DNA of 64,000 bases, taken from an uncultured Chlorobiaceae bacterium (GTDB lineage Bacteria > Bacteroidota > Chlorobiia > Chlorobiales > Chlorobiaceae). The stretch covers positions 1 to 64,000 of the forward strand of contig CAITSZ010000011.1 in NCBI GenBank assembly GCA_903895195.1. Direction: 5' to 3'. The notes under the pieces are model-generated. The model was not told where the DNA came from. It did no database searches and saw nothing but the letters and a program-made list of their open reading frames with translations. Shown here piece after piece: positions 1-64,000 of this stretch; the first letter of the stretch is position 1, and every line of letters starts with the position of its first letter. The translations under genes and the position numbers were made by a program.

Positions 1-636
1 ACCTGATTCAGGAGCATTGAGAGGGAACCCATCATAGAAGCCCTGTACACGGGTTCCTATTGCTCCACCCTGATAGGTATTTGAACCGCGAATCTGGATG
101 CTTGATGTAGTCTGACCACCAGCTCGGGTAACGACGACACCCGGAACATCCTCGATCACCTGATCAAGGGTTGGGTTAGGTTGCTGCTTGATCCTTTCCT
201 GCGAAACCACATTAACGGTTACCGGCACTTCAAGTCGGCTCTGTTTGTAGAGTGATGCACCGACAACAACCTCGGACGCCAGAACGGTTGTCTGATTGAT
301 GGTGAAATTGGCTGTGGATGTTTGTCCGGTAGTAACCGATACAACCTGACTTGTAGGAGCGTATCCTACGATGGAGACAGAGACTTTTTCCTGTTTGGCG
401 GGAACGTTGTAGATGGTGAAGTTGCCGTTTGCATCGGTTGATGTTCCGATGTTGGTACCGGTAATTGTTACTGATGCACCGAAAACGCCTTCGCCATCAG
501 CTTTATCGGTAATTTTACCTTTAACGGTGCCTGTGTCGGCTCCGTAAGAGGGGAGAGGTACCAGCAAAGCCATCAGGCTGAATGCTGATGCAACAAAACG
601 GACGAAGCGAAACGCTCCTGGATGTTTTGTCTTCAT
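1..636 (-). CDS. TonB-dependent outer-membrane receptor, N-terminal part (cut by window edge)
   Basis: Reading leftward from an ATG at 634-636, the frame stays open for 212 codons to the window edge, so the gene is partial. The first 35 or so residues form a signal peptide (basic start, hydrophobic core, then an SYGAD-like cleavage region). Residues of about 36-125 match a carboxypeptidase-D regulatory-like beta-sandwich (GTVKGKITDKADGEGVFGAS, later SIVGYAP). This is followed by a plug-domain segment with QVIEDVPGVVVT and IQIRGSN. This order is typical of SusC/TonB-dependent receptors in Bacteroidetes/Chlorobi, which import large or scarce substrates such as metal chelates across the outer membrane using TonB energy. 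The substrate cannot be told from this fragment, and no recognisable riboswitch was seen upstream. Confidence 0.9.
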   Translation of the reverse strand, partial: MKTKHPGAFRFVRFVASAFSLMALLVPLPSYGADTGTVKGKITDKADGEGVFGASVTITGTNIGTSTDANGNFTIYNVPAKQEKVSVSIVGYAPTSQVVSVTTGQTSTANFTINQTTVLASEVVVGASLYKQSRLEVPVTVNVVSQERIKQQPNPTLDQVIEDVPGVVVTRAGGQTTSSIQIRGSNTYQGGAIGTRVQGFYDGFPLNAPESG

Positions 637-880
637 GATTGTTTCATAGTTAGGTTGCAATGATACGGACAAAAAAACGGACAAATATTTTTTTCTTCTT
701 TGCGCACATAAATCATAAGAACCGTATATCAGCAATCAGAACAGGACGTACTTATCAACTCTCATGTGTTACATATCTGTTAATTTATTAAAAAAAAATA
801 GAAAGCTGCAACTATTACTTAACCCGCAGAGGGGTGGCAGGAATGGCTGGTGTTGTAGAAGAGGAAAATGGGAATGGGAA
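637..880. other. Intergenic region upstream of the receptor gene
   Basis: This AT-rich gap lies between the receptor start and the terminator of the synthase gene on the right. It should contain the leftward receptor promoter. No open frame of convincing composition, tRNA or known riboswitch was recognised. A run of A residues around 789-798 is the only conspicuous simple sequence. Confidence 0.5.
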
Positions 881-908
881 AAAAAATCCCCGGTGTATGC
901 CGGGGATT
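881..908 (-). terminator. Rho-independent terminator of the serine-palmitoyltransferase-like gene
   Basis: A perfect 9-bp stem (AATCCCCGG at 885-893 and CCGGGGATT at 900-908) encloses a 6-nt loop. On the minus strand it is followed by a T run (the A run at 881-886). It lies 33 bases past the stop of the gene at 941-2155 and fits a classical intrinsic terminator. Confidence 0.8.
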
Positions 909-940
909 AAAAAAAATATTCTTTTTTAGGAGCTTTTGAT

Positions 941-2155
941 TCAGATGACCCCAAGTTCCTTGCCGATGGAGGTGAACTCATTAACAACTTTATCGAGATG
1001 AACACGCTCGTGGGTTGCCATAAAGCTTGTGCGCAGTGCTTCGTGGCCCGGCATGACGCCAGGGCGGATGAAAGCGTTTACGTAAACTCCGGCATCAAAA
1101 AGCTTTTTCCAAAAGAGAAGGGTTTTCATCTGATCCTTGATCAGGACGGTGACGATAGCCGTACGTGAAGGCAGCAGAGCAAACCCTGCTTGGAGAAGCC
1201 CCTGGCGAACGTAATCAGTATTGGCGATAAGCCGCTCCATACGCTCAGGCTCATTGCGGATGATTTCGAGTGTGGCCAGTACGGCGGCAACGCTGGCCGG
1301 AGTAGGCGAAGCACTGAAAATAAGTGAAGATGCGTTGTGTTTGATATAGTTGATGACGCTTCTGTCACCCGCAACGTAACCTCCGAGCGAGCCGAAGGTT
1401 TTTGAGAATGTTCCCATAATAAGATCGACATCATTGACAAGACCGAACTCTGATGGGGTTCCTCTGCCGTTTTTACCGATTACTCCTACAGCATGGGCGT
1501 CGTCAATTAAAATGCGTGCATCATATTTCTTTGCTAACTCCACAAGACCGGGGAGATCGACAATTTCTCCTGAAACTGAGAAGACACCATCAGAGACAAT
1601 CAGTCGTCCTGCATTTCCGGGAATGTTCTGAAGCACGCGCTCCAGATCTTCCATGTTATTGTGGTTATAGCGAACAAGATTCGCGCCTGCTCCCTGAGCC
1701 ATAATCGATGCAGCTACAAGGCTTGCATGGTTGTCACGGTCCGATACAATGTATTCACCCCGTTGGACCAGAGTTGGGATAATACCTTGCCCTGTCTGGT
1801 ATCCGGTGCTGAAAAGCAGGCATCGTTCCTTTTCAAAAAAGTCGGCAAGCTTCTCCTCCAGTTCAACGTGCAGATTTACTGTGCCGGTCATGTAGCGCGA
1901 GCCACTGCAGCTGGTACCGTATTTGTTGATAGCGTTGATTGAGGCCTCTTTTACCCTTGGGTCTGCCGTAAGTCCGAGATAGTTGTTAGAGCCGGCCATA
2001 ACCAGTTTTCGGCCTCCAAAAGTTACTACCGGTCCTTCGTTTTCATCTATCGGGTGAAAAAAGGGGTATATGCCCTGAGCCTTAACTTCATCGGCAAGGG
2101 TAAACTCAACGCACTTTTTAAATAAATCTTTGGTTTTATCCACGGTAACGCACAT
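941..2155 (-). CDS. Serine palmitoyltransferase-like alpha-oxoamine synthase (PLP enzyme)
   Basis: This 404-residue fold-type I PLP enzyme condenses an amino acid with an acyl-CoA. Visible motifs are GSNNYLGL near residue 55, the substrate-binding [23 protein letters not shown] for the PLP pyridine contact, and TFSKTFGS with the PLP lysine near residue 250. Family members are 8-amino-7-oxononanoate synthase (BioF), glycine C-acetyltransferase (Kbl), 5-aminolevulinate synthase and serine palmitoyltransferase. The N-terminus (AQGIYPFF), the SDRDNHASL stretch and the C-terminal [14 protein letters not shown] resemble Bacteroidetes serine palmitoyltransferases more than BioF. That favours a sphingolipid-type first step, but BioF or Kbl remain possible. 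No biotin genes are nearby. It is divergent from the reductase at 2384. The ATG at 2155 has only a weak ribosome-binding site. Confidence 0.8.
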
Positions 2156-2383
2156 TTACTTCAGCTGTAACAAATAAAGCTGGAATTTCTTGTATTTACG
2201 GTCTTTTCTTGTTCTTGCCTTCGTTTTGGTGACCGGGTTTCAGGAGGCTGTCATTAGCCATGTAACGGAATGTATTAAAAATTTTGTTTTTTTGTTGAAA
2301 CACTCTCGGGTTTTTTTCCTGTTAGGGAAGCTCATATTGAAATCTTTAGCGGGAGAACCTCAATAAAAGGAAGATAAGTAGCA

Positions 2384-3376
2384 ATGGCTGAAACAATACT
2401 TGTGACAGGCTCAACTGGTTTTATAGGCGCACGGATGCTGGATTATCTTGCAAAAGAGGGTTCGAAAATCAGGGTTTTTCTTCGACACGAAAGCTCCTGC
2501 GGAGCACTGCCCGAAGGGGTTGAGGTTATTCGTGGAAGTTTCAGCGATCCGGGCCCTCTGGCTCTTGCTGTCAGCGGCGTTGACCGTATTGTGCACCTTG
2601 CAGGGGTGACTAAAGCTTTGGATGACGCGGGGTATGAAGCCGGTAATGTGATGCCGGTGCAAAACCTGCTTGACGCTGTCACTCTGCATAACCCTGACTT
2701 GAAGAGGTTTCTTTTTGTATCATCGCTGACAGCAGCAGGCCCGGCTTCTGAAGGTATAAGTGGCGTCAGCGAGTCAGATGTCCCTCATCCGGTGAGCGCC
2801 TATGGCCGCAGTAAATTACGGGCTGAAACCCTTTGTCTGGAACGTTCAGCTGATATTCCGGTTACCATCGTTCGTCCTCCGGCAGTTTATGGTCCGGGAG
2901 ACAGGGATGTACTGCAGGTTTTTCAGATGCTTGCCAAAGGGGTACTGGTTACGCCCGGTAGCGCTGTGCGGCAGCGTTTCAGCATGATTTATGTTGACGA
3001 TCTTGTAAGCGGTATCATGATGGCGGCTCGCTCGGATAAGGCTGCTGGTCGTGTTTATTATGTAACATCTCTCAGATCATACTCCTGGGATGAAATTATA
3101 GCAGCCTCGCAGCCCTTGCTCGGTTTTAAGAAGTTGCACAGGGTATCGCTCCCTGATCCTCTTGTTTTTCTCGTTGGTTCGGTTTTAGGCTCAGCAGGTT
3201 TATTATTCGGTAAACCGGCGCTGATCAGTCGCGACAAAGCCAATGAGCTTGTACAGGATTACTGGGTCTGCTCTGCTGAGCAAGCCCGGCTCGATTTTAG
3301 CTTTACTGCTGTAACTGCTCTCGCCGAAGGGATTGCCAAAACCATTTCCTGGTATCATCGGAAAGGGTGGCTGTAG
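2384..3376 (+). CDS. NAD(P)-dependent epimerase/dehydratase-family reductase (extended SDR)
   Basis: This 330-residue extended short-chain dehydrogenase/reductase has a Rossmann dinucleotide motif TGSTGFIGARM at the N-terminus, the SSLTAAGPAS active-site serine region, and the catalytic YGRSK tetrad near residue 140. The motif RPPAVYGPGDRD is typical of the 3-beta-HSD/dihydroflavonol-reductase-like branch. A hydrophobic stretch (PDPLVFLVGSVLGSAGLLFG) near residue 265 could be a membrane anchor. The substrate is not identifiable from sequence. It is divergently transcribed from the serine-palmitoyltransferase-like gene across a 228-bp gap. In Caulobacter a reductase of this family (CerR) works with serine palmitoyltransferase, so a role in reducing 3-keto-sphinganine-type lipids is an inference worth testing. 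Confidence 0.8.
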   Translation: MAETILVTGSTGFIGARMLDYLAKEGSKIRVFLRHESSCGALPEGVEVIRGSFSDPGPLALAVSGVDRIVHLAGVTKALDDAGYEAGNVMPVQNLLDAVTLHNPDLKRFLFVSSLTAAGPASEGISGVSESDVPHPVSAYGRSKLRAETLCLERSADIPVTIVRPPAVYGPGDRDVLQVFQMLAKGVLVTPGSAVRQRFSMIYVDDLVSGIMMAARSDKAAGRVYYVTSLRSYSWDEIIAASQPLLGFKKLHRVSLPDPLVFLVGSVLGSAGLLFGKPALISRDKANELVQDYWVCSAEQARLDFSFTAVTALAEGIAKTISWYHRKGWL

Positions 3377-3401
3377 AAATGGGGTGCGAAAAAAAAATTG
3401 T

Positions 3402-4457
3402 TCAGCCAAGCAGTTTTTGCATAAGCCGGAGAAGCAGATATTTTTCATCCGGGTAGGGAAGCAGCCCTTTGAGCGCTGCATCAGTTTCCCTCAATGCTGT
3501 TATAGCATGTTCACTATCTTGAAAAGAAAATGATCTGGTATAGGTGAGGTAGTTTTTAACGAAGTACTCCTGCTTGCCGAACATGCCGAGAATTTTTGCA
3601 ATTTCTGCCTGGGGAAGCTGCCTGACGCTGGGAAGTGAAAGTTTCCAGAGGCGCATGTAAAAGGTAGTAAGAAAGCGTACAATGTTGCCGAGCCCCTCCT
3701 TCTGCCCTTCCTGCTCCATAATCATGAGCGATATTCCGCTGCAGAGTCTCAGGTTTCGTTCTGCAAGTGCTTTTTCAAGTTCAAAGACGTTGTAGGTGCG
3801 GGATATTCCGACACAGTCATAGACATCAAGCGCTGTGATACGTTTTTCAGCGCCTCGTGCAGAGGCGTACATGATTATCTTTTCGATCTCCTGGCAAATT
3901 TCTCTGGCTGATGGCTGTATATAGGTCGAAAAAGCTTTAAGCGCATCAGGGTCAAATTCCCATCCGGAAGCCTTTGCTCTATTGGTGGCGAAGATATCCG
4001 GAGCTTTTATGATCGGGAACTCATGGCGATATTTTTTCAGCGCGCTGAACGGGTTTTTTTCAAGATCTTTTTTCTCTACCTGATCAGCATCAAACAACAG
4101 AACTGTAAAGTCTGCCGGACTATTGATATAGCTGATGAATTTTTCATCGTGCTGTTTTTGCAGCTCTTTTGTCTGGGGCTTTTTAATTTTGTCAAATTGC
4201 CTGACAATTATGAGCTGTTTCGGGGTGAACATAGGGTATTCGGAGGCTTTCGATACCAGTTCACCGGGAGTTAAATCCGGACCGTAAAGGATATGCGTGT
4301 TGCATGCAGCATCACTTTCAGATGGGAATAGCGCAGTTTTGATCATCTCTGCACACTCTTCCTTCAGAAAACTTTCAGGGCCATACAAGAAATAAACCGG
4401 TGAAACAGTGCCGGCAAGAATCTGCTTTTTTATTGCATCCATTTGCGATTGTTGCAC
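3402..4457 (-). CDS. holA: DNA polymerase III delta subunit
   Basis: This 351-residue protein has the clamp-loader delta layout: an N-terminal AAA-like domain starting with [15 protein letters not shown] (a degenerate P-loop without the GKT lysine, as usual for HolA). It continues with [27 protein letters not shown], and the helical regions [13 protein letters not shown] and [13 protein letters not shown]. It opens the beta clamp within the clamp loader. The chosen start is a GTG at 4457 preceded by GAGGG at 9-nt spacing. An ATG five codons downstream (4442) gives MDAIKKQIL and cannot be excluded. It lies 29 bases downstream of ssb on the same strand, so the two probably share a transcript. 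Confidence 0.9.
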
Positions 4458-4486
4458 CGAAGTGCGCCCTCAGCTTTAAAAAGTGG

Positions 4487-4942
4487 TTAAAAGGGCAGAT
4501 CATCTTTTTCATCTTCAAGCAGCGGACCCGATGGTGGAGCGGAAAATGCCGGTGCGGTGTTCTGCTGACGATCATATCCTTGCGATGGACTTTCGTTATA
4601 TCCCTGTCCGGCAGGCTTTCCATCAAGCATCTGCATTTCGGCGATAACAATCTCTGTGGTGTACTGTTTCACGCCCTCTTTTTCCCAGCTTCGGGTCTGC
4701 AGCCTTCCCTCAACATATACTTGCGATCCTTTATGCAGATACTCTTTGCATATTTCTGCCAAGCGTCCCCATGCAACAACTCTGTGCCATTCAGTTCTTT
4801 CCTGCCACTCTCCCTGCTGGTTTTTGAACTTTTCGCTGGTTGCGATGGTAAAGTTTGACACAGTTGTTGATCCCGCCTGACGGCTTTCCGGTTCTCCGCC
4901 GAGTCTTCCGAGAAGAATCACCTTATTAACGCCTTTTGCCAT
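4487..4942 (-). CDS. ssb: Single-stranded DNA-binding protein
   Basis: This 151-residue protein starts [19 protein letters not shown], the canonical SSB OB-fold entry. It continues with [15 protein letters not shown] and [16 protein letters not shown]. The C-terminal third is low-complexity (Gln, Pro, Ser) and ends in the acidic DDLPF tip that recruits replication and repair partners. It acts as a tetramer coating ssDNA during replication, recombination and repair. It sits upstream of holA on the same strand. Confidence 0.97.
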
Positions 4943-5016
4943 TGTGTTTTTTGTGTTCGTTGATCAAACTAATCGGGAATGATTTCCCGGTTCTTCAAAA
5001 GATATATCTATGTATT

Positions 5017-5811
5017 CTATACTACAAGGAGTTTTGCGTCAATGACCGGCCCCTCCTTGCATAAGAGAACGGTTCGGACCTCTCCTTCGGGAGTGTTAAT
5101 TTCTACGCTGCATCCGTAGCAGATGCCAATTCCGCAGCCCATAACCGATTCAAGAGAGACATCACATGCTAAGAGACGATCATTGCAGAATTTTGCAAGG
5201 GCTTTCAGCATCGGGTTGGGGCCGCATGCGAAGAGCTTGAGAGTGCCCTCTTTTTCGATATCCTGAAGCTCTCTGCGGAGCAGATCCACTACGGTACCTT
5301 TAAAACCAATTGAGCCGTCATCCGTCGCGCACCGGCAGTTGCTCAGGTTTTGAGCAAGCAGGTCCTCTTTGGTTCGTCCTCCGATCAGGTTGATCACTTT
5401 TTTGCCTTGAGCAGCAAGAGCTTTTTCCAGAAAAAGCATGGGAGCTGTACCGATTCCCCCCGACACGAGAATGGCGTTCTTAAAATCAGGGCCTGTTGTA
5501 GTAAAACAATTGCCAAGTGGTCCAAGTACCATAACAGTTGAGCCTTTCTGGGCATCCGAGAAAAGGGCAGTCCCGCACCCTATGGTTTTAACCATAATCT
5601 CTATCAGGTTTTCATCAACGTTGTGAATGGAAAAAGGTCTTCTGAGCAGCGGTTGTGTGGAGGTATTGACCTTAACATTTACAAAGTTTCCTGGTTTTGC
5701 CGTGGCGGCAACAGATGGGCAGTCAAGAGTGATGATACTGACATCGCTGCTGATGCGGCGCGTCTGGACTATTGTGGACCTGATATCTGCAATTGAGTTT
5801 GTTCCGGACAT
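5017..5811 (-). CDS. pyrK: Dihydroorotate dehydrogenase electron-transfer subunit-like FAD/2Fe-2S protein
   Basis: The protein is a ferredoxin-NADP+ reductase-fold flavoprotein of about 264 residues. Motifs include an FAD-binding RRPFSIHNV, a GPLGN loop, the nucleotide-binding VSGGIGTAPMLFL, FACGPNPML, and the C-terminal 2Fe-2S cysteines CGIGICYGCSV with a further Cys in VLLCKEGP. This matches PyrK, which passes electrons from type 1B dihydroorotate dehydrogenase to NAD+ in pyrimidine synthesis. No pyrD is adjacent, so the partner is elsewhere. The frame extends upstream to a TTG at 5928, but the ATG at 5811 (MSGTNSIADI) gives the usual family length. The extra 39 residues do not look like family sequence. 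Confidence 0.85.
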   Translation of the reverse strand: MSGTNSIADIRSTIVQTRRISSDVSIITLDCPSVAATAKPGNFVNVKVNTSTQPLLRRPFSIHNVDENLIEIMVKTIGCGTALFSDAQKGSTVMVLGPLGNCFTTTGPDFKNAILVSGGIGTAPMLFLEKALAAQGKKVINLIGGRTKEDLLAQNLSNCRCATDDGSIGFKGTVVDLLRRELQDIEKEGTLKLFACGPNPMLKALAKFCNDRLLACDVSLESVMGCGIGICYGCSVEINTPEGEVRTVLLCKEGPVIDAKLLVV

Positions 5812-6160
5812 AACGGGGCGCATCTGATAAAGGTGAAAGTGCGTAACTTGTGATGGATTAATTAAGCGAGTGGAGCGCTCATTTGCAAGCCATTCTCTGA
5901 CATTCACTTTTGATTTTATAGATGGCAATCTCAGTCAGTATATAAATATTGTGCATTTGCTGGGCAGGAGTGAACGCTGCACTTGCTTTATCTATTGTAT
6001 CAACGCACGGTATTGTGATGAATGCAAACAGCTCGAAAGAGTATGAAATTTTTACATTGCCTGATGTGTCTCTGTTAGATTGCTTTGTAGTGTCCCCCCA
6101 GAGTTATATCTTTAACTTCTTATGATTTTTCCTTTGTATACCTAAATCAATGTTTGGTTC

Positions 6161-7393
6161 ATGCGTATTTTAACGTTTACAGGTAAAGGCGGGGTAGGCA
6201 AAACCAGTGTTTCTGCTGCCACGGCTGTTCGCTTGTCTCAGCTTGGCTATCGTACCCTGGTTCTCTCAACCGATCCCGCTCATAGTCTTTCGGATTCATT
6301 TAACCTTCCGCTCGGCGCAGAACCGACAAAGATCAAGGAAAATCTCGATGCGATTGAGGTCAACCCCTATGTGGATCTCAAGCAGAATTGGCACGCTGTA
6401 CAGAAATACTATACAAGAATTTTTATGGCCCAGGGAGTTTCCGGGGTCATGGCCGATGAGATGACCATCCTTCCCGGAATGGAAGAGCTCTTTTCCCTGT
6501 TGAGAATAAAGCGCTACAAAGCATCCGGCCTTTATGACGTTCTTGTGCTCGATACTGCCCCTACAGGCGAAACTTTGAGGCTTCTCTCCCTTCCCGATAC
6601 GCTTGCATGGGGAATGAAAGCAGTGAAAAATGTCAATAAATACCTCATCAAGCCGCTCAGCAAGCCTCTTTCAAGAATGTCTGACAAGATTGCTTTTTTT
6701 ATTCCTCCGGCAGATGCGCTTGATTCAGTCGATCAGGTATTTGATGAACTTGAAGATATCCGCGACATCCTTACTGATAATAAAAAATCTACAGTTCGCC
6801 TGGTGATGAACGCGGAGAAAATGTCGATCAAGGAGACCATGCGCGCATTGACCTATCTGAATCTTTACGGCTTCAAGGTGGATATGGTGCTTGTCAACAG
6901 GCTGCTTGACGTCAACAAAGATTGTGGCTACCAGGAGAATTGGAAAGCTATTCAGCAAAAGTATCTTGGCGAAATAGAAGAAGGTTTCTCTCCTCTGCCG
7001 GTTAAAAAACTGAGGATGTACGAGCAGGAAATCGTTGGTCTCGCCTGCCTTGAGATGTTTGCTAAAGATATGTACGGCGATACTGATCCTTCAGATATGA
7101 TGTATGATGAACCGCCGATCAAGTTTGTCCGGATCGGAAATGTCTACGAGGTACAGTTGAAGCTGATGTTTGCCAATCCTGTAGATATAGATGTTTGGGT
7201 GACCGGTGACGAGTTGTATGTCCAGATCGGCAACCAGCGCAAAATCATTACGCTTCCAATCAGCCTTACTGGCCTCGAGCCTGGGGATGCTGTCTTCAAG
7301 GAGAAGTGGCTGCATATTCCATTTGATCTCGATAGTCACGGTCAGGATGGGAACACAGTGCAAAAACAGCAGAAGGTTTACGATAGAGGGTAA
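6161..7393 (+). CDS. ArsA/Get3-family ATPase with C-terminal HSP20-like domain (Get3d type), upstream copy
   Basis: This 410-residue protein begins with a deviant Walker [10 protein letters not shown] (residues 8-16), with both the signature and P-loop lysines. It has a switch I motif STDPAHSLSD (36-45) and an adenine/switch II motif DTAPTGETLRLL near 130. Residues of about 320-400 form a beta-rich alpha-crystallin (HSP20)-like domain (FVRIGNVYEVQLKLMF, DELYVQIGNQRKIITLP). That combination defines the Get3d-like branch, known from oxygenic phototrophs and other photosynthetic bacteria and distinct from arsenite pumps. No arsenic genes are near. It lies just upstream of csmC-csmA and has a paralogue at 10296, so a role in chaperoning or inserting chlorosome or membrane proteins is inferred, not shown. 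Confidence 0.85.
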   Translation: MRILTFTGKGGVGKTSVSAATAVRLSQLGYRTLVLSTDPAHSLSDSFNLPLGAEPTKIKENLDAIEVNPYVDLKQNWHAVQKYYTRIFMAQGVSGVMADEMTILPGMEELFSLLRIKRYKASGLYDVLVLDTAPTGETLRLLSLPDTLAWGMKAVKNVNKYLIKPLSKPLSRMSDKIAFFIPPADALDSVDQVFDELEDIRDILTDNKKSTVRLVMNAEKMSIKETMRALTYLNLYGFKVDMVLVNRLLDVNKDCGYQENWKAIQQKYLGEIEEGFSPLPVKKLRMYEQEIVGLACLEMFAKDMYGDTDPSDMMYDEPPIKFVRIGNVYEVQLKLMFANPVDIDVWVTGDELYVQIGNQRKIITLPISLTGLEPGDAVFKEKWLHIPFDLDSHGQDGNTVQKQQKVYDRG

Positions 7394-7447
7394 ATTGACG
7401 CGGTGCGGAGTACTTGTTTAGATCAATTTTTATGGTTACTTTTTTAG

Positions 7448-7466
7448 TATATAATTAGTCTATAAT
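7448..7466 (+). promoter_or_regulatory. Possible csmC-csmA promoter region (two TATAAT-like boxes)
   Basis: In the AT-rich gap between the ATPase gene and csmC there are two overlapping -10-like boxes, TATAAT at 7450-7455 and TATAAT at 7461-7466, 50-70 bases before the csmC start. No good -35 element stands at 16-18 bp. This is a candidate promoter only; the boxes may also be fortuitous in AT-rich DNA. Confidence 0.35.
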
Positions 7467-7517
7467 CATAACAGAGGCAGTGTTAAAATAAATGCCTCAT
7501 TTCCATGGAGATTTAGA

Positions 7518-7937
7518 ATGTCGGAATCGTACCAGAAACTTCGTAAGGATTTCAAAGAGCTCGATTTTACTGATCGTCTTACGTTTCTTGCTGAAAGCGT
7601 TCTTTTAACTGGTCAAAGCGCAGTTGTTGGCAGTCTTAATATTGCGGGCAATGTTTTTGATACAGTAACAGGCACAGTTGGTGCAGTTATCGATGCATCG
7701 GGTATCGGTAATCTGCTCGGAAGCACAGGCGGTGTTGTTGGTGAAACAATCGACCGTGTTGCTATCACTGTTAAAGATGCATCAAGAACTGCCAATGAGC
7801 TTTATGCCAGTGCTGTTGAAACTGTTGAAAATGCAACCGGCAATGCAGCTACGGCTGTTGGAGACGCGGGTGTATCTGCTTCTGAAGTTGTCAAGAATTT
7901 TGCCGGATCCTTTCAGAAAGGTCCGATAAGAAAATAG
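7518..7937 (+). CDS. csmC: Chlorosome envelope protein C
   Basis: This 139-residue protein has a polar N-terminus ([20 protein letters not shown]). A long Gly/Ala/Val/Thr-rich segment follows ([20 protein letters not shown], then [12 protein letters not shown]) and the C-terminal third is Ala/Val-rich. Length, composition and position directly 5' of csmA match CsmC, one of the lipid-monolayer proteins of the chlorosome envelope in green sulfur bacteria. The ATG at 7518 has a GGAG box nine bases upstream. In Chlorobaculum tepidum csmC and csmA are co-transcribed, and the same order is kept here. The exact function of CsmC in the envelope is only partly known; it belongs to the CsmC/CsmD family. 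Confidence 0.93.
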
Positions 7938-8004
7938 GCACACGCTATTTTTTACCTTTTTTTCTGTTTTGGTCTGAGTTTTCTTTTTCTTTTGTTTTTT
8001 GTTT

Positions 8005-8026
8005 CTTACTTTAATATCAAAGTAAG
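8005..8026 (+). promoter_or_regulatory. Hairpin in the csmC-csmA spacer, after a T-rich tract
   Basis: A perfect 8-bp inverted repeat (CTTACTTT at 8005-8012 and AAAGTAAG at 8019-8026, 6-nt loop) follows a strongly T-rich tract (about 7948-8004). It lies 56 bases before csmA. It lacks a downstream T run, so it is not a standard terminator for csmC. It could mark an RNA processing or stability element that lets csmA message exceed csmC message, which is inference. Confidence 0.4.
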
Positions 8027-8082
8027 AATCCGGTCTTAAAATTTTTGATACTTTTCCAATAATTAAATTCCAAGGAGGAATT

Positions 8083-8325
8083 ATGAGTGGTGGTGGCGTT
8101 TTTACCGATATCCTGGCTGCAGCCGGACGCATTTTTGAGGTAATGGTTGAAGGACATTGGGAGACCGTTGGTATGCTTTTTGATTCTTTAGGCAAAGGTA
8201 CAATGAGAATCAATCGCAATGCTTATGGTAGCATGGGCGGAGGCACAAGCCTTCGTGGATCATCACCTGAAGTCACAGGCTATGCTGTTCCTTCGAAAGA
8301 AGTAACCTCAAAGTTTGCGAAATAA
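8083..8325 (+). CDS. csmA: Chlorosome baseplate protein A precursor
   Basis: This 80-residue precursor is clearly CsmA, the bacteriochlorophyll a-binding baseplate protein that passes energy from the chlorosome to the FMO protein. Residue His25 (in VEGHWE) is the known BChl a ligand and is present. The mature protein is 59 residues in characterised species; here cleavage after Gly59 (LRG/SSP) would remove about 21 residues ([15 protein letters not shown] and onward). The start is certain: AAGGAGGAATT directly precedes the ATG, one of the strongest Shine-Dalgarno sequences in the window, consistent with very high expression. It follows csmC by 145 bases and is closed by a strong terminator at 8348. 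Confidence 0.98.
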
Positions 8326-8347
8326 GCACCGCAAAATTTCCATTTTC

Positions 8348-8384
8348 AGGCAGTGAAATCAATTAGATTTCACTGCCTTTTTTA
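8348..8384 (+). terminator. Strong intrinsic terminator of the csmC-csmA operon
   Basis: A perfect 13-bp stem (AGGCAGTGAAATC at 8348-8360 with its complement at 8366-8378) encloses the loop AATTA and is followed by a T run to 8384. It lies 23 bases after the csmA stop. It separates csmCA transcription from the large gene at 8605. Confidence 0.92.
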
Positions 8385-8604
8385 TTTCGCAGCAGTAAGC
8401 CCTTACCCCGAAACGGCCTGTTTTTTCCCTCTCATGCATGAAGTGCAGGCTCCTCTCTTTTTTATCTCCACTCATACTCGAAATCAGCGCCATTGTCTAC
8501 TCTGCCGGATGGAATTCGGGTGATCGAGTATTTCTCTTTATTATAAAAATTTGATAGATTTAGATTCAACGTGCCAATCAGTATTAAGTGAACGAGTGTT
8601 GTTA

Positions 8605-10248
8605 ATGGCTAATCTATCTTTGTATATCTCAGCGCAGACTGAACAGAATGATGTAACTGAGTTTTTTCAGAAAGGCCTCATGAATGCCGGAGAAAATCCT
8701 GTGGCATTTTTTGAAGGCGTTTTCTACGAATCACATCAGGAGCGTGTGGGTAATATTGCATTTCAGGACTACCTGATTTATTCTGACAAGGCAGTTTACT
8801 TTTGGGCAAGAGGCTCGAGTAAAGACTATCTCGACAGATTTGATCTTGGTGCCGTTTCCGTCAATAGCCGCAATAAGGATCATGATTTTGCAACGCTGAA
8901 TTTTAAGATTCGTCGGGAAGGAAAGGATCCTGTTTATGTGATTTTTGATATGGTTGAGTTGCGGGAGGCTGAATTGATTACCCGACTTCAAACTGTAATT
9001 GAATCAATCATAGAAGGGCGTCTTGGTGTTAATTATCGCAATGAGCTGCCTGATGAGGTCGCTGACGCAATTCTCCACGGAGCACGCGCTGTATGTGTTC
9101 CTCATGTAATATCACTTCGATTTAATGCTCCTGATGTAGCTCAGCAGGAAAGCAATATAGGGTATGGTCAGGATCTGCTTGACCAGTACAAGGCAAATAT
9201 CGGCTATTCTAATCCTGAACAGCCTCAGCAATACAGCGGACAACCTTCAGGCGGCTCCCAAGGTGGAGAGCGCCAGACAGGCGGGTTTTCTCCGGCTGAT
9301 GCCTTGAAGGGAATTGAAAACATACTTCCCAAGGATCCAGCTTCATTGAAAAGAGTCGCTGAATCAATAAAAGAGATGATTGGAGATGCTCCATTCAAGA
9401 TTCGTGAACAGCTTAAGAGCGATCTTCAGCATGTTCCAGGTATGCTTTCAGCTCTTAATGAACTGGTGATCAGTATATCAGATAATCCGCAGGCTGAGCG
9501 TTTTGTGCTCAATATTGTTAAAACTGCCGTGCGTAATGACGGAATGATTGGTTCTGTAAGCAAGCTGATGAAGCTTTCCTCCAGTTTTGCCGGGGGGGGA
9601 AAGAAATCATCGCAGAGGAGTTCATCAAGAGCCGGGTCTGCTGAATCAAATGATGATGTGCCGAAAAAAGAGAGGCGCACTGCTGATGAAGGTAATGAGA
9701 ATACCTTCAGAAAAAAGAGTATTCATATTACAAGCGATGATGAAGCCACGCTGAATGATGATTGTTTCGGGAATGAGAGTTCAGTAAAACCAAAAAATAC
9801 ATTCTCTTCAGCATCAGCTAAAACATTTAAGAGTAGTGATGATGTTGACGACGATACAGCTCCGAAGCGTAAAAAGATTACGGTCACATCCGATGATGAG
9901 GAAATGCTTCCAATTGTGAGAAACATGATGAGCATGGATGCCTTTTCTTCGGAATCTGACGAGCCTGGCATCAAAGAGTCAAAAGAGAGTGTTGAACATG
10001 AAGTCGACACCAATATTCAGGCTGCACCAAGAAAAAAAATCAGGATCGTTTCGGATGATGAACCGGAAAATATTCTTCCTCCAGAAGAGGTAATAATAGC
10101 CTCACTCTCCGATGAGCTGCTTTCCGCTCCTGATTCCGTTCGCCATTCTTTGGATACAAGTGTTGATGAAGCATCTGAAAAAAATGCAGTTGATGCCGGA
10201 AAATTTACTGGGGGTGAAAATGATAACGAGGGACGCGCTCATCAGTAA
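8605..10248 (+). CDS. Uncharacterised acidic-tailed protein of the chlorosome gene cluster
   Basis: This 547-residue protein is not assigned to a function. Residues of about 1-150 are a mixed alpha/beta region ([20 protein letters not shown], then FDLGAVSV) that could be a bacterial PH-like domain; this is a guess from pattern. A Gln/Gly/Ser-rich linker follows (around 9205-9290), then a helical block of about 100 residues ([19 protein letters not shown]), then a long disordered acidic tail. The tail carries three spaced copies of a short motif, K-K-(S)-I-x-(I/V)-x-S-D-D-E, at about 9712, 9870 and 10030. The chosen start is the ATG at 8605; the frame is open back to a TTG at 8551. It lies between csmA and a second ArsA/Get3-like ATPase (48 bp gap), suggesting a shared role with the ATPase. 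Confidence 0.7.
9592..9599 (+). repeat. G8 homopolymer inside the acidic-tailed protein gene
   Basis: Eight consecutive G residues encode the Ala-Gly-Gly-Gly-Lys junction between the helical block and the acidic tail. Reading by hand, gain of one G leads to a stop at 9642-9644 and loss of one G leads to a stop at 9752-9754. Either slip would remove nearly all of the tail. Confidence 0.8.
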
Positions 10249-10295
10249 TCAGTGATAAGTCTAAGTCAGGTCCACTCAATAGTTTTATTATCAAC

Positions 10296-11450
10296 ATGAG
10301 AATTATTCTTTACTTGGGTAAAGGAGGGGTAGGGAAAACTACCGTGTCAGCGGCAACAGCAACAGCAATCGCGAGAAAAGGACAGCGTGTTTTGATTATG
10401 AGTACCGATGTGGCTCATAGCCTCGCTGATGCTTTAAGTGTAGAACTCTCTTCTACACCTGTCGAAGTGGAAAAGAATCTTTTTGCCATGGAGGTGAATG
10501 TTTTATCGGAAATCAGGGAGAACTGGAGCGAACTTTATTCTTACTTCTCTTCGATTTTAATGCACGACGGCGCTAATGAGGTTGTTGCTGAAGAGCTGGC
10601 CATTATGCCCGGTATGGAAGAGATGATAAGCCTTCGCTATATCTGGAAGGCTGCAAAATCAGGTAATTATGATGTTGTTGTCGTTGATGCCGCTCCCACA
10701 GGCGAAACCATGCGTTTGCTCGGTATGCCCGAATCTTATGGATGGTATGCAGACAAAATAGGAGGCTGGCACTCAAAAGCTATAGGGTTCGCTGCTCCTC
10801 TTTTGAGCAAATTTATGCCGAAGAAAAATATTTTCAAGCTGATGCCTGAGGTTAATTCTCATATGAAAGAGCTCCATGCTATGCTTCAGGATAAAACCAT
10901 AACCACATTCAGGGTTGTACTGAATCCGGAAAATATGGTTATCAAGGAAGCTTTACGTGTGCAGACCTACCTCAATCTCTTCGGCTATAAGCTTGATGCG
11001 GCCGTGGTTAACAAGATTCTTCCTCAAAGTTCATCTGACGGCTATCTGCAGAGCCTTATCGATATCCAGACTAAATATCTCAAGGTAATTGACAACTGCT
11101 TCTATCCTGTGCCGATTTTCAAGGCAAAGCAGTCTATTGCTGAAATCATCAATACTGACCGGCTTTATGAATTGGGCCAGCAGATTTTTGAAGATAAAAA
11201 TCCGGCTGATATCCTTTACATCGATGATAAAACCCAGAATCTGGAGAAAGTCGATGGCAAATATGTGCTTAGTCTTTATCTGCCGAATGTTGAGGTAACG
11301 AAACTGAATGTGAATATCAAGGGCGATGAGCTGCTTGTGGATATCAATAACTTCCGCAAAAGCATCATTCTTCCCAACGTTCTTGTTGGCAGAAAGACTG
11401 AAGGGGCCGACTTTGCTAAAGGAAGCCTAAACATCACGTTTGCAAACTGA
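10296..11450 (+). CDS. ArsA/Get3-family ATPase with C-terminal HSP20-like domain (Get3d type), downstream copy
   Basis: This 384-residue paralogue of the ATPase at 6161 has the Walker [10 protein letters not shown] (residues 8-16), switch [11 protein letters not shown] (36-45) and [12 protein letters not shown]. The C-terminal beta-rich HSP20-like segment includes [20 protein letters not shown] and [17 protein letters not shown]. In switch I the proline that usually follows STD is replaced by valine, unlike the upstream copy. It is probably co-transcribed with the 8605 gene 48 bases upstream. As with its paralogue, there is no arsenite pump gene nearby; membrane or chlorosome protein targeting is inferred from context. 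The two copies share the general plan but clearly differ in sequence, so they are not a recent duplication. Confidence 0.85.
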
Positions 11451-11494
11451 GAGAACTCAAATCCTCTTTGTAACAGAGGTCACAATCACTATTG

Positions 11495-11533
11495 AAAGAG
11501 AGACTGCTTTAAGAGGCACTCTCTCTTTTTTTT
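11495..11533 (+). terminator. Intrinsic terminator after the second ATPase gene
   Basis: A 13-bp stem with one mismatch (5' arm 11495-11507, 3' arm 11516-11528, 8-nt loop) ends in a T run to 11533. It stops rightward transcription from the ATPase gene and overlaps the last codons of the convergent folK gene. Confidence 0.75.
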
Positions 11534-12036
11534 ATCTCGATTTTCTCTCTTACCCTTATCAGTACCGAGCGGTCGGTGCAGCATTCCAGAAGTTTCAGTA
11601 TTGTGTCATGCTTTAGAGGGTGCAGAGGATTGGCAATGTCCAGCAGGGGAATGAGCACAAATTTCCGGTTGTGCAGTTCTGGATGAGGTATGGAAAGTGT
11701 TTCGCTGAAAAAGCACTGCTCATCATAGAGGAGAATGTCGAGATCTATGACTCTCGGGCTCCATCGGGGATATGCATCAGGTCGTCCCAGCTCCTGCTCA
11801 ATAATCTTGCACTGTCGCCGCAGCTCTTCGGGAGGAAGGGAGGTCTCCAGAAGGATAACCCCGTTATAAAACCGGTCCTGTTCAGTTTCTCCGACCGGTT
11901 CCGTCATATAGATTGATGAGACACTCTTAACCGTTGTGCTTTTCAGCAGACCAAGCCGGTCAACAGCTTCCTGAAGATGGTCGAGGCGGTTTCCGATATT
12001 GGAACCTATTCCTAAGTATACCTTGTTCATGGGCAT
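11509..12036 (-). CDS. folK: 6-hydroxymethyl-7,8-dihydropterin pyrophosphokinase
   Basis: The 175-residue protein starts MPMNKVYLGIGSNIGNR, the HPPK signature beginning. It contains VKSVSSIYMTEPVG, RFYNGVILLETSLPP, and the metal/ATP-binding RVIDLDILLYD plus LSIPHPELHNRKFVLIPL. It transfers pyrophosphate from ATP to the pterin in folate synthesis. The gene is three bases downstream of folB, the preceding enzyme of the pathway, in a typical folB-folK pair. An internal ATG at 12030 is an equally good start. Confidence 0.95.
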   Translation of the reverse strand: MPMNKVYLGIGSNIGNRLDHLQEAVDRLGLLKSTTVKSVSSIYMTEPVGETEQDRFYNGVILLETSLPPEELRRQCKIIEQELGRPDAYPRWSPRVIDLDILLYDEQCFFSETLSIPHPELHNRKFVLIPLLDIANPLHPLKHDTILKLLECCTDRSVLIRVREKIEIKKRESAS

Positions 12037-12039
12037 TAT

Positions 12040-12417
12040 TCAGGAACGCGTGAGGGTGAAATCGGCCTCAGCATAATCACAGATTCCATCAACGGGAGGA
12101 TTGCGCTTGCGAACCTTGATGTTGACTCTGTCAAGAACAGGAAAGTCTTCGAGAAGTCCGTGTGCGATTTTATAGGCGACGGCCTCAATCAGAAAGTATC
12201 GTTTATGCGTCAGTGTATCCCGGATTCTCCGGTATACCGCACCGTAATCTACGGTTTTAGATATGTCATCATTTTTTGCCGCATCAGTGAAGTCAAATAA
12301 AAGCTCAGCATCTACTTCATATTTAGCCCCGACAGTATGCTCTTCTTTGAGCACCCCGTGGTGTGCGTAGAAAACGATATTTGTTAACCGGACGCATGAA
12401 AGGGAATGCTGTGCCAT
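12040..12417 (-). CDS. folB: Dihydroneopterin aldolase
   Basis: The protein (about 125 residues) begins with SLSCVRLTNIVFYAHHGVLKEE, matching the FolB family start. It continues with KTVDYGAVYRRIRDTL, FLIEAVAYKIAHGLL and VNIKVRKRNPPVDG. It converts dihydroneopterin to the HPPK substrate and glycolaldehyde. I chose the ATG at 12417 because GAAGG precedes it at a good distance and the family needs no more residues. The frame runs back to an ATG at 12441. It is directly followed by folK. Confidence 0.93.
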   Translation of the reverse strand: MAQHSLSCVRLTNIVFYAHHGVLKEEHTVGAKYEVDAELLFDFTDAAKNDDISKTVDYGAVYRRIRDTLTHKRYFLIEAVAYKIAHGLLEDFPVLDRVNIKVRKRNPPVDGICDYAEADFTLTRS

Positions 12418-12631
12418 AGTACCTTCAATGAATGAGTTCATTTAAAGGTAGCAATGTTAAACAGAAAAATCTGAAATCAAAACTTTTTAAAATAAGGTGC
12501 TTTTTAAAAAGTGTTGTGAGCCGTTTTATGGAGAACTCCCGAAGAAGGGATGCTATTGCAAGCCAGGAGAAAAAGCAGCAGGAAACTGGCTATCGGTTTA
12601 ATTGGCATCCCTGCTGTGAGTCAAAATAACT

Positions 12632-12970
12632 TCAGGGCCTGTTTTTTTTTGTGTCGTATTTATTGCCTATAACCTCGCATTTTGGGACGCAGTACCACAA
12701 AAGCATATCAGAGCTGCCGTCATTCAATACTTTAAAACTTCCAGCTTCAAAAACAACCGTGACAATGAAATCTTCCCACTGTAAGAGATCACCTTCATAA
12801 ATCTCGTGACCATCTTTGTCATGGAGGCCGCTGAACTGAAGCCATTCGGAATGTTGCTTGAATGCTATAAAATCAACATCGAGTCTATTGACTGTTGAAA
12901 ATTTCCAACTTTTCTGGTGTGAAGCAATGTTCTGAAATAATGCCTTGAACTTGATCTTGTTGATATCCAT
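12632..12970 (-). CDS. YopX-like domain protein (phage-associated family), orphan
   Basis: From the ATG at 12970 this gives 112 residues; the frame is open to a TTG at 13084. The C-terminal half carries FSGLHDKDGHEIYEGDLLQW, a VVFEAGSFKVL strand and CEVIGNKYD. These are the hallmark pattern of the YopX family found in temperate phages (toxin/virion-unlinked accessory proteins of unknown function). No other phage gene is beside it; neighbours are folate and NAD synthesis genes. The upstream extension (13084-12971) has poorer family likeness. The function is unknown. It may be a phage remnant or a domesticated gene. Confidence 0.65.
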   Translation of the reverse strand: MDINKIKFKALFQNIASHQKSWKFSTVNRLDVDFIAFKQHSEWLQFSGLHDKDGHEIYEGDLLQWEDFIVTVVFEAGSFKVLNDGSSDMLLWYCVPKCEVIGNKYDTKKNRP

Positions 12971-13226
12971 TGCAGTCAATATCCAACCAGGAAACTGGGC
13001 AGGGTTTCGAGGCGAGTTCAAAAGGCGGCATCTGCCCATACCGCACGTATGGGGAATATAATAATTCTCTATCTCGTTATACAATGAGGGATAAAATCAT
13101 TTTGGAATTGATGATCAATTGCGTCTGCTTATGAAAGTTTAATGATCAAATCTTTTTTGGCAGGCAATAATTTCACTACCTTCAATTCGAAAAGAGATTC
13201 TTTACAATGTATCAAAAACGGCAATT

Positions 13227-14105
13227 ATGAATAACAACGCTCGTAACGATTTTTACGAGGGATGCCGTGCAAGGGCTATTATGCTGGCTCTTGAGGAGGA
13301 TCGCTATACAGGCGATATTACGACAATGGCCACAATCGAGCCTTTGCAGGAAGGCCGTGCAGTGATCAAGGCAAAGGAGGACGGAGTTATAGGTGGTGTG
13401 GACGTTGCAATGCAGGTGTTTGCAGCCTGCGATCCTGATCATTCGGTTGTGCTGCATCGCAGGGATGGAGAAACGGTATCCCCGGGTGACATGATTCTTG
13501 AGGTTAGAGGAAAACTGGCACCAATCCTTGTTGGAGAACGTACTACGCTTAATTTTATGCAGCGTATGTCGGGAATCGCTACACGAACAAGGGCTTATGT
13601 TGAACGTGTGAGCCATACAAATGCTAAAATTCTCGATACCAGGAAAACGGCCCCCGGTCTTCGTTATTTTGATAAAGAGGCGGTCCGGATCGGTGGGGGA
13701 GTGAACCACCGCATTGGCCTGTTTGATATGATTCTTATCAAGGACAATCATATTGATGCCTCCGGAGGCATTGCCGAAGCAATTCATCGGGCACAGAAAT
13801 ACCGAGAAAAAAAACACCTTGATGTTAAGATCGAAACTGAGGTTCGTTCCATGGACGAATTGAGCAGGTCTCTGGTATGCCTGCCGGATATTATTCTTCT
13901 TGACAACTTTACCCCGGATCTTATAAAGGAAGCCGTCCTTTATGTCAAGACGGCATGCAGCACAGTGCTGCTGGAAGCTTCGGGCAATATTGGCATGCAC
14001 AATGTGCGCGAAGTAGCCGAGACAGGTGTCGATTTTATTTCAATCGGAGAATTGACCCATAGCGTTCGGGCTCTTGATCTCTCTATGACGATTGAGCTCA
14101 TTTAA
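13227..14105 (+). CDS. nadC: Nicotinate-nucleotide pyrophosphorylase (quinolinate phosphoribosyltransferase)
   Basis: This 292-residue protein shows the family pattern: EEDRYTGDITT near the N-terminus, LVGERTTLNFMQRMSGIAT, LDTRKTAPGLRYFDKEAVR, GGVNHRIGLFDMILIKDNHI, and the C-terminal VLLEASGNIGMHNVREVAETG and FISIGELTHSVRALD. It makes nicotinate mononucleotide from quinolinate and PRPP in de novo NAD synthesis. It is followed 13 bases later by acpS on the same strand. No nadA or nadB is adjacent. Confidence 0.96.
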   Translation: MNNNARNDFYEGCRARAIMLALEEDRYTGDITTMATIEPLQEGRAVIKAKEDGVIGGVDVAMQVFAACDPDHSVVLHRRDGETVSPGDMILEVRGKLAPILVGERTTLNFMQRMSGIATRTRAYVERVSHTNAKILDTRKTAPGLRYFDKEAVRIGGGVNHRIGLFDMILIKDNHIDASGGIAEAIHRAQKYREKKHLDVKIETEVRSMDELSRSLVCLPDIILLDNFTPDLIKEAVLYVKTACSTVLLEASGNIGMHNVREVAETGVDFISIGELTHSVRALDLSMTIELI

Positions 14106-14118
14106 GAGGGAAATCAAT

Positions 14119-14481
14119 ATGGAGGTTGGAATAGATATTGTGGATCTGGACCGGATCGAAAGAGTCTATGCTCGATATGGAGTAAAGTTTCTGCAGAGGT
14201 TTCTTTCTGCAGAGGAAATAGCAGTCTGTATGCATAAACCACAGGTTATCGCAAGTGTTGCCGGTCGGTTTGCTGCCAAAGAGGCTGTTGTCAAGGCGCT
14301 TGGAACCGGTTTTTCGGGTAAAGTGCACTGGAAGAGCTTTGAAATACTGAATGATGACCGAGGGCGTCCTTTTGTGCGGCCGGCTGATGCTGGTTGTTTC
14401 CCCTCCGGATGCTCGATTAAAATCTCTATTGCTCATGACCGCCACTCTGCAGTTGCGACAGCGCTGATTGATAGAGTATAA
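14119..14481 (+). CDS. acpS: Holo-[acyl-carrier-protein] synthase
   Basis: The 120-residue protein starts MEVGIDIVDLDRIERV with the Mg/CoA-binding GxDxxxxxR element. It contains FLSAEEIAVC, RFAAKEAVVKALGTGF with the catalytic glutamate, and ISIAHDRHSAVATA. It transfers 4'-phosphopantetheine from CoA to ACP. AAGAGGG eight bases before the ATG at 14119 fixes this start rather than the upstream TTG-type frame opening at 14092. It is co-transcribed with nadC. Confidence 0.95.
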   Translation: MEVGIDIVDLDRIERVYARYGVKFLQRFLSAEEIAVCMHKPQVIASVAGRFAAKEAVVKALGTGFSGKVHWKSFEILNDDRGRPFVRPADAGCFPSGCSIKISIAHDRHSAVATALIDRV

Positions 14482-14527
14482 AAAAAGAGTGAGAAGGAGA
14501 TCCCGTGTTTTGCTTTGGGCAAAAAAA

Positions 14528-14567
14528 ATGCAGGAGTGATGTACTGTCTCACTCCTGCATTTTTTTA
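14528..14567. terminator. Bidirectional intrinsic terminator between acpS and tig
   Basis: A perfect 12-bp stem (14528-14539 with 14549-14560) has a 9-nt loop and is flanked by an A run on the left (14521-14528) and a T run on the right (14560-14566). It can serve acpS on the plus strand and tig on the minus strand. Confidence 0.9.
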
Positions 14568-14581
14568 TAGATGCGTTACTC

Positions 14582-15868
14582 TCAGGCGTTGTGAGCCGGA
14601 ATTGGTCTCTCTTCTTCGGTGATGGTGACCTTGGATTTGATTATCTCGTAGATTTTGTCTTTAAGAATTGTATCAGTGATATAATCCCTGAACTCTGAAG
14701 ACATGTAGGTGCTCAGAAGATCTTCTGCATTAGCCGCACCGCCATTCTTGCCGGCCTCTTTTTCTGCATAAGCCTTTATATCGTCATCCGATACTTCGAG
14801 ATTGTCAAGTTCAGCTATTTTCTGGCTGATAAGAAGCCACTGTGCATGACGAACGGCATTAGGTCTCATCGATATGCGGAACTGCTCTTCGTCAAAGCCT
14901 TTAGGGAATCTTCCACCCATCTGGCGCTTGGCATTTTCAACAAGCATTTTCGAAAACGATGCCACCATTGATTCCGGAGTAGGTATCGGGTTTTCATCAA
15001 TCATTTTGGCCGAAATAGCTTCAACCAGATCCTCATCAGATTTTAATACAAAGTGCTGTTCAATCTGGATGTGGACATCCGCAGTAAAGTCTGCAACTGA
15101 TTCAAATTTCTGACCCGTTAACTCTTTGACCAGATCATCAGTCAGTTCCGGTAACTCAAGTCGTTTAATCTCGCTGATGTTGACGCGGTATTTGGAAGGC
15201 TCAGCCGTTGAATCTTTCTGATCGTTTTCAATCTCAACACTCTCACCGGCTTTTTTCCCTGTCAGCGCTTTACGGAAAGGGTTCTCTTCAGGCAGATACT
15301 CAAGGGTGAAGTGATGGTTCTCGGTTTTCTCTGCTTCTATTGGTTCACCGGCTTCATCGAGCTTGAAGACATCGCCGATAACTGTATCGGTTGATAATGC
15401 AGCTTCATCGACGCTGATAAGGGTGCCGTGGCCTTTGAGAATAAGATTGATCTCATTCTCAACATCTTTATCGGTGACGGTATAGCGGGCCTTTGGAAAA
15501 GAATATTCGCTGAAATCTTTCAGATCGAATTCAGGATGAATCTCATATGCGAGCTGAAGGGTTAGCTTTTCAGGTTCGAAAGTGAAATTGACTATCTGTG
15601 CGCGGCCTGCCGGTTTGATTTTTTCAGCTTCGGCAATTTCCCCGAAATATTTTGACGCCATTTTTTCGGCAATTGTCGCCTCTATTGATGGTCCGGCCAA
15701 TTTTTTTATCAGACTTGCAGGAGCGTGTCCTTTTCTGAATCCCTTGATCTGTATGCTTCTCTTTGCCTCTTCAAGTTCCTGGTTATATTCGGTACCGAAC
15801 TCTTCGGCTGAAAGAATAATTTCCAGTTCCTGTTCGGTTTCGTTGACGTTCTTGATATTCTTTTGCAA
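14582..15868 (-). CDS. tig: Trigger factor (ribosome-associated peptidyl-prolyl isomerase chaperone)
   Basis: This 428-residue protein has an N-terminal ribosome-binding domain with the signature [16 protein letters not shown] around residue 40. A central FKBP-type domain of about 150-240 follows, then a long helical C-terminal domain. It binds at the peptide exit tunnel and shields nascent chains. The start codon is TTG at 15868 ([10 protein letters not shown]) with a purine-rich AGAGAGAG just upstream and no nearby ATG. The C-terminus ends [10 protein letters not shown]. It lies about 100 bases downstream of the M16 peptidase gene on the same strand. Confidence 0.95.
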
Positions 15869-15930
15869 GGCTCTCTCTGGTTAATTAGTGAGTGTGAAAA
15901 ATTAAAAGTTAAGAAGATACGAATTAATCC

Positions 15931-15946
15931 TCTGTTTTAAAACAGA
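15931..15946. repeat. Perfect 16-bp palindrome upstream of tig
   Basis: TCTGTTTTAAAACAGA is a perfect 8+8 palindrome in the 97-bp gap between the M16 peptidase gene and tig, about 63 bases before the tig start. Its position suggests a regulator site or chance; no matching family was recognised. Confidence 0.4.
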
Positions 15947-15965
15947 CCATCTCCGGCATTGTGGG

Positions 15966-17246
15966 TTACCGTCCCGGTTTATAGATCAGAGTGGAATATG
16001 GAGCATCATGGAGCAGCCGCCTGGCCGCTTCAGCTACACCGTCAGTCGTGACAGCCTCGATTGCTGCTGTTTTTTCTTCCGGCTCTACATACCGGCCGAA
16101 ATAGGATATATCTGATGCCATCTGTGACATTCTTCGTGTCATTTTTTCCATGCCCATGATATGCGATCCGAGCAGTTTGGTTTTGGCGGCCAGAAGCTCT
16201 TCCGGGTCAGGATTCCGCAGTGCGTCACTCTGGAGTAACTCCTTGATAAGTTCCAGACTGACTTTCGTCTTATTGCTGTCGGTGCCCGCATAAATGTTCA
16301 GTGCAGTCAGATCATCATAAAAGGTGAGCGATGAATAGACGTTATAAGCCAGCCCCCTCTTTTCCCGAAGTTCCAAATTGAGCAGGGAGCTCATGCCATT
16401 ACCGAGCATTGAGTTCAGAACCATAAAACTGTAGAAGAGAGGATCATGCCGGGGTATTGCGGTACCAAGGACGATCTGTGCCTGACAGACCCGTTTTTTC
16501 AGAGTCAGGGCAAACGGGGTGTAATGCTCTGGACAAAACGGCTGGCGGATGTACTGGCTGCCCGATGGTTCTCTGAGTTTACCGAGAAATCGTTCACCAA
16601 GCCGCATGATCTCATCATGATCAACTTTTCCCGTAGCCGTGAGCAGCATTTTCTGCGGAACGTAGTGTTGCCGCATGAAGTTTTTAAGAGTCTCATCTGT
16701 GAAATTTTCCACGCTTTCTTCAGTTCCAAGAATTGGCTGGCCGAGAGGGTGGAGGGGAAAGGAGCGCAGATCAAACTCTTCAAAAATAAGTTCCTCAGGA
16801 GTATCATTGACACTGCTGATCTCCTCAATGACGACCTCTTTTTCTTTGTCGATCTCTTCGGGTGGAAAAACCGGGTCGCACACAAGATCCGAAAGAAGGT
16901 CAAAGGAGGGTTCGAGGTGTTCGGCGAGACAGCGGAGATAGATGCAGGTTTGTTCCTTGGTGGTGAAAGCATCGAGGTAGCCACCGTTTTTTTCGATATT
17001 TCTTGCAATGTCAATGTATGATCGCCGTCCAGTCCCTTTAAAAAGAGCATGTTCTATAAAATGCGCCAGTCCCTGGTTCTCTCGAGGGTCATCACGAGAG
17101 CCCGCATCAATCTGGATGCCGAGGGTAATGCTTTGAACATTATGCACTGCATCGGTGACGATCTTTAATCCGTTTGCCAGTTCATCCTGATGTACCGCTT
17201 CTTCTGAAGCATGAGCAGGAAGATGCCGGAATTTTTCTTTTGACAT
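15966..17246 (-). CDS. M16-family zinc metallopeptidase (pitrilysin/mitochondrial-processing-peptidase-like)
   Basis: This 426-residue single-unit M16 protein carries the inverted zinc site HFIEH in GLAHFIEHALFKGTGRR (near residue 65) and the distal glutamate in EKEVVIEEI about 75 residues later. It also has the C-terminal lobe LREKRGLAYNVYSSLTFYDD. All three zinc ligands are visible, so it should be an active subunit. No signal peptide is present, so it is probably cytoplasmic or peripheral. It lies upstream of tig on the same strand. The physiological substrate is unknown. Confidence 0.9.
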   Translation of the reverse strand: MSKEKFRHLPAHASEEAVHQDELANGLKIVTDAVHNVQSITLGIQIDAGSRDDPRENQGLAHFIEHALFKGTGRRSYIDIARNIEKNGGYLDAFTTKEQTCIYLRCLAEHLEPSFDLLSDLVCDPVFPPEEIDKEKEVVIEEISSVNDTPEELIFEEFDLRSFPLHPLGQPILGTEESVENFTDETLKNFMRQHYVPQKMLLTATGKVDHDEIMRLGERFLGKLREPSGSQYIRQPFCPEHYTPFALTLKKRVCQAQIVLGTAIPRHDPLFYSFMVLNSMLGNGMSSLLNLELREKRGLAYNVYSSLTFYDDLTALNIYAGTDSNKTKVSLELIKELLQSDALRNPDPEELLAAKTKLLGSHIMGMEKMTRRMSQMASDISYFGRYVEPEEKTAAIEAVTTDGVAEAARRLLHDAPYSTLIYKPGR

Positions 17247-17463
17247 TACTTAATAATTTTCTAATGCTTATGACAGGAACTTGAATGCAATGTAGTTTTA
17301 ATTCTTATTTTTGTAAACAGTGAAGGTTTAACGTCATTTATACGTTACTTTCTTAAGGCGATCAATACATAAAAAGCATTGCATGCCGGGAAATCCAACA
17401 AAGATGGTTCAGTAAGTTTTACTGCCGGATAAAACGAAAAAAAGCGGAAATATTAAGCGTTTA

Positions 17464-18453
17464 ATGCTCAAATCAACCATTGTTATAACCGGTGCGACCG
17501 GATATATAGGATCCCAGCTGGTGCTTGCCCTGCTTGCAAAGTTATCCGGAGAGGTCAGGTTAAGAGTTATTGTGAGGAAAAGTTCGGACTCTTCCTTTCT
17601 TGAGGGTTTGCCTGTTGATATCGTTTATGCTGACCTTCATGATTCTCTTGCACTCATTGAGGCATTCAGGGATGTGGATACGGTGTTTCATTGTGCCGGC
17701 CTTATATCTTATACCAGGAATTTTCGTAATGATCTCTACGATACCAATGTCATCGGAACACGAAATGTTGTCAATGCCTCTATTTTAAATAATGTCCGCA
17801 AGCTTGTTCTTACCAGCTCCATTGCGGCCATAGGCGCTACAGATGATGGCACGATTGCAAGTGAGTCAACATCTTTTCAGGAGTGGCAGCGCAGGAATGG
17901 TTACATGGAGTCCAAGCATCTTGCTGAACTTGAGGGATTGCGCGGGTTGGCAGAGGGGCTTGATGTTGTGATCGTGAATCCTGGAGTCGTCATTGGGGTT
18001 GACCGCAAAAACCCAGCCTCTATCAGTTCGTCGAACGAAGTGTTGAGCCTTATCTATCGCGGAAAGCTGCCGTTTTTCCCTTCAGGCAGCACTGGCTTTG
18101 TTGATGTGCTTGATGTGGTCGATGCTCATATTGCAGCATGGGAAAAGGGCCGTTCAGGAGAACGTTATGTTGTTGTCGGCCATAACCTGTCGTTCCGTGA
18201 GCTTTTTGTCCGGATAGGCACTCTTGCCGGCAGCAGTCAAAGACACTCATATATGGTGCCGCATTTTCTGGGGTTGATTGCCGGGTTTGGAGGTGAACTT
18301 TGGTCGATGCTCTCCAATAGTCCTTCATTTATCAGTCTTGAAAGCATACGTATTTCTTCAAGGCAGCTTGTATACAGTAATACCAGGTCAGTGCAGGAAT
18401 TGAGCTTGAATTATCGGGATCTGCCTGACACCCTTAAGACCATTATCACCTGA
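17464..18453 (+). CDS. NAD-dependent epimerase/dehydratase-family protein
   Basis: This 329-residue extended SDR has [16 protein letters not shown] at the N-terminus, [20 protein letters not shown], and a catalytic YMESK near residue 150. It continues with [10 protein letters not shown] and the substrate region [18 protein letters not shown]. It resembles the dihydroflavonol-4-reductase/HpnA-like group. The substrate cannot be named. It reads into the region of recA 38 bases downstream but has no functional link to it. Confidence 0.85.
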
Positions 18454-18491
18454 AAAGTCTCTATTTATCCAATTTTATCACTCTTGTTACC

Positions 18492-19538
18492 ATGGATACT
18501 AAAAAAAACGACCAGAAAGCAGTTGCTGTGGATCCGGCAAAACTCAAACAACTGAACCTGGCAGTAGAAGCTCTTGAAAAACAGTTCGGCAAGGGAGCTA
18601 TCATGCGTCTGGGCGACGATTCGGCGGTAATGAAAGTGCAGTCGATTTCAACCGGATCAATGACGCTTGATTTTGCCCTCGGAGTCGGTGGGCTTCCTCG
18701 CGGTCGAGTCACGGAAATATACGGTCCCGAATCATCGGGTAAAACAACCCTTGCCCTGCATGTTATTGCTGAAGCGCAGAAATTGGGAGGTATTGCGGCT
18801 ATCGTGGATGCCGAACATGCCTTTGATCCTTCCTACGCCCGAAAGCTTGGTGTTGATATCAACGCCCTGCTTATCAGTCAGCCGGAATCAGGAGAACAGG
18901 CGCTTTCGATTGTTGAAACGCTTGTCAGGAGTGGAGCTATTGATGTTGTAGTCGTTGATTCTGTAGCAGCTCTTGTGCCTCAGGCTGAACTTGAAGGTGA
19001 AATGGGTGACAGCGTCATGGGTCTGCAGGCAAGGCTTATGAGCCAGGCTCTGCGTAAGCTTACCGGTGCCATTTCAAAATCATGCTGTGTCTGCATTTTT
19101 ATCAACCAGCTTCGCGATAAAATCGGAGTCATGTACGGAAGCCCTGAAACGACGACCGGCGGCAAGGCCCTGAAATTTTATGCCTCTGTGCGCCTCGATA
19201 TTCGTAAAATTGCCCAGATCAAGGATGGAGAGGAGAGTACCGGGAACCGCACAAGGGTGAAGGTTGTTAAAAACAAGGTTGCTCCTCCGTTCAAGACGGC
19301 AGAGTTTGATATCCTGTATGGCGAAGGCATATCGGCTATCGGAGAACTTATTGATCTTGGTGTTGAATTTGGTGTTGTGAAAAAATCCGGTTCATGGTTC
19401 AGTTATGGTCAGGAAAAGCTCGGTCAGGGCCGTGAAACTGTCAAAAAAACTTTGCGAGAAGATCCACCGCTCCATGCTAAAATTCATGCTGAGGTTAAGG
19501 CATTGATGTCGGGACCTGCGGAGATCATTAACGGATAG
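18492..19538 (+). CDS. recA: Recombinase A
   Basis: This 348-residue protein has the Walker [14 protein letters not shown] near residue 75, the [18 protein letters not shown] region, [21 protein letters not shown], and the DNA-binding loops ([13 protein letters not shown], then [22 protein letters not shown]). It catalyses strand exchange and stimulates LexA-type cleavage. No clear SOS box was recognised in the 38-bp gap upstream. It is followed after two bases by dus, so the two are translationally close. Confidence 0.99.
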
Positions 19539-19540
19539 GT

Positions 19541-20584
19541 ATGAAAATCGGAACCATTGATATTGACCGTCCTGTTATACTTGCACCGATGGAAGATGTG
19601 ACTGACAGGGCGTTCAGGCAACTCTGCAAGCGCCATGGGGCTGATATTGTCTATACCGAGTTTATCAGTGCTGAAGCCCTGCGCAGGGGTGTAGAGAAGT
19701 CTGTACGCAAACTGACTGCAGATGCTGTCGAAAGACCTCTGGCCATACAGATTTTCGGCAGCAGCATCGAGTCGATGATTGAGGCGGCTGTCATAGCCGA
19801 AGAGTATAGCCCTGATTATCTCGATATTAATTTTGGGTGTCCGACCAAAAAAGTTGCCGGCAAGGGTGCCGGTGCCGCATTGCTCCGCGAACCGGAAAAA
19901 ATGACACAGATTGCTGAAGCGGTTGTCCGGGCGGTCAGCATACCCGTGACGGCCAAAACAAGAATCGGCTGGGACCGCGAGTCAATTAACATTATAGATG
20001 TTCTCCATCGCCTTGAGGATGCGGGCATTCAGGCTCTTGCAGTGCACGGACGCACCAGAAGCGAAATGTATAAGGGCAGGGCGGACTGGAACTGGATTCG
20101 TGAAGTGAAAGAGCATGCCCGCATACCGATAATTGCGAACGGTGATATATGGACGCCCGAAGATGCTGTCGCCATGTTTGCAGAGACAGGGGCTGATGGT
20201 ATAATGATTGGTCGTGGTTCTATTGGAAATCCGTTTATCTTTGAGCGGGCAAAACAATTGGTTAAAACGGGCAGGCTCATGCCTTCGCCAGATTTCCGCG
20301 AAAGGATAGATGTTGCCATTGAGCATTTGAAACTTTCTGTACAGTTCAAGGGTGAAAAGTATGGCGTGCTCGAAATGCGTCGTCATTATGCTACCTACCT
20401 TAAAGCCCTTCCGATGGTGTCGCGCGTACGCAATAAACTGGTTCGCGAAGATGGATGGGAGGCTGTTATCGATATTCTGCTCGAATACGGCAGGGAGTGC
20501 GAAGGATATGCAAGGGAGGGAACAATCAGTGACAATACTGAATCACTCAATGACCATTCAAATAGACTTGAATTAAATTACTAA
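19541..20584 (+). CDS. dus: tRNA-dihydrouridine synthase (DusB type)
   Basis: This 347-residue FMN TIM-barrel protein starts [20 protein letters not shown]. It contains [29 protein letters not shown] with the catalytic cysteine, [28 protein letters not shown] and the phosphate-binding [17 protein letters not shown]. It reduces uridines in the tRNA D-loop with NAD(P)H. It starts two bases after recA. Confidence 0.95.
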
Positions 20585-20605
20585 GCAATAAATATAAAAT
20601 AGTTT

Positions 20606-21628
20606 ATGAGTAACTCGGATTTTGGCTGTCGAGTAGCGGTGTTTGGCGCAACCGGTCTTGTCGGACGCACAATGCTCAAGGTTCTCGAAGAGAGAAATTT
20701 TCCTGTAAGCGACATAGTTCCGCTTGCTTCCCCTCGCAGTGCCGGTCAGGTTGTGCTGTTCAAGGGGCGGGAGTTTATTATTCAGGTGCCTTCCAAAGAG
20801 GCCTTTAAAGGTGTCGATATAGCTCTTTTTTCTGCAGGAGCAGCTGCCAGTAAGGAGTGGGCGGCAATTGCCGCCAGAGAAGGTGCTGTCGTCATTGACA
20901 ATTCGTCTGCATTTCGAATGGATCCTGATGTTCCTCTCGTTGTGCCCGAGGTTAATCCTGGAGATATTTTCAAGGCTGACGGTACCCCTGAACATATTAT
21001 TGCCAATCCAAACTGTTCAACCATTCAGATGGTTGTGGTTCTCAAGCCGCTTCATGACCGCTTCGGTGTCAAGAGGGTTGTTGTGTCGACCTATCAGTCT
21101 GTTACAGGTAAAGGGAAGGTTGGACGCGATGCTCTTGAAAGTGAGCTTGCCGGTGAGAAGCAGGATGAATTTACCCATTTTCATCAGATAGCATTCAACG
21201 CCGTTCCGCAGATAGACGTGTTCACGGAGAACGGCTATACCAAGGAAGAGATGAAAATGGTGAATGAAACCCGGAAGATCATGGGAGATAACTCCATGAG
21301 TATTTCTCCAACAACGGTACGCATTCCGGTCTATGGTGGCCACGGCGAGTCCCTTAATATTGAACTCGAGCGCGATTTTGATATCGATGCAGTGCGTGAG
21401 CTTCTCAGTGCGTCACCAGGCATTATTCTTCAGGATGACCCTTCGGCGCGCATCTACCCCATGCCATTGACCTCGTATGAGCGCGACGAGGTTTTTGTAG
21501 GAAGGATTCGACGTGATTACTGGCACCCGCAGACTTTGAACATGTGGATTGTTGCCGACAACCTGAGAAAAGGAGCGGCAACCAATGCCGTTCAGATCGC
21601 CGAAGTTGTCAACGCTAAAAGAGTGTAG
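20606..21628 (+). CDS. asd: Aspartate-semialdehyde dehydrogenase
   Basis: This 340-residue protein has the NADP loop FGATGLVGRTMLKVL, the SPRSAGQ phosphate-binding region, VIDNSSAFRMDPDVPLVVPEVN, the catalytic cysteine in ANPNCSTIQM (near residue 135), and the VRIPVYGGHGESLNIE histidine motif. It makes aspartate semialdehyde for the lysine/diaminopimelate, threonine and methionine pathways. Its 3' end overlaps the convergent gene at 21615 by 14 bases. Confidence 0.97.
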   Translation: MSNSDFGCRVAVFGATGLVGRTMLKVLEERNFPVSDIVPLASPRSAGQVVLFKGREFIIQVPSKEAFKGVDIALFSAGAAASKEWAAIAAREGAVVIDNSSAFRMDPDVPLVVPEVNPGDIFKADGTPEHIIANPNCSTIQMVVVLKPLHDRFGVKRVVVSTYQSVTGKGKVGRDALESELAGEKQDEFTHFHQIAFNAVPQIDVFTENGYTKEEMKMVNETRKIMGDNSMSISPTTVRIPVYGGHGESLNIELERDFDIDAVRELLSASPGIILQDDPSARIYPMPLTSYERDEVFVGRIRRDYWHPQTLNMWIVADNLRKGAATNAVQIAEVVNAKRV

Positions 21629-22496
21629 TTTCTTTTTGTTTAGAAAGAGCCATCAGTGCCGCACTGATGGCTTTTACTGCCGACGCTGACGAGACGGAAA
21701 AACGTTGAGGATTGCTGATCGATATAGATGGCGGGATAGTGAGCGGTTTCAGAGCAATTGATGTCTCTTTGCCGATCAGTCCGGTGATAATCCTGTCGGC
21801 CATTGTTCCTGTAAGCTGCACGTAGGTTTCACAGCAGACCGGGTTGTCGAGCAGTTCCTTGATGGTGAAGTACTCTCTCTCCTCTTTATTTTTTACATGA
21901 TGGAACGAAAATTTTTCAATTTGTCCATTTCTTGATACCGTCAGGAGTACATAGTTTTTTTCAAGCTCAAGGATGACCTGCGGCTCTCCAGAGAGTTTAG
22001 AAAGGTGAAACAGCGGCAGCTGCGGCGACCCATTGAACACAATCTGATGATAGCCTGAAAAGTGTTCAGAAGCTCTTGTGCAGTGTTCAAGAGGATAGAA
22101 AAGCAGAAGGTGTTTTTTATGAGACCCGTTGCTTACCGTATCGCTGTAACCGGTATGGTCGCACCTGTATTGCTCGGGTTGTGCTAAAAAGTATCCGGCT
22201 TCAATCCTGCAGTACTCTTTACATTCATCAGGGTTTGCATCTATAGGAAAGTATGCCGGAAGGGGCAGGTACGTTCCCGGCTCAACACAGAGAGCAAGGT
22301 CTTCTTTCCCCCACTCTTTAAGGTGACGTTCAAGTTTTTTCAGAATGCGCCTCCCTTTGCCTGATGCGAGGTCGCTGAGGCCTAATGGAAAAGTTTTATA
22401 TGCACTCAGGCTGTATCCGGTGCTTCCAGAGGTTTTAAGCCTTACAACACTGCATTCTGTTGTGTTGATGGAGCATGCTATCTGGCTTTTGCTCAT
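21615..22496 (-). CDS. Conserved hypothetical protein, possible actin-like/DUF3822-type fold
   Basis: This 293-residue protein has no certain family. The beta-strand-rich N-terminal part (CSINTTECSVVRLK, DLALCVEPGTYLPLP), a GYHQIVFNGSPQLPLFHL segment and the later VILELEKNYVLLTVSRNGQIEKFSF resemble the two-lobed DUF3822/PilM-like layout. A function is not claimed. Its ATG overlaps the stop of the upstream comEA-like gene by one base (TAATG), so the two form a coupled unit. The 3' end contains a hairpin serving asd on the other strand. Confidence 0.6.
   Translation of the reverse strand: MSKSQIACSINTTECSVVRLKTSGSTGYSLSAYKTFPLGLSDLASGKGRRILKKLERHLKEWGKEDLALCVEPGTYLPLPAYFPIDANPDECKEYCRIEAGYFLAQPEQYRCDHTGYSDTVSNGSHKKHLLLFYPLEHCTRASEHFSGYHQIVFNGSPQLPLFHLSKLSGEPQVILELEKNYVLLTVSRNGQIEKFSFHHVKNKEEREYFTIKELLDNPVCCETYVQLTGTMADRIITGLIGKETSIALKPLTIPPSISISNPQRFSVSSASAVKAISAALMALSKQKETTLF
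21648..21675 (+). terminator. asd terminator embedded in the convergent gene's coding sequence
   Basis: A perfect 11-bp stem (21648-21658 with 21662-21672, 3-nt loop) is followed by a short T run. It lies 20 bases after the asd stop and inside the last codons of the minus-strand gene. Confidence 0.75.
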
Positions 22497-23011
22497 TACT
22501 CCAGGGTGAAATGTTGTTTCAGGACTTCCAGCTTTTTGCTACTTATTCCTTTAACTTCAAGAAAGTCCTCAAATTGCTTAACTTTTCCGCCTTTTTCTGT
22601 TCTGAACGTAATAAGGCGTCCAGCCATAACCGGACCTATTCCTTGAATTTTCTGTAACTGCAGAGAGCTGGCTTTATTGAAAGATAGTGTTCCGGTAAAT
22701 ACTTTTTTCCCTGAAGCGGGGTGTTTCGGCTTTTTTTCAACGACCTTATCCTTTTCTTCAGCGGCAGCCTCCCGCAAAACATCATCGTTGACTTTTTCCT
22801 CTTCTTTGGCAGCAATGCTGATAAGGCTGTCGACTTCGGCTTCACTGTATCGGGCTGCTTCAGCCTTTTTTATAAGGAGGTCTGCGTTTTCAACCGAATG
22901 AATCTGTTTAATAATAACCCCAAGCATCAGAAATCCTAAAAGAATCAAAACCATATAGATTTCAGCTTTGGCAAGGCTTAGTCTGATGGCAAGCTTTTCA
23001 ATGAAATTCAT
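22496..23011 (-). CDS. ComEA-like membrane-anchored helix-hairpin-helix DNA-binding protein
   Basis: This 171-residue protein has a transmembrane helix at about residues 20-36 (IYMVLILLGFLMLGVII). A charged, probably coiled-coil spacer rich in Glu and Lys follows. The C-terminal 65 residues contain two HhH motifs: LNKASSLQLQKIQGIGP-like (here LSFNKASSLQLQKIQGIGPV) and FEDFLEVKGISSKKLEVLK. This is the ComEA layout, which in other bacteria binds incoming DNA in the periplasm. It is coupled to the downstream hypothetical gene by a one-base overlap. Other competence genes are not in the window. Confidence 0.8.
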   Translation of the reverse strand: MNFIEKLAIRLSLAKAEIYMVLILLGFLMLGVIIKQIHSVENADLLIKKAEAARYSEAEVDSLISIAAKEEEKVNDDVLREAAAEEKDKVVEKKPKHPASGKKVFTGTLSFNKASSLQLQKIQGIGPVMAGRLITFRTEKGGKVKQFEDFLEVKGISSKKLEVLKQHFTLE

Positions 23012-23032
23012 ATCAGTCAGGGGTTACTCGTT

Positions 23033-24184
23033 TTATACGAAAATACGTTTAACCCTCGAAGAAACCGAACAAAGTGTTTCATAGCTGATTGTACCGGTTA
23101 TATCTGCAATCTCTTCAGCTGAAGGTCCGTCCCAGCCGAAAAGAACAGCTTTATCACCGACGTTGACGTTGTGTTGTGTACCGAGGTCAACCATGATCTG
23201 GTCCATTGTTACCGTCCCGACCTGCTGATAAGCCTGACCGTTGATCATGACGATTGCTTTGTTTGAAAGAGCCCTGTAATAACCGTCAGCATATCCTGCG
23301 GCGATCGTTGCAATATGCCTTGGTCCCGGCGCACTCCATGTCCTGTTATAGCTGACCGTGGTTCCGGCCTCTACCGTTTTTATAAAAATGACTTTTGCCT
23401 CAAACTGCATGACTGGTTTGACGTCGAGTCGGCAAGGTGTTTTTTTTGCAGGATGATAACCGTAAAGCAGAATGCCGGGGCGAACCATATCAAGCCAGGA
23501 GTCCGGTAACGAGAGGATTGCTCCACTGTTTGCGGCATGCTTGCACACTGTTCGGGCGGATTCATGCTCGTATTCTGAGGTCAATGCTTTAAAAGCAGCA
23601 AGTTGCTTTTCCGTGAAGCCACTCTCTGATGAGCTGTCGGCAAAGTGGGTATAGATGCCGCTTAGATCGAGGAATGTTGACTGGTCGATCTCCCTGAACA
23701 TCTCCATAGCTGTTGACGGCGAGATGCCGAGTCGCCCCATGCCGGTATCGACCTTAACCTGTACCCGCAGTGTCTTGTTATGCTTTGCGGCGATTTCCTT
23801 TGCCGCCCGAAGTGTAACGCTGTCACAGACTGTCATGTCAATGCCGAATTTCAGAAAATATTCAATATGAGAGAGAAGCGGTGAGGCAAAAGCCAGAATT
23901 GTTGCCGGATTTTTAAGCGCACCCCCGGTTTTGAGTTCAATGGCTTCATGGATATTCGCGACCCCGAAATCCTCTATGCCCGAAGCTTCAAGGGCTTCGG
24001 CAATCCTGTGTACATTATGGCCATAGGCATTTGCTTTGACGATGCCCATGATACGGGCCTTCCCAGCTATCCGCTTGCTGATAAGACGAACATTTCCTGT
24101 AAGGTGTTCCAGGGAAATAAGGGCTTCTGTCATGTTTTCGGCAGGAATTTCTCTTGCAGAAAGGCCCGGTTTTGGGTGGTCCAT
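23033..24184 (-). CDS. alr: Alanine racemase
   Basis: This 383-residue fold-type III PLP enzyme has the PLP lysine motif GIVKANAYGHN near residue 50, VDTGMGRLGISP, a GIYTHFADSS loop, and the C-terminal catalytic-tyrosine region GTTVSYNRTWSAPGPRHIATIAAGYADGY. It provides D-alanine for peptidoglycan. It lies 22 bases upstream of the comEA-like gene on the same strand and diverges from the gene at 24387. Confidence 0.96.
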   Translation of the reverse strand: MDHPKPGLSAREIPAENMTEALISLEHLTGNVRLISKRIAGKARIMGIVKANAYGHNVHRIAEALEASGIEDFGVANIHEAIELKTGGALKNPATILAFASPLLSHIEYFLKFGIDMTVCDSVTLRAAKEIAAKHNKTLRVQVKVDTGMGRLGISPSTAMEMFREIDQSTFLDLSGIYTHFADSSSESGFTEKQLAAFKALTSEYEHESARTVCKHAANSGAILSLPDSWLDMVRPGILLYGYHPAKKTPCRLDVKPVMQFEAKVIFIKTVEAGTTVSYNRTWSAPGPRHIATIAAGYADGYYRALSNKAIVMINGQAYQQVGTVTMDQIMVDLGTQHNVNVGDKAVLFGWDGPSAEEIADITGTISYETLCSVSSRVKRIFV

Positions 24185-24386
24185 AAAGCGAATGCCGTTT
24201 TTTTGTTACAGAGGTCTGTTGCTCTGAATCCGGAACTTTCTGTAAAAAAACATATTTTGTTACTGATTATCAAACCTGAAAGCCGCTTATTGCCAAGCTA
24301 TCGTGAATTGATCAATTAATGTATATTTTCTTGAGGAGTTATCAGGGCTTGCTGTTACTTTAATCAAATATTCAGCTACTACTATC

Positions 24387-25760
24387 ATGTCGAACCACGA
24401 TATATTCGGGCTTGCGGCAGAAACGCCGCTGGTTCTTGTCAAACAGATGGCCCGTCACATCCTGCCTAAGGTTATGGCAAAGCTCGAGTACCTGAACCCG
24501 GCTTGTTCGCACTATTACCGTGTAGCATCTGCCCTCATCACTGATGCTGAAGAGCGCAAACAGATTTACCCAGGAATGACCCTTGTCGACTGGACGTTCG
24601 GCAACAGCGGGATTGCCTTGGCTATGGCCGGTGTGAGACGGGGGTACAAGCTGCTTCTGGCTGCACCTGATACAATTTCAAGAGAGAAGCAGGAGGTGCT
24701 CAGAGCTCTGGGTGCGGAACTCGTCATTACCCCATCTGACGCTCTGCCTGGAGAGCCCCGCAGCTGCATGAATGTCGCTGAAAGTCTCGTAAAAAGCATT
24801 TCCAACGCCTTTTTTACCGGCATGTTTAACAATCCTGTCAGTATAAAGGTGCATAGTGAAGCTACCGGCAGCGAAATTTTTCAACAGACAGAGGGTAAGG
24901 TTACTCATGTTTTTGTATCGATGGTCTCTGGTGCGATGGCTTCCGGTCTCGGTCGTTATTTGAAAGATAAAAATCCGAACATCAGCATCATAGGCGTTGA
25001 GTCACAGGGCTCTATTTATGCAAGCCTCCTGAAGGATGATAAACCCGGTAAACCGGTTTTTACTGAACTTGAGGAAATCGGTTCCCTGCAGCAATCGCTT
25101 CTCTGGGACCGCTCGGTCATAGATGAAATTATACAGGTGAGCGACTATGACGCATTTAACTGCGGGCGTGAGCTGTTAAGGGCTGAAGCTGTTTTTGCAG
25201 GCGGAGCCTCAGGCGCGGTTATGTCTGCAGCTCTGCAGGCAGGAGAGAAATATGGAGAGGACGATTGTGTTGTCGTGGTGATGAATGATTTTGGTGGCTA
25301 TTACCTGAGCAAGATGTATAGTGATGATTGGATGCGCAAGCGCGGCTTTTACCGCAAGGCGAAATCCGCTCTGGAACAGATTACGGCCGAGGATATTCTG
25401 CAGCTGAAAGCGCGCAGGGATCTGATTTTTGCATATCCCGAAAATACCCTTGCAGAAGTTTTCGAAATGATGAAGCAGAACGATGTTTCGCAGCTTCCCA
25501 TTGTTTCATACAACGCACCGATCGGCAGTATCAGTGAGAATAAAATTCTCTCGATTCTTATTGAAAACGATGAAGCGATGAACTCAAAAGTTGTCGGGTT
25601 CATGGAACAGCCGTTTTCAGTATGCAAACCTGAGGCTACGATTTCCGAATTATCCGACAAGCTGCAGCAAAGTGCCTCCGGAGTATTGATAAGTCTCTCT
25701 GATGGCAAGCTTCAACTTCTTACTAAATCAGATCTTATTGATGCCCTGACGCATAAGTGA
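24387..25760 (+). CDS. Cystathionine beta-synthase-like pseudoenzyme with C-terminal CBS domain pair
   Basis: This 457-residue protein has the full length and fold order of a CBS enzyme: a cysteine-synthase-like part (about 1-330) and a tandem CBS-domain part (about 335-457). Key cofactor sites are altered. Where active members have SVKDR with the PLP lysine, this one has SHYYR (41-45), with tyrosine at the lysine position. The substrate/PLP loop TSGNTG is TFGNSG (70-75), the glycine-rich GTGGT phosphate loop is VSGAM (near 180), and the GGSAGS pyridine-nitrogen serine region is GGASGA (272-277). There is no stop or frameshift, so it is not a decayed gene. It is probably a non-catalytic protein or has a new chemistry; the CBS pair probably binds an adenosine ligand. 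An ORFan regulator role is inferred. It diverges from alr. Confidence 0.85.
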   Translation: MSNHDIFGLAAETPLVLVKQMARHILPKVMAKLEYLNPACSHYYRVASALITDAEERKQIYPGMTLVDWTFGNSGIALAMAGVRRGYKLLLAAPDTISREKQEVLRALGAELVITPSDALPGEPRSCMNVAESLVKSISNAFFTGMFNNPVSIKVHSEATGSEIFQQTEGKVTHVFVSMVSGAMASGLGRYLKDKNPNISIIGVESQGSIYASLLKDDKPGKPVFTELEEIGSLQQSLLWDRSVIDEIIQVSDYDAFNCGRELLRAEAVFAGGASGAVMSAALQAGEKYGEDDCVVVVMNDFGGYYLSKMYSDDWMRKRGFYRKAKSALEQITAEDILQLKARRDLIFAYPENTLAEVFEMMKQNDVSQLPIVSYNAPIGSISENKILSILIENDEAMNSKVVGFMEQPFSVCKPEATISELSDKLQQSASGVLISLSDGKLQLLTKSDLIDALTHK

Positions 25761-25972
25761 GATCTCCGGAATTATATGGTTGCATTTTTAGGGGGATTTA
25801 CGTAACTAAGGGCCTCTCTAACATTCCGCTTTTTTATTATGTGCGATACGCTATATTGCGCAGTGAAGCTGGAATAAATATCAGGTATGGTACCCCTGAC
25901 CCATACAATCAATGGACGAAAACAGCATAGATCCCGACGATTGATGAGCGGGCTAACAACCAGCAATATTAT

Positions 25973-26530
25973 ATGAAGGTAGAGTCCAAAAAAAGGCAGT
26001 TCATTTTAGAGGGTAAGATCAAGGCTTGCTTCTGTGAAGGATGCGGTCAGGTTACCGACAAGACGTTTGTTGGTGAATGGATTCCGAGTGATAAGCCGAA
26101 GGACGATGATTTTCTGACGACAGTTCAGATAAAAAAGCAAAAAGACAGCAAGAGTGCTGGAAGTGATTTGCCGCCCGCTGCTGAAAACCAGTACTGGATT
26201 CGCTGTTCGGAGTGCAATCAGGTATTTCTTCTCAGGGAATGGCAGATACAGATTGACAGGGAGGTCAGCCCGGAAGAGTTGAAGGCCGAAGATTGTCAGA
26301 TATACTCACCTCATGGCATTTACGCCAAAGGTGACGCGCTCTTTCATAAGGCGCTTGGAGAAGTTGGAGTTATCAGGGAAAAGCAGGCTACGGGCAGTGG
26401 AGCTTTCGTCATTATTGTCGAATTTGCAAAAAGCGGAAGAAAACAGCTTCTTGAAAATGTGCAGCTGATTTCAAAAGAAAAAAATTCGGAGAGCATTACA
26501 GATATAATTAAATTAAAACTTAAACGTTGA
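25973..26530 (+). CDS. Zinc-ribbon protein with Tudor/KOW-like C-terminal domain, function unknown
   Basis: This 185-residue protein has an N-terminal C-x-C-x2-C cluster (CFCEGCGQ) and a second pair (CSECNQ) about 65 residues later, together suggesting a zinc ribbon interrupted by a Lys-rich linker. The C-terminal 70 residues (IYAKGDALFHKALGEVGVI, IVEFAKSGRKQLL) look like the small beta-barrel seen at the end of UvrD/PcrA helicases, which binds nucleic acid or RNA polymerase. That resemblance is from pattern only. It lies 24 bases before rpsU on the same strand, suggesting a link to ribosome or transcription functions. Confidence 0.65.
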   Translation: MKVESKKRQFILEGKIKACFCEGCGQVTDKTFVGEWIPSDKPKDDDFLTTVQIKKQKDSKSAGSDLPPAAENQYWIRCSECNQVFLLREWQIQIDREVSPEELKAEDCQIYSPHGIYAKGDALFHKALGEVGVIREKQATGSGAFVIIVEFAKSGRKQLLENVQLISKEKNSESITDIIKLKLKR

Positions 26531-26554
26531 TCTTTTAAAAGGGGGTGAATTACA

Positions 26555-26752
26555 TTGGTTAGTGTGCAGATAAATGATAATGAATCGATTGATAAGATGC
26601 TGAAACGCTTCAAGAAAAAATATGAGCGTGCAGGTGTTTTAAAAGAGTTTCGTGCAAACGCATACTTTGTTAAACCATCGATTGATGGTCGTTTGAAACG
26701 CTCGAGAAGCAGGCGTAGAGCTCAGCGGGCAAATGAAGAACGCAATTCATGA
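26555..26752 (+). CDS. rpsU: 30S ribosomal protein S21
   Basis: This 65-residue basic protein matches bS21: [32 protein letters not shown] and a C-terminal Arg/Ser run ([17 protein letters not shown]). The initiation codon is TTG at 26555, preceded by GGGGGTG at proper distance, and no upstream ATG exists in frame. It is directly followed by an intrinsic terminator. Confidence 0.97.
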
Positions 26753-26776
26753 TCTTTCTGATTGCAGCAGTTATGC

Positions 26777-26810
26777 AAAGCAGCTCCTTAACGGGAGTTG
26801 CTTTTTTTTT
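26777..26810 (+). terminator. Intrinsic terminator of rpsU
   Basis: An 11-bp stem with one G-T pair (26777-26787 with 26794-26804, 6-nt loop) is followed by nine T residues. It ends the zinc-ribbon/rpsU transcript 26 bases before aroA. Confidence 0.88.
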
Positions 26811-26835
26811 GTAAACACCCAATATCTATTAGCTC

Positions 26836-28140
26836 ATGAGAGTGTTCAAAGGTGAAGTTACAGCACTGCCGCCGGACAAGTCGATCTCCCATCGTGCGGC
26901 ACTTATAGCCTCCTTATCGGAAGGCACAACGGAGATCACCAATTTTTCCGGAGGATTTGATAATCAGTCAACCCTCAGCGTGTTGAAGGATGCAGGCATC
27001 GCCGTCAGGCAGTTTGAGGAGGATGGTGCCTACGGTCGTCGTATTCGAAAAGTGGTTATAGAATCAAATGGATTATGGAGTTTTCACTCTCCCTCTGCTC
27101 CGCTGATGTGCAACAATTCAGGCAGCACCATGAGGATGTTTGCCGGTATTCTCGCAGCGCAGCCATTTGCAAGTGAGATGATAGGCGATAGTTCACTGAT
27201 GAAGCGCCCAATGAAAAGGGTTGCTGATCCGCTTATGCTTATGGGTGCGGATATTGAACTTTCTGCTTCTGGAACTGCTCCGATCAGGATCAAGGGTACC
27301 AAAGAGCTAAAGCCGATTGAATACAAGCTTCCTGTGCCTTCAGCTCAGGTGAAGTCACTTGTGGCGTTTGCCGCTCTTCATGCCGAAGGTGAAACCAGGA
27401 TTATCGAAACCGTGCGTTCGCGAGACCATACTGAAGTGATGCTTGGACTGGAGACACTGGGGAATGAAAACGAACGGGTTATTGTGGTGCCGGGCAGAAA
27501 ACGTATTGTGGCAAAACCCTTTTATATTCCTGCCGACCCTTCTGCCGCGTGTTTTATCGTTGCGCTTGGCTTGCTTGCCCGCGGTTCAGAAATCATCATC
27601 AGGGATGTCTGCCTTAATCCTACAAGGGCAGCTTATCTTGATATGCTGTTGGAGGCAGGTGCCGGTATTTCAATTGAAAATGAACGGATCATCGGTGGTG
27701 AATCAATTGGTGACATTCTTGTGAGCAACAACAGGGAGCTTGCGCCTCTCTTGATCAGCGATTCTCAGCTGGTTTCCTTCATCATTGATGAAATTCCCAT
27801 GCTTGCCGTGCTTTCAGTCTTTGCAGCAGGTCGATTCGAACTCCATAACGCCGCTGAGCTGAGAACCAAAGAGAGCGACAGGATCGACGCTCTTGTGGTT
27901 AATCTTCAGCGCCTTGGTTTCGATTGCGAGCAGTACCCTGACGGTTTTATTGTAAAAGGTCGCACTAAAATACCTTCAGGTTCTATTGTGATTGACAGCT
28001 TTGATGATCACCGTATTGCCATGAGCTTTGCCATTGCCGCCAAGGCTTCAGGGGAAGCGCTTGACATTACAGATATCAATGTTGTGGGAGTTTCGTTTCC
28101 GAATTTCTTTGAAATGATTGATGGTCTGGAAGTCCGATAG
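26836..28140 (+). CDS. aroA: 3-phosphoshikimate 1-carboxyvinyltransferase (EPSP synthase)
   Basis: This 434-residue protein begins [20 protein letters not shown] with the conserved DKSIxHR. It contains [15 protein letters not shown], the VPSAQVKS motif, [20 protein letters not shown], and the C-terminal [15 protein letters not shown] with [11 protein letters not shown]. It catalyses the sixth step of the shikimate pathway. It is separated from rpsU by a terminator and so has its own promoter in a very short gap. Confidence 0.97.
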
Positions 28141-28175
28141 TTGAGGTACCTGAACCTTAGTCTATCCGGACTTTT
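28130..28175. terminator. Hairpin between convergent aroA and hydrolase genes
   Basis: An inverted repeat with one bulge (AAGTCCGATAG at 28130-28140 and CTATCCGGACTT at 28162-28173) is followed by T residues on the plus strand. A smaller palindrome, AGGTACCT, lies in the loop. It overlaps the ends of both genes and probably terminates aroA. Confidence 0.55.
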
Positions 28176-28948
28176 TCGATGTGGTCAAAGAGTGCGCGGT
28201 TGAACTCCTCTGGTTGTTCCATATTCGAAATATGACCGGCGTCAGCAAGGAGCCGGAACTGTGCACCCGGAATTCTGGAGCTTATGCTTTTATTCGTTTC
28301 AGGAGGGGTCGCTTTGTCATCCTCCCCTGCAAGCACGAGCACAGGGCAGTGGATGGTTGAAAGGAGCGGGCTTGCGTCAGTTCGCATCATGATTGCCCGC
28401 ATTGTTGCCGTAATAACCTTTGCGGGCTGCTTTCTGATGATATCCTTAACATGGGTAACCAATTCCGGCTTTGCAGTGTAAGTCCCGGATGCAAAATAAT
28501 TCGGCAGCATGCGTCTTATTGCTTCTTCAGCTCCGGCACCATGCACCGCCTTAATGAACTCCTCTCTGGTAGTTCTCGCCTCGGGGGCATCAGCTTCCGC
28601 ACGGGTGTCACAGAGAACGAGAGAAATGGTTTTCTCAGGGTAAAGCCTGTAAAATTCAAATGCCTGATAGCCGCCCATCGAAAGACCGACAACCGTCACT
28701 TTCTCAATCTTGAGCGATTCAAGAAGGTTGGAAAGTTCGTGCGCATAGTCGGTAAAGTTCCAGCTCTCTTTTTCTTCTGAGCCCTCAATGCCGAAAGCGT
28801 TAGGTGCTATAACCGTAAAGCCGGCTTTCGTAAGGGCATCAATCTGGGGCTGCCACATGGCTGCAGAGAGAGGAAAAGCGTGCAAAAGCAAAACGGCACG
28901 GCTTTCAGTGCCGCTTGTTGCGGTGTTAGCAGCAATGTAAGTCAGCAT
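28157..28948 (-). CDS. Alpha/beta hydrolase
   Basis: This 263-residue protein has the alpha/beta hydrolase layout: LLLHAFPLSAAMW near the N-terminus, the nucleophile elbow GLSMGGYQAF (serine near residue 93), LAGEDDKATPP supplying the acid, and the histidine in DAGHISNMEQPEEFN. The catalytic triad is complete. It resembles BioH/3-oxoadipate-lactonase-like proteins, but the substrate is not clear. It lies three bases downstream of the YtxH-like gene. Confidence 0.88.
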   Translation of the reverse strand: MLTYIAANTATSGTESRAVLLLHAFPLSAAMWQPQIDALTKAGFTVIAPNAFGIEGSEEKESWNFTDYAHELSNLLESLKIEKVTVVGLSMGGYQAFEFYRLYPEKTISLVLCDTRAEADAPEARTTREEFIKAVHGAGAEEAIRRMLPNYFASGTYTAKPELVTHVKDIIRKQPAKVITATMRAIMMRTDASPLLSTIHCPVLVLAGEDDKATPPETNKSISSRIPGAQFRLLADAGHISNMEQPEEFNRALFDHIEKVRID

Positions 28949-28951
28949 AAA

Positions 28952-29275
28952 TCAGTTTTCCTGGGCTTTTGGATAGCCCTTGATTTCCTTGATAATGTTG
29001 TTTGCCTCGTTGAGAATTATCTTGGCTTCGTCACGAGCGGTATCAATTATTTCCTGAGAGCGTTTTTTTGCATCATTGCTGTATGCTTCATCGTGCTCAT
29101 TGGTTTCGTAGAGTTCGGAAGCCTTGTCAAGAGCAAGTTTGACCTTGCCTGAAATAATCTGCTGGGTTTCCGTCCCTTTATAAGGAGCGAAAAGCAATCC
29201 CATGATCGTTCCCGCAGCTGCGCCAAGCACTGCACCGAAAAAAAGCCCCTTGTAGTATTTATCCTGTTGTTCCAT
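28952..29275 (-). CDS. YtxH-like small membrane-associated protein
   Basis: This 107-residue protein has an N-terminal Gly/Ala-rich hydrophobic segment, GLFFGAVLGAAAGTIMGLLFAPYKG, followed by a charged amphipathic helix. The GxxxGxxxG-rich helix followed by LFAPxKG is the YtxH signature. Members are linked to stress responses, but the molecular function is unknown. It lies between the hydrolase and the HD phosphohydrolase genes. Confidence 0.85.
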   Translation of the reverse strand: MEQQDKYYKGLFFGAVLGAAAGTIMGLLFAPYKGTETQQIISGKVKLALDKASELYETNEHDEAYSNDAKKRSQEIIDTARDEAKIILNEANNIIKEIKGYPKAQEN

Positions 29276-29311
29276 AGCTTGATGAGGTTTAGTGTTCCAA
29301 TAATATAAGAT

Positions 29312-30721
29312 TTACTGCTTTAACATACTCATAATCTCTTCGCGGCACTCAACTATGCGTTCAACCAGATCAGAGCGGCAGAGGAGGCGGAATTTTTTGG
29401 TGTAGCGTTCGAAAGCAAGAATAAAATCTGAGCGGAATACCGACTCGTTCAGGTCGTCAAACCGGATGTATTCCGACTCAAGCTGCAGGTTGTAGTGGAT
29501 GTGTTCGGAGCGGGTAGGGTAGACCCTGAGCTCTTTCAGATCTGCGTAATCAAAAATATCTTTTTTGGAAGGCGGGTCAATCAGTACCTCGTGACCATGC
29601 AGCCCGAGATGGTACTTTGTGTTGAGCAGGTTGCAAATCTCAAGTTCCATCCCTCTGCGCATCCTGCTGTCAGCATTATAGATGAACCAGTGCTCATCAG
29701 CCAGGGCAGAATCATCGAGGTAGGGCTGAACGGTTATAGCTCTCTTGTAAACCCTGCGCATCAGGATATCCTCCAGAAGTGCTCCAAGAGGATGATTTTT
29801 TTCCGGTATAAGGTTTTTCAGTTCATGGAGCACCCTGTCATCGGCATTGCCGTAAAACAGCTCACGCATGGCTTCAGGCGAAAGAATTTCTTCACTGGCA
29901 ATATCCTGCAGAAGCCTCCGAAGCATAGCAGAGAGTGCCCTGCTGGTATGATGCCAGTAGACGTTGCGCATCATCATGTATTTTGCAAAAAGCAGGCTTT
30001 CAAGTGGTGCAATCCCTTTTTCAGTTATGGCGAACCGTTCACGCTGCGGATCGGGCACAAATGACTCAATCAGCCGTTCAATATCGATGCTGCCATAGGG
30101 TATGTTGCAGTGGTGGGCGTCGCGCATCAGATAGTCCATTTTATCCGGGTCAAGCGTCCCGCTGATAAGCTTTCCGAACCGGGTTTCGGAACTGCCCGTG
30201 ATCAGCTGTATAACCGATTCAGGCGATACCTTCCAATCCTCCTGCAATATTTCAGCTATAGTTGGTACCCCTTTATTTTTCTCATAGATAAAGCGCCTGC
30301 AAAGCTCTTCATGATGTGAAAAAACCGGTTCAGTCCCGTACAGGGGAATCTGTTCCTCAATGATATGGGCATGAGGAAAGTGCCCGATATCGTGCAGCAG
30401 GCAGGCCGACAGCAGTACCCGGCAGTTATCGTTATTGAATTGAAAGCTTTCATCCTGCAGGTTGAGAGCAAGGGGGCTGGTCAGCATACGCTGAAGAATC
30501 AGCTTCATCAGATGATAGACCCCTATTGAGTGCTCGAATCGTGTATGAGTAGCACCAGGGTAAACCTGCTGTGAGAAGGATAACTGCCGTATCCCCTTAA
30601 GTCGCAGAAAAGAGGGGTGGGAGAGAATCTTTTTCAACGGACCGCTCAGGGGAATGTGTCCCCATATCGGGATCCGGATAAATCCGCCATCTGATTGAAA
30701 AAGAAGGTGTTCAGCTATCAT
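29312..30721 (-). CDS. HD-domain phosphohydrolase (dGTPase/SAMHD1-like)
   Basis: This is a 469-residue protein. The metal-binding HD pattern is visible: HTRFEHSIGVYHLM (first H), CLLHDIGHFPHAHI (HD pair), and the later DYLMRDAHH. It probably hydrolyses a nucleotide, as in SAMHD1-type enzymes, but the substrate is unproven. I chose the ATG at 30721 because GGAGATTTC lies directly upstream. The frame is open eight codons further to a TTG at 30745. Confidence 0.88.
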   Translation of the reverse strand: MIAEHLLFQSDGGFIRIPIWGHIPLSGPLKKILSHPSFLRLKGIRQLSFSQQVYPGATHTRFEHSIGVYHLMKLILQRMLTSPLALNLQDESFQFNNDNCRVLLSACLLHDIGHFPHAHIIEEQIPLYGTEPVFSHHEELCRRFIYEKNKGVPTIAEILQEDWKVSPESVIQLITGSSETRFGKLISGTLDPDKMDYLMRDAHHCNIPYGSIDIERLIESFVPDPQRERFAITEKGIAPLESLLFAKYMMMRNVYWHHTSRALSAMLRRLLQDIASEEILSPEAMRELFYGNADDRVLHELKNLIPEKNHPLGALLEDILMRRVYKRAITVQPYLDDSALADEHWFIYNADSRMRRGMELEICNLLNTKYHLGLHGHEVLIDPPSKKDIFDYADLKELRVYPTRSEHIHYNLQLESEYIRFDDLNESVFRSDFILAFERYTKKFRLLCRSDLVERIVECREEIMSMLKQ

Positions 30722-30947
30722 GAAATCTCCGGGGTTGCCAGGCAATGGGTTCGTTTTGTAAAAAAGATAAACAACATACCAGGTTCATCAAACCGGCTGC
30801 CGAAAGTGATGGCAGCTACTGATCGATCTTGTCAGGCTCATGGCAGTCAAAATAATATTTTCTGAACCCTTTGCTGTGTTGTTATTAATTTGTATTATTA
30901 GTGTGATAATAGTGTATTTATTCATCAACTCTTTTAATTTAATTGGC

Positions 30948-31649
30948 ATGCAAAAAATTATTATTACCGACTTTACCCGTTTCTCTAATCCCAAGATTGT
31001 TGGTACCGCAGGAATTGATTTGACAACAGGCCAATGCATTCGGCCCATGCCACACCTGAATACAGTATTTTGTAAAAGTGAAAACATTGTTCCCGGTGCT
31101 ATTCTGAAGGGAGAATTTACTCCGGTTCAAAATATTGCAGCTCCACATCAGGAAGATATGTCTTATCAAAATCTATCATGTATCGGGCTCTGTACTTCAT
31201 CGGAGTTTAAGCTTGCGTTGAATGCCGGATTATGTGATACCGTTGAAAATGGATTTCAGATTGCATTGGCGGACAAGCAAAAGCACATTCCAATAAGTCA
31301 TTCTATAGGTAAGTCGATAATTACAATAAAAGTACAACCAGATAAAATAGGTATTGTTGAAGATGCATACTCTCAAAAGAAAATAAAGATAAATTTTGCT
31401 GATAATTCAGGTAGGGCTTTTAAATATATCTCTATAACTGACCTTGGATTTTATGATTTTGCCGAGAGTATTCAGCTGTCGAATGAGTTGGATACCCTGA
31501 ACGCCTTTATTTGCTCGCAGTCTGAAATCTATCTGCGTTTAGGCTTGAGCAAAGCATGGGACAATGGCAAAGTAAATGGGTATTGGATGCAGGTGAACGG
31601 ATTATATACATTTCCGGATTACCATCGTGAAATCAGGCGTTACCGCTGA
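30948..31649 (+). CDS. Uncharacterised protein, dual OB-like domain
   Basis: This protein has about 233 residues from the ATG at 30948. The frame also opens at an ATG at 30840 that would add a hydrophobic segment (AVLLLICIISVIIVYLF); the AT-rich composition there makes it doubtful. The sequence QKIIITDFTRFSNPKIVGTAG with TGQCIRPM resembles the dual OB-fold domain family found in many accessory gene contexts. No catalytic motif is seen. Its base composition is AT-richer than its neighbours, which may indicate recent transfer. Confidence 0.55.
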   Translation: MQKIIITDFTRFSNPKIVGTAGIDLTTGQCIRPMPHLNTVFCKSENIVPGAILKGEFTPVQNIAAPHQEDMSYQNLSCIGLCTSSEFKLALNAGLCDTVENGFQIALADKQKHIPISHSIGKSIITIKVQPDKIGIVEDAYSQKKIKINFADNSGRAFKYISITDLGFYDFAESIQLSNELDTLNAFICSQSEIYLRLGLSKAWDNGKVNGYWMQVNGLYTFPDYHREIRRYR

Positions 31650-31681
31650 TTGAGGTCAGCATGCTCATTAAGCTGGTGCTA

Positions 31682-33193
31682 TCAAGATGAAGGAGTTGCA
31701 CTCTTTCTCGCCTCTTTAAGATGCAGCCTGCAGACCTTGCGGAAATGGTGGCCATAGATGGCAAGGGTTACTGCATGAGGCAGTGCTTTCTGGCGGTGGA
31801 AAAATGTCCATATCAGCATATTCCAGTACTGAACACGTTCGCGCCCTACAATGCCGAGAACCACTGTTGAACGGGCAAAAGCAAAGAGGTTGCTGATGCG
31901 GAAGTGGCCAGTGAAGGCTGGAGTCTTATATTCACGCAGCAGTGTCCGGATTCTTGTATAGTACTGTTTGGGAGCGTAGAGCTGCGTCATCATGTCGGTA
32001 TATCCCTTACGCAGAATCTCCAGGTCCATTTTGGGAATAATGTTGGTATTGCTGTCGGCATTATCGCCGCTTGAGTTGTGCAATAGCCGCCCCTCTTTTT
32101 GCAAGCGCTCGTAGAGCCTTGTACCGGGCAGAGCCTGAAGGATGCCCACCATGGCGGTTACGATGCCGCTTTTCTGGATGAACTCTACCTGCTTTTGAAA
32201 AATTGACGGGGTGTCGCTGTCAAAACCTACAATAAAGCCGCCCTGCACCTCCATGCCTGCCTGCTGGATTTTTTTGATGTTCCCAAGCATGTCTCTTGAA
32301 GTATTGTGCTCTTTTCCGCAGGCCTCGAGAGCTATGGTATCAGGGGTTTCTATGCCGATAAAGACCTGTGAGAATCCAGCCTCGACCATCATCGACATCA
32401 GCTCCGGATCATCAGCAAGGTTGATCGAACATTCGGTAAAAAATTTAGTGATTGATTTGTTGTTTTTTTGCCATTCGATCAAGCGCGGCAGCAAATCTTT
32501 TTTCAGGTAGCTTTTATGGGCAATAAAGTTATCGTCCACAAAAAAGATGCTGTCCCTCCATCCCAATCGTTTTATTCCGTCAAGCTCTTCAATAATCTGA
32601 GCGCTTGTTTTCGTACGGATTTTATGACCGAAAAGTGCTGTGACATTGCAAAAATCGCAACGATAAGGGCATCCCCTCGAAAACTGTACAGCCATGGCGA
32701 CATACTTCTTTATATCGAGCAGATGCCACTGCGGAACGGGAGTACGGGTAATATCCGGAAAGAGTTCAGAGGTGTAGATTTTTTTTGGCGTTCCGTTCTT
32801 CAAATCTTCAAGAAAAGGCTCAAGAGTGAGTTCGGCTTCGTTCAATACAAAATGATCGACTGTCGGAAAGGCTTCAGGTTCCGAAGTAAAAAGAGGTCCG
32901 CCAGCTACCACAGTAAGACCTGCTTTATTGCACAGTTCAATGATCTTCCTCGCCGATTCCTGCTGTACCGCCATGGCGCTTATGAATGCCATGTCAGCCC
33001 ATGCAAGCTGCTTGGTTGTAAGGGGAGATACATTAAGATCCACCAGTTTCCGCTCCCAGCTTTCAGGCAGCATCGATGCTACTGTTAAAAGACCGAGCGG
33101 TGGAAGGGATGCTTTCTTGTTTACAAACTTAAGGGCGTGCTTGAAACTCCAGAAAGTGTCCGGGAATTCGGGGTAGATCAGAAGGATATTCAT
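31682..33193 (-). CDS. B12-binding radical-SAM protein with DUF4070-like C-terminus
   Basis: This 503-residue protein has an N-terminal cobalamin-binding Rossmann domain (MNILLIYPEFPDTFWSFKHA, AGGPLFTSEPEAFP). The radical-SAM cluster is CPYRCDFCN near residue 185, and FFVDDNFIAH and FIGIETPDTIALEACGK follow. The C-terminal part (PKQYYTRIRTLLREY) matches the DUF4070 extension. Enzymes of this class methylate unactivated carbons. In green sulfur bacteria, BchQ and BchR methylate bacteriochlorophyll side chains and are class B radical-SAM enzymes, while HpnR-type enzymes methylate hopanoids. Which of these, if any, applies here cannot be decided from the sequence. Confidence 0.85.
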   Translation of the reverse strand: MNILLIYPEFPDTFWSFKHALKFVNKKASLPPLGLLTVASMLPESWERKLVDLNVSPLTTKQLAWADMAFISAMAVQQESARKIIELCNKAGLTVVAGGPLFTSEPEAFPTVDHFVLNEAELTLEPFLEDLKNGTPKKIYTSELFPDITRTPVPQWHLLDIKKYVAMAVQFSRGCPYRCDFCNVTALFGHKIRTKTSAQIIEELDGIKRLGWRDSIFFVDDNFIAHKSYLKKDLLPRLIEWQKNNKSITKFFTECSINLADDPELMSMMVEAGFSQVFIGIETPDTIALEACGKEHNTSRDMLGNIKKIQQAGMEVQGGFIVGFDSDTPSIFQKQVEFIQKSGIVTAMVGILQALPGTRLYERLQKEGRLLHNSSGDNADSNTNIIPKMDLEILRKGYTDMMTQLYAPKQYYTRIRTLLREYKTPAFTGHFRISNLFAFARSTVVLGIVGRERVQYWNMLIWTFFHRQKALPHAVTLAIYGHHFRKVCRLHLKEARKSATPSS

Positions 33194-33329
33194 TGCAGCA
33201 TTGACTCCGGCAGTTCAGTTCGAGTTAGTCTTACAAAGGAAATAGCAGACTCTGCAAGTTGGCTACACCTATATATAAAACGCTGAATGAGTGATAGAAA
33301 GTTGCATACATATGATATATAAGCGTAGC

Positions 33330-34064
33330 CTAATATCTGTCGAGGGTGAATTTTTCGCCGAGATACATTTTTCTCACTTCCGGGTTGGAGGCTATTTCTT
33401 CAGGACTGCCATGCATGAAGATACTGCCATCGAAAAGCAGGTAGGCGTGGTTGGTAATGGAAAGGGTTTCATGGACGTTATGGTCGGTTATGAGCACCCC
33501 GATGTCTCGTTTGGCCAGTCCTTCAACAATCTGCTGGATATCTTCGACCGCAATAGGGTCAACTCCGGCAAATGGCTCGTCGAGCAGGATGAATTTCGGG
33601 TTGAGCGATAAGGCTCTTGCAATTTCCGTACGCCGCCGTTCACCACCGGAGAGTGCATATCCCATGCTTTTCCGGATGCCTGCAATATTGAGGTCTTCAA
33701 GCATCATATCGGTTCTTTCCTTCCTTTCAGCTTTTGAAAGAGAGGAGAATTCAAGCACACTCAAAATGTTTTCCTCCACAGTCAGGTTGCGGAAAACGGA
33801 GGCTTCCTGGGGCAGATAACCAATACCAAGTCGTGCCCGCTTGTACATGGGAAAGCGGGTGATGTTGGTGGAATCAAGAAACACATCACCGCCGTTCGGT
33901 CGTACCAGGCCGACTATCATATAGAAGGTCGTGGTCTTCCCTGCGCCGTTCGGACCGAGAAGCCCTACTATTTCACCCTGCTTGACCTCTATGGATGAGC
34001 TTTTTACAACTTCCCGTTTGTTGTAGATCTTTTTTAATTTACTGCAGCTGAGGGTAGCTTTCAT
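33330..34064 (-). CDS. lptB: LPS export ABC transporter ATP-binding protein
   Basis: This 244-residue ATPase has Walker [21 protein letters not shown] near residue 37, the Q-loop, the signature [15 protein letters not shown], Walker [16 protein letters not shown], and the switch H in [11 protein letters not shown]. This is the LptB branch, which powers transport of lipopolysaccharide to the outer membrane. The partner genes lptA, lptC and lptF/G are not in the window. Confidence 0.93.
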
Positions 34065-34204
34065 GCCGATACTGAAATGGTAATGTTTGGTAGCGCTCGG
34101 TCTCCTGTTGCAGAAGGTAGACCAATGCTACAATGTACAATTTATAGAAAACATTGCATGGCAAAAGAGCGTGCGAAAGGTGAGTCGAAAGAAGTAATAA
34201 AGGG

Positions 34205-34236
34205 GAATAAAAAAACGAGGCTGAAAGCCTCGTTTT
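34205..34236 (-). terminator. Intrinsic terminator of csmE
   Basis: A perfect 10-bp stem (34212-34221 with 34227-34236, loop TGAAA) is flanked by A residues that read as a T run on the minus strand. It lies 29 bases after the csmE stop. Confidence 0.85.
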
Positions 34237-34264
34237 AAAAAAAAAAGAAACGATTATCTATGCC

Positions 34265-34519
34265 TTAGTCTTTGAATCGTTTTTCAATATCTTTGCCGGG
34301 TCTGGCGTAACCGGATACTTTAGGAGAAGAACCTCTTAAACCCAGGGATCTAAAGTCTCCGTTAAGGAAAGGGTAGGCAATATTCAGCAAGCGTTTCGTG
34401 GATTTTCCAATATTCTCCAGAGCATCACCAACAACCCACCAGTGCCCATCTATGAATACTTCAACAAATCTTCCGTAAGATTCCGCGCCTTTGGTAAAAA
34501 CGCCTGATAATTTGCTCAT
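34265..34519 (-). CDS. csmE: Chlorosome envelope protein E (CsmA paralogue)
   Basis: This 84-residue protein is a paralogue of CsmA. It keeps the central FIDGHWWVVGDALENIGK with the histidine that binds bacteriochlorophyll a in CsmA, and the C-terminal LRGSSPKVSGYA stretch, which in CsmA is removed after the Gly of LRG. CsmE is a minor baseplate/envelope protein. The most likely start is the ATG at 34519; the frame opens two codons earlier at a GTG (34525). Neither has a clear Shine-Dalgarno box, unlike csmA, in agreement with lower expression. It is monocistronic. Confidence 0.95.
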   Translation of the reverse strand: MSKLSGVFTKGAESYGRFVEVFIDGHWWVVGDALENIGKSTKRLLNIAYPFLNGDFRSLGLRGSSPKVSGYARPGKDIEKRFKD

Positions 34520-34708
34520 GGCCACGTGATTAATGGTTGATTACATTCTTGATTGAATTTAAGGAATCCCGCCGGTATTAAAAAATATTTTTATGCTCCT
34601 TTTCATCAGTCCCCCATAACTTTTGCCGATAGAGAGAGCCTGTGGTAAAAGTCAATTTCTTTAAACGTTATAACCTGAATAATCTATGTCGGAGGGTTTT
34701 TGGAGGTT

Positions 34709-34756
34709 GTTACTATTAAGACATTTTTTGTATTAATAGTAACGATGCGTTATATT
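34709..34756 (+). promoter_or_regulatory. Promoter and palindromic operator of the DUF2384/RES toxin-antitoxin operon
   Basis: A perfect 11-bp inverted repeat (GTTACTATTAA at 34709-34719 and TTAATAGTAAC at 34733-34743) has a 13-bp spacer. It overlaps a -35-like TTGTAT (34728-34733), which stands 17 bp from a -10-like TATATT (34751-34756). The arrangement, 43 bases before the antitoxin start, fits autorepression by the antitoxin dimer, as is usual for such operons. Confidence 0.75.
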
Positions 34757-34785
34757 TGCAAGAAATATCAGTAAATCAAATTTTA

Positions 34786-34794
34786 GGGGGGGGG
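34786..34794 (+). repeat. G9 homopolymer in the antitoxin ribosome-binding region
   Basis: Nine consecutive G residues run into AGGT and then the antitoxin ATG at 34799. A change in tract length would shift the distance from the Shine-Dalgarno-like run to the start codon and might tune antitoxin translation. Confidence 0.75.
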
Positions 34795-34798
34795 AGGT

Positions 34799-35194
34799 AT
34801 GGGTGCAATGCTTGAGCCTCAGGTGCTCGCATCTAACGATCGAGGTGCTTTAGCCAAAATGCTTTTAACGTTGTTCGAGCACTGGAATCTGACTACAGAG
34901 GATCAGGCAATGCTTTTGGGGCTTGCCTCATCTAACCGGGCGGCGTTATCCCGTTACCGCAAGGGTGAACCGATAGGAACCAGTCGTGATCAGTATGATC
35001 GAGTCGGTCATTTGCTGGCTATCCATAAGAATCTTCGCTTGCTGTTTCCAAAAAACCGGGAACTCGCTTATTGCTGGATTTCGACTCGTAACAAAGCTTT
35101 TGATAATCTTACTCCTGTTGACGTGATCAAAGAGTGGGGGTTCGCAGGTCTTTTGATGGTGCGCTCTTATCTGGATCATGCGAAAGGAGTTTGA
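34799..35194 (+). CDS. MbcA/ParS/Xre-type antitoxin (DUF2384)
   Basis: This 131-residue protein has an N-terminal helix-turn-helix-like region ([23 protein letters not shown]) and the C-terminal toxin-binding DUF2384 domain ([26 protein letters not shown]). It is the antitoxin of the RES toxin immediately downstream and probably represses its own operon by binding the palindrome at 34709. A second ATG at 34808 is also possible: it has the better Shine-Dalgarno spacing from GGAGG at 34793. No other mobile gene is adjacent. Confidence 0.85.
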
Positions 35195-35199
35195 CTGTT

Positions 35200-35910
35200 G
35201 TGGACCAGTTATTTTCACATCTCGCTATAGCCGATATTCATCAGGGCCTATTCCGTAACATAGTTTCGTTGAGAGAGAGTGTTGATCTGTTCGACGATTT
35301 GAGTGATAATCCCCACGAGCGCCTCATGGCCGAACAGGTTGAATTGCATTCGAAACCGCAACTGTATCAATCGAACTTTCCGGAAATCAACCGTCCATTT
35401 GAAGATGCTTTATGGTTCAATGCTATAGCCTGGCCCTTCAAAAACTGGCAGGAGAGCCGTTTTTCTGATGGGTCATTCGGTGTCTGGTATGGTAGCGATA
35501 GGGTAGAGACGACTGTCTATGAATCTGCGTACCACTGGAGTGCGGGATTCCTTCGCGATGCAGGCTTCGACAAGGAAGAGTGCGTCGTTATCGAGCGCAA
35601 GCTCTATAAAGTGGAATGCGATGCGGCACTGCTGGATTTTCGCGAGGTCGCTCACGGGTATACCGGTCTTTCTCATAAAACCGATTATAGCTTCACTCAT
35701 GCAGTCGGAGCGAGGATTCATCGCGAAGGTCATCCAGGTCTGCTCAATATGGCGGTAAGGCATGAAGGGGGCGTCTCCTATGCGATTTTTAATCCCAATG
35801 TCCTTTCCAGTCCCCGACACCATAGCCAGCTCACGTATCGTCTTCAAAACGAATACATCACCGTAGAAGAAACCCCCGGAATTACATGGTTAAAAATAAA
35901 ATTAGAATAA
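35200..35910 (+). CDS. RES-domain toxin
   Basis: This is a 236-residue protein starting at GTG 35200. AAAGGAG, ten bases upstream at the antitoxin's 3' end, supports this start. The frame extends upstream to 35134 inside the antitoxin gene, but those residues do not fit. The domain shows FRNIVSLRESVD, the central FGVWYGSDRVETTVYESAYHW with conserved Arg, Tyr and Glu residues, and a late YAIFNPNVLSSPRHHSQ region. RES toxins of this family deplete cellular NAD+ (NAD+ phosphorylase or glycohydrolase). Together with the upstream antitoxin it forms a type II system. Confidence 0.85.
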   Translation: MDQLFSHLAIADIHQGLFRNIVSLRESVDLFDDLSDNPHERLMAEQVELHSKPQLYQSNFPEINRPFEDALWFNAIAWPFKNWQESRFSDGSFGVWYGSDRVETTVYESAYHWSAGFLRDAGFDKEECVVIERKLYKVECDAALLDFREVAHGYTGLSHKTDYSFTHAVGARIHREGHPGLLNMAVRHEGGVSYAIFNPNVLSSPRHHSQLTYRLQNEYITVEETPGITWLKIKLE

Positions 35911-36165
35911 AAGTTGTTCTTGTTCGCCCGACATCCTCGATATGTGATGGAGAAACCTCTTAAAATCCCATGCATCAAACTGCCGGTTTATATATTCCGG
36001 TTACAACATTATTGCACCGCAAGGGCGCCCCTTGTGGTCGCCCCCGTGGGAGCAGTCAAGCAAATACTGAATGATTTCAGAAAAGGTTATGGAGTTACTT
36101 GTTTTAGATAGCTTATTGTAAAAAAATAGATTAAGTATTTATCAATTATTTAAAGTTATAAGAGT

Positions 36166-36699
36166 ATGGGAAAAGTGATGCCTTATAAGGGGGTGTGGCC
36201 GCAGTTGCATGAAACGGTTTTTATGACTGAGGGTAGTTTTGTTATTGGTGATGTGCATATTGGTGCCTACTCCAGTATCTGGTTCAATGCGGTTGTGCGG
36301 GGGGATGTTTGTCCTATCCGTATCGGTGAGAAAACCAGTGTGCAGGATAATGTGACCTTGCATGTTACGCACGATACAGGCCCTTTGAACATTGGGAACT
36401 GTGTGACTATCGGTCATGGCGCAGTGCTGCATGCATGTACGGTGAAGGATTATGTGTTGATTGGAATGGGCGCGGTACTGCTTGACGACTGTGTTGTCGA
36501 GCCCTATTCGATTGTTGCTGCGGGCTCTCTGGTAAGGCAGGGTTTTACGGTTCCTTCAGGGATGCTTGTTGCCGGTGTTCCTGCAAAGGTTATGAGGCCG
36601 ATTACCGAGGATGAACGTCGCAATATTGAAGAGTCGCCTGAAAATTATGTGCGTTATTCCAAGAACTATCGTGAGGATGAAAAAGCCGCTCAAAAATAA
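36166..36699 (+). CDS. Gamma-carbonic-anhydrase-like hexapeptide-repeat protein
   Basis: This 177-residue left-handed beta-helix protein has repeated I/V-G-x4 units (FVIGDVHIGAYSSIWFNAVV, VRGDVCPIRIGEKTSVQDN) and histidines in TLHVTHDTG, GHGAVLHAC at the usual zinc positions. The C-terminal helix follows AGVPAKVMRPITEDE. It belongs to the YrdA/PaaY group of gamma-carbonic-anhydrase-like proteins, whose activities are mostly unproven. In the upstream gap, 36017-36044 is unusually GC-rich (GGGCGCCCC) and could be a small dispersed repeat. Confidence 0.88.
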   Translation: MGKVMPYKGVWPQLHETVFMTEGSFVIGDVHIGAYSSIWFNAVVRGDVCPIRIGEKTSVQDNVTLHVTHDTGPLNIGNCVTIGHGAVLHACTVKDYVLIGMGAVLLDDCVVEPYSIVAAGSLVRQGFTVPSGMLVAGVPAKVMRPITEDERRNIEESPENYVRYSKNYREDEKAAQK

Positions 36700-36906
36700 T
36701 TATTGAAGCGACCAGGGGGATTAAGTGGAGACCCGGCAACTCCTGATGGCCATCTCCCTGCAAGCTCTTGTTTTATTGCTGATTTCTTGCCTGATTTCGC
36801 TAAATTGCACCAGAAGTTTTTGAAGTTGCCTGGCATAGATGGCTGTTTTGCTGTGTTGCGGCAACTCTTGTTTTTTGAACGTAGTACTGAAAATCCTTTT
36901 TCTGTT

Positions 36907-38100
36907 ATGATGCAAAACGATGTTGTTGTTGTCGGCGGTGGTATTAGCGGCCTCAGTCTTGCTTTTTACAGTGTGCAGGCCGGCATGAAAACCACAATAC
37001 TTGAAAAAAACGATACTATCGGCGGCTCCTTTGCGTCTCCTCACTACAGTGCAAACGGTAAAAAATTCTGGCTGGAAATGGGAGCGCATACCTGTTACAG
37101 TTCATATCAGAATCTTCTTGATATTGTTGAAACGTGTGGGATTAAGAACTCAATCATTCCTCGCGCCAAGGTGCCGTTTACCCTCTTTATGGATGGAAAA
37201 ATCAAATCTATTGTCTCGCAACTCAATATTCTTGAGCTGCTTGTTTCTATCCCGAACCTCTTTAAGTTGAAGAAAGAGGGCGAGAGTGTTAAGTCCTACT
37301 ACTCGAAAATTGTAGGTGAACGCAACTACCGCGACGTAATCAGTCATTTTTTCAATGCGGTACCTTCACAGAAGACAGAAAATTTTCCTGCTGAAATGAT
37401 GTTCAAAAGCAGGGAAAAAAGAAAGGATGTGCTGAAGAACTATACCTTCAAAAACGGCTTGCAAAGCGTTGCAAAAGCGATTTCCGCCAGGAGCGGGCTG
37501 AACGTTTTTACCAATCAGAATGTGAATTCAGTGCGGTATGTCGATGGGTTGTATGAGATAAGAACTGCCGATGGGGGCGAGTATTCCGCCAAAACACTTG
37601 TTCTGGCAACTCCATCCAAGGTTACATCAACTCTTTTAAAGGATATAAAGCCTGAAATAGCAAACCATTTCGCTCAACTGAAGGCCGCCGACGTTGATTC
37701 TCTTGGAGTCATTGTCCGCAAGGAGAATATTTCCCTGAAACCGGTTGCTGCGCTTATTTCTCCTGACGATCTGTTTTATTCCGTGGTGTCGCGTGATACT
37801 GTTCCAGATGATAACTATCGCGGTTTTGTCTTCCATTTCCAACCCGGTCTTGATGACAAGGCCAAGCGAAACCGTATCACGGAGGTTCTCGGAGTCAGCT
37901 TCTCGAAAATCGAGCACACTTTTTCAAAACTCAATACCGTTCCATCACTGCAAATGGGTCATCATGAGTGGCTTGAAAAAACCAATGCTTTGTTGAAAAA
38001 GGAAAAGAGTCTGCTGTTGACAGGTAATTACTTCGGCGGTATGGCTATTGAGGATTGCGTGAGTCGTTCCCGCAGTGAATTTGATCGCCTGAAAGGCTAG
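36907..38100 (+). CDS. FAD-dependent amine-oxidase/protoporphyrinogen-oxidase-like protein
   Basis: This 397-residue flavoprotein begins NDVVVVGGGISGLSLAFYSVQAG, a textbook dinucleotide-binding motif, followed by TTILEKNDTIGGSF. It has LEMGAHTCYSSYQN and the C-terminal LLLTGNYFGGMAIEDCV motif of the HemY/phytoene-desaturase-like superfamily. ATG codons at 36907 and 36910 are sensible starts; the frame opens upstream at a TTG (36703) with sequence that does not match a protein of this family. The substrate is unclear, though a tetrapyrrole or carotenoid is plausible in this organism. Confidence 0.75.
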   Translation: MMQNDVVVVGGGISGLSLAFYSVQAGMKTTILEKNDTIGGSFASPHYSANGKKFWLEMGAHTCYSSYQNLLDIVETCGIKNSIIPRAKVPFTLFMDGKIKSIVSQLNILELLVSIPNLFKLKKEGESVKSYYSKIVGERNYRDVISHFFNAVPSQKTENFPAEMMFKSREKRKDVLKNYTFKNGLQSVAKAISARSGLNVFTNQNVNSVRYVDGLYEIRTADGGEYSAKTLVLATPSKVTSTLLKDIKPEIANHFAQLKAADVDSLGVIVRKENISLKPVAALISPDDLFYSVVSRDTVPDDNYRGFVFHFQPGLDDKAKRNRITEVLGVSFSKIEHTFSKLNTVPSLQMGHHEWLEKTNALLKKEKSLLLTGNYFGGMAIEDCVSRSRSEFDRLKG

Positions 38101-38148
38101 TATATCACTAAACCCGGGCAGTTCTGTCCGGGGCAAGCTTATTGCGGT

Positions 38149-39231
38149 ATGCTTATGGAAACGATCATGCGATTATGGAGTCCCCTTCAGGGTACCTACC
38201 TGATACCTGTGGCAATAATATTGTCCACCATTGTTTTTTATCTGGCGGCAAATTCACTGTTCAGGATCGCCATAAAAATTATCCGCTCTTACATCAAGGA
38301 TACCAGCGTATCCTATGAGCTTATGGTCTGGCCGTTCCGTCTCCTTGTTTCCCTCTTTGCTCTTCCTCTGCTGCTTCATTACATCCCGCTCACTCCGGAC
38401 ACAAGAGAGTTTCTCAAACATACGCTTCTCATCAGCTCAATTATCGGGATTGTATGGTTTGTGATGCGGCTGTTCCGCTTGTTTGAGCAGGTTATTCTTC
38501 AGCACTATTCGGCCAGAGTCAAAGAAAACGAGTCTGCAAGAAAAATTGCCACGCATGTCAGTCTTGCCCGCAAGATACTCAATGTGATCCTTTTGCTTAT
38601 CGCTGTATCGGGTGTCCTGATGACCTTTGATACGGTTCGGCAGGTAGGGTTGAGCATTCTGGCCTCGGCAGGTATTGCTGGAGTAATCCTCGGTTTTGCC
38701 GCTCAAAAAAGCCTTACAACGCTTATCGCCGGCATCCAGATTGCCATCACGCAGCCAATCAGCATCGGTGATGTGGTGGTGGTTGAACAGGAATGGGGGC
38801 GTATAGAGGACATTAGCCTCACCTATGTTGTGGTTCAGCTCTGGGATCAGCGACGTTTGATTGTTCCCATTACCTGGTTTATTGATCGTCCCTTTCAGAA
38901 TTGGACCCGTACCTCGCCGGAACTTCTCGGCACAGTGCTGATTTATCTGGATTATGGGGTGCAACCCGAAATCCTCCGCCAGGAACTGGAGAGGATTGTC
39001 TCTTTAACGCCGCTCTGGGACAAGAGGGTTGTAAAAATGCATGTGACCAACGCAAGTGAGAAGTCAATTGAGATGCGTGCGCTTGTCAGTGCGGTGAACT
39101 CCGCGGAACTTTGGGAGTTGCGTTGTCTGGTGCGTGAGCAGTTGATTGAGTTCATTAAACGCAATTATCCGGGCTGGCTGCCGAAAGTCACCATGGAAAT
39201 GGAACAGGGTCGGCCATCTGATAAAGTATAA
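38149..39231 (+). CDS. Small-conductance mechanosensitive channel family protein
   Basis: This 360-residue membrane protein has four or so transmembrane helices in the first 180 residues. The pore-helix motif is GLSILASAGIAGVILGFAAQKSLTTLIAGI and the beta domain starts at ISIGDVVVVEQEWGRIEDISLTYVVV, both as in MscS. It opens under membrane tension to release solutes. It starts 48 bases after the flavoprotein gene; the pore sequence has the usual Ala/Gly pattern. Confidence 0.9.
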   Translation: MLMETIMRLWSPLQGTYLIPVAIILSTIVFYLAANSLFRIAIKIIRSYIKDTSVSYELMVWPFRLLVSLFALPLLLHYIPLTPDTREFLKHTLLISSIIGIVWFVMRLFRLFEQVILQHYSARVKENESARKIATHVSLARKILNVILLLIAVSGVLMTFDTVRQVGLSILASAGIAGVILGFAAQKSLTTLIAGIQIAITQPISIGDVVVVEQEWGRIEDISLTYVVVQLWDQRRLIVPITWFIDRPFQNWTRTSPELLGTVLIYLDYGVQPEILRQELERIVSLTPLWDKRVVKMHVTNASEKSIEMRALVSAVNSAELWELRCLVREQLIEFIKRNYPGWLPKVTMEMEQGRPSDKV

Positions 39232-39368
39232 AAAACTGTGTTTTTTATTGTTTTTTCCATAGCTTCGCTGCTAATTCTGATCGTTCCAGGGTTCTTTTTA
39301 AGGAAGGAATCGGTAGAGATCAGGTTTATTGCAGGTAAAAGTTTCGATCAGAAAAAAAGGAGGAAAGC

Positions 39369-39797
39369 ATGGCTCAAGCCAAAACAGGGGATACAGTAAA
39401 AGTTCATTATACCGGAACGCTTGATGATGGTACGGTATTCGATTCATCGGCTGACCGTGAACCTTTGGAGTTTACAATTGGCGGAGGACAGGTTATACCC
39501 GGATTTGATATTGCTGTACTTGATATGGCTATTGGAGATGTCAAGGTTTCCGTTATTCCAGCCGAAGAGGCCTATGGGACTCATAGCCGAGAGTTGGTAA
39601 CCGATGTGGCCAGGGATCGGTTTCCAGCCGATATGGAGCTGGAGCTTGGTCAGCAGCTTCAGGTCGGGCTTGCCGACGACCAGCAGGCGATTGTCATGGT
39701 TGTCGATATAAGCGAAACATCTGTAACGCTTGACGCCAATCATCCACTTGCCGGCCAGGATCTCACCTTCGAAATCGAACTTGTCGAGATTCTCTGA
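39369..39797 (+). CDS. SlyD-type FKBP peptidyl-prolyl cis-trans isomerase
   Basis: This 142-residue protein begins [27 protein letters not shown], the FKBP active-site beginning. It continues through [16 protein letters not shown], the insert-in-flap (IF) region ([17 protein letters not shown]), and [18 protein letters not shown]. It speeds prolyl isomerisation in folding. SlyD also delivers nickel to [NiFe] hydrogenases in E. coli, and the convergent sulfhydrogenase operon beside it may be a meaningful neighbour, though this copy lacks a long His/Cys-rich tail. AGGAGGAAAGC is a strong ribosome-binding site. Confidence 0.93.
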
Positions 39798-39801
39798 GTT
39801 G

Positions 39802-39840
39802 AAAGGCAGGAGAGCTTTCCCGCTTTCCTGCCTTTTTCTT
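39802..39840. terminator. Terminator between the SlyD-like and hydrogenase large-subunit genes
   Basis: A 14-bp stem with one wobble pair (39802-39815 with 39822-39835, 6-nt loop) is followed by a T-rich tail on the plus strand. It serves the isomerase gene and may also end the convergent operon. Confidence 0.85.
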
Positions 39841-39855
39841 TTATTCCTCTCCCTC

Positions 39856-41130
39856 TCAATGCACCGAACACGAAATACAGGGGTCGTAGGATCGCACTGC
39901 CATTTCACAAAGCTTTTCAATCTCCCTGTCATTTTTCCCTTCCTGTAAGGCTTGTTCAGCAATGGCGCCGAGATCGTACTCTATGTTGGCATTATTCTGT
40001 GTTGTCGGGATGATACAGTCAGCACGAACCACTTTTCCTTCATCACTCGTTTCCAGATGGTGATACAGAATCCCGCGCGGTGCTTCAACTGCTCCTGTTG
40101 CTGAACCGGCTTTGGGCGCATATGGGGTTTTTATTTCCTGCAGTTCCATGTCGACGAGAGAGTTTATCAGCTCTTCGGCATCCTCAAGAATATGGACACA
40201 CTCAATAAGCTGGGCGATGTTGTTCATAAACGGGTTGTGGCATACAGGCTGGAGGGCAAAGGCAGCAGCAGCCTCTTTTGCTCTCGGGTGCAGCAGATCG
40301 TAGTTGTTGTTGAATCGAGCCAATGCCCCGGCAACTGAGGATTCGCGGCTTAGCCTGGTGAATTTCGATGTTGAAAAATCACGGCTGTATTCGTTGGTCA
40401 TCAAGAGGTACTCATTCTCATTGCGCCGAACACCATCAGTCGAGATAATATCTCCACCGATCGATGGATAGCGGGACCCGTTACAAAGAGAGATAAATTC
40501 TGTTTCCCGTTTGAACTCCGGAATCGTAAGGGTACGGAAAAAAGAGCATGCTGTGTCAAGCGCTGGCTTGCTTTCACGAATCATTGTTCGAAGTTGCAAG
40601 AGCTGCTGCTTTTCAGGAGCTTTGCTCACTCCTCCGACCACAAGGCTGACCGGATGGGTGCATCGCCCTGCAGAAACTGTGCTGATCTGGTTGCCGAGTT
40701 CCTTGAGCCGCAGTCCCGCCTTTATAAGGTCGGGGTGAGAGGTAATCAGCGGCAGAACGCTTCCGTGACCGGTAAAATCCGGAGCAACAAGAAAAAAGAG
40801 GTGCAGAGCATGGCTTTGAAGGGTTTCGCCATGCATGGCAAGCAGCCTTATTTGTTTCGCAACATCCGGAGGCTCTATCGTCATTGCCCGTTCCAGTGCC
40901 CTGATACTTGCAAGTGCATGGCTGATTGAACAAATCCCGCAGATTCGCGATGTTAAAAAAGGCACTCTTTCTGCACTCATGCCTTTAACCATCACTTCAA
41001 AAAAACGCGGCGTTTCAACAACAGCCCAGCGTGCATCCAGAAGCTTGCCATCCTTGACAGTTATCGAAATGTTTGCGTGACCTTCCACTCTTGTCAGGTG
41101 ACGGATATCAAGGGTTAGGTCACGCTTCAT
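39856..41130 (-). CDS. hyhL: [NiFe] sulfhydrogenase (group 3b type) large/alpha subunit
   Basis: The protein has about 424 residues and carries TRVEGHANI near the start, the first nickel motif [10 protein letters not shown], and the second, DPCISC. Cys pairs in both motifs are intact. The sequence ends with SCSVH immediately followed by stop. Most large subunits have a short C-terminal peptide after the final His that is removed by an endopeptidase during nickel insertion; none is encoded here. I use the ATG at 41130 ([18 protein letters not shown]); the frame opens at an ATG at 41154. It is the last gene of a four-gene operon and overlaps hyhS by 11 bases. Confidence 0.93.
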
Positions 41131-41893
41131 GGTCGCAGAATTCTTCAAATGCATTATAAAAGGCCATCTTTTCCTGCAGGTCGTCAGGACTGAGTTTTCT
41201 TTCCGTGACCAGCTCTATAAAGGCGGGCATGTTGATCTCTTCAGACGGGCCGCGGCAGCCGAGACAGGGCGTTTTTCCTGAAGTGCATACGGCGTTGCAA
41301 CCGCCACGGGTGATCGGCCCGAGACAGATTTCGCCCAGCTCGAACATGCAGGTGTTGAGCTGAGCCTTGCATTCAAAACATACAGGGTAATTGGGGAGCG
41401 TTATCAGCGATCCGGTGGCAAGATGCACCATGATGCGCTCAACCTCTTCTTTGTTTACAGGGCATCCTGGAATTGAAAGGTCAACCTTGACCACGTCACT
41501 GATTTTTCTCACCGGCATTGTGTCAATCTGCATTCCCGGATAAACTTCAGCAACAGATTCCTGAAGAGGAAATTTATTTTTCAGGCTGTTGACTCCTCCA
41601 AAGCATGCACAGGTGCCGAAAGCAATAAGAGTTTTTGCCTGACGCCTTATAGCTTGAAGCCGTTCCACTTCATCTTCCCGGCTGAGGCTTCCTTCAATAA
41701 GCGCGATATCGTAATCGTTGTTCTTTTCGGTGGAGAGCTCCCTGAAATTTCTGATGTCAAGCAGCTCAAGAAAGTCTAAAAGGCTTGACTCTCTGTTGGC
41801 AAGCTGCAGCTGACATCCTTCGCAGCAGGTGAAGTCGAAAGATGCAATTTTCAGCTTTTCAAAAGTAAATCCCTGATACTTCATGCTGATCAT
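41120..41893 (-). CDS. hyhS: [NiFe] sulfhydrogenase small/delta subunit
   Basis: This 257-residue protein has the iron-sulfur cysteine pattern CCEGCQ near residue 25, then [21 protein letters not shown], and a second set ([33 protein letters not shown]) for three [4Fe-4S] clusters. There is no twin-arginine signal peptide, so it is a cytoplasmic enzyme. It passes electrons from the large subunit to the flavin subunit HyhG. It follows hyhG directly. Confidence 0.94.
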
Positions 41894-41894
41894 T

Positions 41895-42812
41895 CTATAT
41901 GGCTTCCTTGAGATTTATGACCGACCAGTAATCGAAAACCGGACCGTCAACACAGGTAAAGGTTGATCCGACCATGCAGCGGCAGCATTTGCCCATGCCG
42001 CAGTGCATTCTCCGTTCCAGAGAGACGAACATTCTGTTCATCGGAATGCCGAGCTTGTCAAGGTAGCTGCAGACAATCTTGAACATGACCGGCGGTCCGC
42101 AGACAATTGCGTAGGTATGTTCTGGATCAATGGTAATATCGTTAAAGAGATCCGTGATCATACCGGTTTTCCCTATCCATCCTTCTTCAGCGTGCTCTGC
42201 AATGGTATGCAGGGTGATATGGCTGATCTTCTCCCATTCGTCGAATTGATAGGTGAAGAGCTGCTGAGAGGGCTCTTTGACGCCGTAAAGTACATGGACA
42301 TTGAGAAACCTTTCACGGTGTTCGTTTATCCAGAAAAGCGGGGCGCGCAGTGGTGCAAAGCCAAGCCCTCCGGCAATAAGAAGCACATTGTTTCCAGCCA
42401 TTTCATCCATGGGGAATGCCGATCCGAAAGGCCCTCTGATGGCGACGTGCGCTCCCTCGCCAAGAGTGAAAAGCGCGGATGTGACATGACCTGCTTTCCG
42501 GATACAAAGTTCAATAAACTCATGGTTGCTGTTCGAGCTTGAAATCGAGATCGGCACATCTCCGTATCCGGGCAATTCAAGCATAAGAAACTGGCCTGGC
42601 TTGAACCTGAATATCCCCCGTTCCTGAGGGTCGATAATCCGGAGCTTAAAAAGTTTTTCCTGTTTCGTCAGTTGGACAATATTTGTAACGATGCATTTAT
42701 ATCCCATATCAGTTTTCATGATCTCAGCGCGGCGGTTGAAATCAGGAATGGATGAAGTAAAATCCTCCCGGTTTATATCCTGTCGGGGGATGACGAAATG
42801 TTTGTCAGGCAT
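41895..42812 (-). CDS. hyhG: Sulfhydrogenase FAD/NAD(P)-binding gamma subunit
   Basis: This 305-residue FNR-like protein has [13 protein letters not shown], an NAD(P)-binding [25 protein letters not shown], and the [2Fe-2S] cysteines [15 protein letters not shown]. It exchanges electrons between NAD(P)H and the small subunit. The start at 42812 overlaps the upstream gene by 40 bases, but GGAGAAGGAATC directly precedes the ATG, which supports it. Its N-terminal [11 protein letters not shown] stretch resembles archaeal HydG. Confidence 0.93.
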
Positions 42813-43852
42813 GATTCCTTCTCCATTCTGAGGTCGTTGATCACATCTTTAGGATTTATTCCTGCCAGGCAGGCCCGTCCGCACCGGTTGCAGCCCACAC
42901 ATATCTGCTGGTTGGCATTTTCAGCAAATCCCCTGTGCTGATGGTAATAGCGGTACTTGAGCCGGTCGCCGTTTTTGGGGCGGAAATTGTGTCCCCCGGC
43001 AACTTCAGCAAAATCAACGAGGTTGCATGAGTAGAGTTTTTTCTGTCGGCTTGCACCTTTCAGATCGGTATCAAAAGACTCCTCTACAGAATAACAGTAA
43101 CATGTCGGGCAGACCATGGCACAGGTGCCGCAGTTAAGGCATTTGTTTCCCCATTTTTCCCAGACGGGCGAGTCAAACTCAATATCGAGAATGCTTGGAA
43201 GCGCAGTGACGTCAACTTCCGAGAGAAAACTGTTTGAAATAATTTTACGACGTTCAACAAGCCGGCAGTTGTCATCGTCATGCGGGTCTCGGGTCTCGAA
43301 CTCCTTTAGAAAATTGAAGGCTTTCGATGAGTTGATAGAGAGGTAGTAATCCTCTCCTATATCAGAACAGAAGACGTTGAAGCCGGTCGAAATGGTATGA
43401 TGGCTCATAGACTTGCAGAAACAGTCAGGGAGCGGCAGATGGTCGATGCCGATCACAAAGGTGTTTTTGCGTTTTGCAAGATAATAGGGAGAAGGGAAGT
43501 GACCGTTGAGCAGAACATCGTCCAGAATATTCAGTGCACTGATATCACACGCTCTGAGACCGATAAGAACAATCGGGTTTGCCTCGTAGGTTATCTGCTG
43601 ATCCCACTCCTGATCATTAAAGGTAAAGCGCGACAACTCTTCCCGGAATGGAAGAAAAAAGTGTTTCGCGGATGATGCTGTCGCGGTATAGTCAAAAGCA
43701 ACATCGTCAGATGAGCTTACCGGCAGAAACTGGTATACAGCCGTTCCCCGGCTGTCAGTGTCAACCTGCCGGGGACCGAAAGAGGTATTATCGCGGAGCA
43801 GGGCATCAGTAAACCTCTTGAACTCAGATTTTGCTATGACTTTGTATATCAT
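42773..43852 (-). CDS. hyhB: Sulfhydrogenase 4Fe-4S ferredoxin-like beta subunit
   Basis: This 359-residue protein has two [4Fe-4S] motifs near the C-terminus ([16 protein letters not shown] and [15 protein letters not shown]). The N-terminal region with [20 protein letters not shown] is typical of HydB/HyhB and related sulfur-reductase subunits. It is first in the operon hyhB-G-S-L and carries electrons, possibly to sulfur or polysulfide. AGGAGAGGAG upstream supports the start at 43852. Confidence 0.93.
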
Positions 43853-43985
43853 CGGGCCGTACTCCTCTCCTCTTGATTCTAAAGAAAAAGTTGACCAGCA
43901 AGGATTAATGCTCTTTCATTAAATGTAAGCAATACCTTTTTGTTAGAACAAAGCTCCAATAGTTTGTTTTGCTATTTATTTTTTT

Positions 43986-45248
43986 TCAAATCCTTTTTTC
44001 CAGCACGTAAACCTTGTCATGTTTTTTGACTTTTGGGCACTTGATGGTGACGCTGTCACCTTTTGCGGCAGCTGAAGCCGCCAGATCGTTGGTATAAAAA
44101 GAATCAGCAATCACCGTTACCGTTCCCGTTTTAGCTCCCAGAATCGAGAGCTTGTCGCCACTGTTGAGGCCACGGGCACAGATGACGATTTCTGCCACTC
44201 CGGCTTTCGGGTAATATTTCTTTACATCTCCAATAAAGATTTTCTTTTCCTCAGCCAGTGAGCCATACTCTCTTGTCCATGCATCAATGGGTTTTCCGAA
44301 ATAAAACCCATCAGAAAATCCGCGGTTATAGACAAGGGCAAGCTCTTTTTTCAGCCTACCGGTCAGTGCACTGTACTGTGTCCTGAATTCGGGATCGTGA
44401 CGATGCTCTTTACAGAAGTCGATAGCCTTGCGATAGGCCGCCGTTACAGTATTGACATATTCAGGGCTTCGGCTTCTCCCTTCAATCTTGAACCCGCTGA
44501 TTCCCGCATCGATCAGGACATCTATAAATTCGACAGCGCAAAGGTCCTTTGGGCTCATCACATAGTCGGTACCAATTTCCAACTCCTCGTTTTCCTCCGG
44601 GTCGGTAATGATATACTGCCGCCGACAGGGCTGAACGCACTGTCCGCGGTTTGCCGAACGGCCAAAAACATCCTGCGACATAAAACATCGCCCCGAAACA
44701 GCGACGCACATCGCCCCGTGAACAAAGCATTCAATGCGCACGTCAAGTCCGTCAGCTTTTATTTTTCCGGTAATATGGCGCACCTGTTCCAGGGTAAGCT
44801 CCCTGGCCAGAACAATCATTTTAGCGCCGAGTCCGGCATAAAACTTTACCGCAGTGTAGTTGCTGACCGAAGCCTGAGTGGAAATATGAAATGGCATCTC
44901 TGCTTTCCGGCAGGCCTCGACGACCGCCATGTCCGAACAGATAACAGCATCGAACCCTTCTGTTTTCGCTGCTGCAACGGTCTGCGTCATCTTTTTCAGT
45001 TCACCATCATAGACGATGGTGTTAAGTGCCAGATAGCTTTTGGCGTTGAACTTGTTACAGAGCGCTTTAAGGGCAGGAAAGTCAGAAATGATGAAGTTGC
45101 TGCTCCCTGCGCGCATGTTATACCCTTCCGCTCCGAAGTAAACGCCGTCCGCTCCAGCATTCAGCGCGGTTTGCAAACAGGTCATATCACCGGCAGGTGC
45201 AATCAGTTCAACACTCTTTTCCTTCATATCAAGCTTTATTGAGTTCAT
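43986..45248 (-). CDS. U32 family peptidase-like protein (RlhA/TrhP type)
   Basis: This protein has about 420 residues. It begins with [29 protein letters not shown], the standard U32 opening. Later come [28 protein letters not shown], and [20 protein letters not shown]32 proteins such as TrhP and RlhA take part in RNA hydroxylation using a [4Fe-4S]-like cluster of the central cysteines and prephenate. Which member this is cannot be stated. I chose the ATG at 45248; an upstream GTG at 45266 extends the frame. Confidence 0.85.
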
Positions 45249-45389
45249 TTTATTTGATAATAACACTTAAATTCGGTGAATTGTCAAAGGGGTGACCGGT
45301 TGATCTCTCAACAATATGCGACATCGTTATCCAGTTCCTGTTATAGTGGTCTTCGTAGCTCACAATGGCATAAAATCAATACCGAAACT

Positions 45390-46193
45390 ATGAATGAACG
45401 TTTTTTTCTGAAGATTCTCCTGGTTCTTTTTGGTGGGCTGATTGCAGCGGAAGTGCTGGTTGTGTCGCTCTTTGGTCTTAAGCTTGAGCTGATTCTTCTC
45501 TGCTTTATTGTTGCCGCAGCCCTGACAGGCATTCTTTTTGTCGTAAAGCTTCTTCTTGCAGAACGCGATGATATTGACTCGGTTTCGACACGGCGCGCAA
45601 AAGAGAAAAGTTCCGGTATTATGCAGCATCGCCTCAAAGAGTATAGTGTTGATGAGGAGTTTCTTGGAGGAAAAAGTTTGAATCGTATGAAATGGAGCTC
45701 CCGCAAACCATCTATTCAGGACAATAGATTCGACCCTGAAGAATCGGTATTGCCAGTCAGGGAATCAATTGAAGATACCATCAGGGCGCATGCTGAGATG
45801 TATGGCGGGCTTGGGGAGCTGCTTCAGATGATGGAAAAAATTGATGATGCCTCTTTTGAGCGGCTTGTGAAAAAAGTTGGTTTTGGTGAAGTTTCCCGTG
45901 AAGAGGTGATTCTTAAAATCACACTCATGGCAAATCGCGAAACAACTGCAGCCGAATGCGATATGGTAGAGCAATCTATTCTTGAGGGTCATTCAATGGA
46001 TAAGGCGAGTTTCGATGAGTATATCCGGCGCTGCATGAATGTCGCCGATGAGGAGTCGCAGAGTGCCGACAGTGGATTTTCCGTTGAGCTTGACAGTGCT
46101 GCTCTTGCGAAGGGAACCGGTCCTATGCCAACAGATTTTTCTCATGATCCGAAAGCGCTGTTTTCAAAGCTCAATAAACCTGGAGCGCGCTGA
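45390..46193 (+). CDS. Membrane protein of unknown function
   Basis: This protein of about 267 residues has two adjacent transmembrane helices at about residues 8-55 (LKILLVLFGGLIAAEVLVVS, LELILLCFIVAAALTGI). A long cytosolic charged tail follows (helical, Glu/Lys-rich). The tail includes MYGGLGELLQMMEKIDDASF and a C-terminal acidic stretch. It overlaps the downstream SpoU methyltransferase gene by one base (ATGA) at 46193, so the two are coupled. I chose the ATG at 45390; the frame opens at 45276. Confidence 0.7.
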   Translation: MNERFFLKILLVLFGGLIAAEVLVVSLFGLKLELILLCFIVAAALTGILFVVKLLLAERDDIDSVSTRRAKEKSSGIMQHRLKEYSVDEEFLGGKSLNRMKWSSRKPSIQDNRFDPEESVLPVRESIEDTIRAHAEMYGGLGELLQMMEKIDDASFERLVKKVGFGEVSREEVILKITLMANRETTAAECDMVEQSILEGHSMDKASFDEYIRRCMNVADEESQSADSGFSVELDSAALAKGTGPMPTDFSHDPKALFSKLNKPGAR

Positions 46194-46999
46194 TGACGCA
46201 GCTTGAAATACCCGCGTTAAGCAAGGCCCGGTTAAAGCACTATGTAAAACTGCATCAGAAAAAATTCAGGGATTCAGAAGGGCTTTTTCTGGCAGAAGGC
46301 CTTCGTGCCGTCAGAGAACTCTCTCAGAATATTCCCGACGAAGAGATGCTTGTAGCGCTGCTCATCAGGGAGGGAGAACCGGAAGGTAAAAGGTTTTTAC
46401 GAACTCATCAGGGGAAAGTATTCTCCATAAGTGACAGGGAGTGTTCACAACTATCGGAAACCACTACCCCGCAGGGAATTTTTGGTGTATACCGTCAGCT
46501 GAGCAAGACTGAAACGGTCGCAAAAGCAGCTGGCGGCAAGCAGTCGAAGTCATTTATTGTTGCGCTCGATGATGTTCAGGATCCTGGTAATGTGGGCACA
46601 ATACTCAGGACGGCCGTATGGTTTGGAGCTGAAGCAATGATCTGCAGTTCCGGCTCAGCCGACAGGTACAACTCTAAAGCAGTCCGTTCATGTGCAGGGA
46701 GCATATATGGTATTCGTCATTACGGTGTTGACCGTCTTGACCTTGAACTCCAGAGACTACAGAAGCTTGGTTATTCCATCGTTTCAGCATCACTTGATGG
46801 CAAAGATTTCAGAGAGTTCACCTCCTGGCCTGAAAAACAGGTGCTGGTGATTGGTAACGAGGCTAATGGTGTCAGTGAAGCAGTTAAATTGCTTACCGAC
46901 CGCCTCGTCAGAATTCCGCATTCCGGCAGCAAGCCCGGTGTTGAATCCTTGAATGCCTCAGTTTCAGCAGCCATTCTTATGGAGCGCATGGTGTTATAA
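46193..46999 (+). CDS. SpoU/TrmH-type RNA 2'-O-ribose methyltransferase
   Basis: This 268-residue protein has the SPOUT-fold knot motifs: ALDDVQDPGNVGTILRTAVWFG near residue 125, ICSSGSADRYNSKAVRSCAGS, VLVIGNEANGVS and IPHSGSKPGVESLNASVSAAIL. A substrate-binding L7Ae-like N-terminal region precedes it. It methylates a ribose in rRNA or tRNA. Its ATG overlaps the stop of the preceding membrane-protein gene. Confidence 0.93.
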   Translation: MTQLEIPALSKARLKHYVKLHQKKFRDSEGLFLAEGLRAVRELSQNIPDEEMLVALLIREGEPEGKRFLRTHQGKVFSISDRECSQLSETTTPQGIFGVYRQLSKTETVAKAAGGKQSKSFIVALDDVQDPGNVGTILRTAVWFGAEAMICSSGSADRYNSKAVRSCAGSIYGIRHYGVDRLDLELQRLQKLGYSIVSASLDGKDFREFTSWPEKQVLVIGNEANGVSEAVKLLTDRLVRIPHSGSKPGVESLNASVSAAILMERMVL

Positions 47000-47836
47000 T
47001 TTTTCTCATCCCGCCCCGTCTCTTTTGTCATCCCGAAACGAAGTGAGGGGTCTATCTTTCTTCACTGCCAACTGCCAACTGCTTCCCTCAGCACTTTCCT
47101 TCCCCCTGTAGGTTGTGGTGATTCCTGAACCACGACAAAACCAGTTAAAGAGTTTGTCTAGGTACCTGCCTTACAAATTGAAAATTAGATAAATCTATAA
47201 ATTCACGCTGCAACTGACCGAGTATAGAATCTGTCCATGGGAAGCGGCTGCTCTTATCAACTCAGCGACACTACAGGCATAGCTGAACAAGCATCTGGCG
47301 CGCTTTGCATTGCCAAATAATGATCTGATTGAGAAGATATTGACAGAGAGCTGAGCATGGCAAAGGGGGTTGATGTGAAATTGAAAGCTCCACTGCCAAA
47401 AGTATAAACGCGCCAAGCACCACACTGAAACCTGCCAAAAAAGCTCTGAGCCCCCTCACTCTACATAAAAATGCAGAACAAGAGTGCGATCTTCTGTCTT
47501 TAATTTATCGAAATAAAAAAGTTACTCTTTTCACTATTAGTACGCAAATGCTTATATTTAGTTATACTTTTTACATAATTTTACGGCAATCTCTAATGAG
47601 GCCATCAAGATATCGAGCAATTAATGGAGGCTGTAAATTTCTAACTTCAATAGTCATCAAATACTTTCATGCAGGAATCACTCTATTTTCAGGTATTCCT
47701 TCCCTTCTCGATGCATATATTTTACATCATCGTTCTTCTCTTCTTTTAAGCCATCACTAATTTTTGTTTAGGGATACAACAGGCTTTGTCTTGTCTTGTA
47801 TTGTGGCGAAATAGGCGTAATAAAATACATTACTCT
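47000..47836. other. Gene-poor region with short repeats and no supported gene
   Basis: Downstream of the methyltransferase, 837 bases lack a convincing gene. It includes a short tandem-like CTGCCAA repeat (AACTGCCAACTGC near 47070), a hairpin-forming stretch with an 8-bp stem (about 47111-47135), and AT-rich sequence. Small frames on the minus strand (47195-47459) overlap in different registers, as if a decayed gene were present. No family can be named. Confidence 0.55.
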
Positions 47837-47880
47837 AATCAGAAAAAGTCCTGAAATCAAGCAGGACTTTTTCTGATTAT
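47837..47880. terminator. Strong hairpin terminator beside the methyltransferase gene
   Basis: A perfect 17-bp stem (47837-47853 with 47862-47878, 8-nt loop) lies 99 bases beyond the 3' end of the minus-strand methyltransferase gene. The T-rich 3' arm and tail fit a terminator usable from either strand. Confidence 0.8.
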
Positions 47881-47976
47881 TTTTCTCTCTGTGCCTCAAA
47901 ATGAGCATCCCTTCGAAGCCAAAAAACTTCTGTCAAATTTGTTCCACCATTGTTTGTTCCAAAAGATGTATTCAAA

Positions 47977-48855
47977 TTATGGCTTTTTAGAATAGGAAAG
48001 AATATAGTCCAGGCCTGCGTAGACACTCTCTGCAGAACGATTCAAGGTTAATTGTGCAAGGATTTTTGGAAGTGGATGCAGCTTGCCGACAAATGTCTGG
48101 TTTCTTGACAGATACTCATGAAGAGGTGTATAGACATCGTCACGTATTGATTTGATATCAATATTGACAAATCCAGCATTGGAGAGCTTATTATTGTAGG
48201 ATGGGATTAAATAGTAGTTTTCCTGCGGGATATTAAATTTTCCTGCGACAAGGTTCCATGAAATCCCCTGCTCTATTCGCCTGAAGAGGTTATCGGAGTT
48301 TATTGTTGGTAAAATGTCCGCTGTCACAAGCCTTCCTCCTGGACGCAAAACGCGGTACGCTTCTTTGAAAAAATCCTCACGCGTTCTATAGTGGAAAGCA
48401 CTTTCCACGGAAACCACCAGATCAATGGACTCATTTTCAATTGGCATCGCTGTTGCAGAACCTTCTCTTAAATCTATTGATCTATCGAGTCCCGCATCGG
48501 CAACATTCATCCGGGCTCGCTCAACCTGAGATTTCGTAATATTCAGCCCGATGATTTTTTCGGGTTTCATGTTCCTTGCCCAGAGGATGTCCTGATCGCC
48601 AAAACCATACCCACAATCCAATACAGTATCACCTGGACCCATGCCGCCTCTTTTCGCCACCAGCAGAGCAAGCTCTTCACTGGCTTCATCAATTGTATCC
48701 ACATCACGCCAATAGCCAAGATTCAGATATAACGCATTCTCGGTAAGTGAAGAGGTGCCAATCAAATCATAGACTTCCGTTGTCTTCAAGCCATGGAATG
48801 GATTGAAAAGCCAATTCAGATATCCAAAAAAACGATCTATTGTGTTGTCTGACAT
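47977..48855 (-). CDS. SAM-dependent methyltransferase (class I, sterol/tocopherol/lipid type)
   Basis: This 292-residue class I methyltransferase has the SAM-binding motif VLDCGYGFGDQDILWARN, motif II-like IDLVVSVESAFHYRTREDFFKEAYRVLRPGG, and the post-motif ADILPTINSD. Its N-terminal region (LNLGYWRDVDTIDEASEELA) resembles the tocopherol/sterol/phospholipid methyltransferase group. The substrate is unknown. It is closed downstream by the hairpin at 47837. The start ATG is at 48855. Confidence 0.85.
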   Translation of the reverse strand: MSDNTIDRFFGYLNWLFNPFHGLKTTEVYDLIGTSSLTENALYLNLGYWRDVDTIDEASEELALLVAKRGGMGPGDTVLDCGYGFGDQDILWARNMKPEKIIGLNITKSQVERARMNVADAGLDRSIDLREGSATAMPIENESIDLVVSVESAFHYRTREDFFKEAYRVLRPGGRLVTADILPTINSDNLFRRIEQGISWNLVAGKFNIPQENYYLIPSYNNKLSNAGFVNIDIKSIRDDVYTPLHEYLSRNQTFVGKLHPLPKILAQLTLNRSAESVYAGLDYILSYSKKP

Positions 48856-48960
48856 AGTGATAATTTGTTTTCCGCCATTGTTCCTTATGCATTTTTAAAT
48901 ACCCGCATCTCATTATAATATAAATTTGAACGCGGAAGCATGGTGAATGGCGCGGCAGGT

Positions 48961-49803
48961 TTATACCAGAAGCACCGGGTAGTCTATTTCGTTTATCAGC
49001 TGATGAACCTCCTCCCTTGACATCTTCATCCGCTCACTCAGCACGAGCAGGCCGGAATCCACCATTCGGATGTAGCGCATCAGTGTTTTTCCAGCACATA
49101 GAGGTAAGTGATGGTACTCAACAGCACTATCCGGAAGCGCCATTATTTCTGAAAGCGCCTGTTCCATCTCTACACTTTTTGCCTGGGTTTCACCAAGAAT
49201 CAGCACGTTGAGCCTCATGCCGGGGTTTATAATGCTGATCGCAGCAGAGAGAGCCTCTTGCGATCCCTCCGACCCATCATAGAGCAGTAACACCGGCCAC
49301 TCTTTAGCCGAGAATCCCGGTCGAATGAACAGGACAGGCTTTTTCCCCTCTTCAAGAGCTTTTCTTGCTGTTGAGCCGAGTCCTTTGCGGCAGGTAGGAG
49401 ATCTGCCGCTGCGGCCGAGAACGAGCAGATCAGCTTCACCAGCTGCAGCAATGACCTCTGCCGGTACAATCCCCCTCGATACCCTGAACGACTGTTTTAT
49501 CATCAAATCATCTGCAATACGCTGCAGGGATTCTTCTGCATCTTTTGCCTGTACTTTGAGAGAGCGCTCAAGGGTAGAGGCATCAATTTTTTCAGATTCC
49601 GCAGTGAACATGCGGATTTCATGGCAGAAAGGGAGATCCGCCATCCGGAGGACATTGATGTCTTCAACAAAAATACCGGTAAGCTCAGCGTTCAATAGCC
49701 GGGCAAGTTCAGCTGCCGCTCCGAGAGACGCTCTGCTGTGTGGTGAGCAGTCGAGAGCGACAGCTATATGGCGTATACGAGCGTTTTTCTGTCGTTCCGG
49801 CAT
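48961..49803 (-). CDS. Tandem universal stress protein
   Basis: This 280-residue protein has two UspA-like halves. The first starts HIAVALDCSPHSRASLGAAAELARLL and ends with the ATP-binding LLVLGRSGRSPTCRKGLGSTARKAL motif (G-x2-G-x9-G-S/T). The second half (VLLLYDGSEGSQEALSAA) lacks the full nucleotide motif. It sits 31 bases downstream of the Lon-like protease gene, suggesting co-transcription in a stress-response unit. Confidence 0.9.
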   Translation of the reverse strand: MPERQKNARIRHIAVALDCSPHSRASLGAAAELARLLNAELTGIFVEDINVLRMADLPFCHEIRMFTAESEKIDASTLERSLKVQAKDAEESLQRIADDLMIKQSFRVSRGIVPAEVIAAAGEADLLVLGRSGRSPTCRKGLGSTARKALEEGKKPVLFIRPGFSAKEWPVLLLYDGSEGSQEALSAAISIINPGMRLNVLILGETQAKSVEMEQALSEIMALPDSAVEYHHLPLCAGKTLMRYIRMVDSGLLVLSERMKMSREEVHQLINEIDYPVLLV

Positions 49804-49834
49804 AACAATACTTATTTATGTTTCTGATGCCCGG

Positions 49835-52258
49835 TTATTGATCGTCATCATTCTGAGATGAACTGAATTTTTTAATTTTTTCCGCCATTTCATTCAGCCT
49901 TGCAACCGCCATACCGTTGACGGAGTCGGAAGGGTAGCAGCCGCTTTTATCCAATTCTCCCGCAGGAATGCCTGTCAGTATCTCAATTCCTTCATCAACA
50001 TCTGATACCGGAAAAATGACAAAGAGCCCTTCTCTGACCGCCGTAACGACGTCATGGCGGAGCATGAGGTTTTCGACATTCGATGCAGGTATGAGAACGC
50101 CATGTTTTCCTGTCAATCCTCTTGCATTGCAAAGATCGAAAAAGCCTTCAATTTTTTCGTTCACCCCTCCTATTGCCTGTACCTGTCCAAACTGGTTTAC
50201 CGAACCAGTCACGGCAAAGTATTGCCGGATAGGGACGCCTGAGATGGCCGAAAGCAGGGCATACAATTCAGCAGAAGAGGCGCTGTCGCCCTCTATACCG
50301 CTGTATGACTGCTCGAATACCAGCGAAGCGGAGAGAGAGAGCGGCTGATCAGTGCCGAATCGTGCGCCGAGAAATCCTGAAAGAATCATCACGCCCTTGG
50401 AGTGGATCGGACCTCCCATTTCAATTTCTCGCTCTATGTCAATCACTTCTCCTTTTCCAAGTCTCACTCTTGCTGTTATTCTGCCCGGATGTCCAAAGCT
50501 CTGTCCCCCCGGAGAGTATATGGCAAGGCCATTGATCTGGCCGATTTTTTCCGAGTCGGTATCAATAAGAATGGAGTTTCTCAGGGTCGCTTCCCTGATT
50601 TTTTCCCGGATTCTCGATGACCGGAAGCGTTTTGCATGTATTGCATGTTCTACGTCCTCTGCCTGCACGATTTCCCGTGTTGCGGCCATGGCATAGTAGT
50701 CCGACTCATGGACGAGATCTGAGATGCTTTGAATGTGAGCACTCAGTTTTGTTGAATCTTGAGCGATACGGCTTCCGTGTTCAACAATCCTTGCAACCGC
50801 GCCTCTGTCAAAATGATGCAGGTTATCCTTGTGAACGATTGAGCTGATGATGTGGGCGTAGGCAAGTTTTCCGTCAAAGTCGCCCGGCAGTTCGTCTTCA
50901 AAATCTGCAGCGACCTTGAAAAGTTCGGTAAAGTCAGGGTCATAAACGCTGAGGATGTAGTAGAGATATCGTTCTCCCAGCAGAATCACCTTGATGTCGA
51001 GCGGAATCGGTTCGGGTTCAAGCGATACAGTACTGATAAGGCTGTAGAGTTGAGCAAGTGATTCAATCCGGATATGACGGGTTCTAAGCGCTTTTTTGAG
51101 TGCTTCGTAGGCAAAGGGTTCGGCCAGCAGCCTTCTTGCATCAATGAGCAGGTATCCTCCGTTTGCTCTGTGCAGCGCACCCTGCTTGATGAGAGTGAAG
51201 TCTGTCACCAATGTGCCCAACTGGGAGATGTGTTCAATGTTGCCTACAAGATTCTGGTATGAGGGTTTATCTTCATAAACAACAGGAGCTCCCTTTGTAA
51301 CGCTGTTGTCGACAATGACATTGACCCGGTAACGGTTAAACGAGGCTCCTTTTTGTGAGAATTTCCCGGGATAGATTCCCGGGAGTAACTCTTTATTGTC
51401 AGATTCTTTGTCAAGGAACTGGTCAAAGTTCTCAATAATGTCGGTCTCTAAAATTTCAAGATATCTGCTTACCTCTTCAATTTCGTTATACTCAGTTCTG
51501 AGTTCAGCAATCAGTGGTTTTACGGCGAAACTCGCAATGTTCCGGTTCAGTTCCTTGATTTTTTCCTGGGTTTCTCTCTGCCATTTCGGTATCTGGGCCA
51601 TAATAGATTGCATCGCTGTTTTTAGAGCGATGATTTTCTCCTCTATTGCCTCTCTCTCCTCTTTTTTCAGCATCATGAACTCTTCCGGCTTGACGACCTC
51701 TCCATCTTTTTCCGGTGCGAAGGCAAAGCCTGCGGGAGTTCTTATGAGTGCAATGTGTTCTTCAGCTCCTTTTTTTTCCAGTTCAGCTATTTCATTAGCC
51801 TGCTGCTCCTGAAATTGTTCACGGATATTTTTCTCTTGAACCTGGTACTCCTCACTGCTGAATGCGGATGGTATCACTGTAACAAGCGCCTCGACAAGTT
51901 GTTCCATATCATGTGAAAGTGCACCCGCTTTTCCGGCAGGGAGTCTCAACGCTTTTGGGTGACGCGGCTTTTCAAAATTATTGACATAGCACCAGTCGGA
52001 AGGTATCGGGGCTTCAGGGGCTGAGTTGCCAAGGAAGTGCATGATCGCGGTCTGTTTGCCAGTGCCGTTCGGGCCGAGAGCAAAAAGGTTGAACCCGTCA
52101 TGCTTTATTCCCATGCTGAAACTTATGGCGTCGAATGCCCTTTTCTGGCCGGTGGCTATTACCGGACCATCAAGGTCAGCTGTCGTGTTGAAGCTGAACT
52201 CCTGAGGGTTACAGGTTCTGTAGAGTTGTTCGGGGGTAAGCTTTGATGGTAGTGTCAT
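49835..52258 (-). CDS. Lon-related ATP-dependent protease (LonH/YcbZ type)
   Basis: This 807-residue protein has an N-terminal AAA-like region with a P-loop ([16 protein letters not shown], residues near 60). A long coiled-coil middle region (about 130-270) follows, then a further AAA portion ([14 protein letters not shown]) and a C-terminal Lon protease domain. The catalytic serine lies in [10 protein letters not shown], with the lysine in [11 protein letters not shown]. It is the AAA-with-inserted-coiled-coil type of Lon-like peptidase (LonH/YcbZ), not the classical LonA. It should degrade damaged or specific regulatory proteins. It heads a unit with the universal stress protein downstream. 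Confidence 0.9.
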
Positions 52259-52354
52259 ATCTGATCGATCCTTATAAGAGGTGATCTATTCAGGTATACT
52301 TATCCTTTTATAATGTACAAAACAACCGCAAGACTCAGAGAGTTTTCCTGCCGG

Positions 52355-53110
52355 TCACTCGCTCTCTTCATCAACAGGAAGGGTGTTGTGCAGATGCAGC
52401 GGGGTAGACGTTTTTTTTCGCATACGGATGTTCAGCACTTCAACAGATACGGAAAACGCCATGGCAAAGTAGATGTATCCCCTTGGAATTTCAAAGCCTG
52501 CACTTTCGGCAAACAGGGTAACTCCGACAAGGATCAGAAAACTCAAGGCAAGCATTTTAATGGTTGGATGCTCATCAACAAAATCACTGATACTTTTTGA
52601 AGCAAGCATCATGACGAGGATTGCGATGACAATGGCGATAATCATCACTTCGACTTTGTTCGCAAGTCCAACAGCAGTAATGACCGAGTCAAGGGAAAAA
52701 ACAATATCGAGTATGGCAATCTGCACCATAGTGAAGGCGAAACTGCCGGCCGAGCCGCTTTTCATGGTCTGTTCACTACCTTCAAGACTTTGGTGGATTT
52801 CCTGAGTGCTTTTTGCAATCAAAAAGAGTCCCCCTGAAATCAGAATGATATCGCGGCCTGAAACCGGGTGACTAAGTATGGTAAACAAAGTGGCCGTAAG
52901 CCCCATAACCCAGGTTATTGAGAGCAGAAGGGCAACTCTTGTCAACATGGCAAGTCCAAGGCCGATAATCCTGCCTTTGCTTTGCTGCGTTTTTGGTAGC
53001 CGACCAACAATAATCGAAAGGAAGATAATATTGTCGATGCCAAGCACAATTTCAAGCGCCGTTAACGTTGTAAGGGCGATCCAGGTTTCCGGCAGCATTA
53101 TCCAATCCAT
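52355..53110 (-). CDS. TerC-family integral membrane protein
   Basis: This protein of about 251 residues has around seven hydrophobic helices and the family motif TALEIVLGIDNIIFLSI near its start, with conserved acidic residues in the membrane. It continues with ILDIVFSLDSVITAVGL. TerC proteins take part in metal (manganese or calcium) export or tellurite resistance. I chose the ATG at 53110; the frame opens further upstream at a TTG (53176) but the added residues are polar and unlike the family. Confidence 0.9.
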   Translation of the reverse strand: MDWIMLPETWIALTTLTALEIVLGIDNIIFLSIIVGRLPKTQQSKGRIIGLGLAMLTRVALLLSITWVMGLTATLFTILSHPVSGRDIILISGGLFLIAKSTQEIHQSLEGSEQTMKSGSAGSFAFTMVQIAILDIVFSLDSVITAVGLANKVEVMIIAIVIAILVMMLASKSISDFVDEHPTIKMLALSFLILVGVTLFAESAGFEIPRGYIYFAMAFSVSVEVLNIRMRKKTSTPLHLHNTLPVDEESE

Positions 53111-53308
53111 TTGAAGAGAAATATGGGTTATAAAGCTTCTTGTTCGGTAATGTACTGAACGGATTGTGTCCGTCAAAAAAGCAGTTGATGAATGGGTGGT
53201 GAATGGTTCCGCTCAGCCTGGTTTTTCGTTACATTGCCAGATGATAATCCTTTGCGGGTAATTTCCTTGTAGGTTTAAGGATAATCTATTATTTCTTCGC
53301 ATCCTCTT

Positions 53309-54697
53309 ATGCAAAAAGATCACGATTTTCCTCAACTTGCGGTATTGCGAGAGACGTTTGAAGGTGGCATAACTCGTGATATTGCATGGCGGCGTTCTCA
53401 ACTCCTTGCTCTCGAAGCATTTCTTATCGAGCACGAAGAGAAAATTGCGGATGCATTGTATGAAGATTTCAGAAAGTCCCCTGCAGAGACTTTTTTAACT
53501 GAAACAGGATATCTTCGCGGTGAGATCCGCTTCGCTCTCAAGTATCTTAAATTATGGATGAAACCCCATCGGGTTTCTATTCCACATATCTACCAGCCGG
53601 GACAAGGCTTTTACACTCCTGAACCCTATGGCGTTGTTCTTATCATAGGTGCCTGGAACTATCCGCTGAACCTTTGTCTTGCACCTCTTATCAGCGCAAT
53701 CGCTGCAGGTAACTGTGCGGTAGTCAAACCATCGGAACATGCCCGTCATACCTCGAAAGTTATTGCCGAAGGATTGTTTCACTACCTTGACAAAAACGCC
53801 TTTTGCGTGATAGAAGGGGGCGAGGAAACATCCAAGGCACTGCTCGAAGAGCACTTTGACTATCTGTTTTTTACAGGAAGCAACGCGATCGGTCGGGAGG
53901 TCATGCATGCTGCAGCAAAGCATCTGACTCCTTTGACGCTCGAACTTGGAGGTAAATGTCCTTGTATTGTTGAAGCGGATGTTGACCTGAGGGTGGCAGC
54001 GCGCCGGATTGTATGGGCAAAGTTTTTAAATGGAGGACAGACCTGCATAGCGCCCGATTATGTTTTTGTGCACAAGGGTGTTGAGGATGAACTTCTCGGG
54101 TATATGCAGGAAGCTGTAACCGAATTTTACGGTGCTGATCCGCAGTTGAGTCCAGATTATCCCCGCATTGTCAATGAACATAATTTCAATCGCCTTGAAA
54201 AGCTTCTTTCCGGTTCTTCGCCATGGAGTGGAGGACTTACCGATAGGGATGAATATTATGTTGCGCCGACAATTCTTAAGGGAGTGACGTTGGACTCAGA
54301 AGTTATGCAGTCAGAGATTTTCGGCCCGTTATTGCCGGTTCTTTCCTATAGGGATATCGGTGAGGCACTTGAAGGTATTCAGAGAGGACCTAAACCGCTT
54401 GCCCTCTATCTTTTTTCTGCTGAACGGAAGGTGCAGGAACGGGTAGTGCGTCAATCCTGTTCCGGTGGAGTATGTATCAACGACTTTCTTTTTCAGGCAT
54501 CTATTCCCGGACTTCCTTTTGGAGGAATCGGCAGCAGCGGTTTCGGAGCTTATCACGGCCATGCCGGTTTTGATACGTTTTCCTTTAAACGGAGCGTTCT
54601 GACACGCTCGCTTTATCCCGATCCTGATTTGCGTTATCCCCCTTACACCAGCAGGAAGTTGAGGTTTCTGAAATTCCTTGTCACATTTTTTCAGTAG
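53309..54697 (+). CDS. Aldehyde dehydrogenase
   Basis: This 462-residue NAD(P)-dependent aldehyde dehydrogenase has [37 protein letters not shown] with the general-base glutamate, and the catalytic cysteine in [11 protein letters not shown] (near residue 245). [26 protein letters not shown] follows. It is closest in pattern to the fatty/medium-chain aldehyde dehydrogenases (ALDH3 type) with a C-terminal membrane-tail-like hydrophobic end ([12 protein letters not shown]). It overlaps the beginning of the neighbouring patatin frame. Confidence 0.93.
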
Positions 54698-54731
54698 TGC
54701 AGGTCACATTTTTCAAGATCCGGGAAAACAA

Positions 54732-55511
54732 ATGAATTGTAATCGTCGTATGAAAAAAACAGGTCTGGCATTGGGGGGCGGGGCAATTCTCGGTGGAGCC
54801 CATGTAGGAGTTCTCAGGGCATTGACTGAATTGAATATCCCTGTCTCAATGGTGAGTGGTACAAGTATCGGCGCGTTTATCGCTGCGCTTTACGCCTTTG
54901 GTAAAAGCTGGCAGGAAATACGCGATATTGCTTTCGATCTCAACTGGCTGGACATTTCAGGTCTGGCGCTTTCTCAGTATGGTCTGCTGTCCAACAAAAA
55001 ATTTGGCGGTATCGTAACCGAGTTGCTGGGACGCAAAAATATAGAGGATGCCTCGATTCCCCTTTCAATCGTTGCCACTGATATCGGAACGGGTAAAAAA
55101 GTTGTTTTTACTGAAGGTGATGTGGCATTAGCCGTTATGGCAAGCAGTTGTATTCCCGGTATTTTCCGCCCTGTTGACTATGCAGGGGCGTTGCTGGTTG
55201 ACGGTATGCTTATTGAAAACGTACCGGTCTCTCCGTTGGTCGAAAGTGGAGCAGAATCGGTAATTTGTGTCGATCTTCTTGCCCGTCATGCCTTCAACAA
55301 GCCTAATAACATCATCGGTGTTCTGCTGAACGCTTTCTACAGTTCCATTACCAATACAACGGCAATCCAGATAGAATCGGTTGATTTATGTATTTCGCCT
55401 GATCTTTCCCGCTTTAACCTGATTGATTTCGACCAGGTGCCTGATCTTCTGGATGCAGGCTATCGGACGGCCCTCCCTGCGCTTAAGAGTTGGTTGGAAA
55501 TCGAAAAATAA
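54732..55511 (+). CDS. Patatin-like phospholipase/esterase (RssA type)
   Basis: The protein has about 260 residues. It has the glycine-rich oxyanion region [17 protein letters not shown], the nucleophile elbow GTSIGAF and the acid in VDGML, so the Ser-Asp dyad is present. In most patatins the glycine-rich loop carries an arginine where this one has leucine (AILGG instead of the usual GxRG), a departure of unclear effect. Start: the ATG at 54732 is a sensible choice after the ALDH stop; the ATG at 54750 is an alternative. Confidence 0.85.
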
Positions 55512-55831
55512 TCATGGAATAATATATTTAGGATGGATGTATAACCGTCAACTCATTGGCTATTGCTTTTGGAATTCGTAACTTCATAAAGAAGGTTTGA
55601 TTGTGAACTGCTGATAGCGAAAACCCAGTGAATAATCAGGCAGCTTTTAACGGGGATAGCCTTTTCTCCGTTTTTTTTGAGATTTTAGCCCTATCCCGTC
55701 TGACAGACAGTGAGTCGAATCAGTTCTTGATTTTACAGAGGTTAAGCTTGTTCCATCAACATTACGAATAGTCTTTTTTAGAAGATCTCTGGTATTTTCT
55801 AATGAAATGCTTTTAATACAAGGAGGGTGCA
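55512..55831. other. Intergenic region without supported gene
   Basis: This 320-bp gap between the patatin and YbaK genes holds AT-rich sequence and the strong ribosome-binding site of the next gene (AAGGAGGGTGCA). A minus-strand frame (55647-55832) has transposase-like words (DGTSLTSVKSRTDSTH), but it is too short and unlike any known family to call. Confidence 0.5.
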
Positions 55832-56302
55832 ATGCCTATTCGTCGATTGAGAGAGTTTCTTGACAGCCATGGGGTCAGGTATTTTGTTGTCAGTCATTCT
55901 GCTGCTTATACAGCACAGGAAATAGCTGCTGCTGCACACGTTCCCGGCAAAGAACTTGCTAAAACTGTTATGGTCAATATTGCCGGAAAAATGGCTATGG
56001 TGATATTGCCCGCTTCGCGCCAACTCGATTTCGAGCGTTTACGTGAAATCACTGATACACGGAATGTTGAACTTGCTGGTGAAAAAGAATTTGCTGGATT
56101 GTTCCCTGAATGTGAAATTGGCGCCATGCCGCCGTTTGGTAACCTTTATGGTATGGATGTCTATGTATCGGAAGAACTTGAGAGTGATGATGAAATAGCA
56201 TTCAATGCCGGAGCGCATAATGAACTTCTCCGCCTTTCATACGAGGATTACAAAAAACTTGTTCATCCGAAAATTGCCAGGCTCTCTCTGAAATTGAACT
56301 GA
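55832..56302 (+). CDS. YbaK/ProX-type aminoacyl-tRNA deacylase domain protein
   Basis: This 156-residue protein has the YbaK fold with TAQEIAAAAHVPGKELAKTVMVN and the substrate-pocket lysine in the K-T-V motif. It continues with KMAMVILPASRQLDFERLRE, PECEIGAMPPFGNLYGMDVYV and AFNAGAHNELLRLSYEDY. It probably hydrolyses mischarged aminoacyl-tRNA. Start: a strong AAGGAGGGTGCA precedes the ATG at 55832. Confidence 0.9.
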   Translation: MPIRRLREFLDSHGVRYFVVSHSAAYTAQEIAAAAHVPGKELAKTVMVNIAGKMAMVILPASRQLDFERLREITDTRNVELAGEKEFAGLFPECEIGAMPPFGNLYGMDVYVSEELESDDEIAFNAGAHNELLRLSYEDYKKLVHPKIARLSLKLN

Positions 56303-56437
56303 TTTTGCTAGTCTTGATGGATTTTTAAGGGGAAATGTTACCTTTTGTTGAAGATTTTGTATGCTTCACCTCAAGGGTTTTGATACTGTCTATAGTATCT
56401 GAACTTATTCGTTTATCAGGATATTGTTTCTCTTTTT

Positions 56438-57631
56438 ATGAAGATTGCCTTATACTCGGGGACTTATGTCAAGGACAAGGACGGCGCAGTAAAATCAATC
56501 TCACAGCTGGTTTCTTCATTCCGCCATAACGGCCATCAGGTTACGGTCTGGTCTCCTGATGTTTCGCCTCTTGATAATCATAACGGTCTAACGGTACACA
56601 CCGTACCGGCTTTACCCTTACCGCAATATCCTGACTATAAACTTGGCTTTTTCAGCTCAGAAACAAAGCGCCAGCTTGATGCATTCGCTCCTGATATCGT
56701 TCATATTTCGACTCCGGATTTTGTTGGAAGAAAGTTTCTTCTCTACGCTAAAGAGAGGTCACTGCCACTTGCCTCCGCTTTCCACACGGATTTCCCCTCA
56801 TATTTGAAGTATTACAAGCTTAAGTTTGCCGAAAGGCCATTCTGGAAATATCTGACATGGTTTTATAATTGCTGTGACGTAGTGTTTGCTCCAAATGAGA
56901 GCGTTCGTCGGAAACTTGAAGAAGAAAACATCAGAAATATTGCGATATGGTCGAGAGGAGTTGACAAAGAGCTTTTTGATCCATCTCACCGGTCCGAACA
57001 ACTTCGTGTTAAGTGGAACGCTACAGGAAGGACGGTATTTGTCTTTGCAGGACGCTTTGTGCTTTACAAAGATATTGAGGTTGTTATCAAGGTCTACGAC
57101 CGTTTTATCGAAGCAGGCTACGCTGACAGCGTCCGATTTGTTCTCGTAGGTTCCGGCCCCAAGGAAGCGGAAATGAAGCTGAGAATGCCTGAAGCCGTTT
57201 TTCCCGGCTATCTTACCGGAGTTGAGCTTTCCGAGGCATACGCAAGTGGGGATGTTTTTCTTTTTCCATCAATCACGGAGGCATTTTGCAATGTTGCGCT
57301 GGAAGCTATTGCTTCGGGTCTTCCTTTGGTGGTTTCGGATAAAGGAGGTTGTCGGGATATTGTTGAGAGATCTGGAGCAGGCCTTCTTGCCCGATCAGGA
57401 GATGTTGATGACTTTTTTAGTAAATGCCTTGAATTGTCTGGGAAATCTCTTCACTACCAGGAACTTCAAGCTCGCGGTCTCGCCTTTGCAGAAACAAAGT
57501 CATGGTCCTCTATTAATAGTGTCGTCGTTGACCTGTATAAAGAGATGGTTAATGGTGCAGCTGGAAGTATAGCCTGCTGCACTGCGCTAAGTGCTGAGCG
57601 TTTTGTCAATAATGCTGATATAACATCATGA
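56438..57631 (+). CDS. GT4 family glycosyltransferase
   Basis: This 397-residue GT-B enzyme begins MKIALYSGTYVKDKDGAVKS and carries a first-domain AFHTDFPSYLKYYKL and the donor-binding motif of GT4 (FLFPSITEAFCNVALEAIASGLPLVVSDKGG, E-x7-E). It has the layout of MgtA/SQD2-type alpha-glycosyltransferases, so mannose or sulfoquinovose transfer to a lipid is possible, not proven. It overlaps gnd by four bases (ATGA). Confidence 0.85.
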   Translation: MKIALYSGTYVKDKDGAVKSISQLVSSFRHNGHQVTVWSPDVSPLDNHNGLTVHTVPALPLPQYPDYKLGFFSSETKRQLDAFAPDIVHISTPDFVGRKFLLYAKERSLPLASAFHTDFPSYLKYYKLKFAERPFWKYLTWFYNCCDVVFAPNESVRRKLEEENIRNIAIWSRGVDKELFDPSHRSEQLRVKWNATGRTVFVFAGRFVLYKDIEVVIKVYDRFIEAGYADSVRFVLVGSGPKEAEMKLRMPEAVFPGYLTGVELSEAYASGDVFLFPSITEAFCNVALEAIASGLPLVVSDKGGCRDIVERSGAGLLARSGDVDDFFSKCLELSGKSLHYQELQARGLAFAETKSWSSINSVVVDLYKEMVNGAAGSIACCTALSAERFVNNADITS

Positions 57632-58527
57632 AGATAGGATTTGTAGGTCTCGGAAAAATGGGGTTCAATATGGCTCAGCATCTTCTTGAATGCGGTCATG
57701 ATCTTGTTGTCTTCGATCTTTCTGAAAATGCAATTGCCTCTCTTGCTGAAAAAGGAGCGGTTGCCTCAACCTCTCTGCAGGATCTTTCCGCCATGTTGCC
57801 ATCACCCCGTATTATATGGCTTATGGTGCCTGCCGGCGTTCCGGTGGACAAGACACTTGATACCCTTTCAGCGTTGCTGCAGCCGGGGGATATCGTCATA
57901 GATGGCGGAAACTCACATTATACAGATTCAGAGAAAAGAGCTCAACGCCTCAATGAAAAAGGGATTTATTTCCTTGATGCAGGCACAAGCGGCGGGTTGG
58001 AAGGAGCCCGGAGGGGCGCCTGTATTATGGTAGGAGGGGCTAAAAGTGCTTATGATCTTGTCGCGCCCTTGCTGAAAGATATGTGTGTGGAAAACGGGTA
58101 TGGTTATATGGGAGGGTCAGGTTCCGGTCATTTTGCAAAAATGGTTCATAACGGAGTTGAATATGGTATGATGCAGGCTATCGGAGAAGGATTTAATCTT
58201 CTTGCCTCCAGTCATCATGATTTTAATCTTGAAGAGGTCTCAAGAGTCTGGGCAAATGGTTCGGTTATTCGGGGCTGGTTGATGGACCTTGTAGTTCGCG
58301 CATTTCAGAGAGATCCAAAACTTGAGTTTCTCAGTGGTCGTATAGCCGATTCAGGAGAGGGACGCTGGACGGTTGAGGCCGCTCTTGAACAAGAGGTATC
58401 AATTCCTGTGATTGCGGCATCTCTTTTCAGCCGTTATCGTTCTCGTTCCGAAGAAAATTTATCCGACAGGGTCGTTTCTGCATTGCGATATGAGTTCGGT
58501 GGGCACCCCTTCACTGAAAAACCATAA
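57628..58527 (+). CDS. gnd: 6-phosphogluconate dehydrogenase (decarboxylating), short NAD-type
   Basis: This 299-residue protein has the NAD-binding [23 protein letters not shown] and then [35 protein letters not shown], and [18 protein letters not shown] with the catalytic lysine. At about 300 residues it is the short Gnd family (GndA/YqeC type) rather than the 470-residue form. It makes ribulose 5-phosphate from 6-phosphogluconate. The start overlaps the glycosyltransferase stop. Confidence 0.95.
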
Positions 58528-58540
58528 CCGGGCACGAATA

Positions 58541-59977
58541 ATGAAGGTAAAAACCGATAATTTTACTGTCGTTATTTTTGGTGCCAACAGCGACCTTGCC
58601 GCCCGTAAACTCTATCCTTCGCTTTATGAGCTTGCGCAGTGGGGGCATCTGCCGGATCAATATCGCATTATCGGCGTCGGACGTTCCGCTCTTTCCAATG
58701 AGGATTTTCGCTCCCTTGTTCACGAAAAACTCTTAACCTTTTCTCCCGGTATTGTTCTTGATGAATTCTCTTTCAAAGCATTCTGTTCCAGATTTTTTTA
58801 TGTAAAACTTGATTTTAAGGATTTTGACAGCTATCAGGATCTTTACAAGGAGGTTATGGCTGTTTCGCATGAGGCCTCTCTTTGCGAGCATATTCTTTAT
58901 TATCTGGCAACCCCGCCTGATCTTGCGCCGGTTATTATCAGAAATCTTGATCAGGCAGGGCTTGGAGGAAAAAAAGAGTCCTGTGGCGGTTGGATAAAAA
59001 TTATCGTTGAGAAGCCCTATGGAAGAGACTTGGAGACAGCGCGTCAGCTGAACGTTGTCATCGGTGAGGTGTTTAGAGAGGATCAGATATTTCGAATTGA
59101 TCACTACCTCGGCAAGGAGCCGGTGCAGAACATTATGGTTTTCCGGTTTTCCAACGGCATTTTTGAGCCATTATGGACCCGCAATTTCATAGCTAATGTG
59201 GAGATCACCATTGCAGAGGATTTTGGTATCCGTGACCGTGGCACATTCTATGAAGAGGCAGGTCTGCTTCGCGATATCATCCAGAACCATGCTCTTCAAC
59301 TGCTTGCTGCCGTTGCCATGGAGCCGCCGGTGAATCTTTCCGCAGATTCAGTGCGCGATGAAAAAGCCAAGGTTCTCCGTTCGATCCGTCCGTTTACAGC
59401 TGCCACTGCCGGGGAGTCAGTTATTCTTGGCCAGTACGAAGGATATCGGGCTGAAAAAAACGTAGCTCCTGATTCCACGGTTGAAACCTTTGCCGCACTG
59501 AAATTTTATATCGATAACTGGAGGTGGAAAGACGTTCCTTTTTTTGTGAAGGCTGGCAAAAACCTTGCTGAAACGCAGACCAGAATTGTCATTACCTTCA
59601 AGTGCCCTCCCCAGAACTATTTTGGACCTGCTGAAAGCTGCAGCTATACCTCCAATCAGGTCATTCTTTCTATTCAACCTGAAGAGACCATTGCATTGCG
59701 ATTCGGAGCTAAACGTCCGGGTGAAGCGGTGATTACGGACCCGGTCTACATGAAATTCGATTATAAAACCTCATTTGCCGAAGAAGGTATGACGCCATAT
59801 CATCGTCTGTTGCTTGATGCCATTGCAGGCGAGCAGATGAATTTTATTCGTCAGGACAGTGTCGAACATTCATGGGAAATTGTTGATGCCATAAGGGAAT
59901 CTGTTCAAGGGACTCCGTCTGAGCCCTACCCGATCCATTCCAGTGGACCTGAGTCAGCTGCAAGGATTTATAGTTGA
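58541..59977 (+). CDS. zwf: Glucose-6-phosphate 1-dehydrogenase
   Basis: This 478-residue protein starts [21 protein letters not shown] (the NADP motif GxxxxLxxxKL). It has the active-site motif [19 protein letters not shown] and the C-terminal [24 protein letters not shown]. It catalyses the first step of the oxidative pentose phosphate pathway. The chosen ATG at 58541 follows the gnd stop by 13 bases; the frame extends further upstream inside gnd. Its 3' end overlaps convergent pgl by 24 bases. Confidence 0.97.
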
Positions 59978-60781
59978 GTGGGTAAACCAGAACGTTTTGC
60001 CGTTCAGAGGATCAACAAGGCTTGCCGGTACACTCTTCTCTTTTTCAAGAAATATTCTCTCTGCAAGTTTTCCTTTCTCATTACCAGCGGTAAAAAACAG
60101 CACGTTCCGTGCATGGTTGATGACCGGCAGAGTGAGCGTAAGCCGCTTTCCCGGTGGCTTGGCTAACGGCTCGTTGACAGCAATAACCCATCGTTTATTT
60201 TCCTGAAGAGCCTTTGCATTGTCAGCAAACAATGATGCAGTATGCCCGTCTTCTCCAAGCCCGAGAATTATAAGGTCAAACGTCGGAAACTCCTTTTCTG
60301 ACAACGCGTTGTCAGGCATAAAAAAATTACGCATGGTCTCTTCATACCCTAAAGCAGGCTCATTTTCATCTTCCTGTTCTGCGGGCATTCTAAAAATATG
60401 GTTTTCAGAAAGAGATACTTGTGATAGCAGTGTCTCCCGGGCCATCCGGTAATTACTCTCTTTATCGTCGAAAGGGACACCTCGTTCATCCCCCCAGAAA
60501 AGCCATGTCTTCTCCCAGGGCATACAGGTTATGTTCCCTTTTCTGACCGCTGCGTCAGGCAAGGGGAGTTGAAGCCCATAATTATTAAAAGTATCGGTCG
60601 CAACACCTCGCGCAAGTTGCCGATACAGTGATCCGGGCGATTTCCCGCCTGCAAGAGCAAGAGAGAAACGCCCGTGCTCATTAACAGCCCGATATGCTTC
60701 AGAAATAATGAGCGCAGCGGCGTGTTCTGTTATCTCAGCCTCAGAGCCTTTATAGAGAAACTTTTGTCCAGCAGTGTTCAT
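59954..60781 (-). CDS. pgl: 6-phosphogluconolactonase
   Basis: This 275-residue protein has [19 protein letters not shown] (the lactone-binding loop), [22 protein letters not shown], and [17 protein letters not shown] near residue 180, all diagnostic of Pgl/DevB. It hydrolyses 6-phosphogluconolactone. It is convergent to zwf and completes the oxidative branch of the pentose phosphate pathway with gnd and zwf. Confidence 0.95.
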
Positions 60782-61253
60782 CTCCTGTTTCCGTTATGTT
60801 CTTCTAATTCCTGCGATTGAACCACTTCCCCCGATGTGCCCAGCAAAAAGAGCCATCCTTTCGTCAAAAATAAGGTTTTCCGGCAATAGAGTTTCATAGA
60901 TCCTCAAGATTACCATAATGCCAAAATCCATCCCTTCACCTCAGCACTTTTTTATAATTGAAGATATGGAGTTTCATCAAACCATTTTCAGTTCATGGTG
61001 TCTGGTGTCTGGTGCCTGATGCTAAATCTTCATTGCATCACCGGGACCAGTGGCCAGGACACCCGACGTATCTTATATCTGCGCACTATCGCTTGTTGGG
61101 CGATAAGCCTGCGGCATAAAGAGCATTCTGCGCGGCTGCGCTTGCCCGGGAGGCAGGACGGGCCTCTTCATCCAGTTTGCCTTCTGCGTGGTAGTTGCGT
61201 ATCTTGCGTTGATATGTTTCAATAACCCGGTTTATTGAGCAAAAGGATTTTTT
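60782..61253. other. Intergenic region with short repeats and a possible coding relic
   Basis: This 472-bp gap upstream of the DUF2278 gene holds a short tandem-like TGTCTGGTG repeat (about 60998-61018). On the minus strand, 61086-61240 reads IRNYHAEGKLDEEARPASRA and more with coding-like composition, ending at a stop at 61086, but without a start. It may be a gene fragment. No tRNA or known RNA was recognised. Confidence 0.5.
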
Positions 61254-61958
61254 ATGCCACTCTTCGATGGATATGGTGTTCTGGTCGGTACACTGTTGAA
61301 TTATTACTGCGATCATGCGGCGAACGAAGGAACCTATTACCATTGTAATCTGAAGGTGCGCGCTCACGGCAGAGTTTTTCGCTGTGCGGTAGACCTTGAC
61401 AGCAAGAATGATGCACACGGGCTTCAATGGCGTTTGGTAGAGCTTCCTTCCGGTGCTTTGCATAAAATTCTTCATTTTCAGGAGGGCTGGCATCCTCTTG
61501 ATTCACATCCCGGTTCGGGTGCAATTGATTACTATCGCACTCCTTTGCTTCAGCCGGCTTGCGATGTTCGGGATGTTGTGCCTGATTCAAATAATCATGA
61601 TGCTGCTGCAGAGGAAGAACCATTAAGGGCATCATGGAAATATGGAACAGGGCCAGCCGCATTCAGGGATCTTGAGCCTCTTCTAAAGTCCTCCCGAAAG
61701 CTGTTTATATTTGGTGAACCTTTCAGAACGGGGCATGGCGTTCACAACATCCATCAGAATCAGGGGGATCCTCCGGAAAGCAAATGGTATCATGAAAATG
61801 GAATCTGGCAGGATGGAGCAGTTGTTGCACTTAGGCAAGACAATACCCTGGCGGCTTTTATATCAAAATTTAATACCCAGCTTTTTTTTGCAGACAGCGT
61901 ATGTGTTCTATCCTCTGATTGCGGGAAACCGGCAACAGAGCCCTATCCTGCTGCCTAA
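61254..61958 (+). CDS. DUF2278 (YukJ-like) protein
   Basis: The 234-residue protein starts MPLFDGYGVLVGTLLNYYCD, has a conserved FRCAVDLDSKND motif and the segment HNIHQNQGDPPESKWYHENGIWQDGAVV. This opening and the late N-x-H-x-N-Q-G-(D/N)-P pattern fit the DUF2278/YukJ family, for which no function is known. It is followed by a small gap and a membrane protein gene. Confidence 0.8.
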   Translation: MPLFDGYGVLVGTLLNYYCDHAANEGTYYHCNLKVRAHGRVFRCAVDLDSKNDAHGLQWRLVELPSGALHKILHFQEGWHPLDSHPGSGAIDYYRTPLLQPACDVRDVVPDSNNHDAAAEEEPLRASWKYGTGPAAFRDLEPLLKSSRKLFIFGEPFRTGHGVHNIHQNQGDPPESKWYHENGIWQDGAVVALRQDNTLAAFISKFNTQLFFADSVCVLSSDCGKPATEPYPAA

Positions 61959-62051
61959 GGCAAATGTTTCTTGTAATGATTTCGATTGGGGCCTTTTTTT
62001 GTGACCTATATGTAATATGAAGATAACCGTTAATAAAAAAGGAGAAGAGTT

Positions 62052-62708
62052 ATGGCCGCTTTTGATTTTGGTCTTAAAGTCGATCCGCAGCTGTTCGATC
62101 AACAGTTCAATGCACCTGTATCCGTTAATTCTCAGGACTATATCAGGCAGGGTTGGGAGATGTTCAAAGAGCACATCGGCGAGTTCGTCGGATTCACTCT
62201 CATTGTTTTTGTCGCGTCTGCATTAAGTTCCTCCCTGCATGCTCCGGGCTCCTTTATTTTTTCTGCAATTGCTGCCTCGTTTTATGCCGGATACAGCATT
62301 GTCGCCTTCATGACAGTAAAGGGAAAGCCTTTTCAATTCGGAGATTTTTTCAGGGGCTTCAATTATTTTCTTCCTCTGTTTCTTTCCAGTCTTGCTGGTG
62401 GCCTGCTGGTAAGCATAGGATTTGTACTCCTTATTGTTCCTGGTGTTTATCTTGCCGTAGGATATATGTTTGCCACCTTTCTTATCATTGATTACCGGAT
62501 GGATTTCTGGTCTGCTATGGAGATCAGCCGTAAAATCATTACCAGAAACTGGTTCTCTTTTTTTGGTTTTGCGTTGGTCCTTTGCGCACTTAATTTTTTA
62601 GGTCTGCTGCTTCTTGGTGTGGGACTTCTTGTAACCGTGCCTGTTTCGGCTTGTGCAGCGGCCATTGCCTACAAGGAGATTATAGGTCTCTCTTCGACGG
62701 ACTGGTAG
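62052..62708 (+). CDS. Integral membrane protein, DUF975-like
   Basis: This 218-residue protein has a polar N-terminal stretch and about four or five transmembrane helices (GFTLIVFVASALSSSL, FIFSAIAASFYAGYSIVAF, LFLSSLAGGLLVSIGFVLLIV, then GFALVLCALNFLGLLLLGVGLLV). The repeated N-terminal DYIRQGWEMFKEHIGEFVGF element and the kinked helices with Pro-Gly recall DUF975-type proteins. The function is unknown. AAAGGAGAAGAG precedes the ATG at 62052. Confidence 0.75.
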   Translation: MAAFDFGLKVDPQLFDQQFNAPVSVNSQDYIRQGWEMFKEHIGEFVGFTLIVFVASALSSSLHAPGSFIFSAIAASFYAGYSIVAFMTVKGKPFQFGDFFRGFNYFLPLFLSSLAGGLLVSIGFVLLIVPGVYLAVGYMFATFLIIDYRMDFWSAMEISRKIITRNWFSFFGFALVLCALNFLGLLLLGVGLLVTVPVSACAAAIAYKEIIGLSSTDW

Positions 62709-63077
62709 CCATTACAAATATTTTACTTTTGGTAATGAAAAACAGGCTGTTCCTATAACGAAAAAGCGCGTATTCAGAAAAGCCTGCAAGTGCGGACAGA
62801 ACTCCGTCAGATTTGACGGTGACGGGAAAAAATACTATCCTTCCTGAGTATTTTTCCCGGCGGTTTCTTGTTGTAGAGTATTTTCGGATTCAAGAGGGAC
62901 TTTCTTTTCCCCGAGGAAAAAATCGACTTACCATAAAATGGTGGTTCCAATTCTCTCTGTTGTCATGCAGAGGCAGTACAAAGCTTTTTTTATCGCTAAC
63001 ATTCAGGAGTTTCGGCTTTTGTTTATGCCGGTTTCCCTTGTTTGGGGAAACAGGTTTAATCCCGTGAGAGGTTGCTT
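62709..63077. other. Intergenic region without supported gene
   Basis: This 369-bp gap lies between the membrane protein and the L,D-transpeptidase genes. The frames here have atypical composition and no family likeness. It is likely to hold the promoter for the next gene. No hairpin with a T run was found. Confidence 0.5.
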
Positions 63078-63824
63078 ATGATTCGATTGATTTCCATGCT
63101 TTTTATGATGCTGATGATGGTATTTCCTTCCGAAGGACGCTCGCTCGGTTTTGAAAACAAAGCTTTCCGCACTACTCTTTCGGTACTCTCCCAATCTCCG
63201 GAACTGAAAAATAAAATAGATCCATTGGTGCTCAGCAAGGCACTTTCCGGTTATTATTCCCTTAAAGAACAGGGAAAGGTCAATCGTGATGGTATTCTTA
63301 CCATCATTGATTTTAATCGGGCATCAATTGATGAACGACTTTTTGTCATTGACATAAACCAATGTCGATTGCTTTATTCAGGGCTTGTTGCACATGGAAG
63401 CGGCAGCGGTGAAAATTATGCGGAAAGTTTTTCCAACGCACATGGTTCTCATCGGAGCAGTCTCGGATTTTATACCACCGGTGAGACCTATGACGGAAAA
63501 AACGGCTATTCTCTTAAACTTGCAGGTATGGAAAGGGGGATTAACGACAATGCCGAAGCAAGAAGCATCGTCATTCATGGGGCTGCTTATGTCTCCTATG
63601 ATTATATCAGGCAGCATGGGCGCCTTGGTAGAAGTCAGGGGTGTCCCGCACTCTCTTTTGACACTCTTCAGCAGGTTATTGACCTTATTAAAGGCGGAAG
63701 CTGTCTCTTTATCTATCATGGAGACAGTGACTATGCAATCAAGTCACCACTGCTCAATCCTGATCTTGTCTTTCTGCACTCGTTAAGGCCGAATCGTAGT
63801 ATAAACGCATACCAAAACGTATGA
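63078..63824 (+). CDS. Murein L,D-transpeptidase catalytic-domain protein (YkuD_2 type), secreted
   Basis: This 248-residue protein has an N-terminal signal sequence (MIRLISMLFMMLMMVFPSEG) and the catalytic core RSIVIHGAAYVS followed by GRSQGCPALSF with Ser-x-Gly-Cys and the active cysteine. It cleaves or cross-links peptidoglycan peptides in the periplasm. The chosen start is the ATG at 63078 (an upstream TTG at 63072 also opens the frame) with a GAGAGG ribosome-binding site. It overlaps the next gene by four bases (ATGA). Confidence 0.85.
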   Translation: MIRLISMLFMMLMMVFPSEGRSLGFENKAFRTTLSVLSQSPELKNKIDPLVLSKALSGYYSLKEQGKVNRDGILTIIDFNRASIDERLFVIDINQCRLLYSGLVAHGSGSGENYAESFSNAHGSHRSSLGFYTTGETYDGKNGYSLKLAGMERGINDNAEARSIVIHGAAYVSYDYIRQHGRLGRSQGCPALSFDTLQQVIDLIKGGSCLFIYHGDSDYAIKSPLLNPDLVFLHSLRPNRSINAYQNV

Positions 63825-64000
63825 TCGGTATTTTTCTTCTCTGGCTTGCTTTCAGTCCGGTTAAGCCTGTTCCGGAAAGACATGCTGTTTCTCCTCAGGT
63901 GCACCTTCAGCACAAGCAAGAGAATTCTCTTGTTCCTCAAAAGAGCCATCCCGGCAATAGTATAGCAGAACATATCCGACGCCATTTTGACCGCCACTCG
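63821..64000 (+). CDS. Start of a secreted or anchored protein (cut by window edge)
   Basis: Sixty codons are visible from the ATG at 63821, with no stop up to the edge. A short hydrophobic start (MIGIFLLWLAFSP) suggests a signal or anchor sequence, followed by Pro/His/Gln-rich sequence ending IAEHIRRHFDRHS. The family cannot be recognised. The ATGA overlap with the transpeptidase gene means the two are co-translated and may work together on the cell wall. Confidence 0.6.
   Translation, partial: MIGIFLLWLAFSPVKPVPERHAVSPQVHLQHKQENSLVPQKSHPGNSIAEHIRRHFDRHS

Follow-up and report, generated by a model that had tools for sequence, protein, structure and literature searches.

The window, the whole 64,000-nucleotide stretch of DNA analyzed, comes from an uncultured member of the Chlorobiaceae, and carries an uninterrupted reading frame, running from ATG to stop, for a protein of 457 residues related to cystathionine beta-synthase (CBS); the intact frame of 457 codons claimed by the original prediction was borne out. 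Pfam assigns residues 10-299 of this protein to a PALP domain (E 2.6e-56), and also detects a CBS domain. The order of the domains, a PALP core followed by C-terminal tandem CBS domains, is that of cystathionine beta-synthases, as indicated by the Pfam matches and by the full-length match to CBS structures, and the closest solved relative by sequence is the CBS of M. tuberculosis. The NCBIfam equivalog model for CBS, TIGR01137, spans the whole protein, which scores 333.6 bits and does not reach the cut-off of 510. Two canonical enzymes from sister families also score below the cut-off (468 and 480 bits), and thus the cut-off alone does not separate the protein found in the window, hereafter pseudo-CBS, from canonical enzymes. 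The features of the gene are listed in Table 1.

Table 1. Coordinates in the window of the pseudo-CBS gene, of its domains, and of the residues discussed in the text.
Feature	Position	Strand	Support or remarks
Pseudo-cystathionine beta-synthase CDS	24387..25760	+	457 aa; Pfam PALP + CBS; TIGR01137 333.6 bits
PALP (fold type II) core domain, aa 10-299	24414..25283	+	Pfam + predicted-core superposition
SHYYR, aa 41-45; Tyr43 replaces the Schiff-base lysine (canonical S-I-K-D-R)	24507..24521	+	Orthologue alignment
TFGNSG, aa 70-75; altered Asn/substrate-carboxylate loop (canonical T-A/S-GNTG)	24594..24611	+	Alignment
VSGAM, aa 180-184; altered PLP-phosphate loop (canonical GTGGT)	24924..24938	+	Orthologue alignment
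Ala274, canonical Ser of GGSSG (here GGASG); not the pyridine-N residue	25206..25208	+	Alignment
Phe302, at the presumed pyridine-N position (hCBS Ser349 equivalent)	25290..25292	+	Alignment
Linker + tandem CBS (Bateman) module, aa 323-457; most conserved part in Chlorobiaceae	25353..25757	+	87% identity
Gln369, equivalent to the AdoMet-contact Gln445 of human CBS	25491..25493	+	VSQ in 65/65 orthologues
T446-K-S-D449, equivalent to T535/D538 of human CBS	25722..25733	+	T 63/65, D 65/65

Pseudo-CBS resides among housekeeping genes (recA, dus, asd, alr, aroA), which do not name a partner for it, and the gene upstream is divergent. No riboswitch, such as a SAM riboswitch, was detected by Rfam upstream of the gene, matches found by a promoter scan of the same region are not above chance, and a search of plasmids yielded distant relatives only (33-34% identity). 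Three less known genes are found in the surroundings. The first (g25973, 25973-26530, plus strand) encodes an uncharacterized protein of 185 aa with two CxxC pairs, zinc-ribbon-like, and no Pfam or NCBIfam match; it adjoins aroA in Chlorobiaceae, in several genomes of the sister families and in G086 and G087, and represents a nameless family conserved order-wide. The second (21615-22496, minus strand) encodes a protein of 293 aa with no Pfam match, which is always accompanied by comEA-like and alr genes, yet diverges far more rapidly than the proteins encoded nearby (in distant Chlorobiaceae, 37% identity vs. 86% for RecA). The third (30840-31649, plus strand), found at the same site in some relatives only, encodes a protein of 269 aa which is hydrophobic in a stretch near its N-terminus and weakly matches the Pfam DuOB (dual OB-containing) domain (28 bits, cut-off 27).

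Pseudo-CBS was monitored in 86 Chlorobiaceae genomes. Full-length orthologues, 66-100% identical, are found in 76 genomes, all with an open frame, and partial ones in three more; the same family was recovered by scanning the contigs of the genomes. No match was found in the remaining seven genomes, all of which also miss the adjoining gene g25973. They show therefore no specific loss of pseudo-CBS, and it is simpler to suppose that the assemblies are incomplete, or that the entire region was lost, than to invoke true gene loss. The residue counts given below refer to the 65 distinct full-length proteins of the family, some positions being counted over 64.

The residues holding the PLP cofactor in canonical enzymes are replaced throughout this set. 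The replacement of the PLP lysine by tyrosine, and of the GTGGT phosphate loop by VSGAM, both noticed by the original prediction, were confirmed: position 43 is Tyr in 64 orthologues, Asp in one and Lys in none, and the phosphate loop, V180-M184 in the window protein, reads xSGAM in most of the 65 proteins and GTGGT in none. The Asn loop TFGNSG, described at that time as kept, is indeed present in the window protein, but Asn73 is conserved in just 48 of 64 orthologues (T, S or D in the others), and position 71 is mostly occupied by a bulky residue, Phe or Tyr; Ser74 is invariant where canonical enzymes have Thr. The serine said to be changed to alanine near the pyridine nitrogen had been misplaced. 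Ala274 corresponds to a serine of the GGSSG motif (Ala in 63/65 orthologues, Ser in all ten sister-family enzymes), and the pyridine-nitrogen position is that of Phe302, which we take to be equivalent to human CBS Ser349 and CysK Ser272, the residues of the PDS/TDTG loop contacting the pyridine nitrogen. Position 302 is Phe in 64/64 orthologues, the DF motif is found in 65/65, and the sister enzymes of the Chlorobiales have Thr or Ser. As this loop position varies among canonical bacterial enzymes too (S, T, G, H or N), Phe302 stands out for its size and invariance, not for the loss of a universal serine. The positions of the canonical Asn145 and Gln146 are occupied by Gly and Met in the window protein.

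The altered residues are conserved across the family, a point which the original prediction proposed to check, and chance, sequencing error, or a single lineage-specific mutation, is ruled out by the 65 orthologues lacking the lysine. As the attachment lysine, the phosphate loop and the carboxylate loop are all altered together, PLP chemistry is very unlikely, and the loss of PLP-dependent catalysis in the Chlorobiaceae protein is strongly supported, as far as sequences can tell. Retention of the overall CBS fold would be in line with an active enzyme in which PLP is bound in a noncanonical manner, without the lysine. This is highly improbable, the pyridine-nitrogen region being changed along with the other three elements, and no orthologue out of 65 featuring a Lys anywhere in positions 40-48. 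Residues D68, S74, A77, S181 and E205 are fixed in 65/65 orthologues, and, along with Y43 and F302, form a set invariant or nearly so in Chlorobiaceae. Sites invariant in canonical sisters are here fixed to another residue (Y43, D68, S74, A77, S181, E205), and a remodelled pocket is therefore favoured over drift.

All the canonical motifs are found outside the family. The ten orthologues identified in two sister families within the order (43-46% identity) all keep KDR, TAGNTG, GTGGT and TDTG or TDSG, and 20 orthologues from elsewhere in the Bacteroidota keep KDR, GNTG and GTGGT; the Schiff-base lysine, within S-x-K-D-R, is present in 10/10 and 20/20 proteins, respectively. Close relatives retaining the lysine, named by the original prediction as evidence against it, are found in other families of the order only, and never in Chlorobiaceae. 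The gene order CBS-g25973-aroA is common to the Chlorobiaceae locus and to six of the ten sister loci, and g25973 is found in two more. In the tree, all Chlorobiaceae proteins cluster in one clade (100/100) which adjoins the sister-family enzymes, on a long stem of 1.31 changes per site. Recent transfer is ruled out by the shared flanking genes and the tree. Because canonical motifs are found in sister families and other Bacteroidota, and the flanking genes are shared, it is simplest to assume that the cofactor site of a canonical CBS was lost a single time, in the Chlorobiaceae stem. The catalytic motif is thus lost across a whole clade stemming from an active ancestor, as in pseudoenzymes, the activity of the relatives being judged from their motifs. 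No CBS orthologue was found in the Chlorobiales family to which genomes G086 and G087 belong. In G087 (contig 49; L133 1525-3530, L139) alr and g25973 are about 435 bp apart, with no CBS in between, and the site is empty. As this family lacks the gene, pseudo-CBS is not needed in all related Chlorobiales.

Purifying selection continued after the loss of the motifs. In the pseudo-CBS clade, median dN/dS (pairwise NG86, 609 pairs) is 0.09 in the core and 0.042 in the CBS module; the corresponding values in canonical sisters, which come from five pairs only, are 0.056 and 0.073. Mean pairwise identity is 87% for the CBS module vs. 73% for the core in the pseudo-CBS clade, 64% vs. 77% in canonical sisters. 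The ratio of per-site divergence, CBS module to core, is accordingly 0.48 in the former (95% site-bootstrap interval 0.35-0.62) and 1.58 in the latter (1.29-1.92). When compared with the window over one common set of 34 loci, the CBS module is 90.6% identical, RecA 90.4%, AroA 79.6%, the core 76.5% and Alr 71.1%; by this measure the core is ordinarily, the CBS module exceptionally conserved. The usual pattern of constraint is reversed in Chlorobiaceae, where conservation is highest in the CBS pair, which evolves about as slowly as RecA.

Changes fixed family-wide, low dN/dS values and open frames all support the selected, non-catalytic retention of the gene originally proposed. A gene decaying toward loss, or a sequencing error, could be evoked by the lineage of G086 and G087, which lacks the gene, but this has practically no chance of being correct: frames are open in all 76 genomes with a full-length copy, dN/dS is below 0.1, and the CBS module is conserved like RecA. 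The dN/dS values and the intact frames rule out a decaying pseudogene. More deserving of attention is the notion that the remodelled pocket accommodates a different small molecule, or carries out a reaction that does not depend on PLP, the core being the working part of the protein. The many pocket positions newly fixed rather than drifting (the five found in 65/65 orthologues), and the dN/dS of the core, argue for this. Yet conservation of the core falls below that seen in canonical sisters, and far below that of the CBS module, and no new conserved constellation of catalytic appearance was identified, which leaves a working core decidedly improbable. The parts holding the cofactor were lost while the tail presumed to sense small molecules was kept almost as strictly as RecA; for this reason, the CBS homologue of Chlorobiaceae was probably converted from an enzyme into a regulator.

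The fold was retained. The AlphaFold2 model, obtained with the family alignment, has a mean pLDDT of 89 and keeps the CBS fold, and CBS structures rank first in the Foldseek search made with it. The predicted core superposes on CBS-type catalytic cores with a target-normalized TM of 0.93-0.95 and an rmsd of 1.5-1.8 A. A canonical sister, modelled likewise, yields a similar Foldseek list. Both models give large rmsd values over their whole length, for which a variable position of the CBS module with respect to the core is the simplest explanation. The protein is a member of the CBS family by descent, but does not have the catalytic features that define a cystathionine beta-synthase.

Cysteine and homocysteine may be obtained by other means. 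The genome from which the window derives carries MetY, CysK and CysE genes clustered on contig 5 (CysE was called by inspection of its sequence only), a second CysK gene on contig 47, and two genes resembling cystathionine gamma-synthases/lyases. The lysine is intact in both CysK-type proteins. Given this CysE/CysK/MetY route, catalysis by CBS should be dispensable. The presence of two lysine-intact CysK-type genes also raises the possibility that the dead core of pseudo-CBS pairs, as a non-catalytic subunit, with one of these CysK paralogues, an active enzyme of fold type II, lending to it a regulator made of CBS domains; the lysine-less LCB1 subunit serving serine palmitoyltransferase provides a model. 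The core has indeed kept its fold and length, and is still under purifying selection, but it is only about 34-38% identical to these CysK proteins, the gene is not adjacent to cysK, and no canonical CBS is left in the genome to pair with. Such an association is on the whole unlikely.

The ligand of the CBS module may be guessed from its human counterpart. AdoMet is bound in human CBS by Phe443, Gln445, Thr535 and Asp538 (PMC9232105). According to the alignment, three of the four residues are kept, as Q369, T446 and D449, and Phe443 is replaced by Val367; canonical sisters also have V or I at this position. The same motif is found in CBS pairs which bind AMP or ATP, hence adenosyl compounds as a class are better supported than AdoMet itself. 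The sensing of nucleotides or sulfur amino acids is plausible, and would fit both the conservation of the CBS pair and the retained AdoMet-contact residues.

The explanation regarded as best, and considered likely, is that the CBS of the Chlorobiaceae stem lost the PLP site and was retained as a regulatory pseudoenzyme, the CBS pair of which would bind an adenosyl ligand, the protein controlling a partner. The CBS module would bind AdoMet, or AMP/ATP, at the site corresponding to the AdoMet site of human CBS; binding would rearrange the dimer or tetramer of the CBS fold, after which the protein would bind and control its partner, the core acting as scaffold or partner-binding part. A plausible partner may be an enzyme of sulfur-amino-acid metabolism or one consuming AdoMet, for example CysE, CysK or MetY of the same genome. 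More tentatively, the PLP-free protein could be a dedicated sensor of AdoMet or adenine nucleotides, in which the CBS pair, constrained like RecA, reads the ligand, and the core, with its newly fixed pocket, has become a partner-binding or a second ligand-binding domain.

Known systems resemble pseudo-CBS in part. M. tuberculosis Rv1077 (PDB 7xnz) and human CBS (PDB 4coo/4pcu) have the same domain order, length and overall predicted fold, and the latter shares the three AdoMet-contact residues mentioned above. Unlike both, the Chlorobiaceae protein lacks the Schiff-base lysine and GTGGT, has an altered carboxylate loop, and has come to be constrained in its CBS module more than in its core. 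C. elegans CYSL-1, a CysK homologue turned into a regulator of the H2S response which binds EGL-9, is similarly a fold-type II, cysteine-synthase-like protein co-opted for signalling upon loss of biosynthetic activity (PMC5562914). CYSL-1, however, keeps a bisulfide-binding site, belongs to an unrelated lineage, and has a known partner. It is also not known to have CBS domains. The PLP lysine was lost, and a regulatory or structural role conserved, in LCB1/SPTLC1 of serine palmitoyltransferase and in the antizyme inhibitor as well, proteins of fold types I and III with known partners and no known CBS module. The mode of action may be similar to that of AcuB, a Bateman-domain energy sensor of Bacilli in which the CBS pair, once loaded with its ligand, attaches to a partner enzyme and controls it (PMC13121692). 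By analogy, ligand-dependent rearrangement of the CBS-fold oligomer, followed by partner binding, would be the most likely mechanism; AcuB differs in having an ACT domain instead of the PALP core, and no homology is claimed outside the CBS pair. Full-text searches of open-licence papers did not retrieve any work dealing with a CBS pseudoenzyme, with the CBS of Chlorobium or Chlorobaculum, or with the protein described here.

It would be wrong to annotate pseudo-CBS as cystathionine beta-synthase, and to deduce from it that green sulfur bacteria perform reverse transsulfuration. Canonical sisters at the same locus provide a reference against which the inverted constraint on catalytic core and regulatory module can be quantified, and the protein would offer a natural experiment, a CBS-domain regulator freed from its enzyme. 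One genome of the family, G043, hosts on contig 44 (L114 4385-7023), in addition to pseudo-CBS, a canonical CBS gene overlapping a cystathionine gamma-lyase-like gene. The two form a reverse transsulfuration pair, which may be a transferred operon or contamination (4% in this genome). The coexistence of the two genes, if the canonical one is native, suggests that pseudo-CBS does not supply CBS activity.
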